From Hymenopellis radicata (taxonomy: Eukaryota > Basidiomycota > Agaricomycetes > Agaricales > Physalacriaceae): a stretch of DNA of 64,000 nt. How positions within the stretch are numbered: the first letter of the stretch is position 1; each line of letters starts with the position of its first letter. The notes under the pieces were generated by a model. It saw only the letters and a program-made list of their open reading frames with translations, was not told the DNA's origin and ran no database searches. The stretch is taken from contig JADNRX010000060.1 in the NCBI GenBank assembly GCA_015501595.1, forward strand, positions 124,001 through 188,000, in the 5' to 3' direction. This document shows positions 1 to 64,000 of this stretch, one piece after another. Position numbers and translations under genes: made by a program.

Positions 1-2380
1 AAGTTAAAGATAAGGGCCGAGACGCTGGAAATGCGCGCGGCAGCAAAGGAAAGAGAACAGCGAGTTCGTTACCCTTTGCTTCTCCAGATAGCGGCGAGCT
101 AACTTCTCTTGAACTGTAGAGGCCACCGAGGAGACCTTGGAATGGGACATGGACGACGACGAGGTGAACGCCGCCATGGACCAGCTTCACGAGGAGGAGT
201 TGGAGAAGCAGAGACTGGCGGAGGAGATGGACGAGTTCATTCCCTCCGACGACGACATGGACGAGGAGTACCTGCCGAGGCCTTCAGCCGCTAAGAAGGC
301 GAAGCCAGCAGCGAAACCCAAGAGGAGTCTGGGAAAGGCAGTAGACGACGCTTTGGCGAGGTCGCCGCTAGCGAAGGCCTTCAGACAGAGATCTTCGAGA
401 GGCAAAGTCTCGTTGGACGCGGTCCCACAAGATGAACCAGACGAGGACCTGCGAACGTCCCGCGAGCAGGACGAGGACGAGCCAGAGGACGACGAGGAGG
501 ATGAACCTCAGGTCCAGCAGGAGGAGGAACAGGCTCAAGAAGAGGACGATCCTCTTCCGGAGGTCGTCAAGGAGAGGACGCCACAGCCTCCGAAGCAGAA
601 GAAGGTAGCGTCTCGACAGGAGATACGGGAGGCGGTCGCCAGGAGCCGCGCCATTAAGGAGGCGCAGGCGCGCAAGGCCGAGGCCGAGAAGACCTCGAGA
701 GAGCGCGAGCAGGCTGACGCGGCGGAGCAGAAGCGTCGCGAGAAAGGGAAAGAGAAGGAGCTCTCGGACCTGGATCGCGCGAGGCAAGACGCCCAACGCG
801 AGAAGGAGAGGAGGGCGAAAGCCGAGAAGGAGGTAGAAGCTCACAGACTGGCGAGAGAAAGCTCGATGGACGCGGTCAAGGCCGCGACCAGAGAGCGGGA
901 CCAGATAAAGGAGAACGCAGAGAGAGCCGTTCGGGAGGCTAAGGCCTTGCTGAAGGAGGCGGACGAGCGGGTAGCCGAGGCTGTTCGCAGGGAGAAGAAA
1001 CAGATGAAGGAGTCGGCGAGGCTCGAGAAGGAGAAGGCCAGACAGGACGCGGACAGGTCACAGAGGGCCCCGAGGAATGACTGGGACGACGAGCTGCGCA
1101 AGGCGGTTCCGGAGTTGAGTCCGCGCTCGGCCATGTCGCTGTTCAAGAAGATAGGCGGCATCATCAAGCAGACGGCCCGGATCTCTCCAAAGCCGTCAGG
1201 AAAAGCGAAGCAGGGACAGAGGATCGCCTGAAGAGGAGGAGGTCCAGGTCTCTCCAAAGAGGCCGGACAAGAAGAAGGCGCGGAAACTCAGGACGCCTCC
1301 TTCGGAGGACTTCGAGGAGGAGGCGCCGGTCCCGACGGACCTATCGAGCCCGTTTGCACATAAGAGGCGACGGAGCGAGGACGACTCCGATGGAGGAGAG
1401 AGCAAGAGAGCAGGATCACGATGGACGACGCCCAGGAAAGAGAGGAGTGGGCCGTCCCGATTCGAGTTCAGAAGATCCTGCGGGGGGGGTGGAAGGACCC
1501 CATCACGATTGGGATGTGCACGCCGGAGGCATGCGAGGCAGATAGGAACAGGCCGCTCGGCCGTGACTACAGGAGGATCACGGTAGCGGACGACGGCGCT
1601 CTGGGTTGGGAGGCGATAGAAGCGAAGCCCACGCCGGACACCATCTTGGAAGAGGGTCCGTGGTTCGCCGGACTCACGATCATGGCTGACGCGGTGAGGC
1701 GGCATTTCGTGCCACCGAGGAATAAGCTAGGGGTCAGGCTTACGAGGACCGCCGACGAAATCGCCGATGAGCTCGAGATGCTCAGAGGACATTGCATTCG
1801 GAAGGCGGGGGTCGCTGGACAGTTCAAGGCCGTTCAGATATACGTGGAGTGGGCGATGAGACACCACTATACCACCAGATTTGGAGTGGATCTGTCGACC
1901 TGGTCCGAGAAGAGGTGGCGAATCTCCTTGGATCAGGCGGAGAAAGAGGCCAAGAAGTCCCGCGACAGCCGTCTAGACGCGAAGATCGAGAACCTGGAGC
2001 GCAAAATCCAAAGCGGATCGGGCTCAAACTCTGGGAAGAACGGCTCCTTTCGCAAGGGGAACTCGTCATCCACAGCGAAAGGCTCGTCGGCTTCCACGGC
2101 TAAACCACAGCGGGGGCGACGGTGCATGTACGACGGCTCCACAGAGCACGAGTCGGCAAACTGCCCGGGAGGAGACTCACATATCGTCGAGCGTGCCCCA
2201 AACGGGGCCAAAGGGATGGTCGAAAAGAGGACGGGCAGACGCTTCTGCTTCGCCTGGAACCAGTCCGCCAAGGGATGCGACCGACCCGGCTGCGGAACGG
2301 ACACCACCTTCGTCCACGCGTGCGCAATCTGCGCGTCGACGGCACACAACTCCTACCACCACCCGCGCGCCTCTTCGTGA
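1..2380 (+). CDS. Gag-like protein, copy 1 (5' end outside window)
   Basis: This is the structural/RNA-binding protein of the retrotransposon. Its first exon lies left of the window; positions 1-63 are the small middle exon, followed by an intron at 64-119. The main exon encodes an acidic start (MDDDEV at 149), a long Glu/Lys/Arg-rich stretch predicted to be coiled coil (about 600-1060), and a globular part (WAVPIRVQKILRGGW onward). It ends with a Cys/His cluster: CMYDGSTEHESANC, then C-x8-C-x4-C and HACAICASTAH, a CCHC/CCCH-type nucleic-acid-binding end usual in fungal Ngaro Gag. The frame is broken by one extra A near 1203 (GGAAAAGCG against GGAAAGCG in copies 2 and 3). The stop is TGA at 2378-2380. 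Confidence 0.75.
64..119 (+). other. Spliceosomal intron B of gag (56 nt), copy 1
   Basis: Donor GTTCGT, branch-like GCTAAC and acceptor CTGTAG bound 56 nt. Removing it joins the small middle exon in phase 1 to the main Gag frame (codons continuing GCC ACC GAG GAG). The same intron is at 7125-7180 and 14178-14233. The main frame has a stop (TGA) inside this segment just upstream of the acceptor, so splicing is needed for one continuous Gag. Confidence 0.7.
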
Positions 2381-4288
2381 GAGCGGCGCGGGGACGGGGG
2401 GGACGCCTTCGCAGGACGAAGTCGTCGGGGTGCAGGGGCGAGAGGTGACGGAGGAGGAGGATCTTTTTCCGATCGTTACGCCGTTCAGAGCGGACGTTTG
2501 GGAAGCTGAGTTGCGGGCGGCGGGAACACTCGAGGAGTTTGCGGACATCCCGAAGGGGATTAGAGAGGGTTTTTCACTGGGTTTGGGGGATTTCTATCTT
2601 GACGAGACATTCACACCGCCGAACCACACCAAGGTGCCAGAGCATCTGGAGTTCATAGAGCAGAAGTACGCGGAGGAGCGAGCGAAAGGAAGGTTGCAAG
2701 GCGCCTTCACGAAGGAAGAGCTAGAAAGCAGAATAGGTGACTGGTTCCCTGAAGACCGAAGGACTCGGCTGACAATCAGGCAGGTCATTTTAGATCGGCG
2801 CCAATGAACGTTGTGGAACAGCGCCCGGGGAAGCTTCGAATTACTACAGACCACTCGTTCCCACATAAGCCGCTTCCCAAAGAATTAATAGACGAACTCG
2901 AGGAGCGCAGACAGAACCCGGACATCAAACGGGAGAAGATAAGGATGGATCCGAAGACGACATCAATAAACGCAGTGATTGACACGGACAAGTTCCAGTG
3001 CAAGTGGGGAACTTTCTCAGAGTGTCTTCTGAGGGTGGCGGAGGCGCCTGAAGGCACTCAGGCAGCCGTTTTCGACGTGGAATCGGCTTTCCGAAACGTA
3101 CCAGTACGCCCAGACGAGCGGATCTTCACGGTGGTCATGCTCGGCATTCTCTTTTCGCTGAACCCGACACTGGACTTCGGAGCGTCACCGTCGCCGGGGA
3201 TTTTCGGCAGGATCGCAGACGCGATAGTCACGATTTTCCTCTTCTACGGGATTCAAGCGATCCTCAAGTGGGTGGACGACTTCGTCTTCTTCAGATACCC
3301 GCGGAAGCGCCTAGAGAACGGGGATTTCGAATACTCATACTCGGAAGACCTGATATGGGAAATCGCGGGAGGCTCGGGTGGCCATGGGCGTTGGACAAGT
3401 TCAAACCATTCGCGTCGGCCTTCCAGTACATAGGCTTCGATTGGGATCTCGAGACGAAGGTCGTCCAGCTGCCTGAGAAGAAGAAGGTGAAGTATACGGG
3501 CAAGATCGAGCCGTATACTGAGAAGGGAGAGATGATGACAAGGAGGGAGGTAGAGTCGATTGTCGGGACCCTAAACCACGTCTGTTTGGTGGTCCCCGAA
3601 GGCCGCTCGCACATGCCTCCGCTCTACAGGTAAGACACCGTTACGAGGCAAGAAGACGCCTGACAACGAGTCCCTAGGTTCACGGCGAGTTTTTGGCGAC
3701 AAGCCGCGATACGCGAAACATAAAACGAACGAGGAGTTCGCGAAGGAGCTGCGCTGGTGGCTAGAGAAGCTGAGGGAGGACTTCGTGGGCATGAAGTGTG
3801 TAAGCCCTTCAGAACCAAGAGCGGACATCCTCTTGATGGTAGACGCCTCGACGTCCTGGGGTCTCGGCCTGGTCATCAACGGAAGGTGGCTGGCGTGGAA
3901 GCTCCTTCCAGGATGGAAGACAGAGGGTAGAGAGATCGGATGGGCGGAGATGGTCGTGATTGAGATGGCGCTGCGCACGCTGAAGGCGATGGGTATTACC
4001 GGATGCCACATACGCATACGGTCTGACAACCAGGGAGTGGTTGGGGCGCTGAAGGCGGGACGCTCGAAGGGGAAGCAACAGAACGAGATTCTGCGCCGCA
4101 TCGTGAGCCTCATGCAGGACTACGACATTTGGCTGACGGTCGAATGGGTTTCGACACACGACAACATAGCGGACGCGCCATCGAGGGGGGAATTTCCCCC
4201 AAAGAAGGAGTTGCTGCAGTACCCGCCCGCGATCCCGAGGCACTTAGTTTCTCTATTGGCACCTTCCGTCAAATACCACGAGTTGTAG
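2381..4288 (+). CDS. Reverse transcriptase-RNase H polyprotein, copy 1 (spliced)
   Basis: This copies element RNA into DNA. The frame is open from 2193, overlapping gag in the +1 frame, and has no ATG before 2804. Exons are to 2736, 2784-3629 and 3678-4288. Visible RT blocks are the N-terminal region (IREGFSLGLG), the joined RIGHFRSAPMNVVEQRPGK, KLRITTDHSFPH, CKWGTF, AAVFDVESAFRNVPV (first catalytic Asp) and ILKWVDDFVFFR (the YxDD box in WVDD form). RNase H follows: LLMVDASTSWG, GWAEMVVIEMALR, IRSDNQGVV and HDNIADAPSRG carry its acidic residues. This copy has a one-base loss near 3370 in RT and an extra T near 3690; the RNase H part is open (3785-4288). Confidence 0.85.
2737..2783 (+). other. 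Spliceosomal intron 1 of RT (47 nt), copy 1
   Basis: Donor GTGACT, branch-like GCTGAC and acceptor GGCAG. Splicing turns a premature stop in DRRQ* into RIG-HFRSAPMNVVEQRPGKLRIT, which restores the usual spacing between the RT N-terminal block and the KLRIT block. Equivalent introns are at 9797-9843 and 16853-16899. Confidence 0.8.
3630..3677 (+). other. Spliceosomal intron 2 of RT-RNase H (48 nt), copy 1
   Basis: Donor GTAAGA, branch-like CCTGAC and acceptor CCCTAG. It separates MPPLYR, where RT would otherwise stop, from FTASFGDKPRYAK leading into RNase H. Equivalents are at 10684-10731 and 17747-17794; the third copy has the cleanest flanking frame. Confidence 0.85.
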
Positions 4289-4815
4289 AACACATAGACC
4301 TTATTATTATCATAGAAATCGCACTGTAGATCGCACTGTTATTAGTACTATAGAATCGCACTGTTCCCTTTTTCTTCAGGAAGCAGTTCGGAGAGGAGGA
4401 GCCTGTTCTAAAGTAGGCTCCAGCCACTTTCGAACCGGCACCTTTCCGGGAAGGGGGAAAAAAGTGCTCCTCCATATATTCAGAAGACCGCAACCGCTAG
4501 ACCGCGAGCCCGTGAACGGCAACGCACTTAGGTCCTGGCAGGCAGACACATGAAACTGAGATGGCGAGGCCTCCCATAATTATTGCAGAAGTGATGGCAT
4601 AGCGGGAGGTCGAGCAAAGAAAAGAATGACCAGGGAAATCATTAAGATTCGAGACCGGCGGCGAAACCGGCACGAATACGAAGGATGCGTAGCCGCTACA
4701 CTAAGTGGGACAGGCTACGAACACTGAGAGAAGTAGAGTATCGGAAGTAGAGGAAGACAGGCACAAAGGGAGGCAACAGGTCAGATGACGATCAGCACCT
4801 CTACACCTAACAGCC
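4289..4815 (+). other. Noncoding spacer between RNase H and recombinase genes, copy 1
   Basis: No convincing open frame lies here. It holds three copies of ATCGCACTGT(T) at 4318-4327, 4330-4340 and 4355-4365, then a perfect 7-bp-arm hairpin, GGAGCCT/AGGCTCC, at 4398-4421. An AT-rich start (TTATTATTATCATAG) could serve 3' end formation of the RT gene, and the rest could be the recombinase promoter. The region is conserved in the other copies (11341-11868 and 18405-18932), which argues that it is functional or recent. Confidence 0.5.
4318..4365 (+). repeat. Three short direct repeats ATCGCACTGT, copy 1 spacer
   Basis: The motif occurs at 4318-4327, 4330-4340 and 4355-4365, with spacers of 2 and 14 nt. 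It lies about 30 bp after the RNase H stop and recurs in each unit. Short clustered repeats beside a tyrosine-recombinase gene could be binding sites for that enzyme; this is inference only. Confidence 0.6.
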
Positions 4816-5897
4816 ATGGCGAGAATCGCCCACAAACGGAGCGCGAAGAAAAAGGCGCCCAAGAACGTCAGGAAGCCGCGCTTACGAGCCAAGAAAGCGG
4901 ACGACGACATACTATCAGACTACATCCTTGCATTCGGAAACAATTCGAACCTATCGGACACAGTAAGAGAGACGATAGCGAAATCATGGGCGACCGGACG
5001 AAGAAAGGTCACAGGGTCGGAATGAGGAGCTATCTGAGATGGTGTGAGGAGTTCGAGATCCCGGTAGCTCTGAGATTTCCAGCCCACGAGGAGATCGTCT
5101 GCGAGTACGCGGCGTCATGGACAGGGAAGAAAGGTTCAGCCTCGCTTGGGTCAAAAATCAACGGGATTCGAGCCTTCCACATCGCGAATGGAGAAGAGTG
5201 GTTCGAGTCGCAGACGCTGAAGCAGGTCCTAGAGGGTGTCAAGAAGGAGAGGCCGCGGGAGAAGAAGACGGTACGACCCCCCGTGACGCTGAGAAGGCTG
5301 CAGATCCTGGTGGAGGGCCTCGATGCGAACAACGGGAAGGACAATTGCGTTGCAGCTATGGCCACGATGGCATTCTACGGGCAGTGCAGGCTAGGAGAGC
5401 TGATGCCGGACTCGCCAAACCGAGAGAAGTTTGAAGAACAGAACTTCCCGAAGTACGACGACTTGGGGGAGGCGCTATCGGAACACGGGTCGAGGTCGCT
5501 CCACCTCCCCTGGACCAAGACGAAGAAGGAGGAGGGCGAGGATGTGACAATATGCGCCCAGCGAGGCACCACGGACCCGATAGCCGCACTCAATCACCAC
5601 ACCATGATGAACGACGTGGAAGGAGGAGAGATGCTTGCGTCCTTCATCGACGAGAGAGGTCAGAGGAAGGTCCTGACGAAGAGAGCCTTTCTGCTGAGGT
5701 GTAACGAGATATGGCTGAAGGAGGGGTTGTCGAGACTCACGGGACACTCCTTCAGGATCGGCGGAACGACCTACTTCTTGCTGAAAGGGAAGGACCCGAA
5801 CGTGGTTAAGGCGCTCGGGAGGTGGTCATCGGACGCATTTTTGCGCTATTGGAGACAACTAGACCAACTAGGGATCATGTATATCGAAATGATGTGA
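4816..5897 (+). CDS. Tyrosine recombinase, copy 1
   Basis: This enzyme integrates the element's circular DNA by site-specific recombination in the nucleus. The start ATG (MARIAHKRSAKKK) opens a basic N-terminus; the same start runs uninterrupted in copy 3. Catalytic residues are visible: Arg in MAFYGQCRLGEL, His and Arg in LTGHSFRIGGTTYF, and the Tyr nucleophile in GRWSSDAFLRYWRQL. The C-terminal part is open to TGA at 5895-5897. One G is missing near 4999 (GACCGGACG against GACCGGGACG in copies 2 and 3), which breaks the frame; with it the protein would be about 360 aa. This is the only copy whose C-terminal half, with all the catalytic residues, reads without interruption. Confidence 0.88.
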
Positions 5898-6381
5898 GGA
5901 ATAGGGATTCGGCTTGCATGGGAATGGGGGTTCGAGAGCGGGCCCTCGACGCGCCGAAGCTTACGGGTGATGGGAGGTTTCGTCCCCCTATCTCTGCTCA
6001 CCCGAGGTCAACCCGGGCGGTCCTCTCCAAGGTCGCCCGAGTTTCCCCTTTCCCCAGCACACACAACTAGTTGTCTTCGAGAAGAATTTACAACAATGCG
6101 ATTATACAGAAATCGGTTTACTAGAGTTGACTATGAAAGACAATTTCCTGTCACTGGATATTCCCCGAGTCGTGAAATTGAAGCTCCGCGGAGGTTGATG
6201 CCGGTAGCGGGAGCGAGCGCGTTTTCACGCGGAATGAGCCACGTGACCTCGTGGCTCTTCTCTTTGCACCACGACCAACGAAGTTCGTGGTATCCGTCGT
6301 CAGCGGCTTCTAAGCAGAACCGCTTCAAGATAACTTTCGCACTCGGGCGTCGTGACAAGCACACACGCAGACGACGGACCT
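5898..6381 (+). promoter_or_regulatory. Noncoding region between recombinase and next gag: likely element terminus and gag leader
   Basis: No gene is seen. This should contain the junction of one unit with the next and the gag promoter/5' UTR. Three hairpins lie in a row near its end: GAGCCACG/CGTGGCTC (6236-6257), ACCACGA/TCGTGGT (6268-6291), and AGCGGCTTCT paired with AGAACCGCT (about 6300-6324). They recur at about 13288-13380 in the next unit. The split direct repeats of Ngaro elements were looked for here but not recognised. Confidence 0.5.
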
Positions 6382-9300
6382 ATGGCGGTAATCGACGACG
6401 AGGATCGCGCGGCGCATCCCGTACCTCGTAGGATTACCAGGGCGAAGAGCACGATCCCAGCCGGGCCGCTCTCGCACGACGATGAGCTATCGAAGGGCCT
6501 GGACAAGTTTACAGCAAGATCTAGAAAGGCGGGTCGACCAGGAGGCGAGCAACTGCAGTCGAATGCTCGGCTCCCTGTTCGGGTCGATGACGCGGAGGCC
6601 CAGGCGGGTCCCAAGGACGTGGATTCGTCGCCTGAGAGGCCGGACGCTCCACAGTAGCCAGGAGGCTCTCTTTCGGAGTGAGAGAGGGCCGAGGGGCGGC
6701 GAGCGGACTCGGGTCGGCTGCAAAGTCGACGGGTAGAGGAGGGGTCGCGTCGAGCGCGACGTCGCGGCCTGCCACGCGAGTCAAATTCGTACCGGCAAGA
6801 ACTCCAGCGGCGCCGTCAGGTGAAGCTGCGAGAACTCGCAGGGATGAGGACGAGCGAGGAGGGCAGCGGCGTCGGGCGAGGACGAGACGGACCCGATCTT
6901 GGAAGACCTCTCCGACGAGGAGGAGGCAGACGAACCAGTGGCGAGTGACGCCGAGGGCCACGACGTGGGTGACACGTCTGGCGGCGAGGAGGAGAGCACA
7001 GCGAGTGCGTATACCACCTCAGCCACGGATCGCAGCGAGCTGATCTAGTTGGTCCACAGGGACAAGTAAAGATAAGGGCCGAGAGCTGGAAATGCGCGCG
7101 GCAGCAAAGGAAAGAGAACAGCGAGTTCGTTACCCTTTGCTTCTCCAGATAGCGGCGAGCTAACTTCTCTTGAACTGTAGAGGCCACCGAGGAGACCTTG
7201 GAATGGGACATGGACGACGACGAGGTGAACGCCGCCATGGACCAGCTTCACGAGGAGGAGTTGGAGAAGCAGAGACTGGCGGAGGAGATGGACGAGTTCA
7301 TTCCCTCCGACGACGACATGGACGAGGAGTACCTGCCGAGGCCTTCAGCCGCTAAGAAGGCGAAGCCAGCAGCGAAACCCAAGAGGAGTCTGGGAAAGGC
7401 AGTAGACGACGCTTTGGCGAGGTCGCCGCTAGCGAAGGCCTTCAGACAGAGATCTTCGAGAGGCAAAGTCTCGTTGGACGCGGTCCCACAAGATGAACCA
7501 GACGAGGACCTGCGAACGTCCCGCGAGCAGGACGAGGACGAGCCAGAGGACGACGAGGAGGATGAACCTCAGGTCCAGCAGGAGGAGGAACAGGCTCAAG
7601 AAGAGGACGATCCTCTTCCGGAGGTCGTCAAGGAGAGGACGCCACAGCCTCCGAAGCAGAAGAAGGTAGCGTCTCGACAGGAGATACGGGAGGCGGTCGC
7701 CAGGAGCCGCGCCATTAAGGAGGCGCAGGCGCGCAAGGCCGAGGCCGAGAAGACCTCGAGAGAGCGCGAGCAGGCTGACGCGGCGGAGCAGAAGCGTCGC
7801 GAGAAAGGGAAAGAGAAGGAGCTCTCGGACCTGGATCGCGCGAGGCAAGACGCCCAACGCGAGAAGGAGAGGAGGGCGAAAGCCGAGAAGGAGGTAGAAG
7901 CTCACAGACTGGCGAGAGAAAGCTCGATGGACGCGGTCAAGGCCGCGACCAGAGAGCGGGACCAGATAAAGGAGAACGCAGAGAGAGCCGTTCGGGAGGC
8001 TAAGGCCTTGCTGAAGGAGGCGGACGAGCGGGTAGCCGAGGCTGTTCGCAGGGAGAAGAAACAGATGAAGGAGTCGGCGAGGCTCGAGAAGGAGAAGGCC
8101 AGACAGGACGCGGACAGGTCACAGAGGGCCCCGAGGAATGACTGGGACGACGAGCTGCGCAAGGCGGTTCCGGAGTTGAGTCCGCGCTCGGCCATGTCGC
8201 TGTTCAAGAAGATAGGCGGCATCATCAAGCAGACGGCCCGGATCTCTCCAAAGCCGTCAGGAAAGCGAAGCAGGGACAGAGGATCGCCTGAAGAGGAGGA
8301 GGTCCAGGTCTCTCCAAAGAGGCCGGACAAGAAGAAGGCGCGGAAACTCAGGACGCCTCCTTCGGAGGACTTCGAGGAGGAGGCGCCGGTCCCGACGGAC
8401 CTATCGAGCCCGTTTGCACATAAGAGGCGACGGAGCGAGGACGACTCCGATGGAGGAGAGAGCAAAAGAGGCAGGATCACGATGGACGACGCCCAGGAAA
8501 GAGAGGAGTGGGCCGTCCCGATTCGAGTTCAGAAGATCCTGCGGGGGGGGTGGAAGGACCCCATCACGATTGGATGTGCACGCCGGAGGCATGCGAGGCA
8601 GATAGGAACAGGCCGCTCGGCCGTGACTACAGGAGGATCACGGTAGCGGACGACGGCGCTCTGGGTTGGAGGCGATAGAAGCGAAGCCCACGCCGGACAC
8701 CATCTTGGAAGAGGGTCCGGGTTCGCCGGACTCACGATCATGGCTGACGCGGTGAGGCGGCATTTCGTGCCACCGAGGAATAAGCTAGGGGTCAGGCTTA
8801 CGAGGACCGCCGACGAAATCGCCGATGAGCTCGAGAATGCTCAGAGGACATTGCATTCGGAAGGCGGGGGTCGCTGGACAGTTCAAGGCCGTTCAGATAT
8901 ACGTGGAGTGGGCGATGAGACACCACTATACCACCAGATTTGGAGTGGATCTGTCGACCTGGTCCGAGAAGAGGTGGCGAATCTCCTTGGATCAGGCGGA
9001 GAAAGAGGCCAAGAAGTCCCGCGACAGCCGTCTAGACGCGAAGATCGAGAACCTGGAGCGCAAAATCCAAAGCGGATCGGGCTCAAACTCTGGAAGAACG
9101 GCTCCTTTCGCAAGGGGAACTCGTCATCCACAGCGAAAGGCTCGTCGGCTTCCACGGCTAAACCACAGCGGGGGCGACGGTGCATGTACGACGGCTCCAC
9201 AGAGCACGAGTCGGCAAACTGCCCGGGAGGAGACTCACATATCGTCGAGCGTGCCCCAAACGGGGCCAAAGGGATGGTCGAAAAGAGGACGGGCAGACGC

Positions 9301-9438
9301 TTCTGCTTCGCCTGGAACCAGTCCGCCAAGGGATGCGACCGACCCGGCTGCGGAACGGACACCACCTTCGTCCACGCGTGCGCAATCTGCGCGTCGACGG
9401 CACACAACTCCTACCACCACCCGCGCGCCTCTTCGTGA
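6382..9438 (+). CDS. Gag-like protein, copy 2 (complete gene, frame-broken)
   Basis: This is the full Gag gene of the only complete unit. It starts at ATG 6382 (MAVIDDEDRAAHPVPRR), with introns at 7005-7059 and 7125-7180, and ends at TGA 9436-9438. The first exon encodes a Ser/Arg/Pro-rich, then strongly acidic segment; the rest matches copy 1. Spliced length would be about 980 aa, long for a Gag. Breaks, all one-base: a C missing near 6650 (CTCCACAG against CTCCACCAG), a C missing near 7086, a G missing near 8573 and several further on. The main exon from 7198 is open for 482 codons. Confidence 0.75.
7005..7059 (+). other. Spliceosomal intron A of gag (55 nt), copy 2
   Basis: Donor GTGCGT, branch-like GCTGAT and acceptor TCCACAG. 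It removes the in-frame TAG of the first exon (SELI*) and shifts the reading frame, with phase 1, onto the small middle exon TSKDKGRDAGNARGSKGKRTA. That exon then joins the main Gag exon through intron B. The equivalent intron in the next unit is 14057-14111. Confidence 0.7.
7125..7180 (+). other. Spliceosomal intron B of gag (56 nt), copy 2
   Basis: Same structure as 64-119: donor GTTCGT, GCTAAC branch and CTGTAG acceptor. Together introns A and B leave a 65-66 nt middle exon. Confidence 0.7.
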
Positions 9439-11340
9439 GAGCGGCGCGGGACGGGGGGGACGCCTTCGCAGGACGAAGTCGTCGGGGTGCAGGGGCGAGA
9501 GGTGACGGAGGAGGAGGATCTTTTTCCGATCGTTACGCCGTTCAGAGCGGACGTTTGGGAAGCTGAGTTGCGGGCGGCGGGAACACTCGAGGAGTTTGCG
9601 GACATCCGAAGGGGATTAGAGAGGGTTTTTTCACTGGGTTTGGGGGATTTCTAATCTTGACGAGACATTCACACCGCCGAACCACACCAAAGGTGCCAGA
9701 GCATCTGGAGTTCATAGAGCAGAAGTACGCGGAGGAGCGAGCGAAAGGAAGGTTGCAAAGGCGCCTTCACGAAGGAAGAGCTAGAAAGCAGAATAGGTGA
9801 CTGGTTCCCTGAAGACCGAAGGACTCGGCTGACAATCAGGCAGGTCATTTTAGATCGGCGCCAATGAACGTTGTGGAACAGCGCCCGGGGAAGCTTCGAA
9901 TTACTACAGACCAACTCGTTCCCACATAAGCCGCTTCCCAAAGAATTAATAGACGAACTCGAGGAGCGCAGACAGAACCCGGACATCAAACGGGAGAAGA
10001 TAAGGATGGATCCGAAGACGACATCAATAAACGCAGTGATTGACACGGACAAGTTCCAGTGCAAGTGGGGAACTTTCTCAGAGTGTCTTCTGAGGGTGGC
10101 GGAGGCGCCTGAAGGCACTCAGCAGCCGTTTTCGACGTGGAATCGGCTTTCCGAAACGTACCAGTACGCCCAGACGAGCGGATCTTCACGGTGGTCATGC
10201 TCGCATTCTCTTTCGCTGAACCCGACACTGGACTTCGGAGCGTCACCGTCGCCGGGATTTTCGTCAGGATCGCAGACGCGATAGTCACGATTTTCCTCTT
10301 CTACGGGATTCAAGCGATCCTCAAGTGGTGGACGACTTCGTCTTCTTCAGATACCCGCGGAAGCGCCTAGAGAACGGGATTTCGAATACTCATACTCGGA
10401 AGACCTGATATGGGAAATCGCGGGGAGGCTCGGGTGGCCATGGGCGTTGGACAAGTTCAAACCATTCGCGTCGGCCTTCCAGTACATAGGCTTCGATTGG
10501 ATCTCGAGACGAAGGTCGTCCAGCTGCCTGAGAAGAAGAAGGTGAAGTATACGGCAAGATCGAGCCGTATACTGAGAAGGGAGAGATGATGACAAGGAGG
10601 GAGGTAGAGTCGATTGTCGGGACCCTAAACCACGTCTGTTTGGTGGTCCCCGAAGGCCGCTCGCACATGCCTCCGCTCTACAGGTAAGACACCGTTACGA
10701 GGCAAGAAGACGCCTGACAACGAGTCCCTAGGTTCACGGCGAGTTTGGCGACAAGCCGCGATACGCGAAACATAAAAACGAACGAGGAGTTCGCGAAGGA
10801 GCTGCGCTGGTGGCTAGAGAAGCTGAGGGAGGACTTCGTGGGTCATGAAGTGTGTAAGCCCTCAGAACCAAGAGCGGACATCCTCTTGATGGTAGACGCC
10901 TCGACGTCCTGGGGTCTCGGCCTGGTCATCAACGGAAGGTGGCTGGCGTGGAAGCTCCTTCCAGATGGAAGACAGAGGGTAGAGAGATCGGATGGGCGGA
11001 GATGGTCGTGATTGAGATGGCGCTGCGCACGCTGAAGGCGATGGGTATTACCGGATGCCACATACGCATACGGTCTGACAACCAGGGAGTGGTTGGGGCG
11101 CTGAAGGCGGGACGCTCGAAGGGGAAGCAACAGAACGAGATTCTGCGCCGCATCGTGAGCCTCATGCAGGACTACGACATTTGGCTGACGGTCGAATGGG
11201 TTTCGACACACGACAACATAGCGGACGCGCCATCGAGGGGGGAATTTCCCCCAAAGAAGGAGTTGCTGCAGTACCCGCCCGCGATCCCGAGGCACTTAGT
11301 TTCTCTATTGGCACCTTCCGTCAAATACCACGAGTTGTAG
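9439..11340 (+). pseudogene. RT-RNase H, copy 2 (many single-base frame breaks)
   Basis: Homologous along its length to the copy 1 and 3 genes, with introns at 9797-9843 and 10684-10731. The frame is interrupted by many one-base changes in short runs: extra A near 9914, missing G near 10100-10130, 10200 and 10380, missing G near 10500, and TTT instead of TTTT near 10745. Because the same positions are intact in one or both other copies, either this copy has decayed by indels only or the assembly here is poorly polished. The RNase H C-terminal part (10939-11340) is open. Confidence 0.75.
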
Positions 11341-11868
11341 AACACATAGACCTTATTATTATCATAGAAATCGCACTGTAGATCGCACTGTTATTAGTAC
11401 TATAGAATCGCACTGTTCCCTTTTTCTTCAGGAAGCAGTTCGGAGAGGAGGAGCCTGTTCTAAAGTAGGCTCCAGCCACTTTCGAACCGGCACCTTTCCG
11501 GGAAGGGGGAAAAAAAGTGCTCCTCCATATATTCAGAAGACCGCAACCGCTAGACCGCGAGCCCGTGAACGGCAACGCACTTAGGTCCTGGCAGGCAGAC
11601 ACATGAAACTGAGATGGCGAGGCCTCCCATAATTATTGCAGAAGTGATGGCATAGCGGGAGGTCGAGCAAAGAAAAGAATGACCAGGGAAATCATTAAGA
11701 TTCGAGACCGGCGGCGAAACCGGCACGAATACGAAGGATGCGTAGCCGCTACACTAAGTGGGACAGGCTACGAACACTGAGAGAAGTAGAGTATCGGAAG
11801 TAGAGGAAGACAGGCACAAAGGGAGGCAACAGGTCAGATGACGATCAGCACCTCTACACCTAACAGCC
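11341..11868 (+). other. Noncoding spacer between RNase H and recombinase, copy 2
   Basis: Carries the same ATCGCACTGT triplet of repeats and GGAGCCT/AGGCTCC hairpin as the copy 1 spacer. No gene is seen. Confidence 0.5.
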
Positions 11869-12948
11869 ATGGCGAGAATCGCCCACAAACGGAGCGCGAA
11901 GAAAAAGGCGCCCAAGAACGTCAGGAAGCCGCGCTTACGAGCCAAGAAAGCGGACGACGACATACTATCAGACTACATCCTTGCATTCGGAAACAATTCG
12001 AACCTATCGGACACAGTAAGAGAGACGATAGCGAAATCATGGGCGACCGGGACGAAGAAAGGTCACAGGGTCGGAATGAGGAGCTATCTGAGATGGTGTG
12101 AGGAGTTCGAGATCCGGTAGCTCTGAGATTTCCAGCCCACGAGGAGATCGTCTGCGAGTAACGCGGCGTCATGGACAGGGAAGAAAGGTTCAGCCTCGCT
12201 TGGTCAAAAATCAACGGGATTCGAGCCTTCCACATCGCGAATGGAGAAGAGTGGTTCGAGTCGCAGACGCTGAAGCAGGTCCTAGAGGGTGTCAAGAAGG
12301 AGAGGCCGCGGGAGAAGAAGACGGTACGACCCCCCGTGACGCTGAGAAGGCTGCAGATCCTGGTGGAGGGCCTCGATGCGAACAACGGGAAGGACAATTG
12401 CGTTGCAGCTATGGCCACGATGGCATTCTACGGGCAGTGCAGGCTAGGAGAGCTGATGCCGGACTCGCCAAACCGAGAGAAGTTTGAAGAACAGAACTTC
12501 CCGAAGTACGACGACTTGGGGAGGCGCTATCGGAACACGGGTCGAGGTCGCTCCACCTCCCCTGGACCAAGACGAAGAAGGAGGAGGGCGAGGATGTGAC
12601 AATATGCGCCCAGCGAGGCACCACGGACCCGATAGCCGCACTCAATCACCACACCATGATGAACGACGTGGAAGGAGGAGAGATGCTTGCGTCCTTCATC
12701 GACGAGAGAGGTCAGAGGAAGGTCCTGACGAAGAGAGCCTTTCTGCTGAGGTGTAACGAGATATGGCTGAAGGAGGGGTTGTCGAGACTCACGGGACACT
12801 CCTTCAGGATCGGCGGAACGACCTACTTCTTGCTGAAAGGGAAGGACCCGAACGTGGTTAAGGCGCTCGGGAGGTGGTCATCGGACGCATTTTTGCGCTA
12901 TTGGAGACAACTAGACCAACTAGGATCATGTATATCGAAATGATGTGA
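11869..12948 (+). pseudogene. Tyrosine recombinase, copy 2 (frame-broken)
   Basis: Starts at the same ATG as copies 1 and 3. It has the correct GACCGGGACG near 12047, but loses a C near 12115, gains an A near 12160 and loses further bases (near 12203, 12520 and 12924). Arg (YGQCRLGEL), His/Arg (GHSFRIGG) and Tyr (LRYWRQL) codons are all present but in different frames. The last segment (12596-12943) covers the His, Arg and Tyr boxes. Confidence 0.75.
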
Positions 12949-13431
12949 GGAATAGGGATTCGGCTTGCATGGGAATGGGGGTTCGAGAGCGGGCCCTCGA
13001 CGCGCCGAAGCTTACGGGTGATGGGAGGTTTCGGTCCCCCTATCTCTGCTCACCCCGAGGTCAACCCGGGCGGTCCTCTCCAAGGTCGCCCGAGTTTCCC
13101 CTTTCCCCAGCACACACAACTAGTTGTCTTCGAGAAGAATTTACAACAATGCGATTATACAGAAATCGGTTTACTAGAGTTGACTATGAAAGACAATTTC
13201 CTGTCACTGGATATTCCCAGTCGTGAAATTGAAGCTCCGCGGAGGTTGATGCCGGTAGCGGGAGCGGAGCGCGTTTTCACGCGGAATGAGCCACGTGACC
13301 TCGTGGCTCTTCTCTTTGCACCACGACCAACGAAGTTCGTGGTATCCGTCGTCAGCGGCTTCTAAGCAGAACCGCTTCAAGATAACTTTCGCACTCGGGC
13401 GTCGTGACAAGCACACGCAGACGACGGACCT
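12949..13431 (+). promoter_or_regulatory. Unit junction and gag leader between copies 2 and 3
   Basis: Nearly identical to 5898-6381, including the three consecutive hairpins before the gag ATG. No gene is seen. Confidence 0.5.
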
Positions 13432-16400
13432 ATGGCGGTAATCGACGACGAGGATCGCGCGGCGCATCCCGTACCTCGTAGGATTACCAGGGCGAAGAGC
13501 ACGATCCCAGCCGGGCCGCTCTCGCACGACGATGAGCTATCGAAGGGCCTGGACAAGTTTACAGCAAGATCTAGAAAGGCGGGTCGACCAGGAGGCGAGC
13601 AACTGCAGTCGAATGCTCGGCTCCCTGTTCGGGTCGATGACGCGGAGGCCCAGGCGGGTCCCAAGGACGTGGATTCGTCGCCTGAGAGGCCGGACGCTCC
13701 ACCAGTAGCCAGGAGGCTCTCTTTCGGAGTGAGAGAGGGCCGAGGGGCGGCGAGCGGACTCGGGTCGGCTGCAAAGTCGACGGGTAGAGGAGGGGTCGCG
13801 TCGAGCGCGACGTCGCGGCCTGCCACGCGAGTCAAATTCGTACCGGCAAGAACTCCAGCGGCGCCGTCAGGTGAAGCTGCGAGAACTCGCAGGGATGAGG
13901 GACGAGCGAGGAGGGCAGCGGCGTCGGGCGAGGACGAGACGGACCCGATCTTGGAAGACCTCTCCGACGAGGAGGAGGCAGACGAACCAGTGGCGAGTGA
14001 CGCCGAGGGCCACGACGTGGGTGACACGTCTGGCGGCGAGGAGGAGAGCACAGCGAGTGCGTATACCACCTCAGCCACGGATCGCAGCGAGCTGATCTAG
14101 TTGGTCCACAGGGACAAGTAAAGATAAGGGCCGAGACGCTGGAAATGCGCGCGGCAGCAAAGGAAAGAGAACAGCGAGTTCGTTACCCTTTGCTTCTCCA
14201 GATAGCGGCGAGCTAACTTCTCTTGAACTGTAGAGGCCACCGAGGAGACCTTGGAATGGGACATGGACGACGACGAGGTGAACGCCGCCATGGACCAGCT
14301 TCACGAGGAGGAGTTGGAGAAGCAGAGACTGGCGGAGGAGATGGACGAGTTCATTCCCTCCGACGACGACATGGACGAGGAGTACCTGCCGAGGCCTTCA
14401 GCCGCTAAGAAGGCGAAGCCAGCAGCGAAACCCAAGAGGAGTCTGGGAAAGGCAGTAGACGACGCTTTGGCGAGGTCGCCGCTAGCGAAGGCCTTCAGAC
14501 AGAGATCTTCGAGAGGCAAAGTCTCGTTGGACGCGGTCCACAAGATGAACCAGACGAGGACCTGCGAACGTCCCGCGAGCAGGACGAGGACGAGCCAGAG
14601 GACGACGAGGAGGATGAACCTCAGGTCCAGCAGGAGGAGGAACAGGCTCAAGAAGAGGACGATCCTCTTCCGGAGGTCGTCAAGGAGAGGACGCCACAGC
14701 CTCCGAAGCAGAAGAAGGTAGCGTCTCGACAGGAGATACGGGAGGCGGTCGCCAGGAGCCGCGCCATTAAGGAGGCGCAGGCGCGCAAGGCCGAGGCCGA
14801 GAAGACCTCGAGAGAGCGCGAGCAGGCTGACGCGGCGGAGCAGAAGCGTCGCGAGAAAGGGAAAGAGAAGGAGCTCTCGGACCTGGATCGCGCGAGGCAA
14901 GACGCCCAACGCGAGAAGGAGAGGAGGGCGAAAGCCGAGAAGGAGGTAGAAGCTCACAGACTGGCGAGAGAAAGCTCGATGGACGCGGTCAAGGCCGCGA
15001 CCAGAGAGCGGGACCAGATAAAGGAGAACGCAGAGAGAGCCGTTCGGGAGGCTAAGGCCTTGCTGAAGGAGGCGGACGAGCGGGTAGCCGAGGCTGTTCG
15101 CAGGGAGAAGAAACAGATGAAGGAGTCGGCGAGGCTCGAGAAGGAGAAGGCCAGACAGGACGCGGACAGGTCACAGAGGGCCCCGAGGAATGACTGGGAC
15201 GACGAGCTGCGCAAGGCGGTTCCGGAGTTGAGTCCGCGCTCGGCCATGTCGCTGTTCAAGAAGATAGGCGGCATCATCAAGCAGACGGCCCGGATCTCTC
15301 CAAAGCCGTCAGGAAAGCGAAGCAGGGACAGAGGATCGCCTGAAGAGGAGGAGGTCCAGGTCTCTCCAAAGAGGCCGGACAAGAAGAAGGCGCGGAAACT
15401 CAGGACGCCTCCTTCGGAGGACTTCGAGGAGGAGGCGCCGGTCCCGACGGACCTATCGAGCCCGTTTGCACATAAGAGGCGACGGAGCGAGGACGACTCC
15501 GATGGAGGAGAGAGCAAGAGAGGCAGGATCACGATGGACGACGCCCAGGAAAGAGAGGAGTGGGCCGTCCCGATTCGAGTTTCAGAAGATCCTGCGGGGG
15601 GGGTGGAAGGACCCCATCACGATTGGGATGTGCACGCCGGAGGCATGCGAGGCAGATAGGAACAGGCCGCTCGGCCGTGACTACAGGAGGATCACGGTAG
15701 CGGACGACGGCGCTCTGGGTTGGGAGGCGATAGAAGCGAAGCCCACGCCGGACACCATCTTGGAAGAGGGTCCGTGGTTCGCCGGACTCACGATCATGGC
15801 TGACGCGGTGAAGGCGGCATTTCGTGCCACCGAGGAATAAGCTAGGGGTCAGGCTTACGAGGACCGCCGACGAAATCGCCGATGAGCTCGAGATGCTCAG
15901 AGGACATTGCATTCGGAAGGCGGGGGTCGCTGGACAGTTCAAGGCCGTTCAGATATACGTGGAGTGGGCGATGAGACACACTATACCACCAGATTTGGAG
16001 TGGATCTGTCGACCTGGTCCGAGAAGAGGTGGCGAATCTCCTTGGATCAGGCGGAGAAAGAGGCCAAGAAGTCCCGCGACAGCCGTCTAGACGCGAAGAT
16101 CGAGAACCTGGAGCGCAAAATCCAAAGCGGATCGGGCTCAAACTCTGGGAAGAACGGCTCCTTTCGCAAGGGGAACTCGTCATCCACAGCGAAAGGCTCG
16201 TCGGCTTCCACGGCTAAACCACAGCGGGGGCGACGGTGCATGTACGACGGCTCCACAGAGCACGAGTCGCAAAACTGCCCGGGAGGAGACTCACATATCG
16301 TCGAGCGTGCCCCAAAACGGGGCAAAGGGATGGTCGAAAGAAGGACGGGCAGACGCTTCTTGCTTCGCCTGGAACCAGTCCGCCAAGGGATGCGACCGAC

Positions 16401-16495
16401 CCGGCTGCGGAACGGACACCACCTTCGTCCACGCGTGCGCAATCTGCGCGTCGACGGCACACAACTCCTACCACCACCCGCGCGCCTCTTCGTGA
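13432..16495 (+). CDS. Gag-like protein, copy 3
   Basis: The first exon, 13432-14056, is the best version in the window (open from MAVIDDEDR to the acidic EDETDPILEDLSDEEEADEP). Introns are at 14057-14111 and 14178-14233. The main exon is broken by a missing C near 14538 (GGTCCACAAG against GGTCCCACAAG), an extra T near 15580, and further indels near 15811, 15978 and 16270-16360. The zinc-finger end (CFAWNQSAKGCDRPGC) is open from 16307 to the stop. Function as for copy 1. Confidence 0.75.
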
Positions 16496-18404
16496 GAGCG
16501 GCGCGGGGACGGGGGGGACGCCTTCGCAGGACGAAGTCGTCGGGGTGCAGGGGCGAGAGGTGACGGAGGAGGAGGATCTTTTTCCGATCGTTACGCCGTT
16601 CAGAGCGGACGTTTGGGAAGCTGAGTTGCGGGCGGCGGGAACACTCGAGGAGTTTTGCGGACATCCCGAAGGGGATTAGAGAGGGTTTTTCACTGGGTTT
16701 GGGGGATTTCTATCTTGACGAGACATTCACACCGCCGAACCACACCAAGGTGCCAGAGCATCTGGAGTTCATAGAGCAGAAGTACGCGGAGGAGCGAGCG
16801 AAAGGAAGGTTGCAAGGCGCCTTCACGAAGGAAGAGCTAGAAAGCAGAATAGGTGACTGGTTCCCTGAAGACCGAAGGACTCGGCTGACAATCAGGCAGG
16901 TCATTTTAGATCGGCGCCAATGAACGTTGTGGAACAGCGCCCGGGGAAGCTTCGAATTACTACAGACCACTCGTTCCCACATAAGCCGCTTCCCAAAGAA
17001 TTAATAGACGAACTCGAGGAGCGCAGACAGAACCCGGACATCAAACGGGAGAAGATAAGGATGGATCCGAAGACGACATCAATAAACGCAGTGATTGACA
17101 CGGACAAGTTCCAGTGCAAGTGGGGAACTTTCTCAGAGTGTCTTCTGAGGGTGGCGGAGGCGCCTGAAGGCACTCAGGCAGCCGTTTTCGACGTGGAATC
17201 GGCTTTCCGAAACGTACCAGTACGCCCAGACGAGCGGATCTTCACGGTGGTCATGCTCGGCATTCTCTTTTCGCTGAACCCGACACTGGACTTCGGAGCG
17301 TCACCGTCGCCGGGGATTTTCGGCAGGATCGCAGACGCGATAGTCACGATTTTCCTCTTCTACGGGATTCAAGCGATCCTCAAGTGGGTGGACGACTTCG
17401 TCTTCTTCAGATACCCGCGGAAGCGCCTAGAGAACGGGGATTTCGAATACTCATACTCGGAAGACCTGATATGGGAAATCGCGGGGAGGCTCGGGTGGCC
17501 ATGGGCGTTGGACAAGTTCAAACCATTCGCGTCGGCCTTCCAGTACATAGGCTTCGATTGGGATCTCGAGACGAAGGTCGTCCAGCTGCCTGAGAAGAAG
17601 AAGGTGAAGTATACGGGCAAGATCGAGCCGTATACTGAGAAGGGAGAGATGATGACAAGGAGGGAGGTAGAGTCGATTGTCGGGACCCTAAACCACGTCT
17701 GTTTGGTGGTCCCCGAAGGCCGCTCGCACATGCCTCCGCTCTACAGGTAAGACACCGTTACGAGGCAAGAAGACGCCTGACAACGAGTCCCTAGGTTCAC
17801 GGCGAGTTTTGGCGACAAGCCGCGATACGCGAAACATAAAACGAACGAGGAGTTCGCGAAGGAGCTGCGCTGGTGGCTAGAGAAGCTGAGGGAGGACTTC
17901 GTGGGCATGAAGTGTGTAAGCCCTTCAGAACCAAGAGCGGACATCCTCTTGATGGTAGACGCCTCGACGTCCTGGGGTCTCGGCCTGGTCATCAACGGAA
18001 GGTGGCTGGCGTGGAAGCTCCTTCCAGGATGGAAGACAGAGGGTAGAGAGATCGGATGGGCGGAGATGGTCGTGATTGAGATGGCGCTGCGCACGCTGAA
18101 GGCGATGGGTATTACCGGATGCCACATACGCATACGGTCTGACAACCAGGGAGTGGTTGGGGCGCTGAAGGCGGGACGCTCGAAGGGGAAGCAACAGAAC
18201 GAGATTCTGCGCCGCATCGTGAGCCTCATGCAGGACTACGACATTTGGCTGACGGTCGAATGGGTTTTCGACACACGACAACATAGCGGACGCGCCATCG
18301 AGGGGGGAATTTCCCCAAAGAAGGAGTTGCTGCAGTACCCGCCCGCGATCCCGAGGCACTTAGTTTCTCTATTGGCACCTTCCGTCAAATACCACGAGTT
18401 GTAG
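16496..18404 (+). CDS. RT-RNase H, copy 3 (best-preserved RT)
   Basis: Exons are to 16852, 16900-17746 and 17795-18404. The RT core is open from 16920 for 276 codons with all RT blocks, including DVESAFRNVPV and KWVDDFVFFR. The second splice joins MPPLYR to FTASFGDKPRYAK without a frame break. RNase H (from 17901) carries the DASTSWG, GWAEMVV and SDNQGVV acidic motifs. Near 18266 an extra T, compensated by a lost C near 18315, scrambles the HDNIADAPSRG motif. One extra T near 16654 breaks the N-terminal block. Confidence 0.85.
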
Positions 18405-18932
18405 AACACATAGACCTTATTATTATCATAGAAATCGCACTGTAGATCGCACTGTTATTAGTACTATAGAATCGCACTGTTCCCTTTTTCTTCAGGAAGC
18501 AGTTCGGAGAGGAGGAGCCTGTTCTAAAGTAGGCTCCAGCCACTTTCGAACCGGCACCTTTCCGGGAAGGGGGAAAAAAGTGCTCCTCCATATATTCAGA
18601 AGACCGCAACCGCTAGACCGCGAGCCCGTGAAACGGCAACGCACTTAGGTCCTGGCAGGCAGACACATGAAACTGAGATGGCGAGGCCTCCCATAATTAT
18701 TGCAGAAGTGATGGCATAGCGGGAGGTCGAGCAAAGAAAAGAATGACCAGGGAAATCATTAAGATTCGAGACCGGCGGCGAAACCGGCACGAATACGAAG
18801 GATGCGTAGCCGCTACACTAAGTGGGACAGGCTACGAACACTGAGAGAAGTAGAGTATCGGAAGTAGAGGAAGACAGGCACAAAGGGAGGCAACAGGTCA
18901 GATGACGATCAGCACCTCTACACCTAACAGCC
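18405..18932 (+). other. Noncoding spacer between RNase H and recombinase, copy 3
   Basis: Same repeats and hairpin as in the copy 1 spacer; nothing else recognised. Confidence 0.5.
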
Positions 18933-19609
18933 ATGGCGAGAATCGCCCACAAACGGAGCGCGAAGAAAAAGGCGCCCAAGAACGTCAGGAAGCCGCGCTT
19001 ACGAGCCAAGAAAGCGGACGACGACATACTATCAGACTACATCCTTGCATTCGGAAACAATTCGAACCTATCGGACACAGTAAGAGAGACGATAGCGAAA
19101 TCATGGGCGACCGGGACGAAGAAAGGTCACAGGGTCGGAATGAGGAGCTATCTGAGATGGTGTGAGGAGTTCGAGATCCCGGTAGCTCTGAGATTTCCAG
19201 CCCACGAGGAGATCGTCTGCGAGTACGCGGCGTCATGGACAGGGAAGAAAGGTTCAGCCTCGCTTGGGTCAAAAATCAACGGGATTCGAGCCTTCCACAT
19301 CGCGAATGGAGAAGAGTGGTTCGAGTCGCAGACGCTGAAGCAGGTCCTAGAGGGTGTCAGGAAGGAGAGGCCGCGGGAGAAGAAGACGGTACGACCCCCC
19401 GTGACGCTGAGAAGGCTGCAGATCCTGGTGGAGGGCCTCGATGCGAACAACGGGAAGGACAATTGCGTTGCAGCTATGGCCACGATGGCATTCTACGGGC
19501 AGTGCAGGCTAGGAGAGCTGATGCCGGACTCGCCAAACCGAGAGAAGTTTGAAGAACAGAACTTCCCGAAGTACGACGACTTGGGGGAGGCGCTATCGGA
19601 ACACGGGTC
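18933..19609 (+). pseudogene. Tyrosine recombinase, copy 3 (3'-truncated)
   Basis: Open from the ATG through the catalytic Arg region (MAFYGQCRLGEL) to GEALSEHGS, then element similarity stops at 19609. The His, second Arg and Tyr that complete the active site are missing, so it cannot be an active recombinase. The few codons after the junction (to 19718) are unrelated sequence. This N-terminal half gives the clean reading used to place the start in all copies. Confidence 0.85.
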
Positions 19610-20644
19610 GCACTTTTCTCTCCGCTGTCTTCGAGCCTCTTCCATTTCGTTCGCAAGCCTGATCCGTCGCCTAAGAACGGCGTCGCGACAATCGTCTCTA
19701 AACTGCGATGCTTGTTAATCTTTAATGTAGATGTCACAGAGGTCTAAGTAATACCTTGTGATGACTTTCGACAAGCTTTACCCTCCGCTTAACAAACTTG
19801 TCCGTCTCTGCAGCGTCCGGACACTGGTTAAGCGCCATGTACACATCCTCAACATCATCAGTCCGAAATAATTCTGAAAATCCTGCCAAGTATTAGATGG
19901 ACGTCATTGATACACAGGTATGATGCGACCTACCAGTATCACTGACTACTAAAGTCCGAAACGTGGTCAAGTCGACCCGACGTGCTGCGTCGTCAGCCGG
20001 TTTGCCGGCAAGTAAACAGCGTTAGATATACGGAGCTCATGAACCTAAGGGGATTCGATCAGAAGGAGCGGTATATGCGATAACAACCGGACATACTTCG
20101 ATTCACGTTGGCAGACCTGAGGAAGGATGAGAGGAGCGTGGTTGAGCTATACCAGACACGCACCTCGCAAAGTCTCTGCCGGGCGCACCATAATGGACTA
20201 GTATACCCATCCTTGCCGCATTTCTGTGGCGTGCGTGAGTTTCCCAATTAAACTTACGCAAAAAACGCACGAAGCAATAAAGCCCACATATCAAAGCAGC
20301 ATACTGTGGCTCGTTTATGTCGTCTGGCTTGGGAGGAAATCCATCCGGATCGTTAGCCAGCACTGCGCGCCAGACAGAACTCCAAGCCTTGTTCATGAGA
20401 AGTGTACGGAGTGCCTTGGTCGTGAGTGCCATATTCAAAGCATCGACTATTGTCAAGTGGGAGCAGACCTGAGGCGAGGTGAGCGTGAATTGGGCGGCGT
20501 GAACATAACACGTACCTCATACAGGATATCCAGCGGCATTTCGAGGAGCGTCTTGAGCTCGCCAGTCTTGACAAAGGACTTTTCCGTCTTCTTCGAGACT
20601 TGGCTTGTGCGTTTCGGTATCTTTCTTCGCTTGACGGACGACAT
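19610..20644 (-). pseudogene. F-box-like protein gene, cut at its 3' end by the retrotransposon junction
   Basis: Start is ATG at 20644 (MSSVKRRKIPKRTSQVSKK, a basic N-terminus). Exons that join cleanly are 20516-20644, 20271-20468, 20164-20223, and one from 20116 down. Introns are 47 nt each with GTACGT, GTGCGT and GTGCGT donors. Joined, they read LLEMPLDILYE-VCSHLTIVDALN (F-box), TTKALRTLLM, then YCF-KCGKDGYTSPLWCARQRLCE-VCQRE, a Cys-rich block. Later coding blocks remain (GKPADDAARRVDLTTFRTLVV, RTDDVEDVYMALNQCPDA, DCRDAVLRRRIRLANEMEE) and the last runs straight into the array at 19609. One boundary near 20020 shows a frame break. F-box proteins are SCF ubiquitin-ligase adaptors; this one's target is unknown. 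Confidence 0.7.
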
Positions 20645-20842
20645 GGCTGTTAATGGTGATGATGGTTATTGGCAAAGAGTCACTCGGCACAGCAACCAGC
20701 CGAACGCGACAGGAGTCACTTCACGTGAGCGTGACTCTCTTTGTGGCGACAGCCCTTTGTTCTCTGTCTTTGATAAAGAAGACAATAAAAGATGAATTCC
20801 ACCGCCTCTCTTGACCTCCCCCACGCTCCCGCCACTCTCACA

Positions 20843-21349
20843 ATGTCCAAGAATTCGACGCCATCCTATCACGAAGTGTACCGCGCTAGCGCGTGCGTTC
20901 TATTCTCCTTCATGTCTTCAGTGGCTTGCCACTAATCTAGCTGCAGTCTTGGTTCTGCCCTCACGGACTCTCTCGATGAGCTCATAATGGAAGGCAAAAT
21001 GTCGCCAGAGCTAGGTCGTCGCATCGCTGCACAGGTATCCTCATAGACTCTTTATCGATGTACTTGGATCTAAAACCTCTTTATCAGTTTGACGAGTCCT
21101 ATACCAAGGTTGTTCAGAAAGAGGTTCGCAAGAAAATTTCGATGAAGGTACTATGCATGCTATTTTGCTTATATTTTTTCTTACGCCACGATCTAGGGAA
21201 AGCTACACAGGTACAATCTCTGTGAAGATGTATGGGTGTTTCATGTACGCCAAATCGAATTTAAGGGGGCTGAGACGAAGAGAGATAATAAAGTGACGGT
21301 GAATTGTCCTAAACTCAAGATTGTGGCATGCAGGAACGATGTCCAGTAA
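20843..21349 (+). CDS. TOA2: Transcription initiation factor IIA gamma (small) subunit
   Basis: Binds TBP-DNA with the TFIIA large subunit to support RNA polymerase II initiation. Exons are 20843-20892, 20947-21034, 21088-21147 and 21197-21349, with GT..AG introns of 49-54 nt; together they encode 116 aa. The N-terminal helical part (YHEVYRASALGSALTDSLDELI, MSPELGRRIAAQFDESYTK) and the C-terminal beta-barrel part (GKLHRYNLCEDVWVFHVRQIEFK, VNCPKLKIVACR) match the family in order and length. The exons are too short to show as long frames. It diverges from the F-box gene, 198 bp away. The 3' end faces the minus-strand membrane-protein gene. Confidence 0.93.
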
Positions 21350-21702
21350 AATAAATCCATGATTGTACACTAATACTGAGAATAACTTCGTCTGACAAGG
21401 CGGGTATCAGATTATTGTAAAGGTACATAGGTGGCGCCGTATCCTTAAAACTAATACTCGTGATGGTCTCTATGTGTAGGCAGAATGCAAACAAAACGAT
21501 ACAAATGATTCCAGAGAAGAGATAATATGTCTGTCGTGCGTTCATGATGTCGTGTGTAACCAACCAGTCGTAACGTTCGTTCAAGTTGAAACCGAGCCCG
21601 TTACATACTTCCACCAGCCACCAGCCAACGTCTTGTCTGTCCCAGGCGCAGCGAGAGTGGACGTTGCCGGTGTTTCCTCCGTGGGTGCAGAAACGGTTTC
21701 CA

Positions 21703-23376
21703 CTATCTTCGAGGGCGTGGTGCTTGGTGCCGCCCGGTCAATCTTCGAAGGTGCCGCGCTCGGTGCCCCTTCGACGGTGTCGCACTTGGTGCCCCTTGGT
21801 CATCAGACGTTCCAGGTGTTATAGTCGGAACTGTCACGGTGGGAACAGGAGCACTAGGTCCGGGAGTGGGTGACGAAGGAACTGAGGGAGCGGTTCCCGT
21901 AGCAGGCGTCTTCTTGTCACCTGGCCAATCGGCCTCGCGCCATGTTCCGGGAAGAAGGGCGACGGGAAGTAGCCATGTCGCGCTGAGTATCACGCCATAG
22001 CCTACACTTCAAGTCAGTCTGTATCCTCGGCTGCTGGCTGCAAGGTACTCACCAACATCATAACTTTTGACCGTACTCCAACTCCAAGAAATGAAAGTAC
22101 CGATGTAGCCAACATAGGGAACGAGTTTCTGGAACAAGAGGATGGCAGGCTGCATGGGAAGAGGGAAGGCTGAGACAGGCAAATTGCTGAAAAGCCAAGT
22201 CAAAGCAGTGGTGATCATTGCAGCGCGTTTTGTAGCCTCCAACTGCTTGTCGCTAAGGATGGCTAGAATGGGAGGCGGGAGATAGCTGAAGAAGGGCCTT
22301 AGCACAATCATAAGACGCGCATATACGACCACTCACAGACGATAACCCCACCACATAATTTCGCAGGACAGCTTTGTCGTCGAAGGAATCCAAACACGAT
22401 GCTCGATTGGAGGCAATGTTGGAGTGGGAGTAGGAGCGTCACCAGGCTTCGTCTCTCCGTCTTTCTTGTCATCACCAGAGGCAGGTGCTGCTGCGGTTCC
22501 CTGCTTCTTCGACCACGGCCATTTGAATGCCTGAGGCGGAAGCTGCATAGCGTGGTTAATAGGAAGCTGGAGGGAGGTCGTGGAAGGTGCGGCAACGACC
22601 TCGGAATCCGCAATTTCAACGAGATCGTCCTTCATGGGAATGAGCGGGGAATACATCATGATGCTAGAATTGTCGGAGAAGGTGTGTGAACCTCCCGAGT
22701 GCGTACTATCCGTATCATGTCCACCATCTCCAGAAGGCCCCGGCTCGGTATCATCGTGTTTAATGTTGGACAGAAGGGACCAAATACTGTCACCACTCCT
22801 GTTCTCCACGTTCATGATCACTGGATTGAAAAGCCTCTTGATGAGTTTTTGGTCCTTGATGGGAATCGCGCCTGGAGGCGGAATGGGTCGCCCATTGTCG
22901 TCTCTGGGGATCGGAGTAGCTTTCGGGAATTTTGGAAGGGTACGCGACGAACGAGGAGTCGGGGAAGGCAACGAGTCAATGAGGGCGCGAATTCTCTCTG
23001 CCAGTGTCGGAGGATCGTCGTAATCGTCAGCGTCGCCGTCGTTGATCGGAACGGGCGCTGCTTCGTCGTTAGCTTCAGCAGTTTGGAAAAGTGTGGCCTT
23101 TTTGAACTTGGCTTTGAAACGGTCGAAGGGATGGAATTTATCGGCACCCGCCTTTGGCGAGGTTTCTGCCGCCGGTGCGGGTTCCTCAGCAGGAACTTCT
23201 GGCGACACTTCTGGCACCGTTTCAGGCTCAGGAGTCTCGAGAGTCTCTTCGGCAACTGGTAATGGATCCTGCACCGGCGTGGAGGCGGGTTTCGCGAGCG
23301 AAGGTAGATGTTTCCCACTCAGGGAACGCATTAGGCGGTTGATAGGGCTGCCTGGGGTTTCTGGCGGCGAGGTCAT
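21703..23376 (-). CDS. Basidiomycete membrane protein of unknown function
   Basis: Exons are 22337-23376, 22053-22285 and 21703-22001, giving 523 aa. The first exon is Pro/Ser/Glu-rich and probably disordered (MTSPPETPGSPINRLMRSLS) up to IMWWGYR. Splicing continues LYLPPPILAILSDKQLEATK and then hydrophobic segments (MITTALTWLFSNLPVSAFPL; LVPYVGYIGTFISWSWSTVK; GVILSATWLLPVALLPGTW), consistent with a membrane-anchored protein. I recall similar hypothetical proteins in Agaricomycetes but no function. The C-terminus is a Thr/Pro/Ser repeat with APSATPSK-like units; after one unit the repeat continues in another frame (APSAAPSK, APSTTPSK) down to about 21590. A one-G loss near 21775 may thus have shortened it. 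Confidence 0.7.
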
Positions 23377-24098
23377 GATGGTCGAGAATAAAGGCGCTGA
23401 AGCTTAAAAAGGTACCCACTGTCAAATCAGACACCTTCCGCATTGGGTGCGACGCGACCTCGAGTCCGGCATGTTTTCGCGCCGTGGACGCGTTTAATCA
23501 ACGTTCCTCTGCAGTATATCATCATTCTATTTTGTAGATGAATCGCACACCGAAAGCCGCCTTTCTTTCAGGAAATCAGAGGCCGACTCGTCATCATCAA
23601 GCTGGCAGGAACGCTGGCGATATAACATTTGTCAATCGAGGGCCGAGGCAGCTCGACTGTACCTCTCATGCGTTCAAGAAAAGGGGCATTCAAGTGCACG
23701 TTTGCTGGTCAAGTGTTACTGTATTACATATAGACAAACGTAGGTCCAAAGATATTGACACTTTGGTGAAATAGACATCTTATAACATACCAGTATATGA
23801 TGGGCCTATCAAATTCTATTATTCGCAGAAATGCAGATCTACGTGCGGAGTTGAGCTTGGGTCGACTCGGCTGAGAACAGTGAAGTAGAGAAACAGCTTT
23901 GGAACTCGTGAGGATGATGAAACGTGAACGAGCTCACGAGTGTGGCTTAGTCATCCGTTGCCTCTCAAATCCAAACGTCCACGTTGATTCAACGAACCAA
24001 GCAAGAGCCCTCTTCCTGTGCATATCACAGATTCCACAAAGGTTAAAAGTGTATTCATGCCTAATTCTTTCCTTCTCTAGATATCTTAAATATCGGAC
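23377..24098. other. Intergenic region
   Basis: Lies between the starts of the minus-strand membrane protein gene and the plus-strand F-box gene, so it should hold both promoters. I see no gene, RNA gene or repeat in it. A CT-rich tract precedes the F-box start (TTCTTTCCTTCTCTAG at about 24064). Confidence 0.4.
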
Positions 24099-25682
24099 AT
24101 GCAGTCTTCCATGAGCAACAATTCGGAAAACGGTACCGTTCTTCTCTGCAACGACTGCGAGAAAATGTGCACCCTGCCCGACCCCAACATCCAAGACTCC
24201 ATTCTCTGTGTCCTGCGCACAGGTCACTTGGTCTCGACGCCGCGAGCTGTTATCGACAATAAGATTGCCGACATGGCGAAGCAGCTCGAAGCGTATGAGG
24301 GTGAACTCGACAGGTTGGGCGGCATCTGGGAGAAGGTTTTAAAAGCGCGGAACGACGTCAGATACTGCATCCGCGCCTACGACAGCGTCACCTCGCCCAT
24401 CCGACGACTCCCCGTTGAGCTTCTATTGACGGTATTCCAAATGGTCTGCGCTGCAGTGGATGATGTACTCTTCCCCATCGACAGATTCGAGGAGGAAGCT
24501 GAGCTCGAGTTGTACAAAGCCCCATTGCATCTGGCCGGTGTCTGCTCATTCTGGCGTACACTCTGCTACTCGTCGGCAGGGCTTTGGGTCCGGTTTCAGG
24601 CAGGGTCGACGCCGAAGTTTTCGTTGAGGTGGGAGCATGTCGGTGCATTGAAGGTGGTTATGCGACAAGAGCTCCCATGTCTCGAACTCGCTCCCATGCA
24701 TCGCGACGGCCAGCAACCGTGCCACCGAATGGCAATATCCCTGCTCGGTGGGTTTCCTCCAGTGGGCAACAACAAACCCATCTTGGATCCCGAATCTGAT
24801 GTCTTTGCATCTGTTCAGATGCTCGCACTGTCGGCTCCGGCTGGCTACCATTTGCACATGCCGCTCTCACTCGACATGGCGAATCTACGCCACCTTTTCT
24901 TATATAATGTTGGCCGGTTTGATCATGTTTCTATCACCACACGACGTCTCAAGTCGCTGTGGCTGGAAGGTTATACCACCATGTCTGAGATTCCCATCAT
25001 CCTTTCCAAGTTCCCCGGCCGGCTCGAATTGACATTGCACAAATGTACGTTCCTTGCCGTTGAAAGCGCTCCTCGTTACAGAAAGGTCTGTAATGTGACT
25101 TCACTACACATCTCCTGCTGGGCACGGCCAAAGACAATCCGGCGTATCTTCGAAACGTTCACCTTTCCCCATCTCACCAGCCTCAAGCTGACTGGGACCG
25201 AACCGGAGAATGATGTCATCAGTCAGTATATGGACGAAATGGAGCTCTTCGTCGAGGTGCTCAGAGCCGGCCTGGAACAGTGCCCTGTCCTCACCGAGCT
25301 CAAGCTGCATGATGTCGGGATCTTCGCGTCTGACCTGCTGGACATCCTGTACAGTATGAAACGACTGACATCGTTGTCGGTCATCGAGCCGAAGAAGGGC
25401 TTCCCGTGGCAATCGACGCTGAAGACCTACCTCATCAAAGAGCTGAAGGAGAGTGCGAAGGAGGGCATTCTGTTGCCGCTTTTGGAGGAGCTGGAGTTGG
25501 TATGGGCAGGGGATCTGGGCGTGGACGAGGATGAAATGATGGACATGGTTGAGAGCCTGGCGACATTTGGTAAGTTGGGTAAGGTCGTTATTGGAGGACG
25601 CGAAGGGGCGGATGTCAGGTCAGTGACCGAAGACCGTATGAAGACCCTGCGGGAAAAGGGCGTCAGCGCCACGCTGTGGTGA
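24099..25682 (+). CDS. F-box protein with N-terminal coiled coil and leucine-rich region
   Basis: A single 527-codon frame from ATG 24099 with no evident intron. Residues about 17-24 hold a small Cys cluster (CNDCEKMC). Residues about 50-90 are helical/coiled coil (DNKIADMAKQLEAYEGELDRL), followed by the F-box SPIRRLPVELLLTVFQMV near residue 99. Next come LAGVCSFWRTLCYSSAGLWVRF and leucine-rich repeats to the end. This layout is common among the large F-box families of Agaricomycetes, which act as substrate adaptors of SCF ubiquitin ligases. The substrate cannot be told from sequence. The start is supported by the conserved spacing to the F-box. Confidence 0.8.
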   Translation: MQSSMSNNSENGTVLLCNDCEKMCTLPDPNIQDSILCVLRTGHLVSTPRAVIDNKIADMAKQLEAYEGELDRLGGIWEKVLKARNDVRYCIRAYDSVTSPIRRLPVELLLTVFQMVCAAVDDVLFPIDRFEEEAELELYKAPLHLAGVCSFWRTLCYSSAGLWVRFQAGSTPKFSLRWEHVGALKVVMRQELPCLELAPMHRDGQQPCHRMAISLLGGFPPVGNNKPILDPESDVFASVQMLALSAPAGYHLHMPLSLDMANLRHLFLYNVGRFDHVSITTRRLKSLWLEGYTTMSEIPIILSKFPGRLELTLHKCTFLAVESAPRYRKVCNVTSLHISCWARPKTIRRIFETFTFPHLTSLKLTGTEPENDVISQYMDEMELFVEVLRAGLEQCPVLTELKLHDVGIFASDLLDILYSMKRLTSLSVIEPKKGFPWQSTLKTYLIKELKESAKEGILLPLLEELELVWAGDLGVDEDEMMDMVESLATFGKLGKVVIGGREGADVRSVTEDRMKTLREKGVSATLW

Positions 25683-25872
25683 GTTAATTTTACTATGGAT
25701 CATGTATTTCTTTAGACTATCAGGACAGTTTCTGGTACGTATGCAGTATCTTCTCTCCAATTCACCTGTGTGAATAGAGTCTTCTCGTTAATCCACCGGA
25801 CTAGTCTTAATGCCGGGCCGTGGCGTCTCAGCATCTGTTCATCGGCCGTGGCATCTGTTCTCGCCATTTTCG

Positions 25873-26031
25873 TCTCTTCGGTAATCGGGATTATAGGCCG
25901 CGACACCTATCTATCCCGCATTTTCGGGCTATCCTAGGTGGTCAATATATAATCTCTTCGGTAATCGGGATATAGGCCGCGACACCTATCTATCCCGCAT
26001 TTTCGGGCTATCCTAGGTGGTCAATATATAA
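25873..26031. repeat. Tandem duplication of an ~80 bp hairpin-forming sequence
   Basis: Two head-to-tail copies, 25873-25952 and 25953-26031, differ by one base. Each contains an imperfect inverted repeat: CACCTATCTATCCCG, a short AT loop, then CGGGCTATCCTAGGTG. It lies 215 bp upstream of the oxidoreductase start. It may be a small foldback element duplicated in place or promoter architecture. Confidence 0.8.
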
Positions 26032-26245
26032 CGTCCGAGAACGCGCGTCCTTTTACGCAAGCAAATAACCACCATTCTTTTAGGTACAAGCAAAGTACCA
26101 TTTCCGCCCATTCGCGACTCAGCCGCGATCGATCTAATAGTAATAGGTATTGTCATCAATGGCATCATTGTCGGCTCTGTCTGATGGCTACCAGACACAT
26201 ATAAAATGTAGGGATGTTTCCTGCACCAGTAATTCCCACATCGAC

Positions 26246-27514
26246 ATGGCTCCAACAACTCAACAAGCATGGATCGTGAAGAAGAAAGGTGTTCCGAAGG
26301 ACGCGTTGGTCTTCGAGACGGAACATCCGGTTAAGAAGCCGGGCAAGGGAGAGGTGATTGTGAAGGTGCAGGCGGCGGCGTTGAATCCTGTGTGCGTTGT
26401 CGTTTCTCTGCATGATAGCGGTCTTCTCATTGGATGGTTGTTGCATGTAGCGGATACAAAATCATGGGCATGCTCCCAAACTTCATCGCTAAGCGACCGG
26501 TCGTTGCAGAACATGACCTCGCAGGAATCATCGAAGATCCCAACGACTCAGATTTCAAGCAAGGTGACGAGGTGTTCGGGTACATACCCGTCCGTGCGTG
26601 CATCCTCCTCCCTCATACCCGGTCTTCCAAGATAATTGACTCCGCCTTCCAGCAATGACTATCTCCACAAGGGAAGGCGCGCTCCAGCAGTACGCCCGTA
26701 TGCCTGCAGCGAACCTCGTCTACAAACCGGACAATGTCAAGTTCACCGAAGCAGCTGGATTCACTCTTGCGGGCGAGACGGCTTGGCAGGCACTGTTCGA
26801 CTGTGGACACTTCGAGGCAGACCAGACCGTGTTTATCAACGGCGGCAGTAGTGCCGTGGGGGCGTATGCCATCCAGATCGCCAAAGCCAAAGGCGCTGCG
26901 CGTGTCGTCGCGTCTGCCTCGGGGCCGAACGAGGAGCTCGTCCGCAGCCTGGGAGCAGACGAGTTCATAGACTATACGAAGCGGCCTTTGCATGAGCACT
27001 TCCTGGAGAATCCGCCTTCGCCAAAGTTTCATCTCATCTTTGATGCTGGTGTGTATTTCTTTGTCTTCCTTTTTCTGTTTTCTCATGTTAACGCCTCGTT
27101 TCAGTCGGTCTCAAAGACCCGACACTATTCAAACGCAGTCCCGCGTATCTCGCTCCGGGCGGCACGTTCGTCTCTGTTGGCTCGATACATGGCATCCGTC
27201 CCTTCATCCTGGGTGTGAAGACATTCTTCGCGATTATTTGGCCGGCATGGCTGGGCGGTGTGCCTCGTGGTTACAAGTGCGTATACGCTTGCATTATCAG
27301 TGGAATCATGTTCTCAACGTCGGGTAGGACGGTCTTCGTCGACCACAAGCCCGCAGATCTCAAGCAATTACAGCTTTTGGTAAAGGAGGGCAAGCTCAAG
27401 CCGGTAGTCGATTCGGTGTTCGAGTTCAAAGATGTTCATGCCGCGTACGAGCGCATTATGACTTCGAGGGCGAGAGGGAAGGTCGTCGTGAAGGTAGACC
27501 CGTCTGCCACCTAA
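26246..27514 (+). CDS. Medium-chain (zinc-type) alcohol dehydrogenase / quinone oxidoreductase family protein
   Basis: Exons are 26246-26391, 26451-26593, 26653-27048, 27105-27276 and 27328-27514, encoding 347 aa. The GroES-like N-terminus includes GEVIVKVQAAALNPV-GYKIMG and AEHDLAGII. The nucleotide-binding fold has NGGSSAVGAYAIQIAKAKG, followed by LGADEFIDY. The C-terminus (LVKEGKLKPVVDSVFEFKDV, GKVVVKV) is typical of MDR enoyl reductase/quinone reductase-like proteins. No structural zinc Cys cluster is visible, so it is probably a zinc-free NAD(P)H-dependent reductase. Substrate unknown. The start is the first ATG, giving the family-typical short N-terminus. Confidence 0.88.
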
Positions 27515-30039
27515 TGCTAAGCTTCATACGTTGTAAATGATCAGTGTACTGTACATTCTACAGTTCTATCTAATTTTTCTCGTTACCATCGTCGCGTATG
27601 ACATTGACGCGTTTCGGGTCGTTCGGACCGAGGTCGATCAGGCATTTTCCTCTTGTCTTCCACACTCATCATGGCTCAATACTAATACGCCGACGACACC
27701 AGCCTGAGCAAGTCAGACATCAACAGCTGTGAAGGAACGTTTCGAACTCCCTCGAATTTGGCTTCGACGCGTGAGGATCGTGTTCGGGCTGTCCGCCAGC
27801 GCCCTTGGTGCGGAGGAACGCGAGACGACAAAGCTGGCCAATATCGAACATAGAGAATCTCCAGATAATAAAAATGGTGTGTGTACACGTAGAGCCTCAA
27901 TCTAGCGTTATTGTATTCATGGGTATCTGATAGGCCTGTTATTGTTCTGCTCAGCTCCCTCACAACCGCTTGTCGTTTTTGTCTTCGTCATCGATGCCAT
28001 CTCGAGACGGATAGATGCATTTCACTGCGCATCGGACATCGTTGTCGGATCCGCCGTCCGTTCCACTATTGTCCTGTGCCACTCCGCTTACTGCTGTGCG
28101 AGCCACATTTTTTCTTTGACCGTGTTTACTGTGACATTGAAGCCAAGATACCGTCGACAAACGCTGACTCTGTTTACCTGTGGAGCTAGGCGCCGGCGAT
28201 GTGTGGCGCATTTCCCTGGTTACTGAGGATACAACACTGATGCCGTTCTCCGCCCTTCCGCATGCACTAAGCTTGCCGTGAATAATATCTCGGGTAGGAA
28301 GAGACAGCAAACTGGATGGGCAGGTCCTATTTAACTGCTCTTCATGGTAAGCATTTAGGTACTTCGTCGAACATAAGCGCTGAACCCTACCCTCTTCAGA
28401 ACAATACGCGTTCTTGTATTCACTGCTACCTTGTAAAATGACTTAACTCATGTCGTAACAACAGTGTTGAGCCCACTTGGTTTGTTCTCAACTTGTCGCG
28501 TGCTTGTACTTCTGAATCATGGTTGATGCTTCCCCTGCTCTTGTTCTGTGTCCTTGTTTCTTGTCGCTTATAGCAGCGAATGGTAGACTCGCCCCAGAAT
28601 TCCCGCCCAACTCCATTTAAATCATCCTGGCGATGGCCAAAAAGAAGAAGGAAAAGATAAAGCGAACCTCTATGTCCAAGGGTCAAGCTCAGACTTGGAT
28701 ATCCAACATTGCCAATCAAGTATCTGAGCTGACGAGCTCACAGTTTGATATACTTGCGCAGGAAATTGGGCTGTACGCTCATGCTTCATTGTCTACTGAG
28801 GATCATTGTATATTAATTGTGCGACAGGTCGATGTCGAGAAGTTCCATCGAGACATACTTCGGTGACAAGTGCCAGACATCTGGCAGCAGCGGTAAATCA
28901 GCATTGACTGGAACGTCTTTCCTCACCTGGGCGCGTGGCTTCAAAAGCTGAGGCTAGTTGAGGCTCTTAGAAGCCTGTCGTGCTCTGTCTATCACTATCC
29001 CACTAGGACTAGGGCCTCCCATGATCCAGCTGCCTTTCCATAATAATGCGACTCCCAACTCTGTTCCGACCTCTCTATGATACGCATCATTGATCTACTA
29101 GGTGATGTCTTACGCCGACCGACAGCGCCTCAAGCCGACTCGGCGCGTAGGCTTGGACAGACTGCGGACCCACGACAGCTAACGGATACCAACGACTCGA
29201 CCTCCGACCGCTTTCAACCCCACAAACCTAGAAATCAAAGCCTCCTCGTTCACCAACAATATTCTCCTCCATTTTCGATTCCGATATAAACGACTATGCA
29301 TACCATCACTGGTCCATCAGGTCCATCCTCGTGTACCAGTCTGTATGTCACCAAGCCTCACCACCACCTTGGCTCCCTGCCACACCTTGCGTTGCGAGCG
29401 CCGGCATACATCCCCACGTGTCCATTGGAGGTGAAGCCTATAAGATTGCTCACCGACTCTCAACGGGTAGATAGAACGGGGAGTTACAGAAACGACGGTC
29501 TCTCTAAGTGCCGCCCAGCCTCTAATCCTTCTGCCTACTACTTCCTGCCCCCCCCTACTTCTGTCTGCCCGTCCTAAACCCAGCTCTCCGTTCCTGCCTT
29601 CACGTCAAACAGTCAAGGCGAGACTAGTGGTGAGACCCTCCCGCATCCCTATTAAAAATTACTCATATTTCAGGACATCTTTCTGCTACGACGTCCTGCA
29701 GTTCTTCAAGTCTCGGAGGTCGGCGGACAGCTCAATCGTGTATCACTAGCAGTACGGTCGCTCGTATACATATAGACATAATAGAGGTGTAACGACACAG
29801 CGTGATAATGATGAACGGAAGACGAACAGTCCATCTCGGGACCTGACAGGGACCACCACCACCACCACCACTTCACTTTCTTTTTGTCTTCTTAAAGCGA
29901 TTCCGTAAACAATTAACTCTCGTACTTACCGGGTAGCCATGTCCTCGCTATTGTTGACCTTATATGGGTGTGGGGACGGGAGTACTCATAAGGGTTGATG
30001 GTATCTGACAGGCGTATGTCAACCACTTCCCTCCATCGT
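27515..30039. other. Gene-poor intergenic region
   Basis: About 2.5 kb without a gene I can support. Segment 27891-28030 resembles 42925-43095 upstream of the second DUF6535 gene. A small plus-strand frame at 28633-28866 (77 codons, Lys-rich start MAKKKKEKIKRTSMSKGQAQ) is unassigned and may be chance. A short CACCAC run lies at about 29852-29872. The last part should hold the promoter of the first DUF6535 gene. Confidence 0.4.
27891..28030 (+). repeat. Upstream segment shared with the second DUF6535 gene
   Basis: Shares AGAGCCTCAATCTAG, GTTATTGTTCTC and GATGCCATCTCGAGA..GCATTTCACT, in the same order, with 42925-43095. Both copies lie upstream of DUF6535 genes on the same strand, 2.0 kb and 0.1 kb before the start. 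It is probably a leftover of the duplication that made the two genes. Confidence 0.55.
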
Positions 30040-33000
30040 ATGCATCCCCAACCGCCTGAAGCTGCGCTGCCCAGCAGCGAGCAACATAACCCTTTATCGG
30101 AGAATCACCACTGTTGTCAATGCTTCCACTCCGATAGCTCAACTATCAACGAATCCGACGCGGAAGACCCTCCGGTGCTTGTCCATCATGACACTGGCCG
30201 CCGTCGTCGCTCCCATGCAAAGCTGTTACGGGTAAAACACTCGCAACGTCAAGTTCTTAGCGGTAGGAATCGCTCTGTATGTTCCCGTGCTAGCGCTGAC
30301 TGTTGTTGGCGTTTTGTAGATCCTTTTGATTACGAGCAGAAATATCCGTCCGACGAAAAATACAAGGAAATGTCTGCAAAAAGCAGGCTCTGGAAAACAT
30401 ACATGGATGAGTCTACCAAGTTTGACTCGGACATGGTTGAGAACTGGAGAGACGGTCTGGACATGCTCCTCGTATTCGTAAGTTCAAGCTAAATGGCTGG
30501 GCAGCTCGATTGTGACATTTCCCGTGCAGGCGGCACTGTTTTCAGCTGTTGTCACGACGTTCGTTGTGCAGACGTGCCAAAGTCTTCGCGTGGATTACGC
30601 GCAAATGACAGCCTCTTTGATACTTCGATTAATCGACGTCCAGGTCGCCATTGCTCAGGGCACCCCCGCCAACGAACTACCGCAGAACTCCGACCCCTCT
30701 GCTTCGTTTATGGCCCAATCATTTGATCTTTGGATCAATGGTCTATGGTTCACCAGCCTTGTTTTGAGCCTTACCACCACGCTGATCGCGGTCCTGACGA
30801 AACAGTGGATTAACGAGTACATGATTCTACCATCCGGAACCCCACGAGACCGATCTCGCGTGCGACACTTCCGATTTATTGGGCTAGAACGGTGGCACGT
30901 ACCGCTCATTATTGGCCTCCTTCCTGCCCTCATGCATGTCTCGCTCGGCGTATTCCTCGCTGGACTTATCATCTTCGTTTGGTCATTGAGCGGTGCTATG
31001 GCCACTGCCTTGGGGTGCTTGACGGGCATCGGAGCTCTGGCGTATCTCATCAGCAATATCCTCCCACTCTTCCATACAAATTGTCCTTACAAGACACCTT
31101 TGGCTTTATACTCGTTTATGGTTGTCAGCTGGGTGCGCCGGTGCGCGCAATCTTGGAATTTGTGTCGCGCGAAGGCATCTTCTGCGATAGCGCGTTCTCT
31201 GAAGGAGGTGGAACGTACGGTTGTTTCCCGCGAAGCGGACGAACTCGACGCGCTCGCTATCTCGTGGCTACACAATACTTCCTCCAACGCTTCCGTACAG
31301 AGTGTTGCCGTACAGTCTCTTGGCAGTCTTCCCTTGCAAAGCATCCCAATTATCACAGGCCCTGACGGTGTCACGGCTCCAGTGTCAGATCCCGCTGCAT
31401 GGCGCTTTCTCGACTTCGTTCAAGATAAAATCAAAGTCAAGGACGAGGACAGACCTGCGGTGATACGAGCTATACGAGCGCATCATCGTATCGAACAGCC
31501 TGCTGACCGTCAGGAACGACTTGAACGAGCGGCAATACGGTTTGGCAAGTATAGCATGCTGAGCCTTGAACCGCACAAATACGACTTCATCTACAACCGT
31601 TCCCACGAATATGCCGTTGACATCGTTCGTGAGGGCCTGTGCACTACTGCCGATATACCTCTTGATGTATTGTTTTGGGGCAGGGCATTCGAAGCTGCCC
31701 TACAGTCTGGCCTGGACTTCTTGGGGATTGATTCTCTTCGTGCTGGCAGTCCACCATCCTCCCTGTGCAGGCAGCTTCTTAAATGTGCAGTTCAAAGCCA
31801 CGATTGCTCCGTTTCTGATTGTGACGGGAAAATGGAAAATCTTTTCTCATATTCCCTCGGACCTGACAATTTCTCGCTGGTGGTCAATCACTACGACATG
31901 GAGCTAAATGGGACGTCGTCCACATTATCTGATGCTTTGATGACCAATATGCGCCCATCGTTTGTGACATGGCTCCTTCAGGTTGCTTTTCCTCATAATT
32001 CCGAGTCCCGCTCAGTCAGGCCATCTGTCCCAAACTACATGCAACACCTCCCTGACGATATTCTTCTTGTGCTCACGTTGCTACAAAGTCGCTCTGTTCA
32101 AACCACGTCTTCTCTCGGCAGCGATGCATCCGAGTCGTCTATCCAAGACACCGACACTTCTTTGCAAGCGTCTGTTGACGACATGTCCTCTCTTTCCGAA
32201 GTGTCATCTGGCCGGGATTCGACACGTTTGGTTCCGGAGAGAGCAGAGGCCTCTTTATTCACCCAAGTTCTAGTCACTGTCAGGAGGTATGCTCTGAACC
32301 TTGGGGATTGCAGGCAACACGAGGACGTCGACCGCGCCGCAATCGTAGCGCTCCGGGCGGTTGTTGACTTAGACTTTTTTGGCACTAGTACCGTCATCAC
32401 ACTCGCCGACGAGGCCTTGATAGTTGAGATACTTTTTAAAGCGCTGAATCGCCGTTTCGAGTTCTCTGGACGCATTGATCGAGATCCTTCCTGGTTGACT
32501 CCGGAGCTATTCCAAAGAGTTTGGCGCGTCACCGTCGCTTTCATTGAATCTGGCGCACTACACGAAGGCTGGAGATCTGTTGGCTATGTCCTGAACTATG
32601 TGTTGCACTTTTCGTCTCAAATGCGTGCTGCCGAGGCTATATATGATTACCTCGTCCAGCAGGACTGGTTGCGCGACATTGGTCTTGCATTGACCCGCCT
32701 TTCCCACTCTACGAATCCGGAGTCCGACAGGCTTCCGGATTCCTGGTGTCCAGGATATATATTCATCGCGGCGTCATACGTTGATGGAATATCCAAGCAT
32801 GCAGGCGCCTCGGAGGTTGTCGGAAAGGCGAAGTCGTATCTCGCGGAATCCAACGGCGCCCATCTGTCGACCTTGAGCAAAATTCTCCTCATCGCTGACC
32901 GCGATACCCAGAACCGGTTGTGGAGATTGGGGGAGATTTTCCAAGATACCCAGTTCTGGTCAGAATGCATGCAGGATTTGACCGATTTTATTAGTTGTCC

Positions 33001-33342
33001 AGGTGCGGGCATCGAGTATGCCTATGTCAAGTGCGTCATCACAGCGAATGTGCATGGAAACAATGCTGCTATTTATCGACCTTTCGAGGATCTACCTTCT
33101 TTGGTTGAGACCCTTGTAGCAGACCTTGCATGCGGTCATTTCACGCCGCCGTTATACCCTAGTCAGGTAATCTGGACTCTGTCTGATAAAGAGTATTTTG
33201 TTGATCTTGTTCACAGCGTGATCCTAACAGTCACTCCAGGCCGGAGGAGCAGCTTTCGCCAAGAAAACCAGGCTATTTCGAATCGTGTAGAAGACTGTTT
33301 TATCCTGGCATGCCCGCACTACTAGTGCCAGATATCCCTTGA
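30040..33342 (+). CDS. DUF6535 multi-pass membrane protein, paralogue 1
   Basis: Exons are 30040-30262, 30320-30477, 30530-33166 and probably 33217-33342; together 1047 aa with all phases matching. The start is set by alignment to paralogue 2 (both N-termini lead into SHAKLLR). The DUF6535 region reads DPFDYEQKYPSDEKY, SRLWKTYMDESTKFDSDMV, then hydrophobic segments (LLVF-AALFSAVVTTFVVQT; GLWFTSLVLSLTTTLIAVLT; LIIGLLPALMHVSLGVFLAG; GCLTGIGALAYLISNILPLF). A ~750-residue cytosolic C-terminal part has no motif I recognise. The family is restricted, as far as I know, to basidiomycetes and has no known function. The last exon is the least certain; without it the frame ends at 33325. Confidence 0.85.
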
Positions 33343-34309
33343 AACATTACATCTAGTTGTCGACCTGAAAGCTGTGACTGAATCTTGAGCAGCGTCAATC
33401 ATACTTGGATCTATGTAACGTTTCTGCATTACACTGGAAGGGGATGTAGATGTGAAGTGTACGTACGAAGGCTAGCAAGGTATTACTACCCAGCCTCCTT
33501 CCTACATCGACACTTGCTCGTGTTCTAAGGGGGCTAGGTTACCTCGCTATTCGAAGGCAACAAACGACTAGCCACCAATCTCTCAAAGATTCAACAGTGT
33601 TTTTACGAATTTAATAACCCTAGATTGTCTGTACACTGTAGTCTCTTCAAAACAGACGCTATATACATGATCGATTTTTGTAATGTGAGGTTGATCGATG
33701 TGTATAGAGTCTGTGAGTACAGGCCTTCGCACCAAGATCGGCGGCGTATTCACCTGTGTTTGTTCAATGGATTTGATGGCACAAACCTCGCACCTTCGGT
33801 AGACACTTCAAAAATTGGTAAAACCACACACTTGTAGAGAGAAAGTTGCTCAGAATATAAATCTTAATGAGGCCCTGGAGACAGATTTTTTTATTTCCTG
33901 CTCTGTTCTGATTTAGCCAAAGCCAGGAAAGAAATTTGAGAAATCTGCTTCCAGGGCCTCATTGAGATTCTAAAACTACAGTAACTGCAACTTGTTCTAA
34001 GGGGATACCATGAGTGTACGCCGTTGCAGCGAGGGCGCGAGTATTGATGTGCTTGCTGCCATCCGATCACAGTGATGTGCCTTCCACGTTCATGGCGCAT
34101 CTCTCATTCGGTAAAAATCTGAGTACTGATTTCTATGTTCCTACACATGATTTCTGGCAGGTTTGGCATACATCTGGTCTATGTTGGAGGATAGAGAAAG
34201 CAAGGCATGGATTTGCCATCGATCGAGGGGGAGATACAGGCCAGGTAAACAAGAACAAACACGCCGCACATTTTGGACTGAGTCTGTCGATTAAGTTGGG
34301 GCCTGTACC
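33343..34309. other. Intergenic region
   Basis: Holds the foldback element at 33860-33969 and otherwise no gene I can support. Short frames here (for example 33625-33837) have no family features. Confidence 0.4.
33860..33969. mobile_element. 110 bp foldback (MITE-like) element
   Basis: The ends are inverted copies of AATCTYAATGAGGCCCTGGA, continuing to CAGATTT after a 2-nt difference, so about 29 bp pair with only 3 mismatches. The inner sequence also pairs in part (ATTTCCTG with CAGGAAAGAAAT), making most of the element one stem. No clear target-site duplication is seen in the flanks. Superfamily unknown. Confidence 0.75.
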
Positions 34310-34531
34310 CAGACTCCTTCCCATTCGCTCTTACGCCCAGCGAAATAATCTCACTTCCTTGGGCGGTGGACGGAAAGATCTAGAATAGATGACCAATGTA
34401 TTTTAATCTAATCTACTTGTTATCTATTTGTTATCTCTTATCTCCCTTATCTTAGCAGTCCCATCAAACCTTAATTATTTAGCTAGGGCGTAAGAGCGAC
34501 TGGCATAACTTGCAAGGTTTGTTTGTTTGGC
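34310..34531 (+). repeat. Left inverted-repeat arm
   Basis: 222 bp matching the reverse complement of 41720-41923 at both ends, with a diverged middle. Each arm is itself bounded by a small inverted repeat (TCGCTCTTACGCC at 34325-34337 and GGCGTAAGAGCGA at 34488-34500), so it could form a hairpin. Confidence 0.7.
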
Positions 34532-34661
34532 TACAGCTTTCAACGCGGATCGTGGTGGCCTCATGCCCGACTATCGATGGGCGCATCGCGTCCCGCTGCC
34601 TCGTGCACTTTAAAATAGCTACGAGAATGAAATTTATTAATTTTATTGAAAGACTACCATC

Positions 34662-34919
34662 ATGTCCACTGTTTTGATTGTCAGTTGCCTCCTTGCTGCC
34701 CTCTGCGCCACACTCAAAATGCGCTGCGCCGGCTGTCTGTCCCAAAATATGTACCACGAAATTGACGATGACATGCCGTCACTAGTGGATCCAGACAGCC
34801 CATCCCTGCCAATGGCTCCCCTGCCGAACCCGAACATCCATCCATGTAATTTGGAGCGCACACTCGTTGTCATTGCCGGCGATGGTATGACTGTGACACG
34901 ACACACTGTCAGTCAATGA
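34662..34919 (+). CDS. Small hypothetical protein with hydrophobic start
   Basis: An 85-codon frame from an ATG (MSTVLIVSCLLAALCATLKM), with a signal-like or anchor-like hydrophobic start and then an Asp/Pro-rich tail. It sits between the left inverted repeat and the DUF6589 gene. No homologue is recognised. It could be a chance frame or part of an unrecognised 5' exon. Confidence 0.2.
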   Translation: MSTVLIVSCLLAALCATLKMRCAGCLSQNMYHEIDDDMPSLVDPDSPSLPMAPLPNPNIHPCNLERTLVVIAGDGMTVTRHTVSQ

Positions 34920-35058
34920 TAGATCGGTGAGAATCTACACGTACCAATTCGATCTCCAAGGACTAAACGAATGAAATAGTAGCCCACGTTGCAAGGGTAG
35001 AAGGAGGTGTCGTGGTAGAATAGAACCCCGTGTATCTTGCCATTGTCTTGACTCAACC

Positions 35059-38034
35059 ATGTATCCTTCGAGCGGCATTCCTTGGGTGAACGCAATTGTT
35101 GACGTCCTCGATCGCAACAATCAATCTCTACTCGATCTCATCAGAGAGACTCTTCGACATGGCGGAAACGTACTCAACATGTCGCGCCATCGGCGGAGCA
35201 TGACTCTCAATATTGCGGCTTTGATAGATCTACTGAAGGAACAGGCTGAAGAAGATGTCAACGAGCAGGCTATGCAGGTAGCACGGATCACTTGCCAGAC
35301 GGAGCTTCAGGAGCTGATCTTGAAGCGCCACGAGCTGCACTTCGGGGCAACATCGGCAACATTGGATCAGCTGGAAACGTTCTCCATCGAAGGACTGGCA
35401 TTGACAATGAAGGAAGTCTGCCCGAATATCTGGTCGCTGTTGACGCTCTTGCTAGACGTCAATCCGGAGCGACGTCGCGATTATAATCCCAACTTCGGCG
35501 AGGACGGCGGTGATGACGAAGGGCTTGACGGAGATGAAGACGAAGACGGGGATGAAGAGATGACAGTTGGCGATGATGACGAGGATGATCTGATGGCATT
35601 GATTCGGATGCCATTGAGGAGGACGAGGAACCTTCAGACGACGACATGGAAGTCGACGTCCCGACTCGTCAACCAGCACAAGAGGCATCACGCGATCCTG
35701 GCTCTCGAAGCGCCATACCTGACGAACAAGACGAAGAGAACGAATCAGAAGATGAACAAGAGAAGAAGAAGAAGAAAAGACGGCGTACCCAAGATCGCGC
35801 TGGTAGAGCGCGTGCTCTGATGTCAATTGTATGTATACGTTATCAAGCACTGAACTGATTCTAACCATCCTAGAAACGGGTCGTAATCTTGTCAATCCTT
35901 GGGCACAGCTCAAATGAACGATTCAACTCACTTCAATCCATTATCGGGTTCTTTCTGGAGTCAAAGCAGTGCCCGGAAGTCATCGTCGAGTTGGTCGCGC
36001 ACATGGGGATCTCTATCTCGTTGGGGAGTGTCCAGAACATGGTTGATTCGCTGAACCTCAAGGCGAGGGAGCGTCTAAAGTCCCTGGAACATTGCAACAG
36101 CATCTATGACAATTTCGACATGGACTTCGCCTCAGCCCAGCCTACTATGGAAAAGGATAAGCATCACTGGAGCGCTACCGCGGCAACGTTCGTACCTTAT
36201 CGTGAGGTCGAGAAGACTCGCGACCTCAAGCATACGCAGGAGCTGCGTCTCACAAGCGAGCACAACATCTTACTCGATGCGAACGATCCGAGTATCAAAC
36301 ATGCCGGATTCCGAGACGTCCTTCCCACCACCCTACCACCAGCTCCCCCTCCTCAAGTCCCCACTCCGTTGGAATCATCGTGTGAGGCGTCGTCAACTCC
36401 AGCCCAGTCGACGGGCACTCCATCTTCGCAATCATCCGCTCCCGGACCATCAGCTAGTGCATCGTCAGCCGCTTCTGAGCCATCCACAGCAGATGGCGGA
36501 AACTGGGGACCAATAGACGAAGCAGCCATCGCAGGCGACGCGCCGTTGAGCGAGGCATTGAGGTGGCATATCCTCTCCATCTTGGTCGAGCACGGGGGAC
36601 CAAATTTTGCGGTATACAAGGACAAGTTGGGTGTCCCGGCGACGGTACGGGGACTCTCCTACGAGCACAGAGATCGTCAGTATCCGGCGGGCGCGATTGA
36701 CGCTGATGAAGGCACTTACGATGGAAATTGGGACGTCCTGCTCGACATCTTCACTAAACAGCGACACATCGGAGAAGATTTCCACAAAGACTTTGTGTCC
36801 TTCCTGCACGGAGATCTCGGGACCAAGGAGCGTATTGATGGTCTAAAGAAGATGCGCAAAATCGAGGCGAATGAGTGGCGGCGCCTCGATGGCATCATCT
36901 TTATTCCGGGCCTCTTCCATGTCAAGATGGCGGCGGCGAATGCTTATTGGCGTATTCACGTCCAGCCCGCCGGCGACCGAAACGAACCGCTCGGAGCCTT
37001 CGAGTACATTAGTAAACTTCGACCCAAAGCAACGGGAGAGTTTACCTCAAAAACGGGACCGTCCTTTCGAGCCATGCATGACAGTATTCATCACATCGCG
37101 TGGGTGGACATCCTGGACATCTGGCGCGTCGAAGTGAAGAGCAAATTTGGGTTGGATTCGCTTGACGCTTGGGCTAAGACAAAGCCTTCCTGGGACGCCG
37201 TTGAATCATTATCGCGGCATATTTTCGAGAAGCACTTACCCGGAGACGAGTTCGAATACGAACAGGAGGAGAGTGACGAAAAGAGAGACCAGGTTTTCGA
37301 GAACATGTGTCTGCGGAATCAGCACGGATTATTATACCTCGAGTTCTGTCGTGCGATGAATGCCGGCGATGTGGGGAGGATCTTGCAGTTGCTCCCGTAC
37401 TTCATCCCGATCTTCGCGGCTACTGGCAAGCATAAGTACGCGGCCCACATGACAAAATTCTTGAACGACTTGTACCATGTATATCCTCCATGGTTACGCG
37501 AAGCCGTCCTTCGAAACTGGCTGTTTAACAACAAGTGCACGCCAGATGGTTTTCGCGCGTTCGATTGGCTTCAGGAACTAAACAATCTGTATACCAAGGT
37601 TAGTTTTCAAAGCTGCACATGAACTGAATTAATACGCACACTGTCAACAGGTCATATTCGCGGGGAAGGGTGTCAATCGGACGAAGAAACTTGTCCTCAA
37701 GCGATCCGTTCTCCTAGAAGTCTACCGATCGATGCAAAGCACAATCGAGAACAACTTCCATCTAACGCATCGCACTGTCCGTCACTCGAAGCCGAGCATG
37801 ACACGAACGCTGCGCCGCCTGGGTACGGAGGTCGCGCCGCTGGAGCCACACATCGTCAATGCTGGGCGAACGAGCAGCATAAAGAACTCCAAAAGAAAGT
37901 GGAATATTCAGAATGCAGTTTCCGAGGGACTAGGAGTTCTCGCGACGAAAAAAGATCTATTCATGGTAGGCGATAACGAAACTGGCGGGGAAGAAATTAG
38001 CGAGGTGACAGGTGATGATGTCGGAGCCGTATGA
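35059..38034 (+). CDS. DUF6589 domain protein
   Basis: Exons are 35059-35828, 35874-37598 and 37651-38034, with 45 and 52 nt introns. DUF6589 landmarks are visible: CNSIYDNFDMDF, a disordered Pro/Ser linker (PPAPPPQVPTPLESS), FIPGLFHVKMAAANAYWRIHVQP, GDVGRILQLLPYFIPIFAATG, KHKYAAHMTKFLNDLYHVYP, FRAFDWLQELNNLYTK-V and a C-terminal ENNFHLTHRTVRH. The family is abundant in Agaricomycetes and of unknown function. Its conserved acidic YDNFD motif and repetitive genomic distribution, as I recall it, would fit a transposase-like role (inference). In exon 1 the acidic tract changes frame near 35595: the frame that splices into exon 2 opens there, just after a TGA. That is either a one-base error or a real break. 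Confidence 0.8.
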
Positions 38035-38472
38035 ACATACCTATACTACTGAGATGTATCCATAGGTGTCGAGGATGGCGACGGCGGGACGTTCTCGCCT
38101 GCAGCACGCAATACTAAAGGGCACTTCTTTTTGTTATTGCCTGCAGTTCAAGTATTAGTTTCAATGCTCAAAAGAGAGTACTAATACTCACAGCGATGGC
38201 CCTGCTGATGACAACGACTGCAGGTTTCAACGCGAGTCCTTGTCCGGCTCATCGGAGCATTAGCTGTTGTGGGTGGTGCTCGCGATGGAGTGTCCGTGGG
38301 TACTGGCATTTGGACAGGCTGCCAGATCAACTGCGCTGGAGTGTTCGATGTGCCTGGTGTTGGCGTCGCTGGCGCGCTGAACGTGAACGGAGTGTTTGAG
38401 AGGTTGGAACCGAATACGCGCTGTCGCTGTGCCAGCGGGGTTGAGACGAAGGGTGATGTCGATGGTGGAGGT

Positions 38473-39588
38473 TAGAGACCTCAACGAGTCAGCGGATCAC
38501 ACGGGTTTACCCATACTCGATCCGCTCGGGCATCTCGGAGATCCGATCCGTTTGATCCGTAGACTCGTGGCGGGTCGGATCGCAGATGGATCGCGGATCA
38601 GCCTCTGGAGGCACGAGTACTCGTCGCGAGTACTCGTGTTGACTCGCAATTATGTAGCTATATATTTACTCTTAATTTACAAATTTTTACAAAGTTAAAC
38701 GGGGCTGTGCGTCGCCCAAACCAGCCATTCGCGTGAATTTCTCATCTATTCCCACGATCCGGCAAATACCGAGAGGACGCGTAAGCGCGATCGATGACTC
38801 GATCTCTCTCTCTCTCCCCCTTCGACCACCACCACGACTACCCAGTGTGCGACGATCGTCGCCACTGCCTCTCTGACGATTGTCAGGAGGCCTCTGGGGT
38901 GTTTTCTTGGGCCCTGGCTGTGTGCTGGGCTTGCTGCTGTCTCTGTGACAGCAGCAACGGACAACTTCAACCACAGCACCGACTTTGGACGACAACGACG
39001 ACTCGTGGACGACTCGTGGAGGATGCGCGAGGCGGTAACGGAGATGTGATGATGGATGGAGGATGGCACATTGACGAGGTGAGCTGCGTGCGCGCTGATG
39101 GACCCGACAGCGACGCCAATGCTGACCCACACCACCACCACCACCTACACCCTCACCACTCACACCCACATCACCCCACCACCTCCACCACCATCACCCC
39201 ACCACCTCCACCACCATCACCCCACCACCTCCACCACCATCACCCCACCACCTCCACCACCATCACCACACCACCTCCACCACCATCTGCATCACCACTC
39301 TGACTCCCACTATCCTCCTGCCACCACCCAGTCCGCATCATGCATGGCTGAGTGTCCCCGTGCCATTGCCCGGGGATACTCGTCGCGCATGAATGGATTT
39401 GGGTGCGTTGAATACTCGAGTTTACTCGAGTACTCGACCCGCTCGGCGTTCTCAGTGATCCGATCCGTCTGATCCGTCGATTCGTGGCGGGTCGGATCAC
39501 ATAAGGATCACGGATCGGCACTTTCGGCCACGGGTACTCGCGTGATGGATCGCGGATCTGATCCGGATTTGAGTCGTTGAGGTCTCTA
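38473..39588. mobile_element. Non-autonomous hAT-type element (1,116 bp) with 8-bp target duplication
   Basis: Terminal inverted repeats TAGAGACCTCAACGA (38473-38487) and its complement (39574-39588) are flanked by identical 8-bp GTGGAGGT at 38465-38472 and 39589-39596. An 8-bp duplication with a TAG-start terminus is the hAT hallmark. Both subterminal regions carry a direct repeat of about 110 bp (about 38518-38640 and 39428-39545), rich in GATCCG and CGAGTACTCG motifs. No transposase is encoded; the centre is a CAC-rich repeat. It sits inside exon 3 of the helicase gene. Confidence 0.9.
39129..39300 (+). repeat. CAC-rich minisatellite inside the hAT-type element
   Basis: A CACCAC run is followed by about four copies of a 23-nt unit (ATCACCCCACCACCTCCACCACC, given here as its key pattern of CCACC blocks). 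The long Thr/Pro/His frames across it are artefacts of the repeat. Confidence 0.75.
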
Positions 39589-41719
39589 GTGGAGGTGGGG
39601 CTTTCTTCGCCGGCGGGCAGAACTCCTTGATCTTCGCGAGGATCTCGGAACCCACGTCGTCGATGAAGAACCATGGCGTCTGTTTTCGCAGGTCCTCCAA
39701 CGACTGCAGCTTTCCATAGTGGGCTAAGTCAACCATTCGCGAGAGCAGTTTGGTCGGCCACAAAGATTGTGGCGTAATCATTTTGCCCGGACCCACCTCC
39801 TTCGCCCACAGACGCCGCCGAACGAGGTCTAATTCCTTTCTCAACTTCTCCTCCTTTTCACCTCGCTCGTAGGCCGCAGGGTTGTACATCCGCGAGCCAG
39901 TCTCCTTGGCAAATACGTCTGGTGCTGGAGGCGTGTTCCAGTAAGTCGGGTGACAGATGTCACAACAGAATTCGGCGGTCTTGGGGGCGCAGCGAGTGCA
40001 GCAGTCCTTATCGACGATGGGGGCTGAGAGAAGAAGTAAGCGTTTACGTTGATGATGATGATTTGATCAACATCACGTACCCAGGTTAACGCTGCCGAAA
40101 TGTGTGAGCACAACTCTCCTTCGACACCTCACTACACGATTCTCGGCGTTGATAAAGTCATCCATGGACTGTTCAATTTTTATCTCCTGGCCGAATACAT
40201 CCTTGTCTCTGATTTCGGGAATGGTCTCCGTGGTCTTCTTTCGCTTGCGCGAAGACTTGTTCTCAGTCAATTTGCGCTTCCTGCTATTTGTCGGCTGCGT
40301 TCCAGCGGCCTGAGCAGCTGCTATCGCATCCGCAATCGCTTTACGGTGAAGCTCCTCTTGTTCGAGCCTCTCCTTCTCGGCCTCGGCTTTCTTTGTGGCG
40401 GCCTTCGCCTTCTCATCATCGAAATAACTGGGCTCGGCAAGAAGGATCGCGGTTCCATTGAGCTTGTAGTCGCGAACGGCGCGTCCCGCACGTTGCCACC
40501 AGGTGCTGAGAGACTTGGGCACACCATACTGGATGATTTGGTAGACATCCGGGAGGTCAATACCCTATAACGCGAGTTAGTGGCATGTTTCATCCCACGT
40601 AACCGTACTGACCAGACCGACAGCTTCCGTTGCACACTCCCCGTCTACCTCACCAACCTTCAGGAGATAGAGCTCTTCTTTGCGAAACTCGTCCGTCATT
40701 CCCGCGTGGACCCATTTAATTCGATGCTGCTGGTCTTTTGGAAGGCGAGCTCTGAGAAATTCGGCGGCGGCTTGCGCCTGCTTTCGACCGTTAAAGAACA
40801 TCAGGAATTTCTTTGGACGAGGGCCATCAGGAGGGATATCCTTTGGAACGAAGTCGGCGAGATCACGGAATGAGTTGGCTGGATGTTGCATACGTTTGAC
40901 GCGGAGATAGATGTTGGGGCGGTCGATGTTCATGCGGAACACCTTCGTATTGTTTCGCATGCGCAAGTGAGCCTTGATTTCTTCGGTGGCGGCCGGTGAT
41001 AGGGTGGCGGAAGCGATGTGAATGGGGACGTGGCGTACCATCAAGTTACGGAATACTCCAGCGCGCGCGTATGCCTGACGGAATGTCATACCCCACTCCT
41101 TAATGACATGTGCTTCATCGAACACGAGATTGACGACGTTTCGCATGAAGGTTCGGTTCTTGAGTAAGTCTTCGAAGTGGGGATTTCCGACCATTGTCTC
41201 CGGGCTGAAGATAGCAGCACGGTATTTGCCTTTCACAATGTCCTGGAAGAATGGTAAATTTGTTTCTATAAGATCTGCAAACCAAGCTACCTTGAAGACC
41301 TCTTCCCCGGAATTTTTGGCAGTGACATTGATGGCATTCAGCTTCTTGAGCATGAGGTCGGCTTCGAACTGTGCGCCAAGTTGCTTCAAGGGTACAACCA
41401 TCAGTACCACCCCTCCTTCAGCAAACAGAAGGACCATCCAATATGTGAGAGTCTTCCCGGCACCGGTTGGTGCAATGGTGACAACGTCGTTGCCGTCAAG
41501 AATAGCACGAACAACCTTAAGCTGCCACAAGCAGGGACGTACGCCGAATGCCTTTTCCACCATGTCCTGGGCCTCGGTGTCGGACTCGGGCATACAATGA
41601 CATTTCTTCTTTGGCTCGGACATGAGGCTCGCGACTTGTGCGTCTTCTGATGGAGGATCCTGTGGCTGTGTAGAATTTTGGAAGTCGCCTTGCCTTGCCC
41701 GAATGTGCTGGACGGTGTT

Positions 41720-41923
41720 GCCAAACAAACAGCACCCTACAAGTTATGCCAGTCGCTCTTACGCCTTAGCAGAATAATTAAGGTTTGGAGTACTTATATA
41801 AGCATCAATATTTAGATCGAGGGTTCAATTCGCGTTCAAACCAATTATATTTTACGCCACATATTACTGTACAGGGATTTAGGATTATTCTGCTGGGCGT
41901 AAGAGCGAATGGGAAGGAGTCTG
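41720..41923 (-). repeat. Right inverted-repeat arm
   Basis: 204 bp, the inverted counterpart of 34310-34531. It also carries internal TCGCTCTTACGCC / GGCGTAAGAGCGA ends (41753-41765 and about 41897-41909) enclosing AT-rich DNA. It abuts the 5' end of the helicase frame. Confidence 0.7.
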
Positions 41924-42109
41924 CATTGCGACTACTTCCGCTCCTCTTGACTACTCACGGTATCTCATCTATCTACGAGAGAGCATAAGGTACTCGGGAG
42001 AAGCATTGCGCCGTTTGCTGGCGGGCGATGTAGACGGGTGCGTTCCTTCCAATTGTAGCTTATGCTCTAAGCTTAAATACTTATTCAGGATGTATAGGTG
42101 ACCATACAA

Positions 42110-42420
42110 CGATATGGAGACAGCGAGGCAACTGCAAGCACAACAACACCCGACTGCGAGGCCAATGCGGGCGTGACAACACGGCTCAGCGAGCACAACC
42201 ACACGGCGATACAGCTCAGTGAGCAAAATGCCACGGTGATTGCGAGGTGACTGCGACCACGACAACGCGAGTAGTGCAAGCACGACAGGCACTGCGACCA
42301 CGACAGTGCAAGCAGTGCAACCGTGACGGGTACTGCGACCACGACAACACGGGTACTGCGAGCACGAGTACGGTGACACAACCACCAGGACACAGCGACT
42401 CAGACATGGCGAGCAGGGAT
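42110..42420 (+). repeat. Degenerate minisatellite built on ACTGCGACCACGACA
   Basis: Variants of ACTGCGACCACGACA and GCGAGCACAACCAC recur irregularly through about 300 bp (for example near 42248, 42290 and 42334). Minus-strand Ser/Arg/Val frames across it are by-products of the repeat. Confidence 0.6.
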
Positions 42421-43150
42421 GCGACGGTGCTAGAGATCTCAGACTTGGAAGGACTGCATGTTAATATAGGAACCTATGCCGGACAGGTCGAGACTTCCAG
42501 ATGCAATGTACCATATCACAGAGCAGGAATAACTTTTATTCCTAACCTTCACCGCTGATGTCGAATGAGCGTGTAATGCTGAGCTGCTCATAGACAGATT
42601 GCCGCTCACACCGCGTGCAGACCCAAAAAACTGAGGTTGCCAACTGCGTCCCGACTGGCCGTAATCCTTCTACTTTTTGCGCAGGCAACGAACACGTCGG
42701 GCGCGAGCTGGGAACAGGCCGCGTGGGCCATGTGCGAGGATGGGCGCGAGCTTGCCTGCTTCGCACCTGGCGAACTTAGGGGACCTGCCTTAAATAGTCA
42801 ACTTACATAATAAGTCCAACCGCGGTACAGCCCCACTTAAACACTAGACTATGTACACTGCCCGACGTTGCTTAACGCTTAACGTAGACGATAGCGCCCC
42901 ATTACCCTCTCCCTTAACACTTAGAGAGCCTCAATCTAGGGATCTACGGTTATTGAATTCGTGGAAACGCTATTGCGTGTTATTGTTCTCAGGCTCGCCT
43001 CCAAGTTCTCGCTCATATCCCTCATGGCTTGTTGTTGCTTTTGTATATCTCCGCCGATGGCATCTCGAGAACGAACAGCTGCATTTCACTCCATCATTCC
43101 ATTGTTGTTCCACACAATTGACTCGTGGGTGTCGTGTCTGTTTTGACTAG

Positions 43151-43157
43151 TATAAAT
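43151..43157 (+). promoter_or_regulatory. TATA-like box of DUF6535 paralogue 2
   Basis: TATAAAT lies 34 bp upstream of the chosen ATG at 43191. That distance is short for a fungal 5' UTR, so it may instead be a coincidence. Confidence 0.3.
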
Positions 43158-43190
43158 AATGATGTAATCTAAGCGTGCGTTCTGACGTCC

Positions 43191-46100
43191 ATGCCTCTCG
43201 AACCTTTAGCTGTTGCGCCACGCCAGGAGCGAAATGTTTCTGCCTCGTTACATTGTCAATGTTTCAAGACGACTACAAACAAGAGCGATGATGCATTCCA
43301 GCCAGCCAGAAGTTCGACTGTCGACGAAGTCGAGCATCCCGCATCTGACCCTACCGGCATCCTCGAACACCACAGCGGATCTCGTCACTCTCACGCAAAA
43401 TTGCTGCGCAAGACACCCACCCACCAACGCCCGGTCGGCAGCGGTAATTATTTTCTCTGTCACCGCATGGAGGTGCCACTGAGCCAACATACCGCGTTTT
43501 AGATCCTTTCGACTACGAGCAGAAATATCCACCAGACGAGGAGTACAAGGAATTGTCCGAACGAAGCAGGTTTTATAAGACCTACATGGACGAGTGTACC
43601 AAGTTCGACTTCGACATGGTCGAGAATTGGAGAGATGGTCTTGACATGCTCCTGGTATTCGTAAGTTCTGATGACTCAATTGAAAACTTTAGTACTAATG
43701 TATTTCGAACTAGGCAGCTCTATTCTCGGCAGTTGTGACGACCTTCGTCGTGCAAACTTGTCAAAGTCTTCGCGTGGATTATGCTGCAGTCATAGCGACG
43801 TTAATGCTGCGCTTGATAGACGTCCAAGTCGCCATTTCCCAGGGTGCCTCTGCTAATGAGGTCGCCGTCCTGAATTTGGATCCCTCTGCTTCTTTCAAGG
43901 CTAAATCAGTTGATCAATGGATCAATGGCCTTTGGTTCACTAGTCTTGCACTCAGTCTGACGACCACGCTGGTTGCGGTCTTGACGAAACAATGGATAAA
44001 CGAATATATGATCCTGCCCTCCGGCACCCCAAGGGACCGTTCTCGTATCCGACACTTCAGATTTGTTGGACTGGAGCAGTGGCATGTTCCCCTCATCATT
44101 GGGCTCCTCCCTGTCCTTATGCACATCTCACTCGGCGTATTCTTTGCCGGATTCATCATATTCCTTTGTTCATTGGACGTGGTCATGGCTGCCTCGTTGG
44201 GATGCTTGACAGGCGTCGGAGCTCTTGCCTATCTTATTAGCAATCTTCTTCCGCTACTGTATGCAAACTGCCCATACAAGACTCCATTGGCTTTGTACAC
44301 CTTCAGGCTCGTCAGCTGGGTGCGCCGGCGTATAGACTCGTTGCGCTCACATCGTGCTTCGACAACATGTCGTTCTTTGAAAGACGTAGAGCGCGTTGCT
44401 ATCACGCGTGAAGCAGATGACCTCGATGCGCTGTCTCTTTCATGGCTCCACAACACATCTTCCAATGCTTCTGTCCAAAGCATTGTCATACAGTCTTTGG
44501 GCAGTCTTCCGCTGCAGAGCAGTAGTATCATCACAGGTTCTGAGGGCATAATGGCTCCGGTATCGGACCCTAGTGTTTGGCTTTGCCGTGACTTTGTCGC
44601 GGAGAAAGATGAGGATAGGCCTGCTGTGGTGCGCGCTATAAGGGCCCACCATCGTTATGATCAGCCTGTTGAACGTCTGGAAAGACTTCAACGTGGAGCA
44701 TTACGCTTTGGCAGGTTTGACATGCTCGATGCTCATCCGAGCAAGTATGGGACTATCAACAAGTCCCTTGACCTTGTCATCAAAGCTGTGAGCGACGACT
44801 TGCTTGCTGAAGGAAACTTTTCGAGACCAAAGGGCGGATTCGATGTCTTGTTTTGGGGTAGACTGTTTGAAGCCGCTCTGCAGTCTGGACTGGATTTCCT
44901 GGAGATTGACTCTTCTCGTGGGGATGGCCCGCCGTCTTCGCTCTGGTGTCAGCTTCTGAAGGGTGCCGTCATCGAGCACGACTGTTCTTCCTCCAATTGC
45001 GACGGCAACAAGAATGAGTTGTTTTCTTACTTCCTCGGACCGGAGAAATTCCCGCTCGTCGTGAATTTGTACAATGTGGAGCAAAATGCAACGTCAAACA
45101 CGTTGTGCGATGCTTTGGTCACTAATATGCAACCATCATTTATGAGATGGCTGCTTCACGTTGGATTCCCTCATGCCCTGGAGCCCGAGAAACGACCCGT
45201 CTCGAGCTATAGTCAGCACTTGCCAGACGATATTCTTCTGGTACTTACACTGCTACAAACTCGTTCTATTCAAGCAACATCTTCTACTCCCGAGACGCCA
45301 TCGAATCAGAAAACAATCCTCTCTTCTGATACGTCAGCTAGCGAGGACTACGTGTTCCTGCCGGAACCTCCTGACTCTCTGTTCCACAAAGTCTTAATGG
45401 TCGCTGAAGTGTACGCTCTCAATCTCGGCCCGTGGAGCGCACATCAGGATGTCGACCGAGCGACGTTATCTGCACTCAAGACTGTAGCCGAATCCGACGT
45501 CTTTGGAACCAGTACCGTCATGACTTTAGCAGACGAGGGCTTTATTGTCGAGATTCTCTTGGCTGGGCTGAACCGCCGTTTCCAGATTGCTGCCTCCAGT
45601 GGGGATCGCGACGCATCGTGGCTTACACCGACGCTGTTCGCGAACATATGGCACATAGCTACCTCTGCGCTTGAATCTGAAGCTGTGGATAACGGATGGG
45701 AACTGCTTGCTCATGTTTTCACGTATGTGTCGTGTTTCGCGACCCATTCCTTTGCGGCGGAAACGATATATGCGTATCTGGTCCGCCAGGATTGGTTGCA
45801 CGATATTGGAGCGCGTTTGTCGCGTCTTTCTCATTCGATAACCCCAGAAGCAGACAGGCTTCCAGCATGCTGGCGTCCAGGCTATGTTTATGTGGCTGTG
45901 ACCTACCTGAATGGACTATCATCCGGCAACGGCGCTACTTCGGAGGCGATATCAGAAGCAAAAGAATACATCGAGAAAGCCGCCCACTTGTCGACGCTGA
46001 GCAAGATCCTTCTCTTCGGTGACTCCGACACGCAGAATATGTTGTGGAAGTTGGCGGCAACAATTCGAAGCGACGCTTGGTCCGCCTGCATCGAAGACTT

Positions 46101-46481
46101 ATCGACACTCATCGCGTGCGACGGCATGGCAGATGAATATGACGACGCCAATCTGGCCGTGCATGTCGACGTGTATTCCTACAGACGCGTACATTATCGA
46201 CCTCTTCAAGATTTGCCATCCCTAATCACTACGTTTGCGATGGATCTGAGGCGCAATCATATTGAGCCCCCGATGTACACGAAACCAGAGGAAGATTCGA
46301 GCCAGGTAATAGCATGCTCTCGAAAAGTATAGCGGAAACTCCACTTACTAACGTTCTTTCGTAGGTCGTTCCGCCGCAGTGGGTACGGCCTGAAGTTGAT
46401 TATGAGAGTAAGCGTAGCGTCTTAAAATCTTGGTGGACAGTACTGGGGCGCAAATCTGCTGCGCACCACAGTGTTGTTTGA
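43191..46481 (+). CDS. DUF6535 multi-pass membrane protein, paralogue 2
   Basis: Exons are 43191-43443, 43503-43660, 43714-46305 and 46365-46481, giving 1039 aa; phases agree throughout. It parallels paralogue 1 along its length: SHAKLLRK, DPFDYEQKYPPDEEY, FYKTYMDECTKFDFDMVENW, membrane segments AALFSAVVTTFVVQT, GLWFTSLALSLTTTLVAVLT and LIIGLLPVLMHISLGVFFAG, then the long C-terminal region. All introns occupy the same positions as in paralogue 1. The terminal exon ends in VPPQWVRPEVDYESKRSV. It is probably the intact partner of a tandem duplication that predates the 34310-41923 block now between them. Confidence 0.88.
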
Positions 46482-46802
46482 AAGGTTCGTATAGAGTATG
46501 TAGATGAGGATCGCGATAATGAATGTAGTTTTCAAGTACCCAAGGACTATGTACTTTGAAGCTCGAAGGTTCGGTGCTCGGCGTTCAAGTTGACTTTTGG
46601 TGAAGGAAGTCGCTGCAGCCAGGAGGACCCTCGTTTGACTTCTTTACAGCGACATTCTTGGAGTTGTCATTCGTTAAACATAGCTCAAAACCCTAGCTAC
46701 GTTGAACAGTCGAAATGCGAGTAAGTAAGTATACGATGTCGGACCGTGGGAAGCGCAGGGCGGTGTCATGTGGGTAGACGCGCCTTGGTTCCTGCCACGA
46801 CA
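46482..46802. other. Intergenic region
   Basis: 321 bp between DUF6535 paralogues 2 and 3 on the same strand. No gene or repeat is seen; it presumably holds the promoter of paralogue 3. Confidence 0.4.
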
Positions 46803-49705
46803 ATGCAGCCAGGATGTCCTACGCCCGAAGAATCGCCTCCGAATGAGGCTGATACTGCTAATGTCCGAATCTCTCTGGAATCCTTCGGAGACAAGGACGC
46901 CCCCGAGCCTCCCCAAACAGCATCTCGTACGCGTCGGAAACCCACAGTGCAACCCGACAAGCACTTTTTTGGAATTAAACAGGACGCCCCTCCCCCTGGC
47001 TTCGTCTTCAACGACGACTATGACACGCGGTTCCCAGATGATCCGTATTGTAAAGAGACTTCTGCTCCCAATGCCAAGGTATGGCGCGTGTACGTTGAGG
47101 AAGCCGCTGCGTTCGATGCCAACATGATTGGGCGATATCGCGACGGTCTAGATGTTATGCTCGTATTTGTATGTGATTTCGCTGGTTACGACGAACTGTA
47201 TCTGACTTGGAACTTAGGCTGGGCTTTTCTCAGCTGTCGTAACGTCGTTTCTTGTACAGGCATCCCAGAACTTGCAGGCAGATTATGGAGAAATGACCGC
47301 CATGCTTCTCCATGATCTCGTGGCCATTCAGCTTTCTCTGGCTGATGGTGCCTCCGTCGTCAATATCACCAGCCCTTCCGCGAACCCCACTGGAGCGTTC
47401 GTGGCGAACAGAATTGATGTCTTGGTCAACGGCTTTTGGGTCGTCAGCCTTTCTGCGAGCCTAGCCGTTGCACTTGCGGCTGTTCTCGTCAAACAGTGGC
47501 TTCACCACTATACGTCGCTCCTTTCCGGTACCTCTCGTCATCGCAGTCATGTGCGCCACTCCAGATTCACAGGCCTCGAACGTTGGCGCGTTCGCGTTAT
47601 CATAGGAACGTTGCCAATCATCATGCATCTTTCCCTCATGCTCTTCCTCTCCGGTCTGATCCTTTTTTTCGTTCCCTTGCATGTGTCGCTAGCGTGGGCT
47701 GTCGGCGTGATAACAGTGATTCTCTGCACACTGTACTTCATCAGCAATGCCCTCCCGATCTTTTACCCCCAGTGTCCGTATCAGACCCCGCTGAGTGACT
47801 TTCTTAACTCTGCCTCCCAGGTCTGGCATATTGTGCAGAGGGCCGTTGAAGCACAACGTTGTTTGAGGCCATACCTCGGTTATTTGCCTTGGAGGTGGAG
47901 ACTGCGGAAACCGAGGCGAAATTTGCAATCATTGAGAGGTTTGGAACATGACAAGGTCTTCGTTGACGCGCTAGACTGGCTTTATGCAACATCATCAAAT
48001 CCAGTTGTAGAGCGCATCATTTTAATGGCCATTGGAGGCCTTCCCGCTTCGGTGCAACAGTATGCTGCCTCAACCTGGCATGACCCAGGGAGCATGGTGC
48101 TTACGCGTGAGAACATTATCAGGGAGTCGACCGTCGGCAAAGTCCAAGCCGGTGAGATGGTACTCACGTGTCTCCCTGGCTCGGAGTCTACTCTTGAGCG
48201 GCTCTTTCGTACCTGGCTCTTCCTTCCAACTTCGCGCTGGATGGGACGAGCAAGGATTCCCAACAAAGGAAATGCTCAATTGGATCTAGCATTGGCGATT
48301 ACGCCAATGGTCCGGGGAACACCAATACAGATCAGGGAGCTATTCATTGAACACCACGATAATGCTATCCATCCTCTAGTCTGGAACAAACTTGTCACCC
48401 TGGCTGCTTCCAATGGCGCTTTTCGGTTGAGTGACCCGAAAGTGACGGCTAGTGCCCATGCTCAGTTCATTGCTGTCATGTTACCCGAGAACAACCCTTC
48501 CCCACCAAACAAGACTGATTTTCCCCAGAACAACCCTTCCCCACCAAACGAGACTGATTTTCCCAAAAAATTGCGACATGCATTACAAGTGTGTCCCCCG
48601 CCGCTCTTTGGGACTACTTCTTAGAGATGCCGGTGCTGATGGCCTTCGATGTTGGCCCGTTGTCGTCGTCGTCAATCTCCCATCGTGCCTCCTTGCCGCT
48701 GCAAAATTTGCATTGCATCACATTGACGAGGGTCACACTCTGCCGGAAGTTGACATCGATAACTCTTCTTTGGCATGCGAGATCCAGTCTCATTGGACCT
48801 TGCTGCATACGGTTTTGAGTTATTTGAAGTGGTGCTATAGTATTGATGAACGGTCATTAAATGAGCTATTGGAACAGATTGTGCTACTTCAAGTTGAAGC
48901 ATTCAGACTTTTGGACAGCCCGGATCATACTCCTTCCGTACCAGTGCACCTCCTCGATGGATGTATGTCCGCTATCCTCTCAATTTGCGAGAGAAATACT
49001 ATCGGGAAGGTTTCCTATCCTGCGCGACCTATTCATACAACTCTATTACATGTCACGATGTCTCGCTTGCAGTACAATTACACCCAACACCCAATGGACT
49101 ACGTATCCTTCCGTTCCATGCTACGATCCGCAGATTCTCTGATGAGAGCGGCACTAAATGCAGGCCATCACGAAGCATATTGTCTCTTCGCCCAAGACAA
49201 ATGGATACAGAGACTCGGTCCACTGTGGATGGCAGGATGGGATTGGGAAACAGGACCTGTGCTATACCCAAGACTGGGAGTACAAATCATTGACTGCTTT
49301 GTTTTTGGTCTTACCACACCGTCGATGGCTGTCTCTCGACAACAATTTATCGACCACCTCTACGAGCCCGAGAACCTCGCTATCGCCGTGTGTGTCGTCT
49401 TTCCCGATGCCGAAATGTTGCGGTCCTTGACTGCACTCAATCCGACGCATTCGTCCTGGGATAGATGTCGGGCTCTCATGGAGAGTATTATAGCCTGGAA
49501 CCGTAGTCCTGATCGTGAGACTACAGAGTTTCCAGGGGAGTATTTACTCGCCAGCAAGGTCGTCCAGTGTTCAGATCAGTCTGTATCTTTGGAGGAGCAT
49601 ATACGGAGGCGGTTTATGGGCGAGGAGGCAGGAGAGAAGCTTGATATGGCTATGCAAGTCCTCAATGAAAGCCTCCTTGTAGAACAATCAAGTCGGCCCC
49701 AGTGA
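46803..49705 (+). CDS. DUF6535 membrane protein, paralogue 3 (two frame breaks)
   Basis: Exon 1 is 46803-47168 (MQPGCPTPEESPPNEADTAN; FNDDYDTRFPDDPYCKE; VWRVYVEEAAAFDANMI). The intron is 47169-47217, at the same site as in the other paralogues (LVF-AGLFSAVVTSFLVQ). The frame runs to 48624 with membrane segments GFWVVSLSASLAVALAAVLV and RVIIGTLPIIMHLSLMLFLSG. The homologous reading then shifts to SPAALWDYFLEMPVLMAFDVG (about 48590-48680) and again to LAAAKFALHHIDEGHTLPEV, which runs to 49705. Either two small indels or an unrecognised intron explain this. The protein would exceed 900 aa. It belongs with paralogue 4 to a second subfamily that lacks the first intron. Confidence 0.7.
48488..48565 (+). 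repeat. 39-bp in-frame tandem repeat in DUF6535 paralogue 3
   Basis: Two adjacent copies, 48488-48526 and 48527-48565, encode NNPSPPNKTDFPQ and NNPSPPNETDFPK. The unit is a multiple of three, so it keeps the frame. It lies just before the first frame break. Confidence 0.85.
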
Positions 49706-50290
49706 GCCAGCCTGCAGTCTCACGATTTTGGTTTAGTAGAATTGATGTACGAAATCATAAAACTAAACCTTGAAGTACGACGTTGCAAGGAACTCTCTCC
49801 TCCAAGATGCGATCATGGAGTCGAAAGGTAGTGTATATATTGGCCGGTAGTTCAACCTATGGTACTTATGCTATTGGGAACTCCAATATTCACCAAAATA
49901 CGTCGAGCTGCAAGTCTTGCAAGAAATTCTGTTCAGCCGTTGCCGCGCAGGCCGTTGAGTCCACTCAAAGTAAAAGTCTTGACCCCCTTCTGGAGGGTAG
50001 AAGCTGCACGTTGCCCTCGAGGACGAGAGGCCGCATCTGCATGTACTCCTGGGCGAGGTGATGACTGATTTGGATATGGACGCGATCAGACGCAGCGTAT
50101 ACATTATGAGAGGTGTCGTCTCAACCTCGACCACTCGGTTTCTGTCAAAGTCTCAAGTAATATAAGTAGATCACCCCGTATTCATAACGATGAACAGTTG
50201 TTTGTCACTGATTCATTCATCAATTATATCCAAAAACGCTACATACATTGGCTGATATACAAAGCTACTAACTATCCCTCCTTCGTCATA
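49706..50290. other. Intergenic region between convergent genes
   Basis: 3' flanks of DUF6535 paralogue 3 (plus) and LEU4 (minus). No gene is supported; short frames near 49783-50068 have no family features. Confidence 0.4.
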
Positions 50291-52879
50291 TTAGTTCCCA
50301 TTAACCACCTTCTTCGGGACCAGCGCCAACTTGCCCACCGCGCATAAAACCGCCTTGATACCAGACGCAGTAATATCAGCGTCAGTCGCCACACCCCACC
50401 CGCTGCGCTTCTTCTCCCCAGCCGGCTCATACAGCACCTCCACATAAGAAGCCGCAACGACCTCCGCGCCCTCGCCAATGGAGTGCTCAGAGTACTCGCG
50501 GATCGTAAGCCCCCCCTCGACGAACGCCGAGATCGCGCTCAGCGTGGACGACAGCGGTCCATTCCCCTCCCCTCTCACGCTCCTCACAGACCCAAAGAGG
50601 AAAAACTCGCCCGTCAAAATCCGCTTCGTAGCATCAACATGCTCCAACGTGAACGTCTGCAGCGAAAACTGCGACGTCGCCTTGATCACATCGTAGTCGT
50701 ACGTCTTCTTGAACAGGTCCGTCAGCGCCCCGACAGATATCTCCCCGCCCGCGTCCCGCGCCGCGCGCTGCACGACCTCGAAGAACGCCGCCTGGAAGCG
50801 CCGCGGCAGCTCGAGCCCCAGCGAGTTGACAATCACGCTCGAGATATCCGCCTGCCCGGATTTCGCGTTGAACCCCACGGTCAGCTTCAGCTCGGGCAGC
50901 TCCATGTCGCCAATGGCGTTGTTCGCGGCGCTGAGCACGGCGCGCAGGCCCGCACCAGAGATGTCCGAGTCCGAGCCCACGCCCCACCATGACGTGGTGG
51001 ATTTGCGGTCGCCAGCGGGGACGAGCTCGATGTACGCCGCGGCGCGCGCGTTTTGCTGCTGGTCCGCGTCCAGGGTGTGCTCGGTGTATTCGCGGATGGA
51101 GAGGTCGATGTGTAGGTGCGTACGGAGGGCGTCCAGCAGGGCGGATAGAGGTCCGTTGCCGTCTCCGCGGATAACTCGCAGGACGCCATCGACTTTGAGC
51201 GTGCCGTCAAACCGCCGCCGCTCGTCTTCGTCGCCCGAATTAGGATCCGCGCTGGGTTCGGTGGAGATCTTGAAATGCCGCAGCGACAGCCTGCCCTTGT
51301 ATTTGGGCCCGCCAAAGTGATACGTCTGGCGGAAGGCCGTCGTGATATCGTCGACGGTCACCTCGCGCGCCTCCCGATCCGAAATGGCTTGGATGACCTG
51401 GTAGAACGAGATTTGCATCTTGCGCGGCATGTCGAGCTGCAGGTGCTGCTTGATGAGATACGCGATACCTCCCTTGCCGGATTGAGAGTTGACACGAATG
51501 ACCGCTTCGTAGGTCAAGCCCAGATCAGCGGGGTCGATTGGCAAGTAGGGTATATCCCAGTACTGGGCCTCGCCTTTCGCCGCTGCCTCTGTGTGGCGTA
51601 TCTTCTGGGCCTCGAAGCCCTTTTTGATGGCATCCTGATGTGAGCCGGAGAACGCGGTAAAGACAAGTTCACCTGCATACGGATGGCGAGGGTGAACGGG
51701 GAGGTCATTACATTGGGTAACGACATCGATGACGGATTGAAGATCGCTGAAGTCGAGGCCGGGAGATATGCCCTGGGAGTACAAGTTGAGGGCCAGGTTG
51801 ATGAGATCCACGTTGCCGGTTCGCTCTCCATTTCCGAAGAGACAGCCCTCGATCCGATCTCCACCTGCAAGGGTACCAAGTTCGGCCGATGCGATACCAG
51901 TTCCTATATTGCGATGACAATTAGAAGATGTATGTTTTTGATAGGTTGATAAACAAACCTCGGTCATTATGTGGATGTAGACTCACATACACGTTTTCGC
52001 GTTCAGAAATATTCGTGCAGAAATATTCAATCTTGACACAGCGTTATATTGAACGGAAGAACGGAAGAACGTGATGGAAATGCGCACCTGATCTGCATAA
52101 TGATTCGGAGGGGCAATCTCCACAGTCGACGGCAGATTGAAGATGATCCTGTTCTCGAACTCTGGGCCAGCCTTCCCCCACGCTGCTTTCACTGCCTCGC
52201 ACACTTCCAGCGCAAAGTCGGGCTCTGTCTGAGTAAAGGTCTCAGGACTGTACTCGTAGCGGAACTTGGTCCAGTCTTCGCGGTACATTCCTCCGTCAAC
52301 TTCTTGACAATTTTCGTGTGGGACACGGCGAGTTCGACGGTCTTCTCTTTTGAATTCCGGAAGACGACGTTGCGAAATGTGGGTGACGTCGCGTTGTACA
52401 TATGAAGAATTGCATGCTTCGCGCCGGCCACAGAATCAATGGTTCGTTTAATGAGGTCCTCTCGGCAGGTGTTAGCACCTACAAAACACAGTTCAATAAC
52501 ATAATATATGGTGAGCGGGGAAACGGACCTGTATCCAAACATCGTCTGGGATTTCGTTGTTCTCGATGAGGCCGCGAACGAACATGAAGTCCGTGTCACT
52601 GGCCGCGGGGTAGGAGACCTCGATTTCCTTGACGCCAGATTTCACTAGTTGCCTAAAGAAGGTGGTCTTTTGCTCGATAGTCATAGGATTTGCGAGGGCC
52701 TGGTTTCCATCGCGGAGATCAGTAGAGAGCCAGATGGGAGCTTTTGTGAATGTTTTGGAGGGCCATTGACGATCCTTGAGATTCAAAGGAGTGTACGGCT
52801 TGTACTTTTGTGATGGATTTGGCCTGGATTGACTTTAGTACTAGAAACGAGGGTATTGGACGACATACAGCATGGGCAT
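50291..52879 (-). CDS. LEU4: 2-isopropylmalate synthase with duplicated regulatory domain
   Basis: First committed step of leucine synthesis: acetyl-CoA plus 2-ketoisovalerate to 2-isopropylmalate. Exons are 52869-52879, 52529-52823, 52088-52478, 51959-52031 and 50291-51903. Catalytic features are [12 protein letters not shown], the metal-binding HPHNDRG (exon 4/5 junction) and [10 protein letters not shown]. The C-terminus holds two LeuA-type regulatory domains, about residues 388-587 and 596-783; each has a GNGPLS motif, an (I)REY(T/S)EH motif and a W-GVG/WGVA end. Yeast Leu4 has one such domain and about 620 aa; this protein would be about 794. Exon 3 appears to lack two bases, a C near 52464 and an A near 52285, both in homopolymers. 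It diverges from GUS1. Confidence 0.93.
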
Positions 52880-53315
52880 GTTGGCGGTAGGGGTCAAGAA
52901 AGTTTTAGCAGTCCAGATCATGCTTTTATTAGCATGACCTATGACGTAAAGCCTTTTTATTGACTCGTTCTAAACTCCATGGCCAAACTCAGGTCATCCT
53001 ACTGACACATTCAAAGTCCCTGCGTTAACGGTTATTGCCTTCCTTCCACTAAAAACGACTTATGAAAAGTAGAGATTAGAGTAATAAGGCTGATAGAGTA
53101 TATAGGCAGGCTATTATCAGGACATGGGGACGCGTCCTTGGAGAGCGAGGGGCTGCTGCGGATCGCCAGAGCGATAAAAGACATGGTGCAGAGAAGAAAG
53201 CTAGCGCTACAACGCGACCATAAGTTATAAATGGACTCAGCAATAACAGCCATTGGCGTGACTCGAACTATAAAGACCTTGATCGAGTCAACCCAACTCT
53301 TTCAAGCCATCCATC
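52880..53315. promoter_or_regulatory. Divergent promoter shared by LEU4 and GUS1
   Basis: 436 bp separate the two start codons. TGACTC, the core of the Gcn4/Cpc1 general amino-acid-control site, occurs at 52961-52966 and 53259-53264. TGACGTAA (CRE/bZIP-like) is at 52942-52949. ATTGG (CCAAT on the other strand) is at 53252-53256, and a TATAAA lies at 53226-53231. Co-regulation of a leucine enzyme and a tRNA synthetase by amino-acid starvation is an inference from these sites. Confidence 0.5.
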
Positions 53316-55835
53316 ATGGCGACGCTCACGCTTTCTTCCAAGCTCGCGCCATTTCCTTTCGCCGTCATTGCTATCGCGGCCTATACACAAAAGGCGGAAC
53401 TTGTATTCGACGACGCAGCAACAGGCCCGGTACTCGAGCTGAATGGATCGCAAATCACCGCTGAGCAGGACATTGTACACGCTCTAGCAAAGGAAGGCGG
53501 TCTGTCTGAAGACAGCGCAAAGGTGCGATGATAGTCATATTTCAATCTTGCCCTAATCGATCTGCCAGACCGCGTCGTTCTTTGCTCTCGCCAAAAACCT
53601 GACCACCGTCACTGCCGTTCCCGATATTCTCACTGCACTCGATTCTCTTGACAATCATCTCGCTTATCGCACTTTTCTCGTCGGACATGGCGTGACGGTG
53701 TCTGACTGGATGCTATGGGGCACCATCAAAGGCAGCATCAAAATCGTCGGATTGCTCAAAAACAACAAACACGTCCACCTTAACCGCTGGTTCTCCCATC
53801 TCGAATCTCTGGAATCCACTCAGACCGCTCTCACCGCGTTGACCGCCGCTAAAGCATCCAAGGCGCGCTCTAACAAAGTTGCAGCTGGATTCGCGCTTGG
53901 TCTCGAAGGTGCGAAGATGGGCGAGGTTGTGACGCGCTTCCCACCGGAGCCCAGCGGTTACCTCCACATCGGTCACGCCAAGGCTGCGATGCTCAACCAG
54001 TACTTTGCACAAATGTACAAGGGCAAGTTGATCATCCGCTTCGATGACACGAATCCCAGCAAAGAGAGGGTATGTACCTCCGTTTCCTCATCCAAGTCGT
54101 TTATTGATCGACGCTTTTCAGACCGAATTTGAAGACACGATTTTGGAGGACCTGTTATTGCTGGGAATCAAGGGTGATGTTATCACTCACACGTCTGATT
54201 ACTTTGCGACGTTGTACGACTATGCTCTCAAAGTCATCAAAGACGGCAAGGCGTACACGGATGACACTGAACAAGCTCAGGTACGCACAGTTTGATTGGA
54301 AAATCTGTAATCTCAGCACTTGCGCAGATGAGGACGGAACGATTTGATGGCATTGCGTCCAAACATCGCGACGATAGTGTTGAGGACAATCTCAAGCACT
54401 TCGCCGAGATGACTGCCGGTTCTGAGGAAGGCCTGCGTTGGTGTTTACGCGCTAAAATGAGCGTGGACGACCCCAACAAGGCTCTACGTGATCCTGTCAT
54501 TTACCGATGTAACACCTTGCCTCATCACCGTACTGGGTAAGATAGCATACTTTCCGTTACTTTGGATGTGTTCACTCACTTTCTCCCAGTGACAAATGGA
54601 AGGTCTATCCCACGTACGACTTTGCCTGCCCCATTGTCGACTCCATTGAAGGCGTCACTCATGCTCTCCGTACAAACGAGTACCGCGACCGCAACCCGCA
54701 GTATTGGTGGATGACCGACGCTGTGGGCATCCGCAAGGTCAAGATTTGGGACTTTAGTCGGCTCAACTTTATCTACACCCTTCTCTCGAAGCGTAAACTG
54801 CACGACTTTGTCAACCGGGGCATCGTGCGTGGATGGGATGACCCTCGATTCCCCACCGTGCGAGGAATTCGAAGGAGGGGGCTGACGATTGAGGCACTGC
54901 ATCAATTTATGCTTATGCAAGGTCCTTCGCAGGCTATCGTCTCGCTAGAGTGGGATTCCATATGGGCGATGAACAAGAAGGTTATTGACCCTATTGCGCC
55001 TCGTCATTGGGCCATCATCGAGGCAGACAGGTATGGGTTCTGGTTATCTGCAAGGCCTCTGCTTGAACTATCTATAGGGTACCCGTTACCGTCAAGGGCG
55101 CTCCTACAACACCGGAGGTGAAGAACGTGCCAAAGCACAAGAAAAACGCCGAGATTGGGGAAAAGAAGACTGTCTATTCGTCTAATATCCTTGTCGATCA
55201 AGAGGATGCGTTATCGTTTGAGGATCAAGAAGAGGTAATTCCACTGGTTTGCTCAGAGCGCATCACCTGATGGTACAATCTAGGTTACTCTGATGGACTG
55301 GGGCAACGCTATCGTCCGATCCAAGACTCTCGACGCGTCCGGAAAGGTCACCTCGATTGAGATGGAGCTCCACCTCGAAGGTGACTTCAAAAAGACGAAA
55401 AAGAAGATAACCTGGCTCGCGCAGCCCACCGATGCGTTGCCGCTCATCCCTGTGACGCTCCTTGATTACGACTACCTCATCACGAAGAAGAAGCTCGAGG
55501 AGGGCGACGACGTTGTGGACTTTACCGCGCCCGTGTCCGAGTTCCGGGAGAGCGCACTGGCTGATGCGAATGTCAAGGACTTGAAGAAGGTGACGTGATT
55601 GTCTGCAGTTTGAGAGGAAGGGGTATTTCATATTTGACGGGGAGGGTGCGGATGGGAAGATGAAGGCGGCGGGGTTGCGAGTAAGGCGGGGGTGGCGGCT
55701 ACGCCGAAGGAGGTATCGACGCCGGCTACACCTGCAGAGTCGAAGATGTATAGTGTGGGCAGCATCTATGCGGACCAGGTCCCGCCTGATGTGGACACGA
55801 AGATGTACAAGGTGGAGAGTATATACCACAACTGA
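53316..55835 (+). CDS. GUS1: Cytosolic glutamyl-tRNA synthetase
   Basis: Charges tRNA-Glu in the cytoplasm. Exons are 53316-53522, 53569-54069, 54122-54280, 54328-54536, 54590-55030, 55078-55234 and 55284-55835. The N-terminal GST-like part ([36 protein letters not shown]) precedes the catalytic domain. Class I signatures are [19 protein letters not shown] and LLSKRKL, with [13 protein letters not shown] and [16 protein letters not shown] between. The anticodon-binding beta-barrel follows ([18 protein letters not shown]). The first six exons keep phase perfectly. In the last exon the frame breaks after [10 protein letters not shown] near 55592 and again near 55675, although the tail ([20 protein letters not shown]) is recognisable to the stop. 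These breaks may be read errors. Confidence 0.92.
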
Positions 55836-56146
55836 ATGGTGTGTTTGTGTCCGGCGGCCTCTGCGCAGTGTAATTGTTCTTTTAGCTAGACAGCCTCGTT
55901 TTGATTGAGTGTAGAACTGATCGATCCTGTGAATGCAAACGACTCAGAGACAGTTTTGAAAATAACGAAAGGACTTTTACTTGTCTTGTTAGGCGTGTTC
56001 ACTGTTAAGCAACTGTTATGTACCCGTTCCATCTTATCTGTTATCTTATCTAAGTGTGCCTGACCTTGATAGCGTCAAAGCTGTACCATGGTCCATCACA
56101 CCCTTCAACACCACCACTGGCACTACTGCATTATAGTATACGTTCC
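55836..56146. other. Intergenic region
   Basis: 311 bp between GUS1 and DUF6535 paralogue 4. Contains a repeated CTTATCT tract (about 56034-56052), otherwise nothing recognised. Confidence 0.35.
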
Positions 56147-59098
56147 ATGCCGGATATGCACCCACAGCACTCAGGCTCTGACTCACGCCTCAATGAGACG
56201 GCCAGTACCACACAGGTGCCTCTTCCTGAAGCCTCTCCAGAGCCACCTCGAACCACGGCGACGCCTAGGAGAGCAGCTGGGCACTCGGAGCAGTCGGACA
56301 GGCATATTATGGGGCTTAAGCAACCCACCACTCTCCCTGACGTATCAGAGCCCATATTTAGCGACGACTACGAGAAGAAATTTCCTGAGGATCCGTATTT
56401 CCAGGAAACCGCGCCGAATGCGCGCTTATGGCGTACATATGTTGAAGAAGCGGCTGCTTTTGACGAGGTTATGGTTGGACAATCTCGAGAAGGCCTTGAC
56501 GTTATGCTCGTGTTTGTACATTTCAACTTTCTCGTTTTCGTTGGCAATTCAACAGTTCTTCATGAGCGTTTCTCTAGGCGGGTCTTTTCTCGGCCGTCGT
56601 TACTTCATTCCTCGTTCAAGTTTCACAGAACTTGAAGGCAGACTTCTCGGAGATGTCTGTCCTCCTTCTCTATGATATTGCGTCTATTCAACTCAGTATG
56701 GCTGGCGCTTCCATTACCAATATCACCCATCTCTCGATAAATCCCAAGCAGAAATTCACGCCCGATGCTATTGATATATGGATCAATGGCCTTTGGGTTG
56801 TCAGCCTCACTGCCGCCTTGGTCGTTGCGCTCGCCGCCGTCCTTGTGAAGCAATGGCTACATCACTATGTATCTCTTCCATCCGGGACAGCCGGCCTTCG
56901 CAGCCATGTTCGCCAATTTCGTTTCATGGGGCTTGAACGCTGGCGTGTGCGCATCATCATCGGCATGCTTCCCATCGTTATGCACATATCCCTGATGCTG
57001 TTCCTCAGCGGGCTTTGTCTCTTCTTCATTCCGCTGCGCGTCTCGCTGGCATGGACGATCGGTGTCATTACCGTCATTGTATGCGTTGTTTATCTTGCTA
57101 GCAACGCTATCCCGATTTTCCTTCCACAGTGTCCATACCACACACCACTGAGCGATTTTCTTCAATACATATCGCATATCATTTTCGTTATCCGACCAGC
57201 ATGGCAAAGAGTCTACCGCTGTCATATGAAGTCAACTGCTTCCCAGACCTCTTCCACACCGGAAGAGTCTTTTGTGCATGGCGGAAGCCTCTGCTTGAGA
57301 CGGAAACAGAGATGGTGCATGCTCGATATGATCTCATCTCTGTTGACGCTATGGCTGGTTGTTCCATATGTCGTCAAACCCCAGTGTCCGCAGTATCGTA
57401 CTGCAAGCCATAGGTGGTCTCCCAGAGACTGGCACTGGAACATGCCCAAGCTACTTGGACAAACTCCCAAGAACTCGAAGAGGCGATGTATCAGCTGATT
57501 ACAGCTGGACTACTGAACGGCATGTTCTCATGGCGCATGGTCGCCAATGTGTAGGAAATACCATAGAACGCGTCTTTCGCTCTTCCGTGGTCTCTCAGCC
57601 ATTGGAAAAGTGTTAGTGCTCGAATTATTCATTTCGCTACATCACCCTATTTTCTGCTTGACTATGTGATATCAATGATCCTCGTATCCAAGCGGTCCTG
57701 TGGGTTTTCCGCCACAATCGTTGGACTCCTGCCATGCATTCCAAGTTTCTTCACTTCCTCCTCACACACCATCAAACACAATTCATCCCCTTCTATGGAA
57801 GAAAATGCTTGAGCTTGCTGTGTCACAGGGAACTTTTCGTGTCAGTGACCAACATCTCAGTGCTGCCGAATGTGCTCGTCTCATGACCATCATGCTCCCG
57901 GACCCCGAATGACATGGCCCTTTTACCGATGTACCCTCACCAATGAACTTGAGAGAATTCATATCTGCACGCATCAACGCTTGTAACATCATCCTTCATA
58001 CCTGCATGCTGGGACTACTTGATGCAAATGCCGATTTTGGCTTGTACTGGTGGCATGGTCATTTCACCTGTCACGCGAGAGCACGCGCTCCTTGCCATCT
58101 GGTAAATTTGCCCTGACCGCTCTCAATGACTGGCATCGTCAACCTAGATCTATCGGATGTCCGGTGGCACATCGAACTTCTCAGTCTGCTTTGTACCACT
58201 TCGGCACTGGCGGCCTGAAGGTCTCCTTCCTGAATCTTCGTGCGGTCCAATTGAATCGATCCTCTTTTTATGAGCGCACTGTATGATTTCCTTCTTGCAA
58301 CCATGCAAAGCTGTGTCTTTGTCTCGTGAATTACCCAGCACTGGCATGGCTTATCATGTCCGCGCACTGCTGAATGGCTCTCTTCCGCGTGTTCTTAACA
58401 TTTATCGCCATTTTCCCAGTCAAAGAAGCATTTTCCTTTCCCCTGATACATAAACTTTTTGCAGTTTCTGTATCTCGCCTGCTCCCCAGTCATCTCTCAC
58501 AAACACATAGCTCATCGAGCTCATGGATAGTGTCTATATCCTCTGTGATATCTTGGCACACTCTCTGTCTCAAAGGTGCGAGGAAGGCATGCAGATCTTT
58601 GTTGAGGGTGACTGGATCCCATTAGCAGCTCCGATATGGTTTAACTTAAGCCTCGGATTATCCACATTCGCCCATCATGGAGGCTTATGTCTGTGGGTCT
58701 AGCATGCTGTCTAAACCCGCAGTGCACCAACTGCTTTTAGATTATCTCTACCAACCTCGAAATGTCGTTCTTGCCTTCGTTACCGTAATGAGGGACTCGC
58801 AACGTCTGAGGCAACTTGTCGAGCTAGATCAACACATCCTTCCTGGACTGAATGTCTTTCTGTCATGCAGGCTGTCCTCCGCTGGTCTCGACGGCCACCT
58901 AACGACGTGACACAGTTTCCGTTAGAGGCCTATCTAGATGGAATGGTACTCCGATACCCTGTAGACCTCGACTTCGTCGAAGATTCCTTGGGTCAGCTTC
59001 TACTACGGAAATTGAATGAAGATGGGTATGTTCGAGAGCTTGAACACGCTTTAGGTGTACTGGAGGGGATTGTCGGGAAGGAGGTCGTAAACATATAA
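56147..59098 (+). pseudogene. DUF6535 membrane protein, paralogue 4 (degenerate)
   Basis: Exon 1 is 56147-56515 (MPDMHPQHSGSDSRLNETAS; FSDDYEKKFPEDPYFQE; LWRTYVEEAAAFDEVMV). The intron is 56516-56577 at the family site (LVF-AGLFSAVVTSFLVQ). Membrane segments GLWVVSLTAALVVALAAVLV and RIIIGMLPIVMHISLMLFLSG are intact. Near 57350 the homologous reading moves to MSSNPSVRSIVLQAIGGLPE, then stops at 57616. Further homologous pieces appear in different frames at 57700-57912, 58677-58910 and 58865-59098 (the last ending RELEHALGVLEGIVGKEVVNI). Several frame changes and stops make this a pseudogene, unlike the one or two breaks of paralogue 3. Confidence 0.8.
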
Positions 59099-60065
59099 GG
59101 TCTATTACAGCTAGATATGATCACGAAAAACCCTACGTCGAATCTAAAGTACTTTGTGTCGTATACATAGATACTGGACGAAGTCATTGCGTCACGGTGT
59201 AGCACGGTGGAGGAGGTCCGGCATCTCAAGTTGGAACCGACAAATGCAGCGTATTATAATAAGGACAACGAAGGCACCCGCATGGGTGTGTAGACGTGGT
59301 TTTGGAACACAATGAGGGGCGATAGGAAGATGGAGAGATGCAGATGAGGGTGGGGGTTTGATCTTTAGGCGTAGGGTTGTGACATGATGTGTGACTTTCC
59401 TCTTCCTACCACGAACCTCCACGAACGCGTTCCGACAACTGCAAATACTGTGCAATACCGGCTGTGTCCTGCCTTTCATGTCTTGGCGCTATCAATAATA
59501 GAACTGCTGGTTTCTCGATCATGGCTTGTGGAGCGAGGAGCCGTGTGTAGCAGGATGCGTTCGCAAAAGCCAAAGAAACACTCAAAAGTTTCGAATAGGC
59601 CCCTCACTGCCTTAGATTCATATTCTTTTCGATGTCCCATGTCAAGCTAGCAGTCTACGTTTCCTTGGCCGTCCCTTGGTCCGCTAGCGCCTCTCTGACA
59701 TCAACATATAGTCGCAGGCTGGACGATTCCTTGGTCAAGAATTTCGTCGAATACCACAGAAGCTCATACCCCCTTCAACTTGGTAACGACTGAGTCCGTG
59801 TCCGAATTCCGAAATAGCCCTTTGGCTGACGCGAACGTCCAAGATCCGGACCAGGGATCATTGTCTCCAGTTCGAGAGAGGAAAGGGTGATGGTGACGTC
59901 TACTCTCACAAAGGTTCAACAGCGGCTTTGAGCACAGTATGGGAATTCCGAGGCCCTCTTTTCTCCTTCTCGACGCGTCTCTCAACGCTCGGTCGTTCGG
60001 ACGTCGCTAGACAGCTCTGTTGTTCGCTTTCTCCATCGCTGGCCTCGCTCCGCCCTCTCTCCCTT
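59099..60065. other. Intergenic region with a GUS1 fragment
   Basis: No gene of its own recognised. It contains a short GUS1-like fragment at 59790-59890; the remainder shows nothing I can name. Confidence 0.4.
59790..59890 (+). pseudogene. Short fragment of the glutamyl-tRNA synthetase 3' end
   Basis: Reads SVSEFRNSPLADANVQD, matching [17 protein letters not shown] of GUS1, then VRERKG against FERKGYF. About 100 bp remain, with no flanking GUS1 sequence recognised on the left. It is a relic of a second partial duplication. Confidence 0.65.
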
Positions 60066-60813
60066 CTGAGGCGAAGCCTGACAATCGAGGAACTGCATCA
60101 GTTTATGCTTATGAAGGTCCGCGATGAACAAGGAGCTGATTGACCCCATTCCACCTCGTCATTGGGCAATCATCAAGGAAGACAGGTATAGGTTCTACTT
60201 CTCTGCAAGCGCGCCTGTTTAGACTCTATATGGGGTAGCCCGTAACACATACAACGCCGAAGGTGAGGAACGTGCCAAAACACAAGAAAACCCCCGAGAT
60301 TGGCTCAAAGAAGACTATATTCGTCTAATATCCTTGTCGATCAAGAGGACGCGTTATCGTTTGAGGATCATGAAGAGGCAGGTCATAGGACATTCTTGGT
60401 TTCTCTGATGCACTTGGGGCACCACTATCGTCCAATCCAAGGCCTTCGACGCATTTGGCACGCTTACCTCTATTTGAGACGGATTGTACTTTACCATGCC
60501 GTGTCAGAGTCCCGGGGCGTTGTCTGGTGCGAATGTCAAGGATCTGAAGAAGGGCGATTGTCTGCAGCTCGAGCTGAAGAGGTATTTGCCTATGATGTGA
60601 GGGTAAGGATGGGACGACGGAGTTTATAAGGATTCCGGATGGGAAGGCGGGGTTGGCGAGTAGGGCGGGGGTTACGCCTACGCCGAAGGAGACGCCGACA
60701 CCAGTTGCGCCTGCGTCCGAAGATGTATAGTGTGGATAGCATCTGTGCGGACCAGGTCCCGCCTGATGTGGACACGAAGATGTACAAGGTGGGGAGTATA
60801 TATAAGAACTGAG
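60066..60813 (+). pseudogene. Partial duplicate of the glutamyl-tRNA synthetase 3' half
   Basis: Matches GUS1 from [12 protein letters not shown] (here LTIEELHQFMLM) to the C-terminal [23 protein letters not shown] stretch of about 50 nt in the [13 protein letters not shown] region is lost, and several frame changes and stops are present. Remnants of the GUS1 intron are recognisable (GACAGGTATAGGTTCTACTT against GACAGGTATGGGTTCTGGTT), so this arose by DNA duplication and not by reverse transcription of mRNA. Confidence 0.8.
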
Positions 60814-61241
60814 TGATCTATGTCTAACTTCTAGTCTACACGCAGAGTGACACTGTTCTTTTAGGTGTCAATAGAATCGCGAGCCTAAACAGCTTGATCG
60901 ATCGCATTCGGAGTGCGTGGTCTAGCTAGGTACGCTGCTACTGCAGTAGCCCCATCTGCATCCCCAATGCTACATTCATGTTCCGTGTGAACGCTAACCA
61001 TTGGAATGAAGCTCAGTCGTAGAGAAGCCCAAGGCCCACACATGAACCGCTAGTAACCTGACAGCGGTAACGAACGTGCGCTACCGGTTAGTCCCTCCCT
61101 TTCTCTTAAACGTGTTTTTATACGACTCCTCTTCTTCTTATCTCCGCTTATCAGGCGATGCGAACGTGGGAGGGAATACGCTGAGTATTCTTATAGGGTC
61201 GCTTGGGCTTGTAGCGAGATTAGCGAGGTCTCCCCACCCCA
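60814..61241. other. Intergenic region
   Basis: 428 bp upstream of the TLC gene. An unrecognised 5' exon could lie here, since the TLC protein begins inside its first membrane region. Otherwise nothing is seen. Confidence 0.35.
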
Positions 61242-62251
61242 ATGGCCTCGGTCGCCTATTCCGCGGTCGCGTTCGAGTCGTTCGTCGCGCTCTCGTCCGT
61301 TTATCATGTCTGCGCGCCCCGGGTCGACGGTCCCAAGCAGCTTTCGTGGATTTTAACGACGGCTGCGAGTTGTGTGATGACGCTTGTCAGCATGCCGTTC
61401 TTGTGGGACCATGTTACGACCAAGACCTTGCAGGGGGTTCAAACACGCGCCACTTTGGCTGTACCTGCTTGTAGATTCTTTCAAGCCTATCTTTTCTCGT
61501 GAGTCTTCTCGTAGCTATTACACTCTTCAAGTCTCATGTCGTTTTAGCGACTTGCTGCACGGCGTTGTATATTATCGCTCTCATCTCACGTTGTCTACCG
61601 GGTGGTTCCACCATACTATCTATCTCTTAATTGTAGAAATTGCTATTAGGCGCTCATGGGCGCATGTATTCTGTCTTGCTTGCTTGCTGGAGGTGAGTAG
61701 TACCAACGTCTTTCCTGGTTCAAGTCTCAAGCTGACTTGCACACTAGCTTCCCACATTTATTCTCGGGATCAGCTCACTGTACCCTAGACTGCGGTCGAA
61801 CATTCTCTTCGCCGCCTCATTCTTCACGACCAGACTCCTCTATCACGCCTTTCTCTGTCTGTCCTTTTACGCTCCCGACAACCGTCGGATTATCGCTGGA
61901 GGGTCTTACGTCCCTGCCGTCATATTCACGCTGGCCTTCCCGATGCACGTAATGTGGTTCGTTGGGTGCGTGAATGGGTTTATACGGAGGGCTCGTTTGG
62001 CCAAGCAGGTGCCCACTTCAACACGTGTGCCACCTCTCGTCGCGGCTAGTACTACTACTAGTACGCGTCTATTACTCAAATCTGAGTGGGTCCCGCCTTC
62101 GATCCGCCGTCCGTACCACTACTATCGCGTTCGTCTCTCGCAAAAGAGGCAGGTGTTGAAGCAGACGTGGATGTACAGGATGTTGCCGGGGCGGGAAAGA
62201 GTTTTCGAGTATCTTGGGATTGGCCGCCGCTTACGAAATTTTCATATGTAG
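61242..62251 (+). CDS. TLC-domain (TRAM-LAG1-CLN8) membrane protein
   Basis: Exons are 61242-61498, 61548-61692 and 61748-62251, 301 aa with matching phases. Hydrophobic segments recur (FVALSSVYHV; WILTTAASCVMTLVSMPFLWD; FFQAYLF-SDLLHGVVYYRSH; GWFHHTIYLLIVEIAIRR; VFCLACLLE-LPTFILGISSLYP; ILFAASFFTTRLLYHAFLCL; VPAVIFTLAFPMHVMWFVGC). The order and the HH in GWFHH fit the TLC fold, which in relatives acts in lipid or ceramide metabolism in the endoplasmic reticulum. The Lag1 motif of true ceramide synthases is not apparent, so the role is unknown. The C-terminus is basic and cytosolic. The N-terminus may be incomplete. Confidence 0.75.
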
Positions 62252-62496
62252 TCCTTTACGAAGTCTTCTCTATGCCCATTTACGATTTGCTGCTGTACTT
62301 ACGACGCGTCAAATGTTGAAGTCTTGCACGCAACTTGAACGCGATCGCTGCCGTTCAGGGCCGCTTTTCGCGTGATGTTTCCCACCCATCAACGCGGTCC
62401 TGATGCAACGTGTTTACTTACCACAACAACTCATGGCAAAGCACTGCATTCAAGGTCACTCCATGCGTCATCGCTCTTAAACCATTACCCTCATCA

Positions 62497-64000
62497 ATGT
62501 CGTCCTCGAGTAAAATGACAACACACGATCTGATTGACGCGCTTGGCGCAAAACTGTCGAAAAAGTACGTGACAATAATCTGCAAACTATGGCACTTTCT
62601 GACGGGACCGCAGAAAGCCACGATCCACACGCGAAGTTGGATGACTTGCTTTTGTCCGGTTATCGAATGCTTACTGTCGCCACAGCTCGACGTTCTCGAT
62701 TCGCGTCTCCAGAAACTAGTCGCGATCGTGCGCGGTAAACGCAATACTCTGCAAATCGTGCATCGTTTGCCGGATGAAGTGCTCGCATCCATATTCTGGA
62801 GAACACAACAGCACCTTCCAAGCTTTCTGCCTACTCCCGTCCACGGTCAAACCTTCGATTCAGGTCATCGCAATTGGCTTTCCCTTCTGCACGTATGTCG
62901 CCAATGGCGTGGCGTAATCGCGTCATCCAAGCTCTTATGGAGTACTGTGGACAACAGTTTGATGCCCGATAAGTTCCTTCTACGTTCTGGAATGTCCCCG
63001 CTTACCGTTTTCTACGGTATACGGAAGCCACTTTTCACAGAGCATGAACTTCGACTTCTTACACCCCATATTCACCGCATAAGAGAGCTACACTTAGGTC
63101 TATCCAAGTGGACAGACTCGGTGGAGACGGTATTCGAAGCACTGTCGTCTCCTGCGCTGGCTCTTGAAAGCCTAACCATTGACACTCATGGCGCAGTCAC
63201 TGCGGGATACCACTTGATGCCGCTTTTTGCTGGCGACATGCCTCACCTACGCAAATTGTGCCTCGAGTTCTTCACAGCCTGGCCAACTCATTATTTTTCC
63301 GGACTGACGCACCTTTGTTTGCATCATCAACAGACTCCCCATTCCTTACGCCCTTCGACCAATGAATTCCTTAACTTTTTGGAGGCTTCCCCTAACCTGC
63401 AGGAGCTTATGTTGGTCTATGCCGGGCCAACTAGGGATAGAGAAGAGGATGTGCCGGGTCCGAGTCCATGGCGGAAGGTGGTCCTCCCACATCTCCGACA
63501 GTTTAGCTGGGGAAAGATTGAGGACATGCTGCATGTCCAGAGACTTCTCGCCTATCTATCCCTGCCAGAGACAGCAAACCTCTACTTCTGGGGGTCCTCC
63601 AACGCCGATGGCGGTGACCTGGGCAACCTCATCCCCATCGATTTAACACGTCTTCCGTGCATGCTTAACATGCGGGAATGGCGATTGCGATGCTCATACC
63701 AGCCTGTTTCTAGCCTGGATCCTGGGAACTACCTCGTGGCATTTGTGGACAAAGTGCTGTACATGTTGAATATTGCATGGGAATCATACATCGCGAGGGT
63801 TCCCGTCGTCTACGCGCCGATGGTCTCCAGTGTACAGAAGCTCTATGTTGTTGATAGCCTCAATGTATCGACCGATCTGTGGAAGGACCTCTTTCGCAGC
63901 CTACCGCGATTATCCCATCTCATGCTGCAGCCGCCGCAGCAGTGGGCGTCGTCGCGTGGGATCCTAGGCGCTCTGTATCCGGATGAGACGAAGAGCACCA
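62497..64000 (+). CDS. F-box protein (runs off the right edge)
   Basis: The frame is open from ATG 62497 (MSSSSKMTTHDLIDALGAKL) to the end of the window without a stop, at least 501 codons. A helical N-terminal part (PQLDVLDSRLQKLVAIVRG) precedes the F-box LQIVHRLPDEVLASIFWRTQ near residue 87, then WLSLLHVCRQWRGVIASSKLLWSTV, and leucine-rich segments (LRKLCLEFF, LTHLCLHHQ, LQELMLVYAG). A GTACGT...CCGCAG stretch at 62564-62612 looks like an intron but removing it breaks the frame, so it is kept as coding with some doubt. Likely an SCF ubiquitin-ligase adaptor. Confidence 0.75.
   Translation, partial: MSSSSKMTTHDLIDALGAKLSKKYVTIICKLWHFLTGPQKATIHTRSWMTCFCPVIECLLSPQLDVLDSRLQKLVAIVRGKRNTLQIVHRLPDEVLASIFWRTQQHLPSFLPTPVHGQTFDSGHRNWLSLLHVCRQWRGVIASSKLLWSTVDNSLMPDKFLLRSGMSPLTVFYGIRKPLFTEHELRLLTPHIHRIRELHLGLSKWTDSVETVFEALSSPALALESLTIDTHGAVTAGYHLMPLFAGDMPHLRKLCLEFFTAWPTHYFSGLTHLCLHHQQTPHSLRPSTNEFLNFLEASPNLQELMLVYAGPTRDREEDVPGPSPWRKVVLPHLRQFSWGKIEDMLHVQRLLAYLSLPETANLYFWGSSNADGGDLGNLIPIDLTRLPCMLNMREWRLRCSYQPVSSLDPGNYLVAFVDKVLYMLNIAWESYIARVPVVYAPMVSSVQKLYVVDSLNVSTDLWKDLFRSLPRLSHLMLQPPQQWASSRGILGALYPDETKST

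Follow-up and report, generated by a model that had tools for sequence, protein, structure and literature searches.

A decayed, helicase-bearing DNA transposon, probably of the Academ type, with DUF6589 as putative transposase in Hymenopellis radicata

Academ transposons are described as carrying a RecQ helicase (PMC3627910), and the description of their fungal copies lists domains such as DEAD and recQ_fam in elements that annotations often count as host genes (PMC6416283). AcademH (Academ superfamily; Kojima 2020, known here through the papers that cite it) is reported to have a helicase beside the transposase and to occur at low copy number in Basidiomycota, Ascomycota, and Mucoromycota (PMC10799480), with target duplications given as 9 or 10 bp (PMC10045372). 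Putative nonautonomous Academ elements have been listed in Marasmius oreades (PMC8290104). KolobokH, a lineage of Kolobok described from fungi only, has a transposase and a RecQ helicase; the same source gives TTAA (4 bp) as the Kolobok duplication, and a C/DxxH motif, common to MuDR, between the second D and the last E (PMC9587614).

The window, i.e. the whole stretch of DNA that was analysed, is 64 kb long and lies on one contig (C963) of an assembly of 75.5 Mb in 1,405 contigs. It contains an element (Table 1) that is very probably a decayed cut-and-paste DNA transposon akin to AcademH, the Academ type with a helicase. The original prediction had proposed a mobile unit made of a DUF6589 gene and a RecQ-like helicase gene, convergent and enclosed by inverted repeats. 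Both genes have Pfam matches and do converge. The repeats were recovered as arms of ~220 bp, inverted relative to each other, and each aligns over its full length to the corresponding arm of other elements. The best NCBIfam model of the helicase is TIGR00614 recQ_fam, in a match (E 1.9e-29) that falls short of the curated cut-off of that model, and the helicase's top matches among solved structures are RECQL5, WRN, and BLM. It has a Cys-rich stretch and a zinc-knuckle-like end, as read by eye. A RecQ/DEAD helicase is also found inside the units on C698, C704, and C851. No tRNA, and no Rfam family at gathering score, was found in the 64-kb window.

Table 1. Features of the window element and of the elements that contain or interrupt it (positions in the window).
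Feature	Positions	Strand	Remarks
Outer host element X	33639..42851		termini TAGTCT/AGACTA; 9-bp duplication TGTACACTG at 33630-33638 and 42852-42860; contains the 34310-41923 element
Whole element	34310..41923		7,614 bp; starts CAGACTCC, ends GGAGTCTG; identical terminal sequence around the two-gene element on C698
Left terminal inverted arm	34310..34532 (right limit approximate)	+	element 1-223; 99.6% identity with arms of the copies on C561 and C774
Left arm foldback, outer half	34321..34349	+	
Left arm foldback, inner half	34474..34503	+	
DUF6589 gene, putative DDE transposase	35059..38034	+	PF20231, E 1.2e-87; stop 38032-38034
DUF6589 exons (by eye)	35059-~35820, ~35874-37598, 37652-38034	+	frame change near 35590
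DUF6589 triad codons	D 36108-36110, D 36813-36815, E 37575-37577	+	conservation across relatives
RecQ-like helicase gene	38046..41623	-	DEAD E 2.3e-16, Helicase_C E 3.7e-5; stop 38046-38048; interrupted by nested insertion
Nested hAT-like insertion	38473..39588		1,116 bp; 8-bp duplication GTGGAGGT; within the helicase gene
Right terminal inverted arm	41700..41923 (left limit approximate)	-	element 7391-7614; 96.4% identical to one arm of the C807 copy
Right arm foldback, inner half	41749..41778	-	
Right arm foldback, outer half	41884..41912	-	

The left arm has 55 matches in its own genome, and many of these form inverted pairs of ~0.9-2 kb from end to end. We read 16 places with such pairs. 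The sequence CAGACTCCTTCC forms both the start and the end in 15 of them, and the sequence outside varies; the remaining place, on C733, has one end truncated and is not part of the following count. Among the 17 elements read with both ends, including those of the window and of C698, 15 are flanked by an exact 9-bp target duplication. The two that lack it are the window copy and the copy on C656 (L037), whose two flanks are approximately reverse complements of each other. Two of the copies, on C829 and C1, are 99.6% identical across 928 bp and lie at different sites with different duplications. The arms of the window element reach 99.6% identity with the corresponding arms of the short copies, and no match between the two was found beyond the arms. 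Common arms without the interior fit short non-autonomous derivatives.

The original prediction had allowed that the arms might be independent copies of a short repeat, which would flank two host genes by chance. In line with this reading, the window copy is without a duplication and arms are also found apart from these genes, but elsewhere the arms are inverted pairs bounded by 9-bp duplications, and the element on C698 carries both genes between arms with the same start, with a duplication. We therefore consider a chance arrangement highly improbable. Arms occurring mostly alone, and the two genes occurring unlinked, were looked for and were not seen in this genome.

The relative on C698 spans 6,901 bp (~6.9 kb) within the same terminal sequence, its duplication is ACAAAACAC, and its RecQ and DUF6589 genes are tail to tail. 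Stretches of 121 and 96 bp are identical between its two ends. The RecQ proteins of the window and of C698 are 57% identical across window residues 50-380, and the C698 frame has two stops in the compared region, which may be introns or decay. Empty sites were found in paralogous sequence, with the 9 bp in single copy, for all three elements tried: C698 (on C852 and on C596, where the match extends 18 bp beyond the junction), C561 (on C1141), and C774 (on C147). The two-gene unit between such arms with a duplication was found in one case, that of C698.

The two genes are linked tail to tail in many units across the genome. The 88 matches to DUF6589 exons were merged into 45 loci, and of the 32 RecQ matches, 29 have a DUF6589 gene no more than 10 kb away, all 29 in convergent orientation. 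The three without linkage are on C3, C1340, and C719. With 45 loci of 20 kb each in 75.5 Mb, ~0.4 of 32 would be linked by chance, and the 29 linked matches are not all independent, since some contigs look like mutual duplicates. The contig pairs C551/C700, C1295/C1342, and C349/C763 have matching units with equal or near-equal scores and may be haplotypes counted twice. At least 28 of the 45 DUF6589 loci have a RecQ partner, which is a lower bound because the locus on C704, scored as partnerless, has DEAD and Helicase_C frames downstream on the opposite strand. On C845, two DUF6589/RecQ units (5154-9020 and 12598-16464) lie in mirror order with equal spacing, as a palindromic duplication or an assembly artefact.

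We read 13 of the DUF6589 loci and found five units with exact 9-bp duplications at their borders, with CAGACT ends on C698 and TAGTCT/TAGTCC ends on C671, C851, C796, and C704. Matches of the TAGTC type number 0.025 per 13 shuffled loci and are absent from the rest of the window. Scanning for 9-bp duplications with 5-nt ends free of the TAGTC rule gives 2.3 matches per 13 shuffled loci and 18 in window positions 1-33500, which hold a long tandem repeat. Hence, the scan is meaningful only with the terminal motif. The other 8 loci gave no duplication-bounded unit, and one of them, on C1212, runs to the contig end. Another of the 8, on C563 (L074), has 73-bp inverted ends (92%) without a duplication. 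One ORF each from L070 and L072, on the far side of DUF6589, matched no Pfam family. Linkage across the genome, paired ends with 9-bp duplications, empty sites, and the predicted fold of DUF6589 together bear out the original prediction of a coherent mobile unit.

Pfam gives DUF6589 no functional name, its main exon matched no NCBIfam model, and the name was not found in the literature of the one open library searched. Among the matches listed, its relatives come from many mushroom-forming fungi and are labelled either as hypothetical proteins or as DUF6589 domain-containing ones. None of the named nearest matches listed is from an animal, and most rows are nameless, so that this is no evidence of absence. 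One scan of viral contigs with a single DUF6589 protein gave no relative, and no DUF6589 match was found in plasmids. The original prediction had raised the possibility of a transposase-like protein with an RNase H-like fold, and structure prediction agrees. A model computed from 58 of 83 proteins and the window ORF (pLDDT 83, pTM 0.83) resembles the DDE transposases P element and Hermes in structural alignment. Foldseek by itself returned no hit at E <= 0.001 for this model, and the DUF6589 sequence had no match in the PDB. A structural second look is unable to show the absence of a fold. Counted over 183 of 202 proteins (>=300 aa) and the window, D79, D314, and E568 are conserved. Model residue 582 aligns with residue 545 of the P element and 586 of Hermes, which places E568 at the spacing of P element E531 and Hermes E572, provided that the tail is free of gaps. 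E490, tried as the third catalytic residue, is E in just 63 of 174 rows and was rejected; E568 fits. The RNase H-like fold would thus be shared with P element and hAT (Hermes) transposases. These are not known to carry a helicase, and they make 8-bp duplications.

Mutator-like elements (MULEs) commonly have long inverted ends and duplications of ~9 bp. The present elements share both traits, but the duplication length is also that of AcademH and is not decisive, and none of the three DUF6589 exons from the window matched a MULE domain in the Pfam scan. Moreover, where MuDR has C/DxxH (as described in PMC9587614), DUF6589 has G346-x-x-H349, each residue 99% conserved. A MULE is therefore very improbable. 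KolobokH is described as combining a DDE transposase and a RecQ helicase in fungi, as here, and only in fungi (PMC9587614). However, the TTAA duplication and the C/DxxH signature of that description were not found in these elements: the duplications in 15 of 17 elements are 9 bp of varied sequence, and DUF6589 has no C/DxxH. We give this reading almost no weight.

We consider the element to be probably of the Academ/AcademH type because the 9-bp duplication and the RecQ helicase fit the published descriptions. A helicase beside the transposase in Basidiomycota is what is reported for AcademH (PMC10799480), and the 9-10 bp given for its duplications (PMC10045372) compare with exactly 9 bp here, seen for 15 of 17 elements of this end type plus 4 further DUF6589 units, though not for the window copy. 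The likeness to AcademH is one of parts and duplication length, by description. A separate, unnamed superfamily in which a DDE transposase and a RecQ helicase were paired independently, with 9-bp duplications, would suit the namelessness of DUF6589 noted above and the indirect link to Academ. Against it stand the published RecQ of Academ, the DEAD and recQ domains of fungal Academ, and the 9-10 bp duplications of AcademH (PMC3627910, PMC6416283, PMC10045372), and we regard it as improbable. Hence, what we describe is a real family of DNA transposons, ordinary in kind, probably AcademH by its parts and duplication length, and probably a new family within the Academ/AcademH kind. The original prediction had called the unit new. 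As published descriptions of helicase-bearing Academ exist (PMC3627910, PMC6416283, PMC10045372), this is right in part: the type of element is known, and fresh are DUF6589 as its putative transposase and the foldback described below. In an element of the Academ type, DUF6589 would bind the ends, excise the element, and join it to target DNA by a stagger of 9 bp. The RecQ helicase may open or remodel the ends or a repair intermediate, and the short copies would be mobilised in trans.

The ends of these elements have an internal symmetry. In 31 of 34 arms, an outer 12-nt site (in the window CGCTCTTACGCC) is matched by an inverted partner within the arm, and the far edge of the partner lies 153-195 bp from the tip. 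The covariation alignment comprises these 31 arms (27 distinct rows) and leaves out the 5' arm of C698 and the 3' arms of C467 and C844, which have no inner partner. In the resulting stem of 28 pairs, 97.8% of the cells are paired, 14 pairs have two-sided changes (37 cells), and 12 are invariant. None of 500 shuffles matched its pairing, two-sided changes, or covariation score (0.161), and 215 of the 500 reached its further standard pair types, one of five covariation measures, i.e. no excess there; related sequences may exceed shuffles without any structure. Sliding the partner by 1-3 columns lowered the paired cells to 34-40%, a structure derived from the sequences favouring itself over its slid versions. 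The stem is the longest feature in predicted single-strand DNA folds, with z-scores of -4.3 and -5.2 for the left and right arms of the window and -2.8 for the right arm of C698. In C641, one arm is altered on both sides of stem pairs and the other arm of the element retains the old pairs. This divergence is not explained by a shared protein-binding consensus and counts toward the pairing itself mattering. The window's own two arms have a two-sided difference at alignment column 34. The other DUF6589 units, on C671, C851, C796, and C704, scored inside the shuffled range in a test of the first 45 nt, so the foldback holds for the CAGACTCC type of end only. Either the end forms a long foldback or cruciform in which pairing itself is important, RecQ opening the end and the transposase reading the shape of a ~28-pair stem with a loop of ~85-125 nt, or two inverted binding sites have been kept alike through conversion within the arm. 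The first of these is a tentative and rather unlikely reading.

The window copy is a relic and looks dead: the DUF6589 frame changes, the helicase gene bears an insertion, there is no target duplication, as the original prediction had noted, and 66 bp of the target are missing. The frame change may reflect a small indel, or else a short intron that went unrecognised. The missing 66 bp belong to the outer element X and lie at the left junction of the nested element, as seen from the X copies on C540, C1194, and C1040. The absent duplication is thus accompanied by a deletion beside an intact left end, which may reflect an aberrant insertion, a later loss, or mis-assembly. The two DUF6535 genes that the element was said to separate are both present, but the block between them is the larger element X, with its own duplication. 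A third DUF6535 gene lies at 47218-48624 (E 4.3e-42). Copies of X on C540, C1040, C620, and C658 have 9-bp duplications, and those read from C1194, C989, and C1096 have none. The termini of X resemble those of the DUF6589 unit on C796 (TAGTCTCTT...AACAGACG), and X is probably a short relative. Within X, an insertion of ~565 bp (33715-34279) is flanked by two copies of GAGTCTGT, and part of it matches C889 at 92.5%.

The points that are fresh and worth following are DUF6589 as a transposase and the covarying 28-pair foldback in each end. The former suggests what a whole family of proteins without a name may do. Reading DUF6589 and the adjacent helicase as transposase and partner of one transposon would correct gene counts, a matter on which the frequent labelling of fungal Academs as host genes, as described in PMC6416283, bears. 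It would also link the short repeats to their likely source, and the copies with empty sites provide a set for studying the role of a helicase in cut-and-paste transposition. Elsewhere in the window, positions 1-~20000 hold tandem copies at a spacing of ~7.05 kb that contain an ORF (4737-5897). This ORF has no match in Pfam, and its end resembles a tyrosine recombinase by motif.
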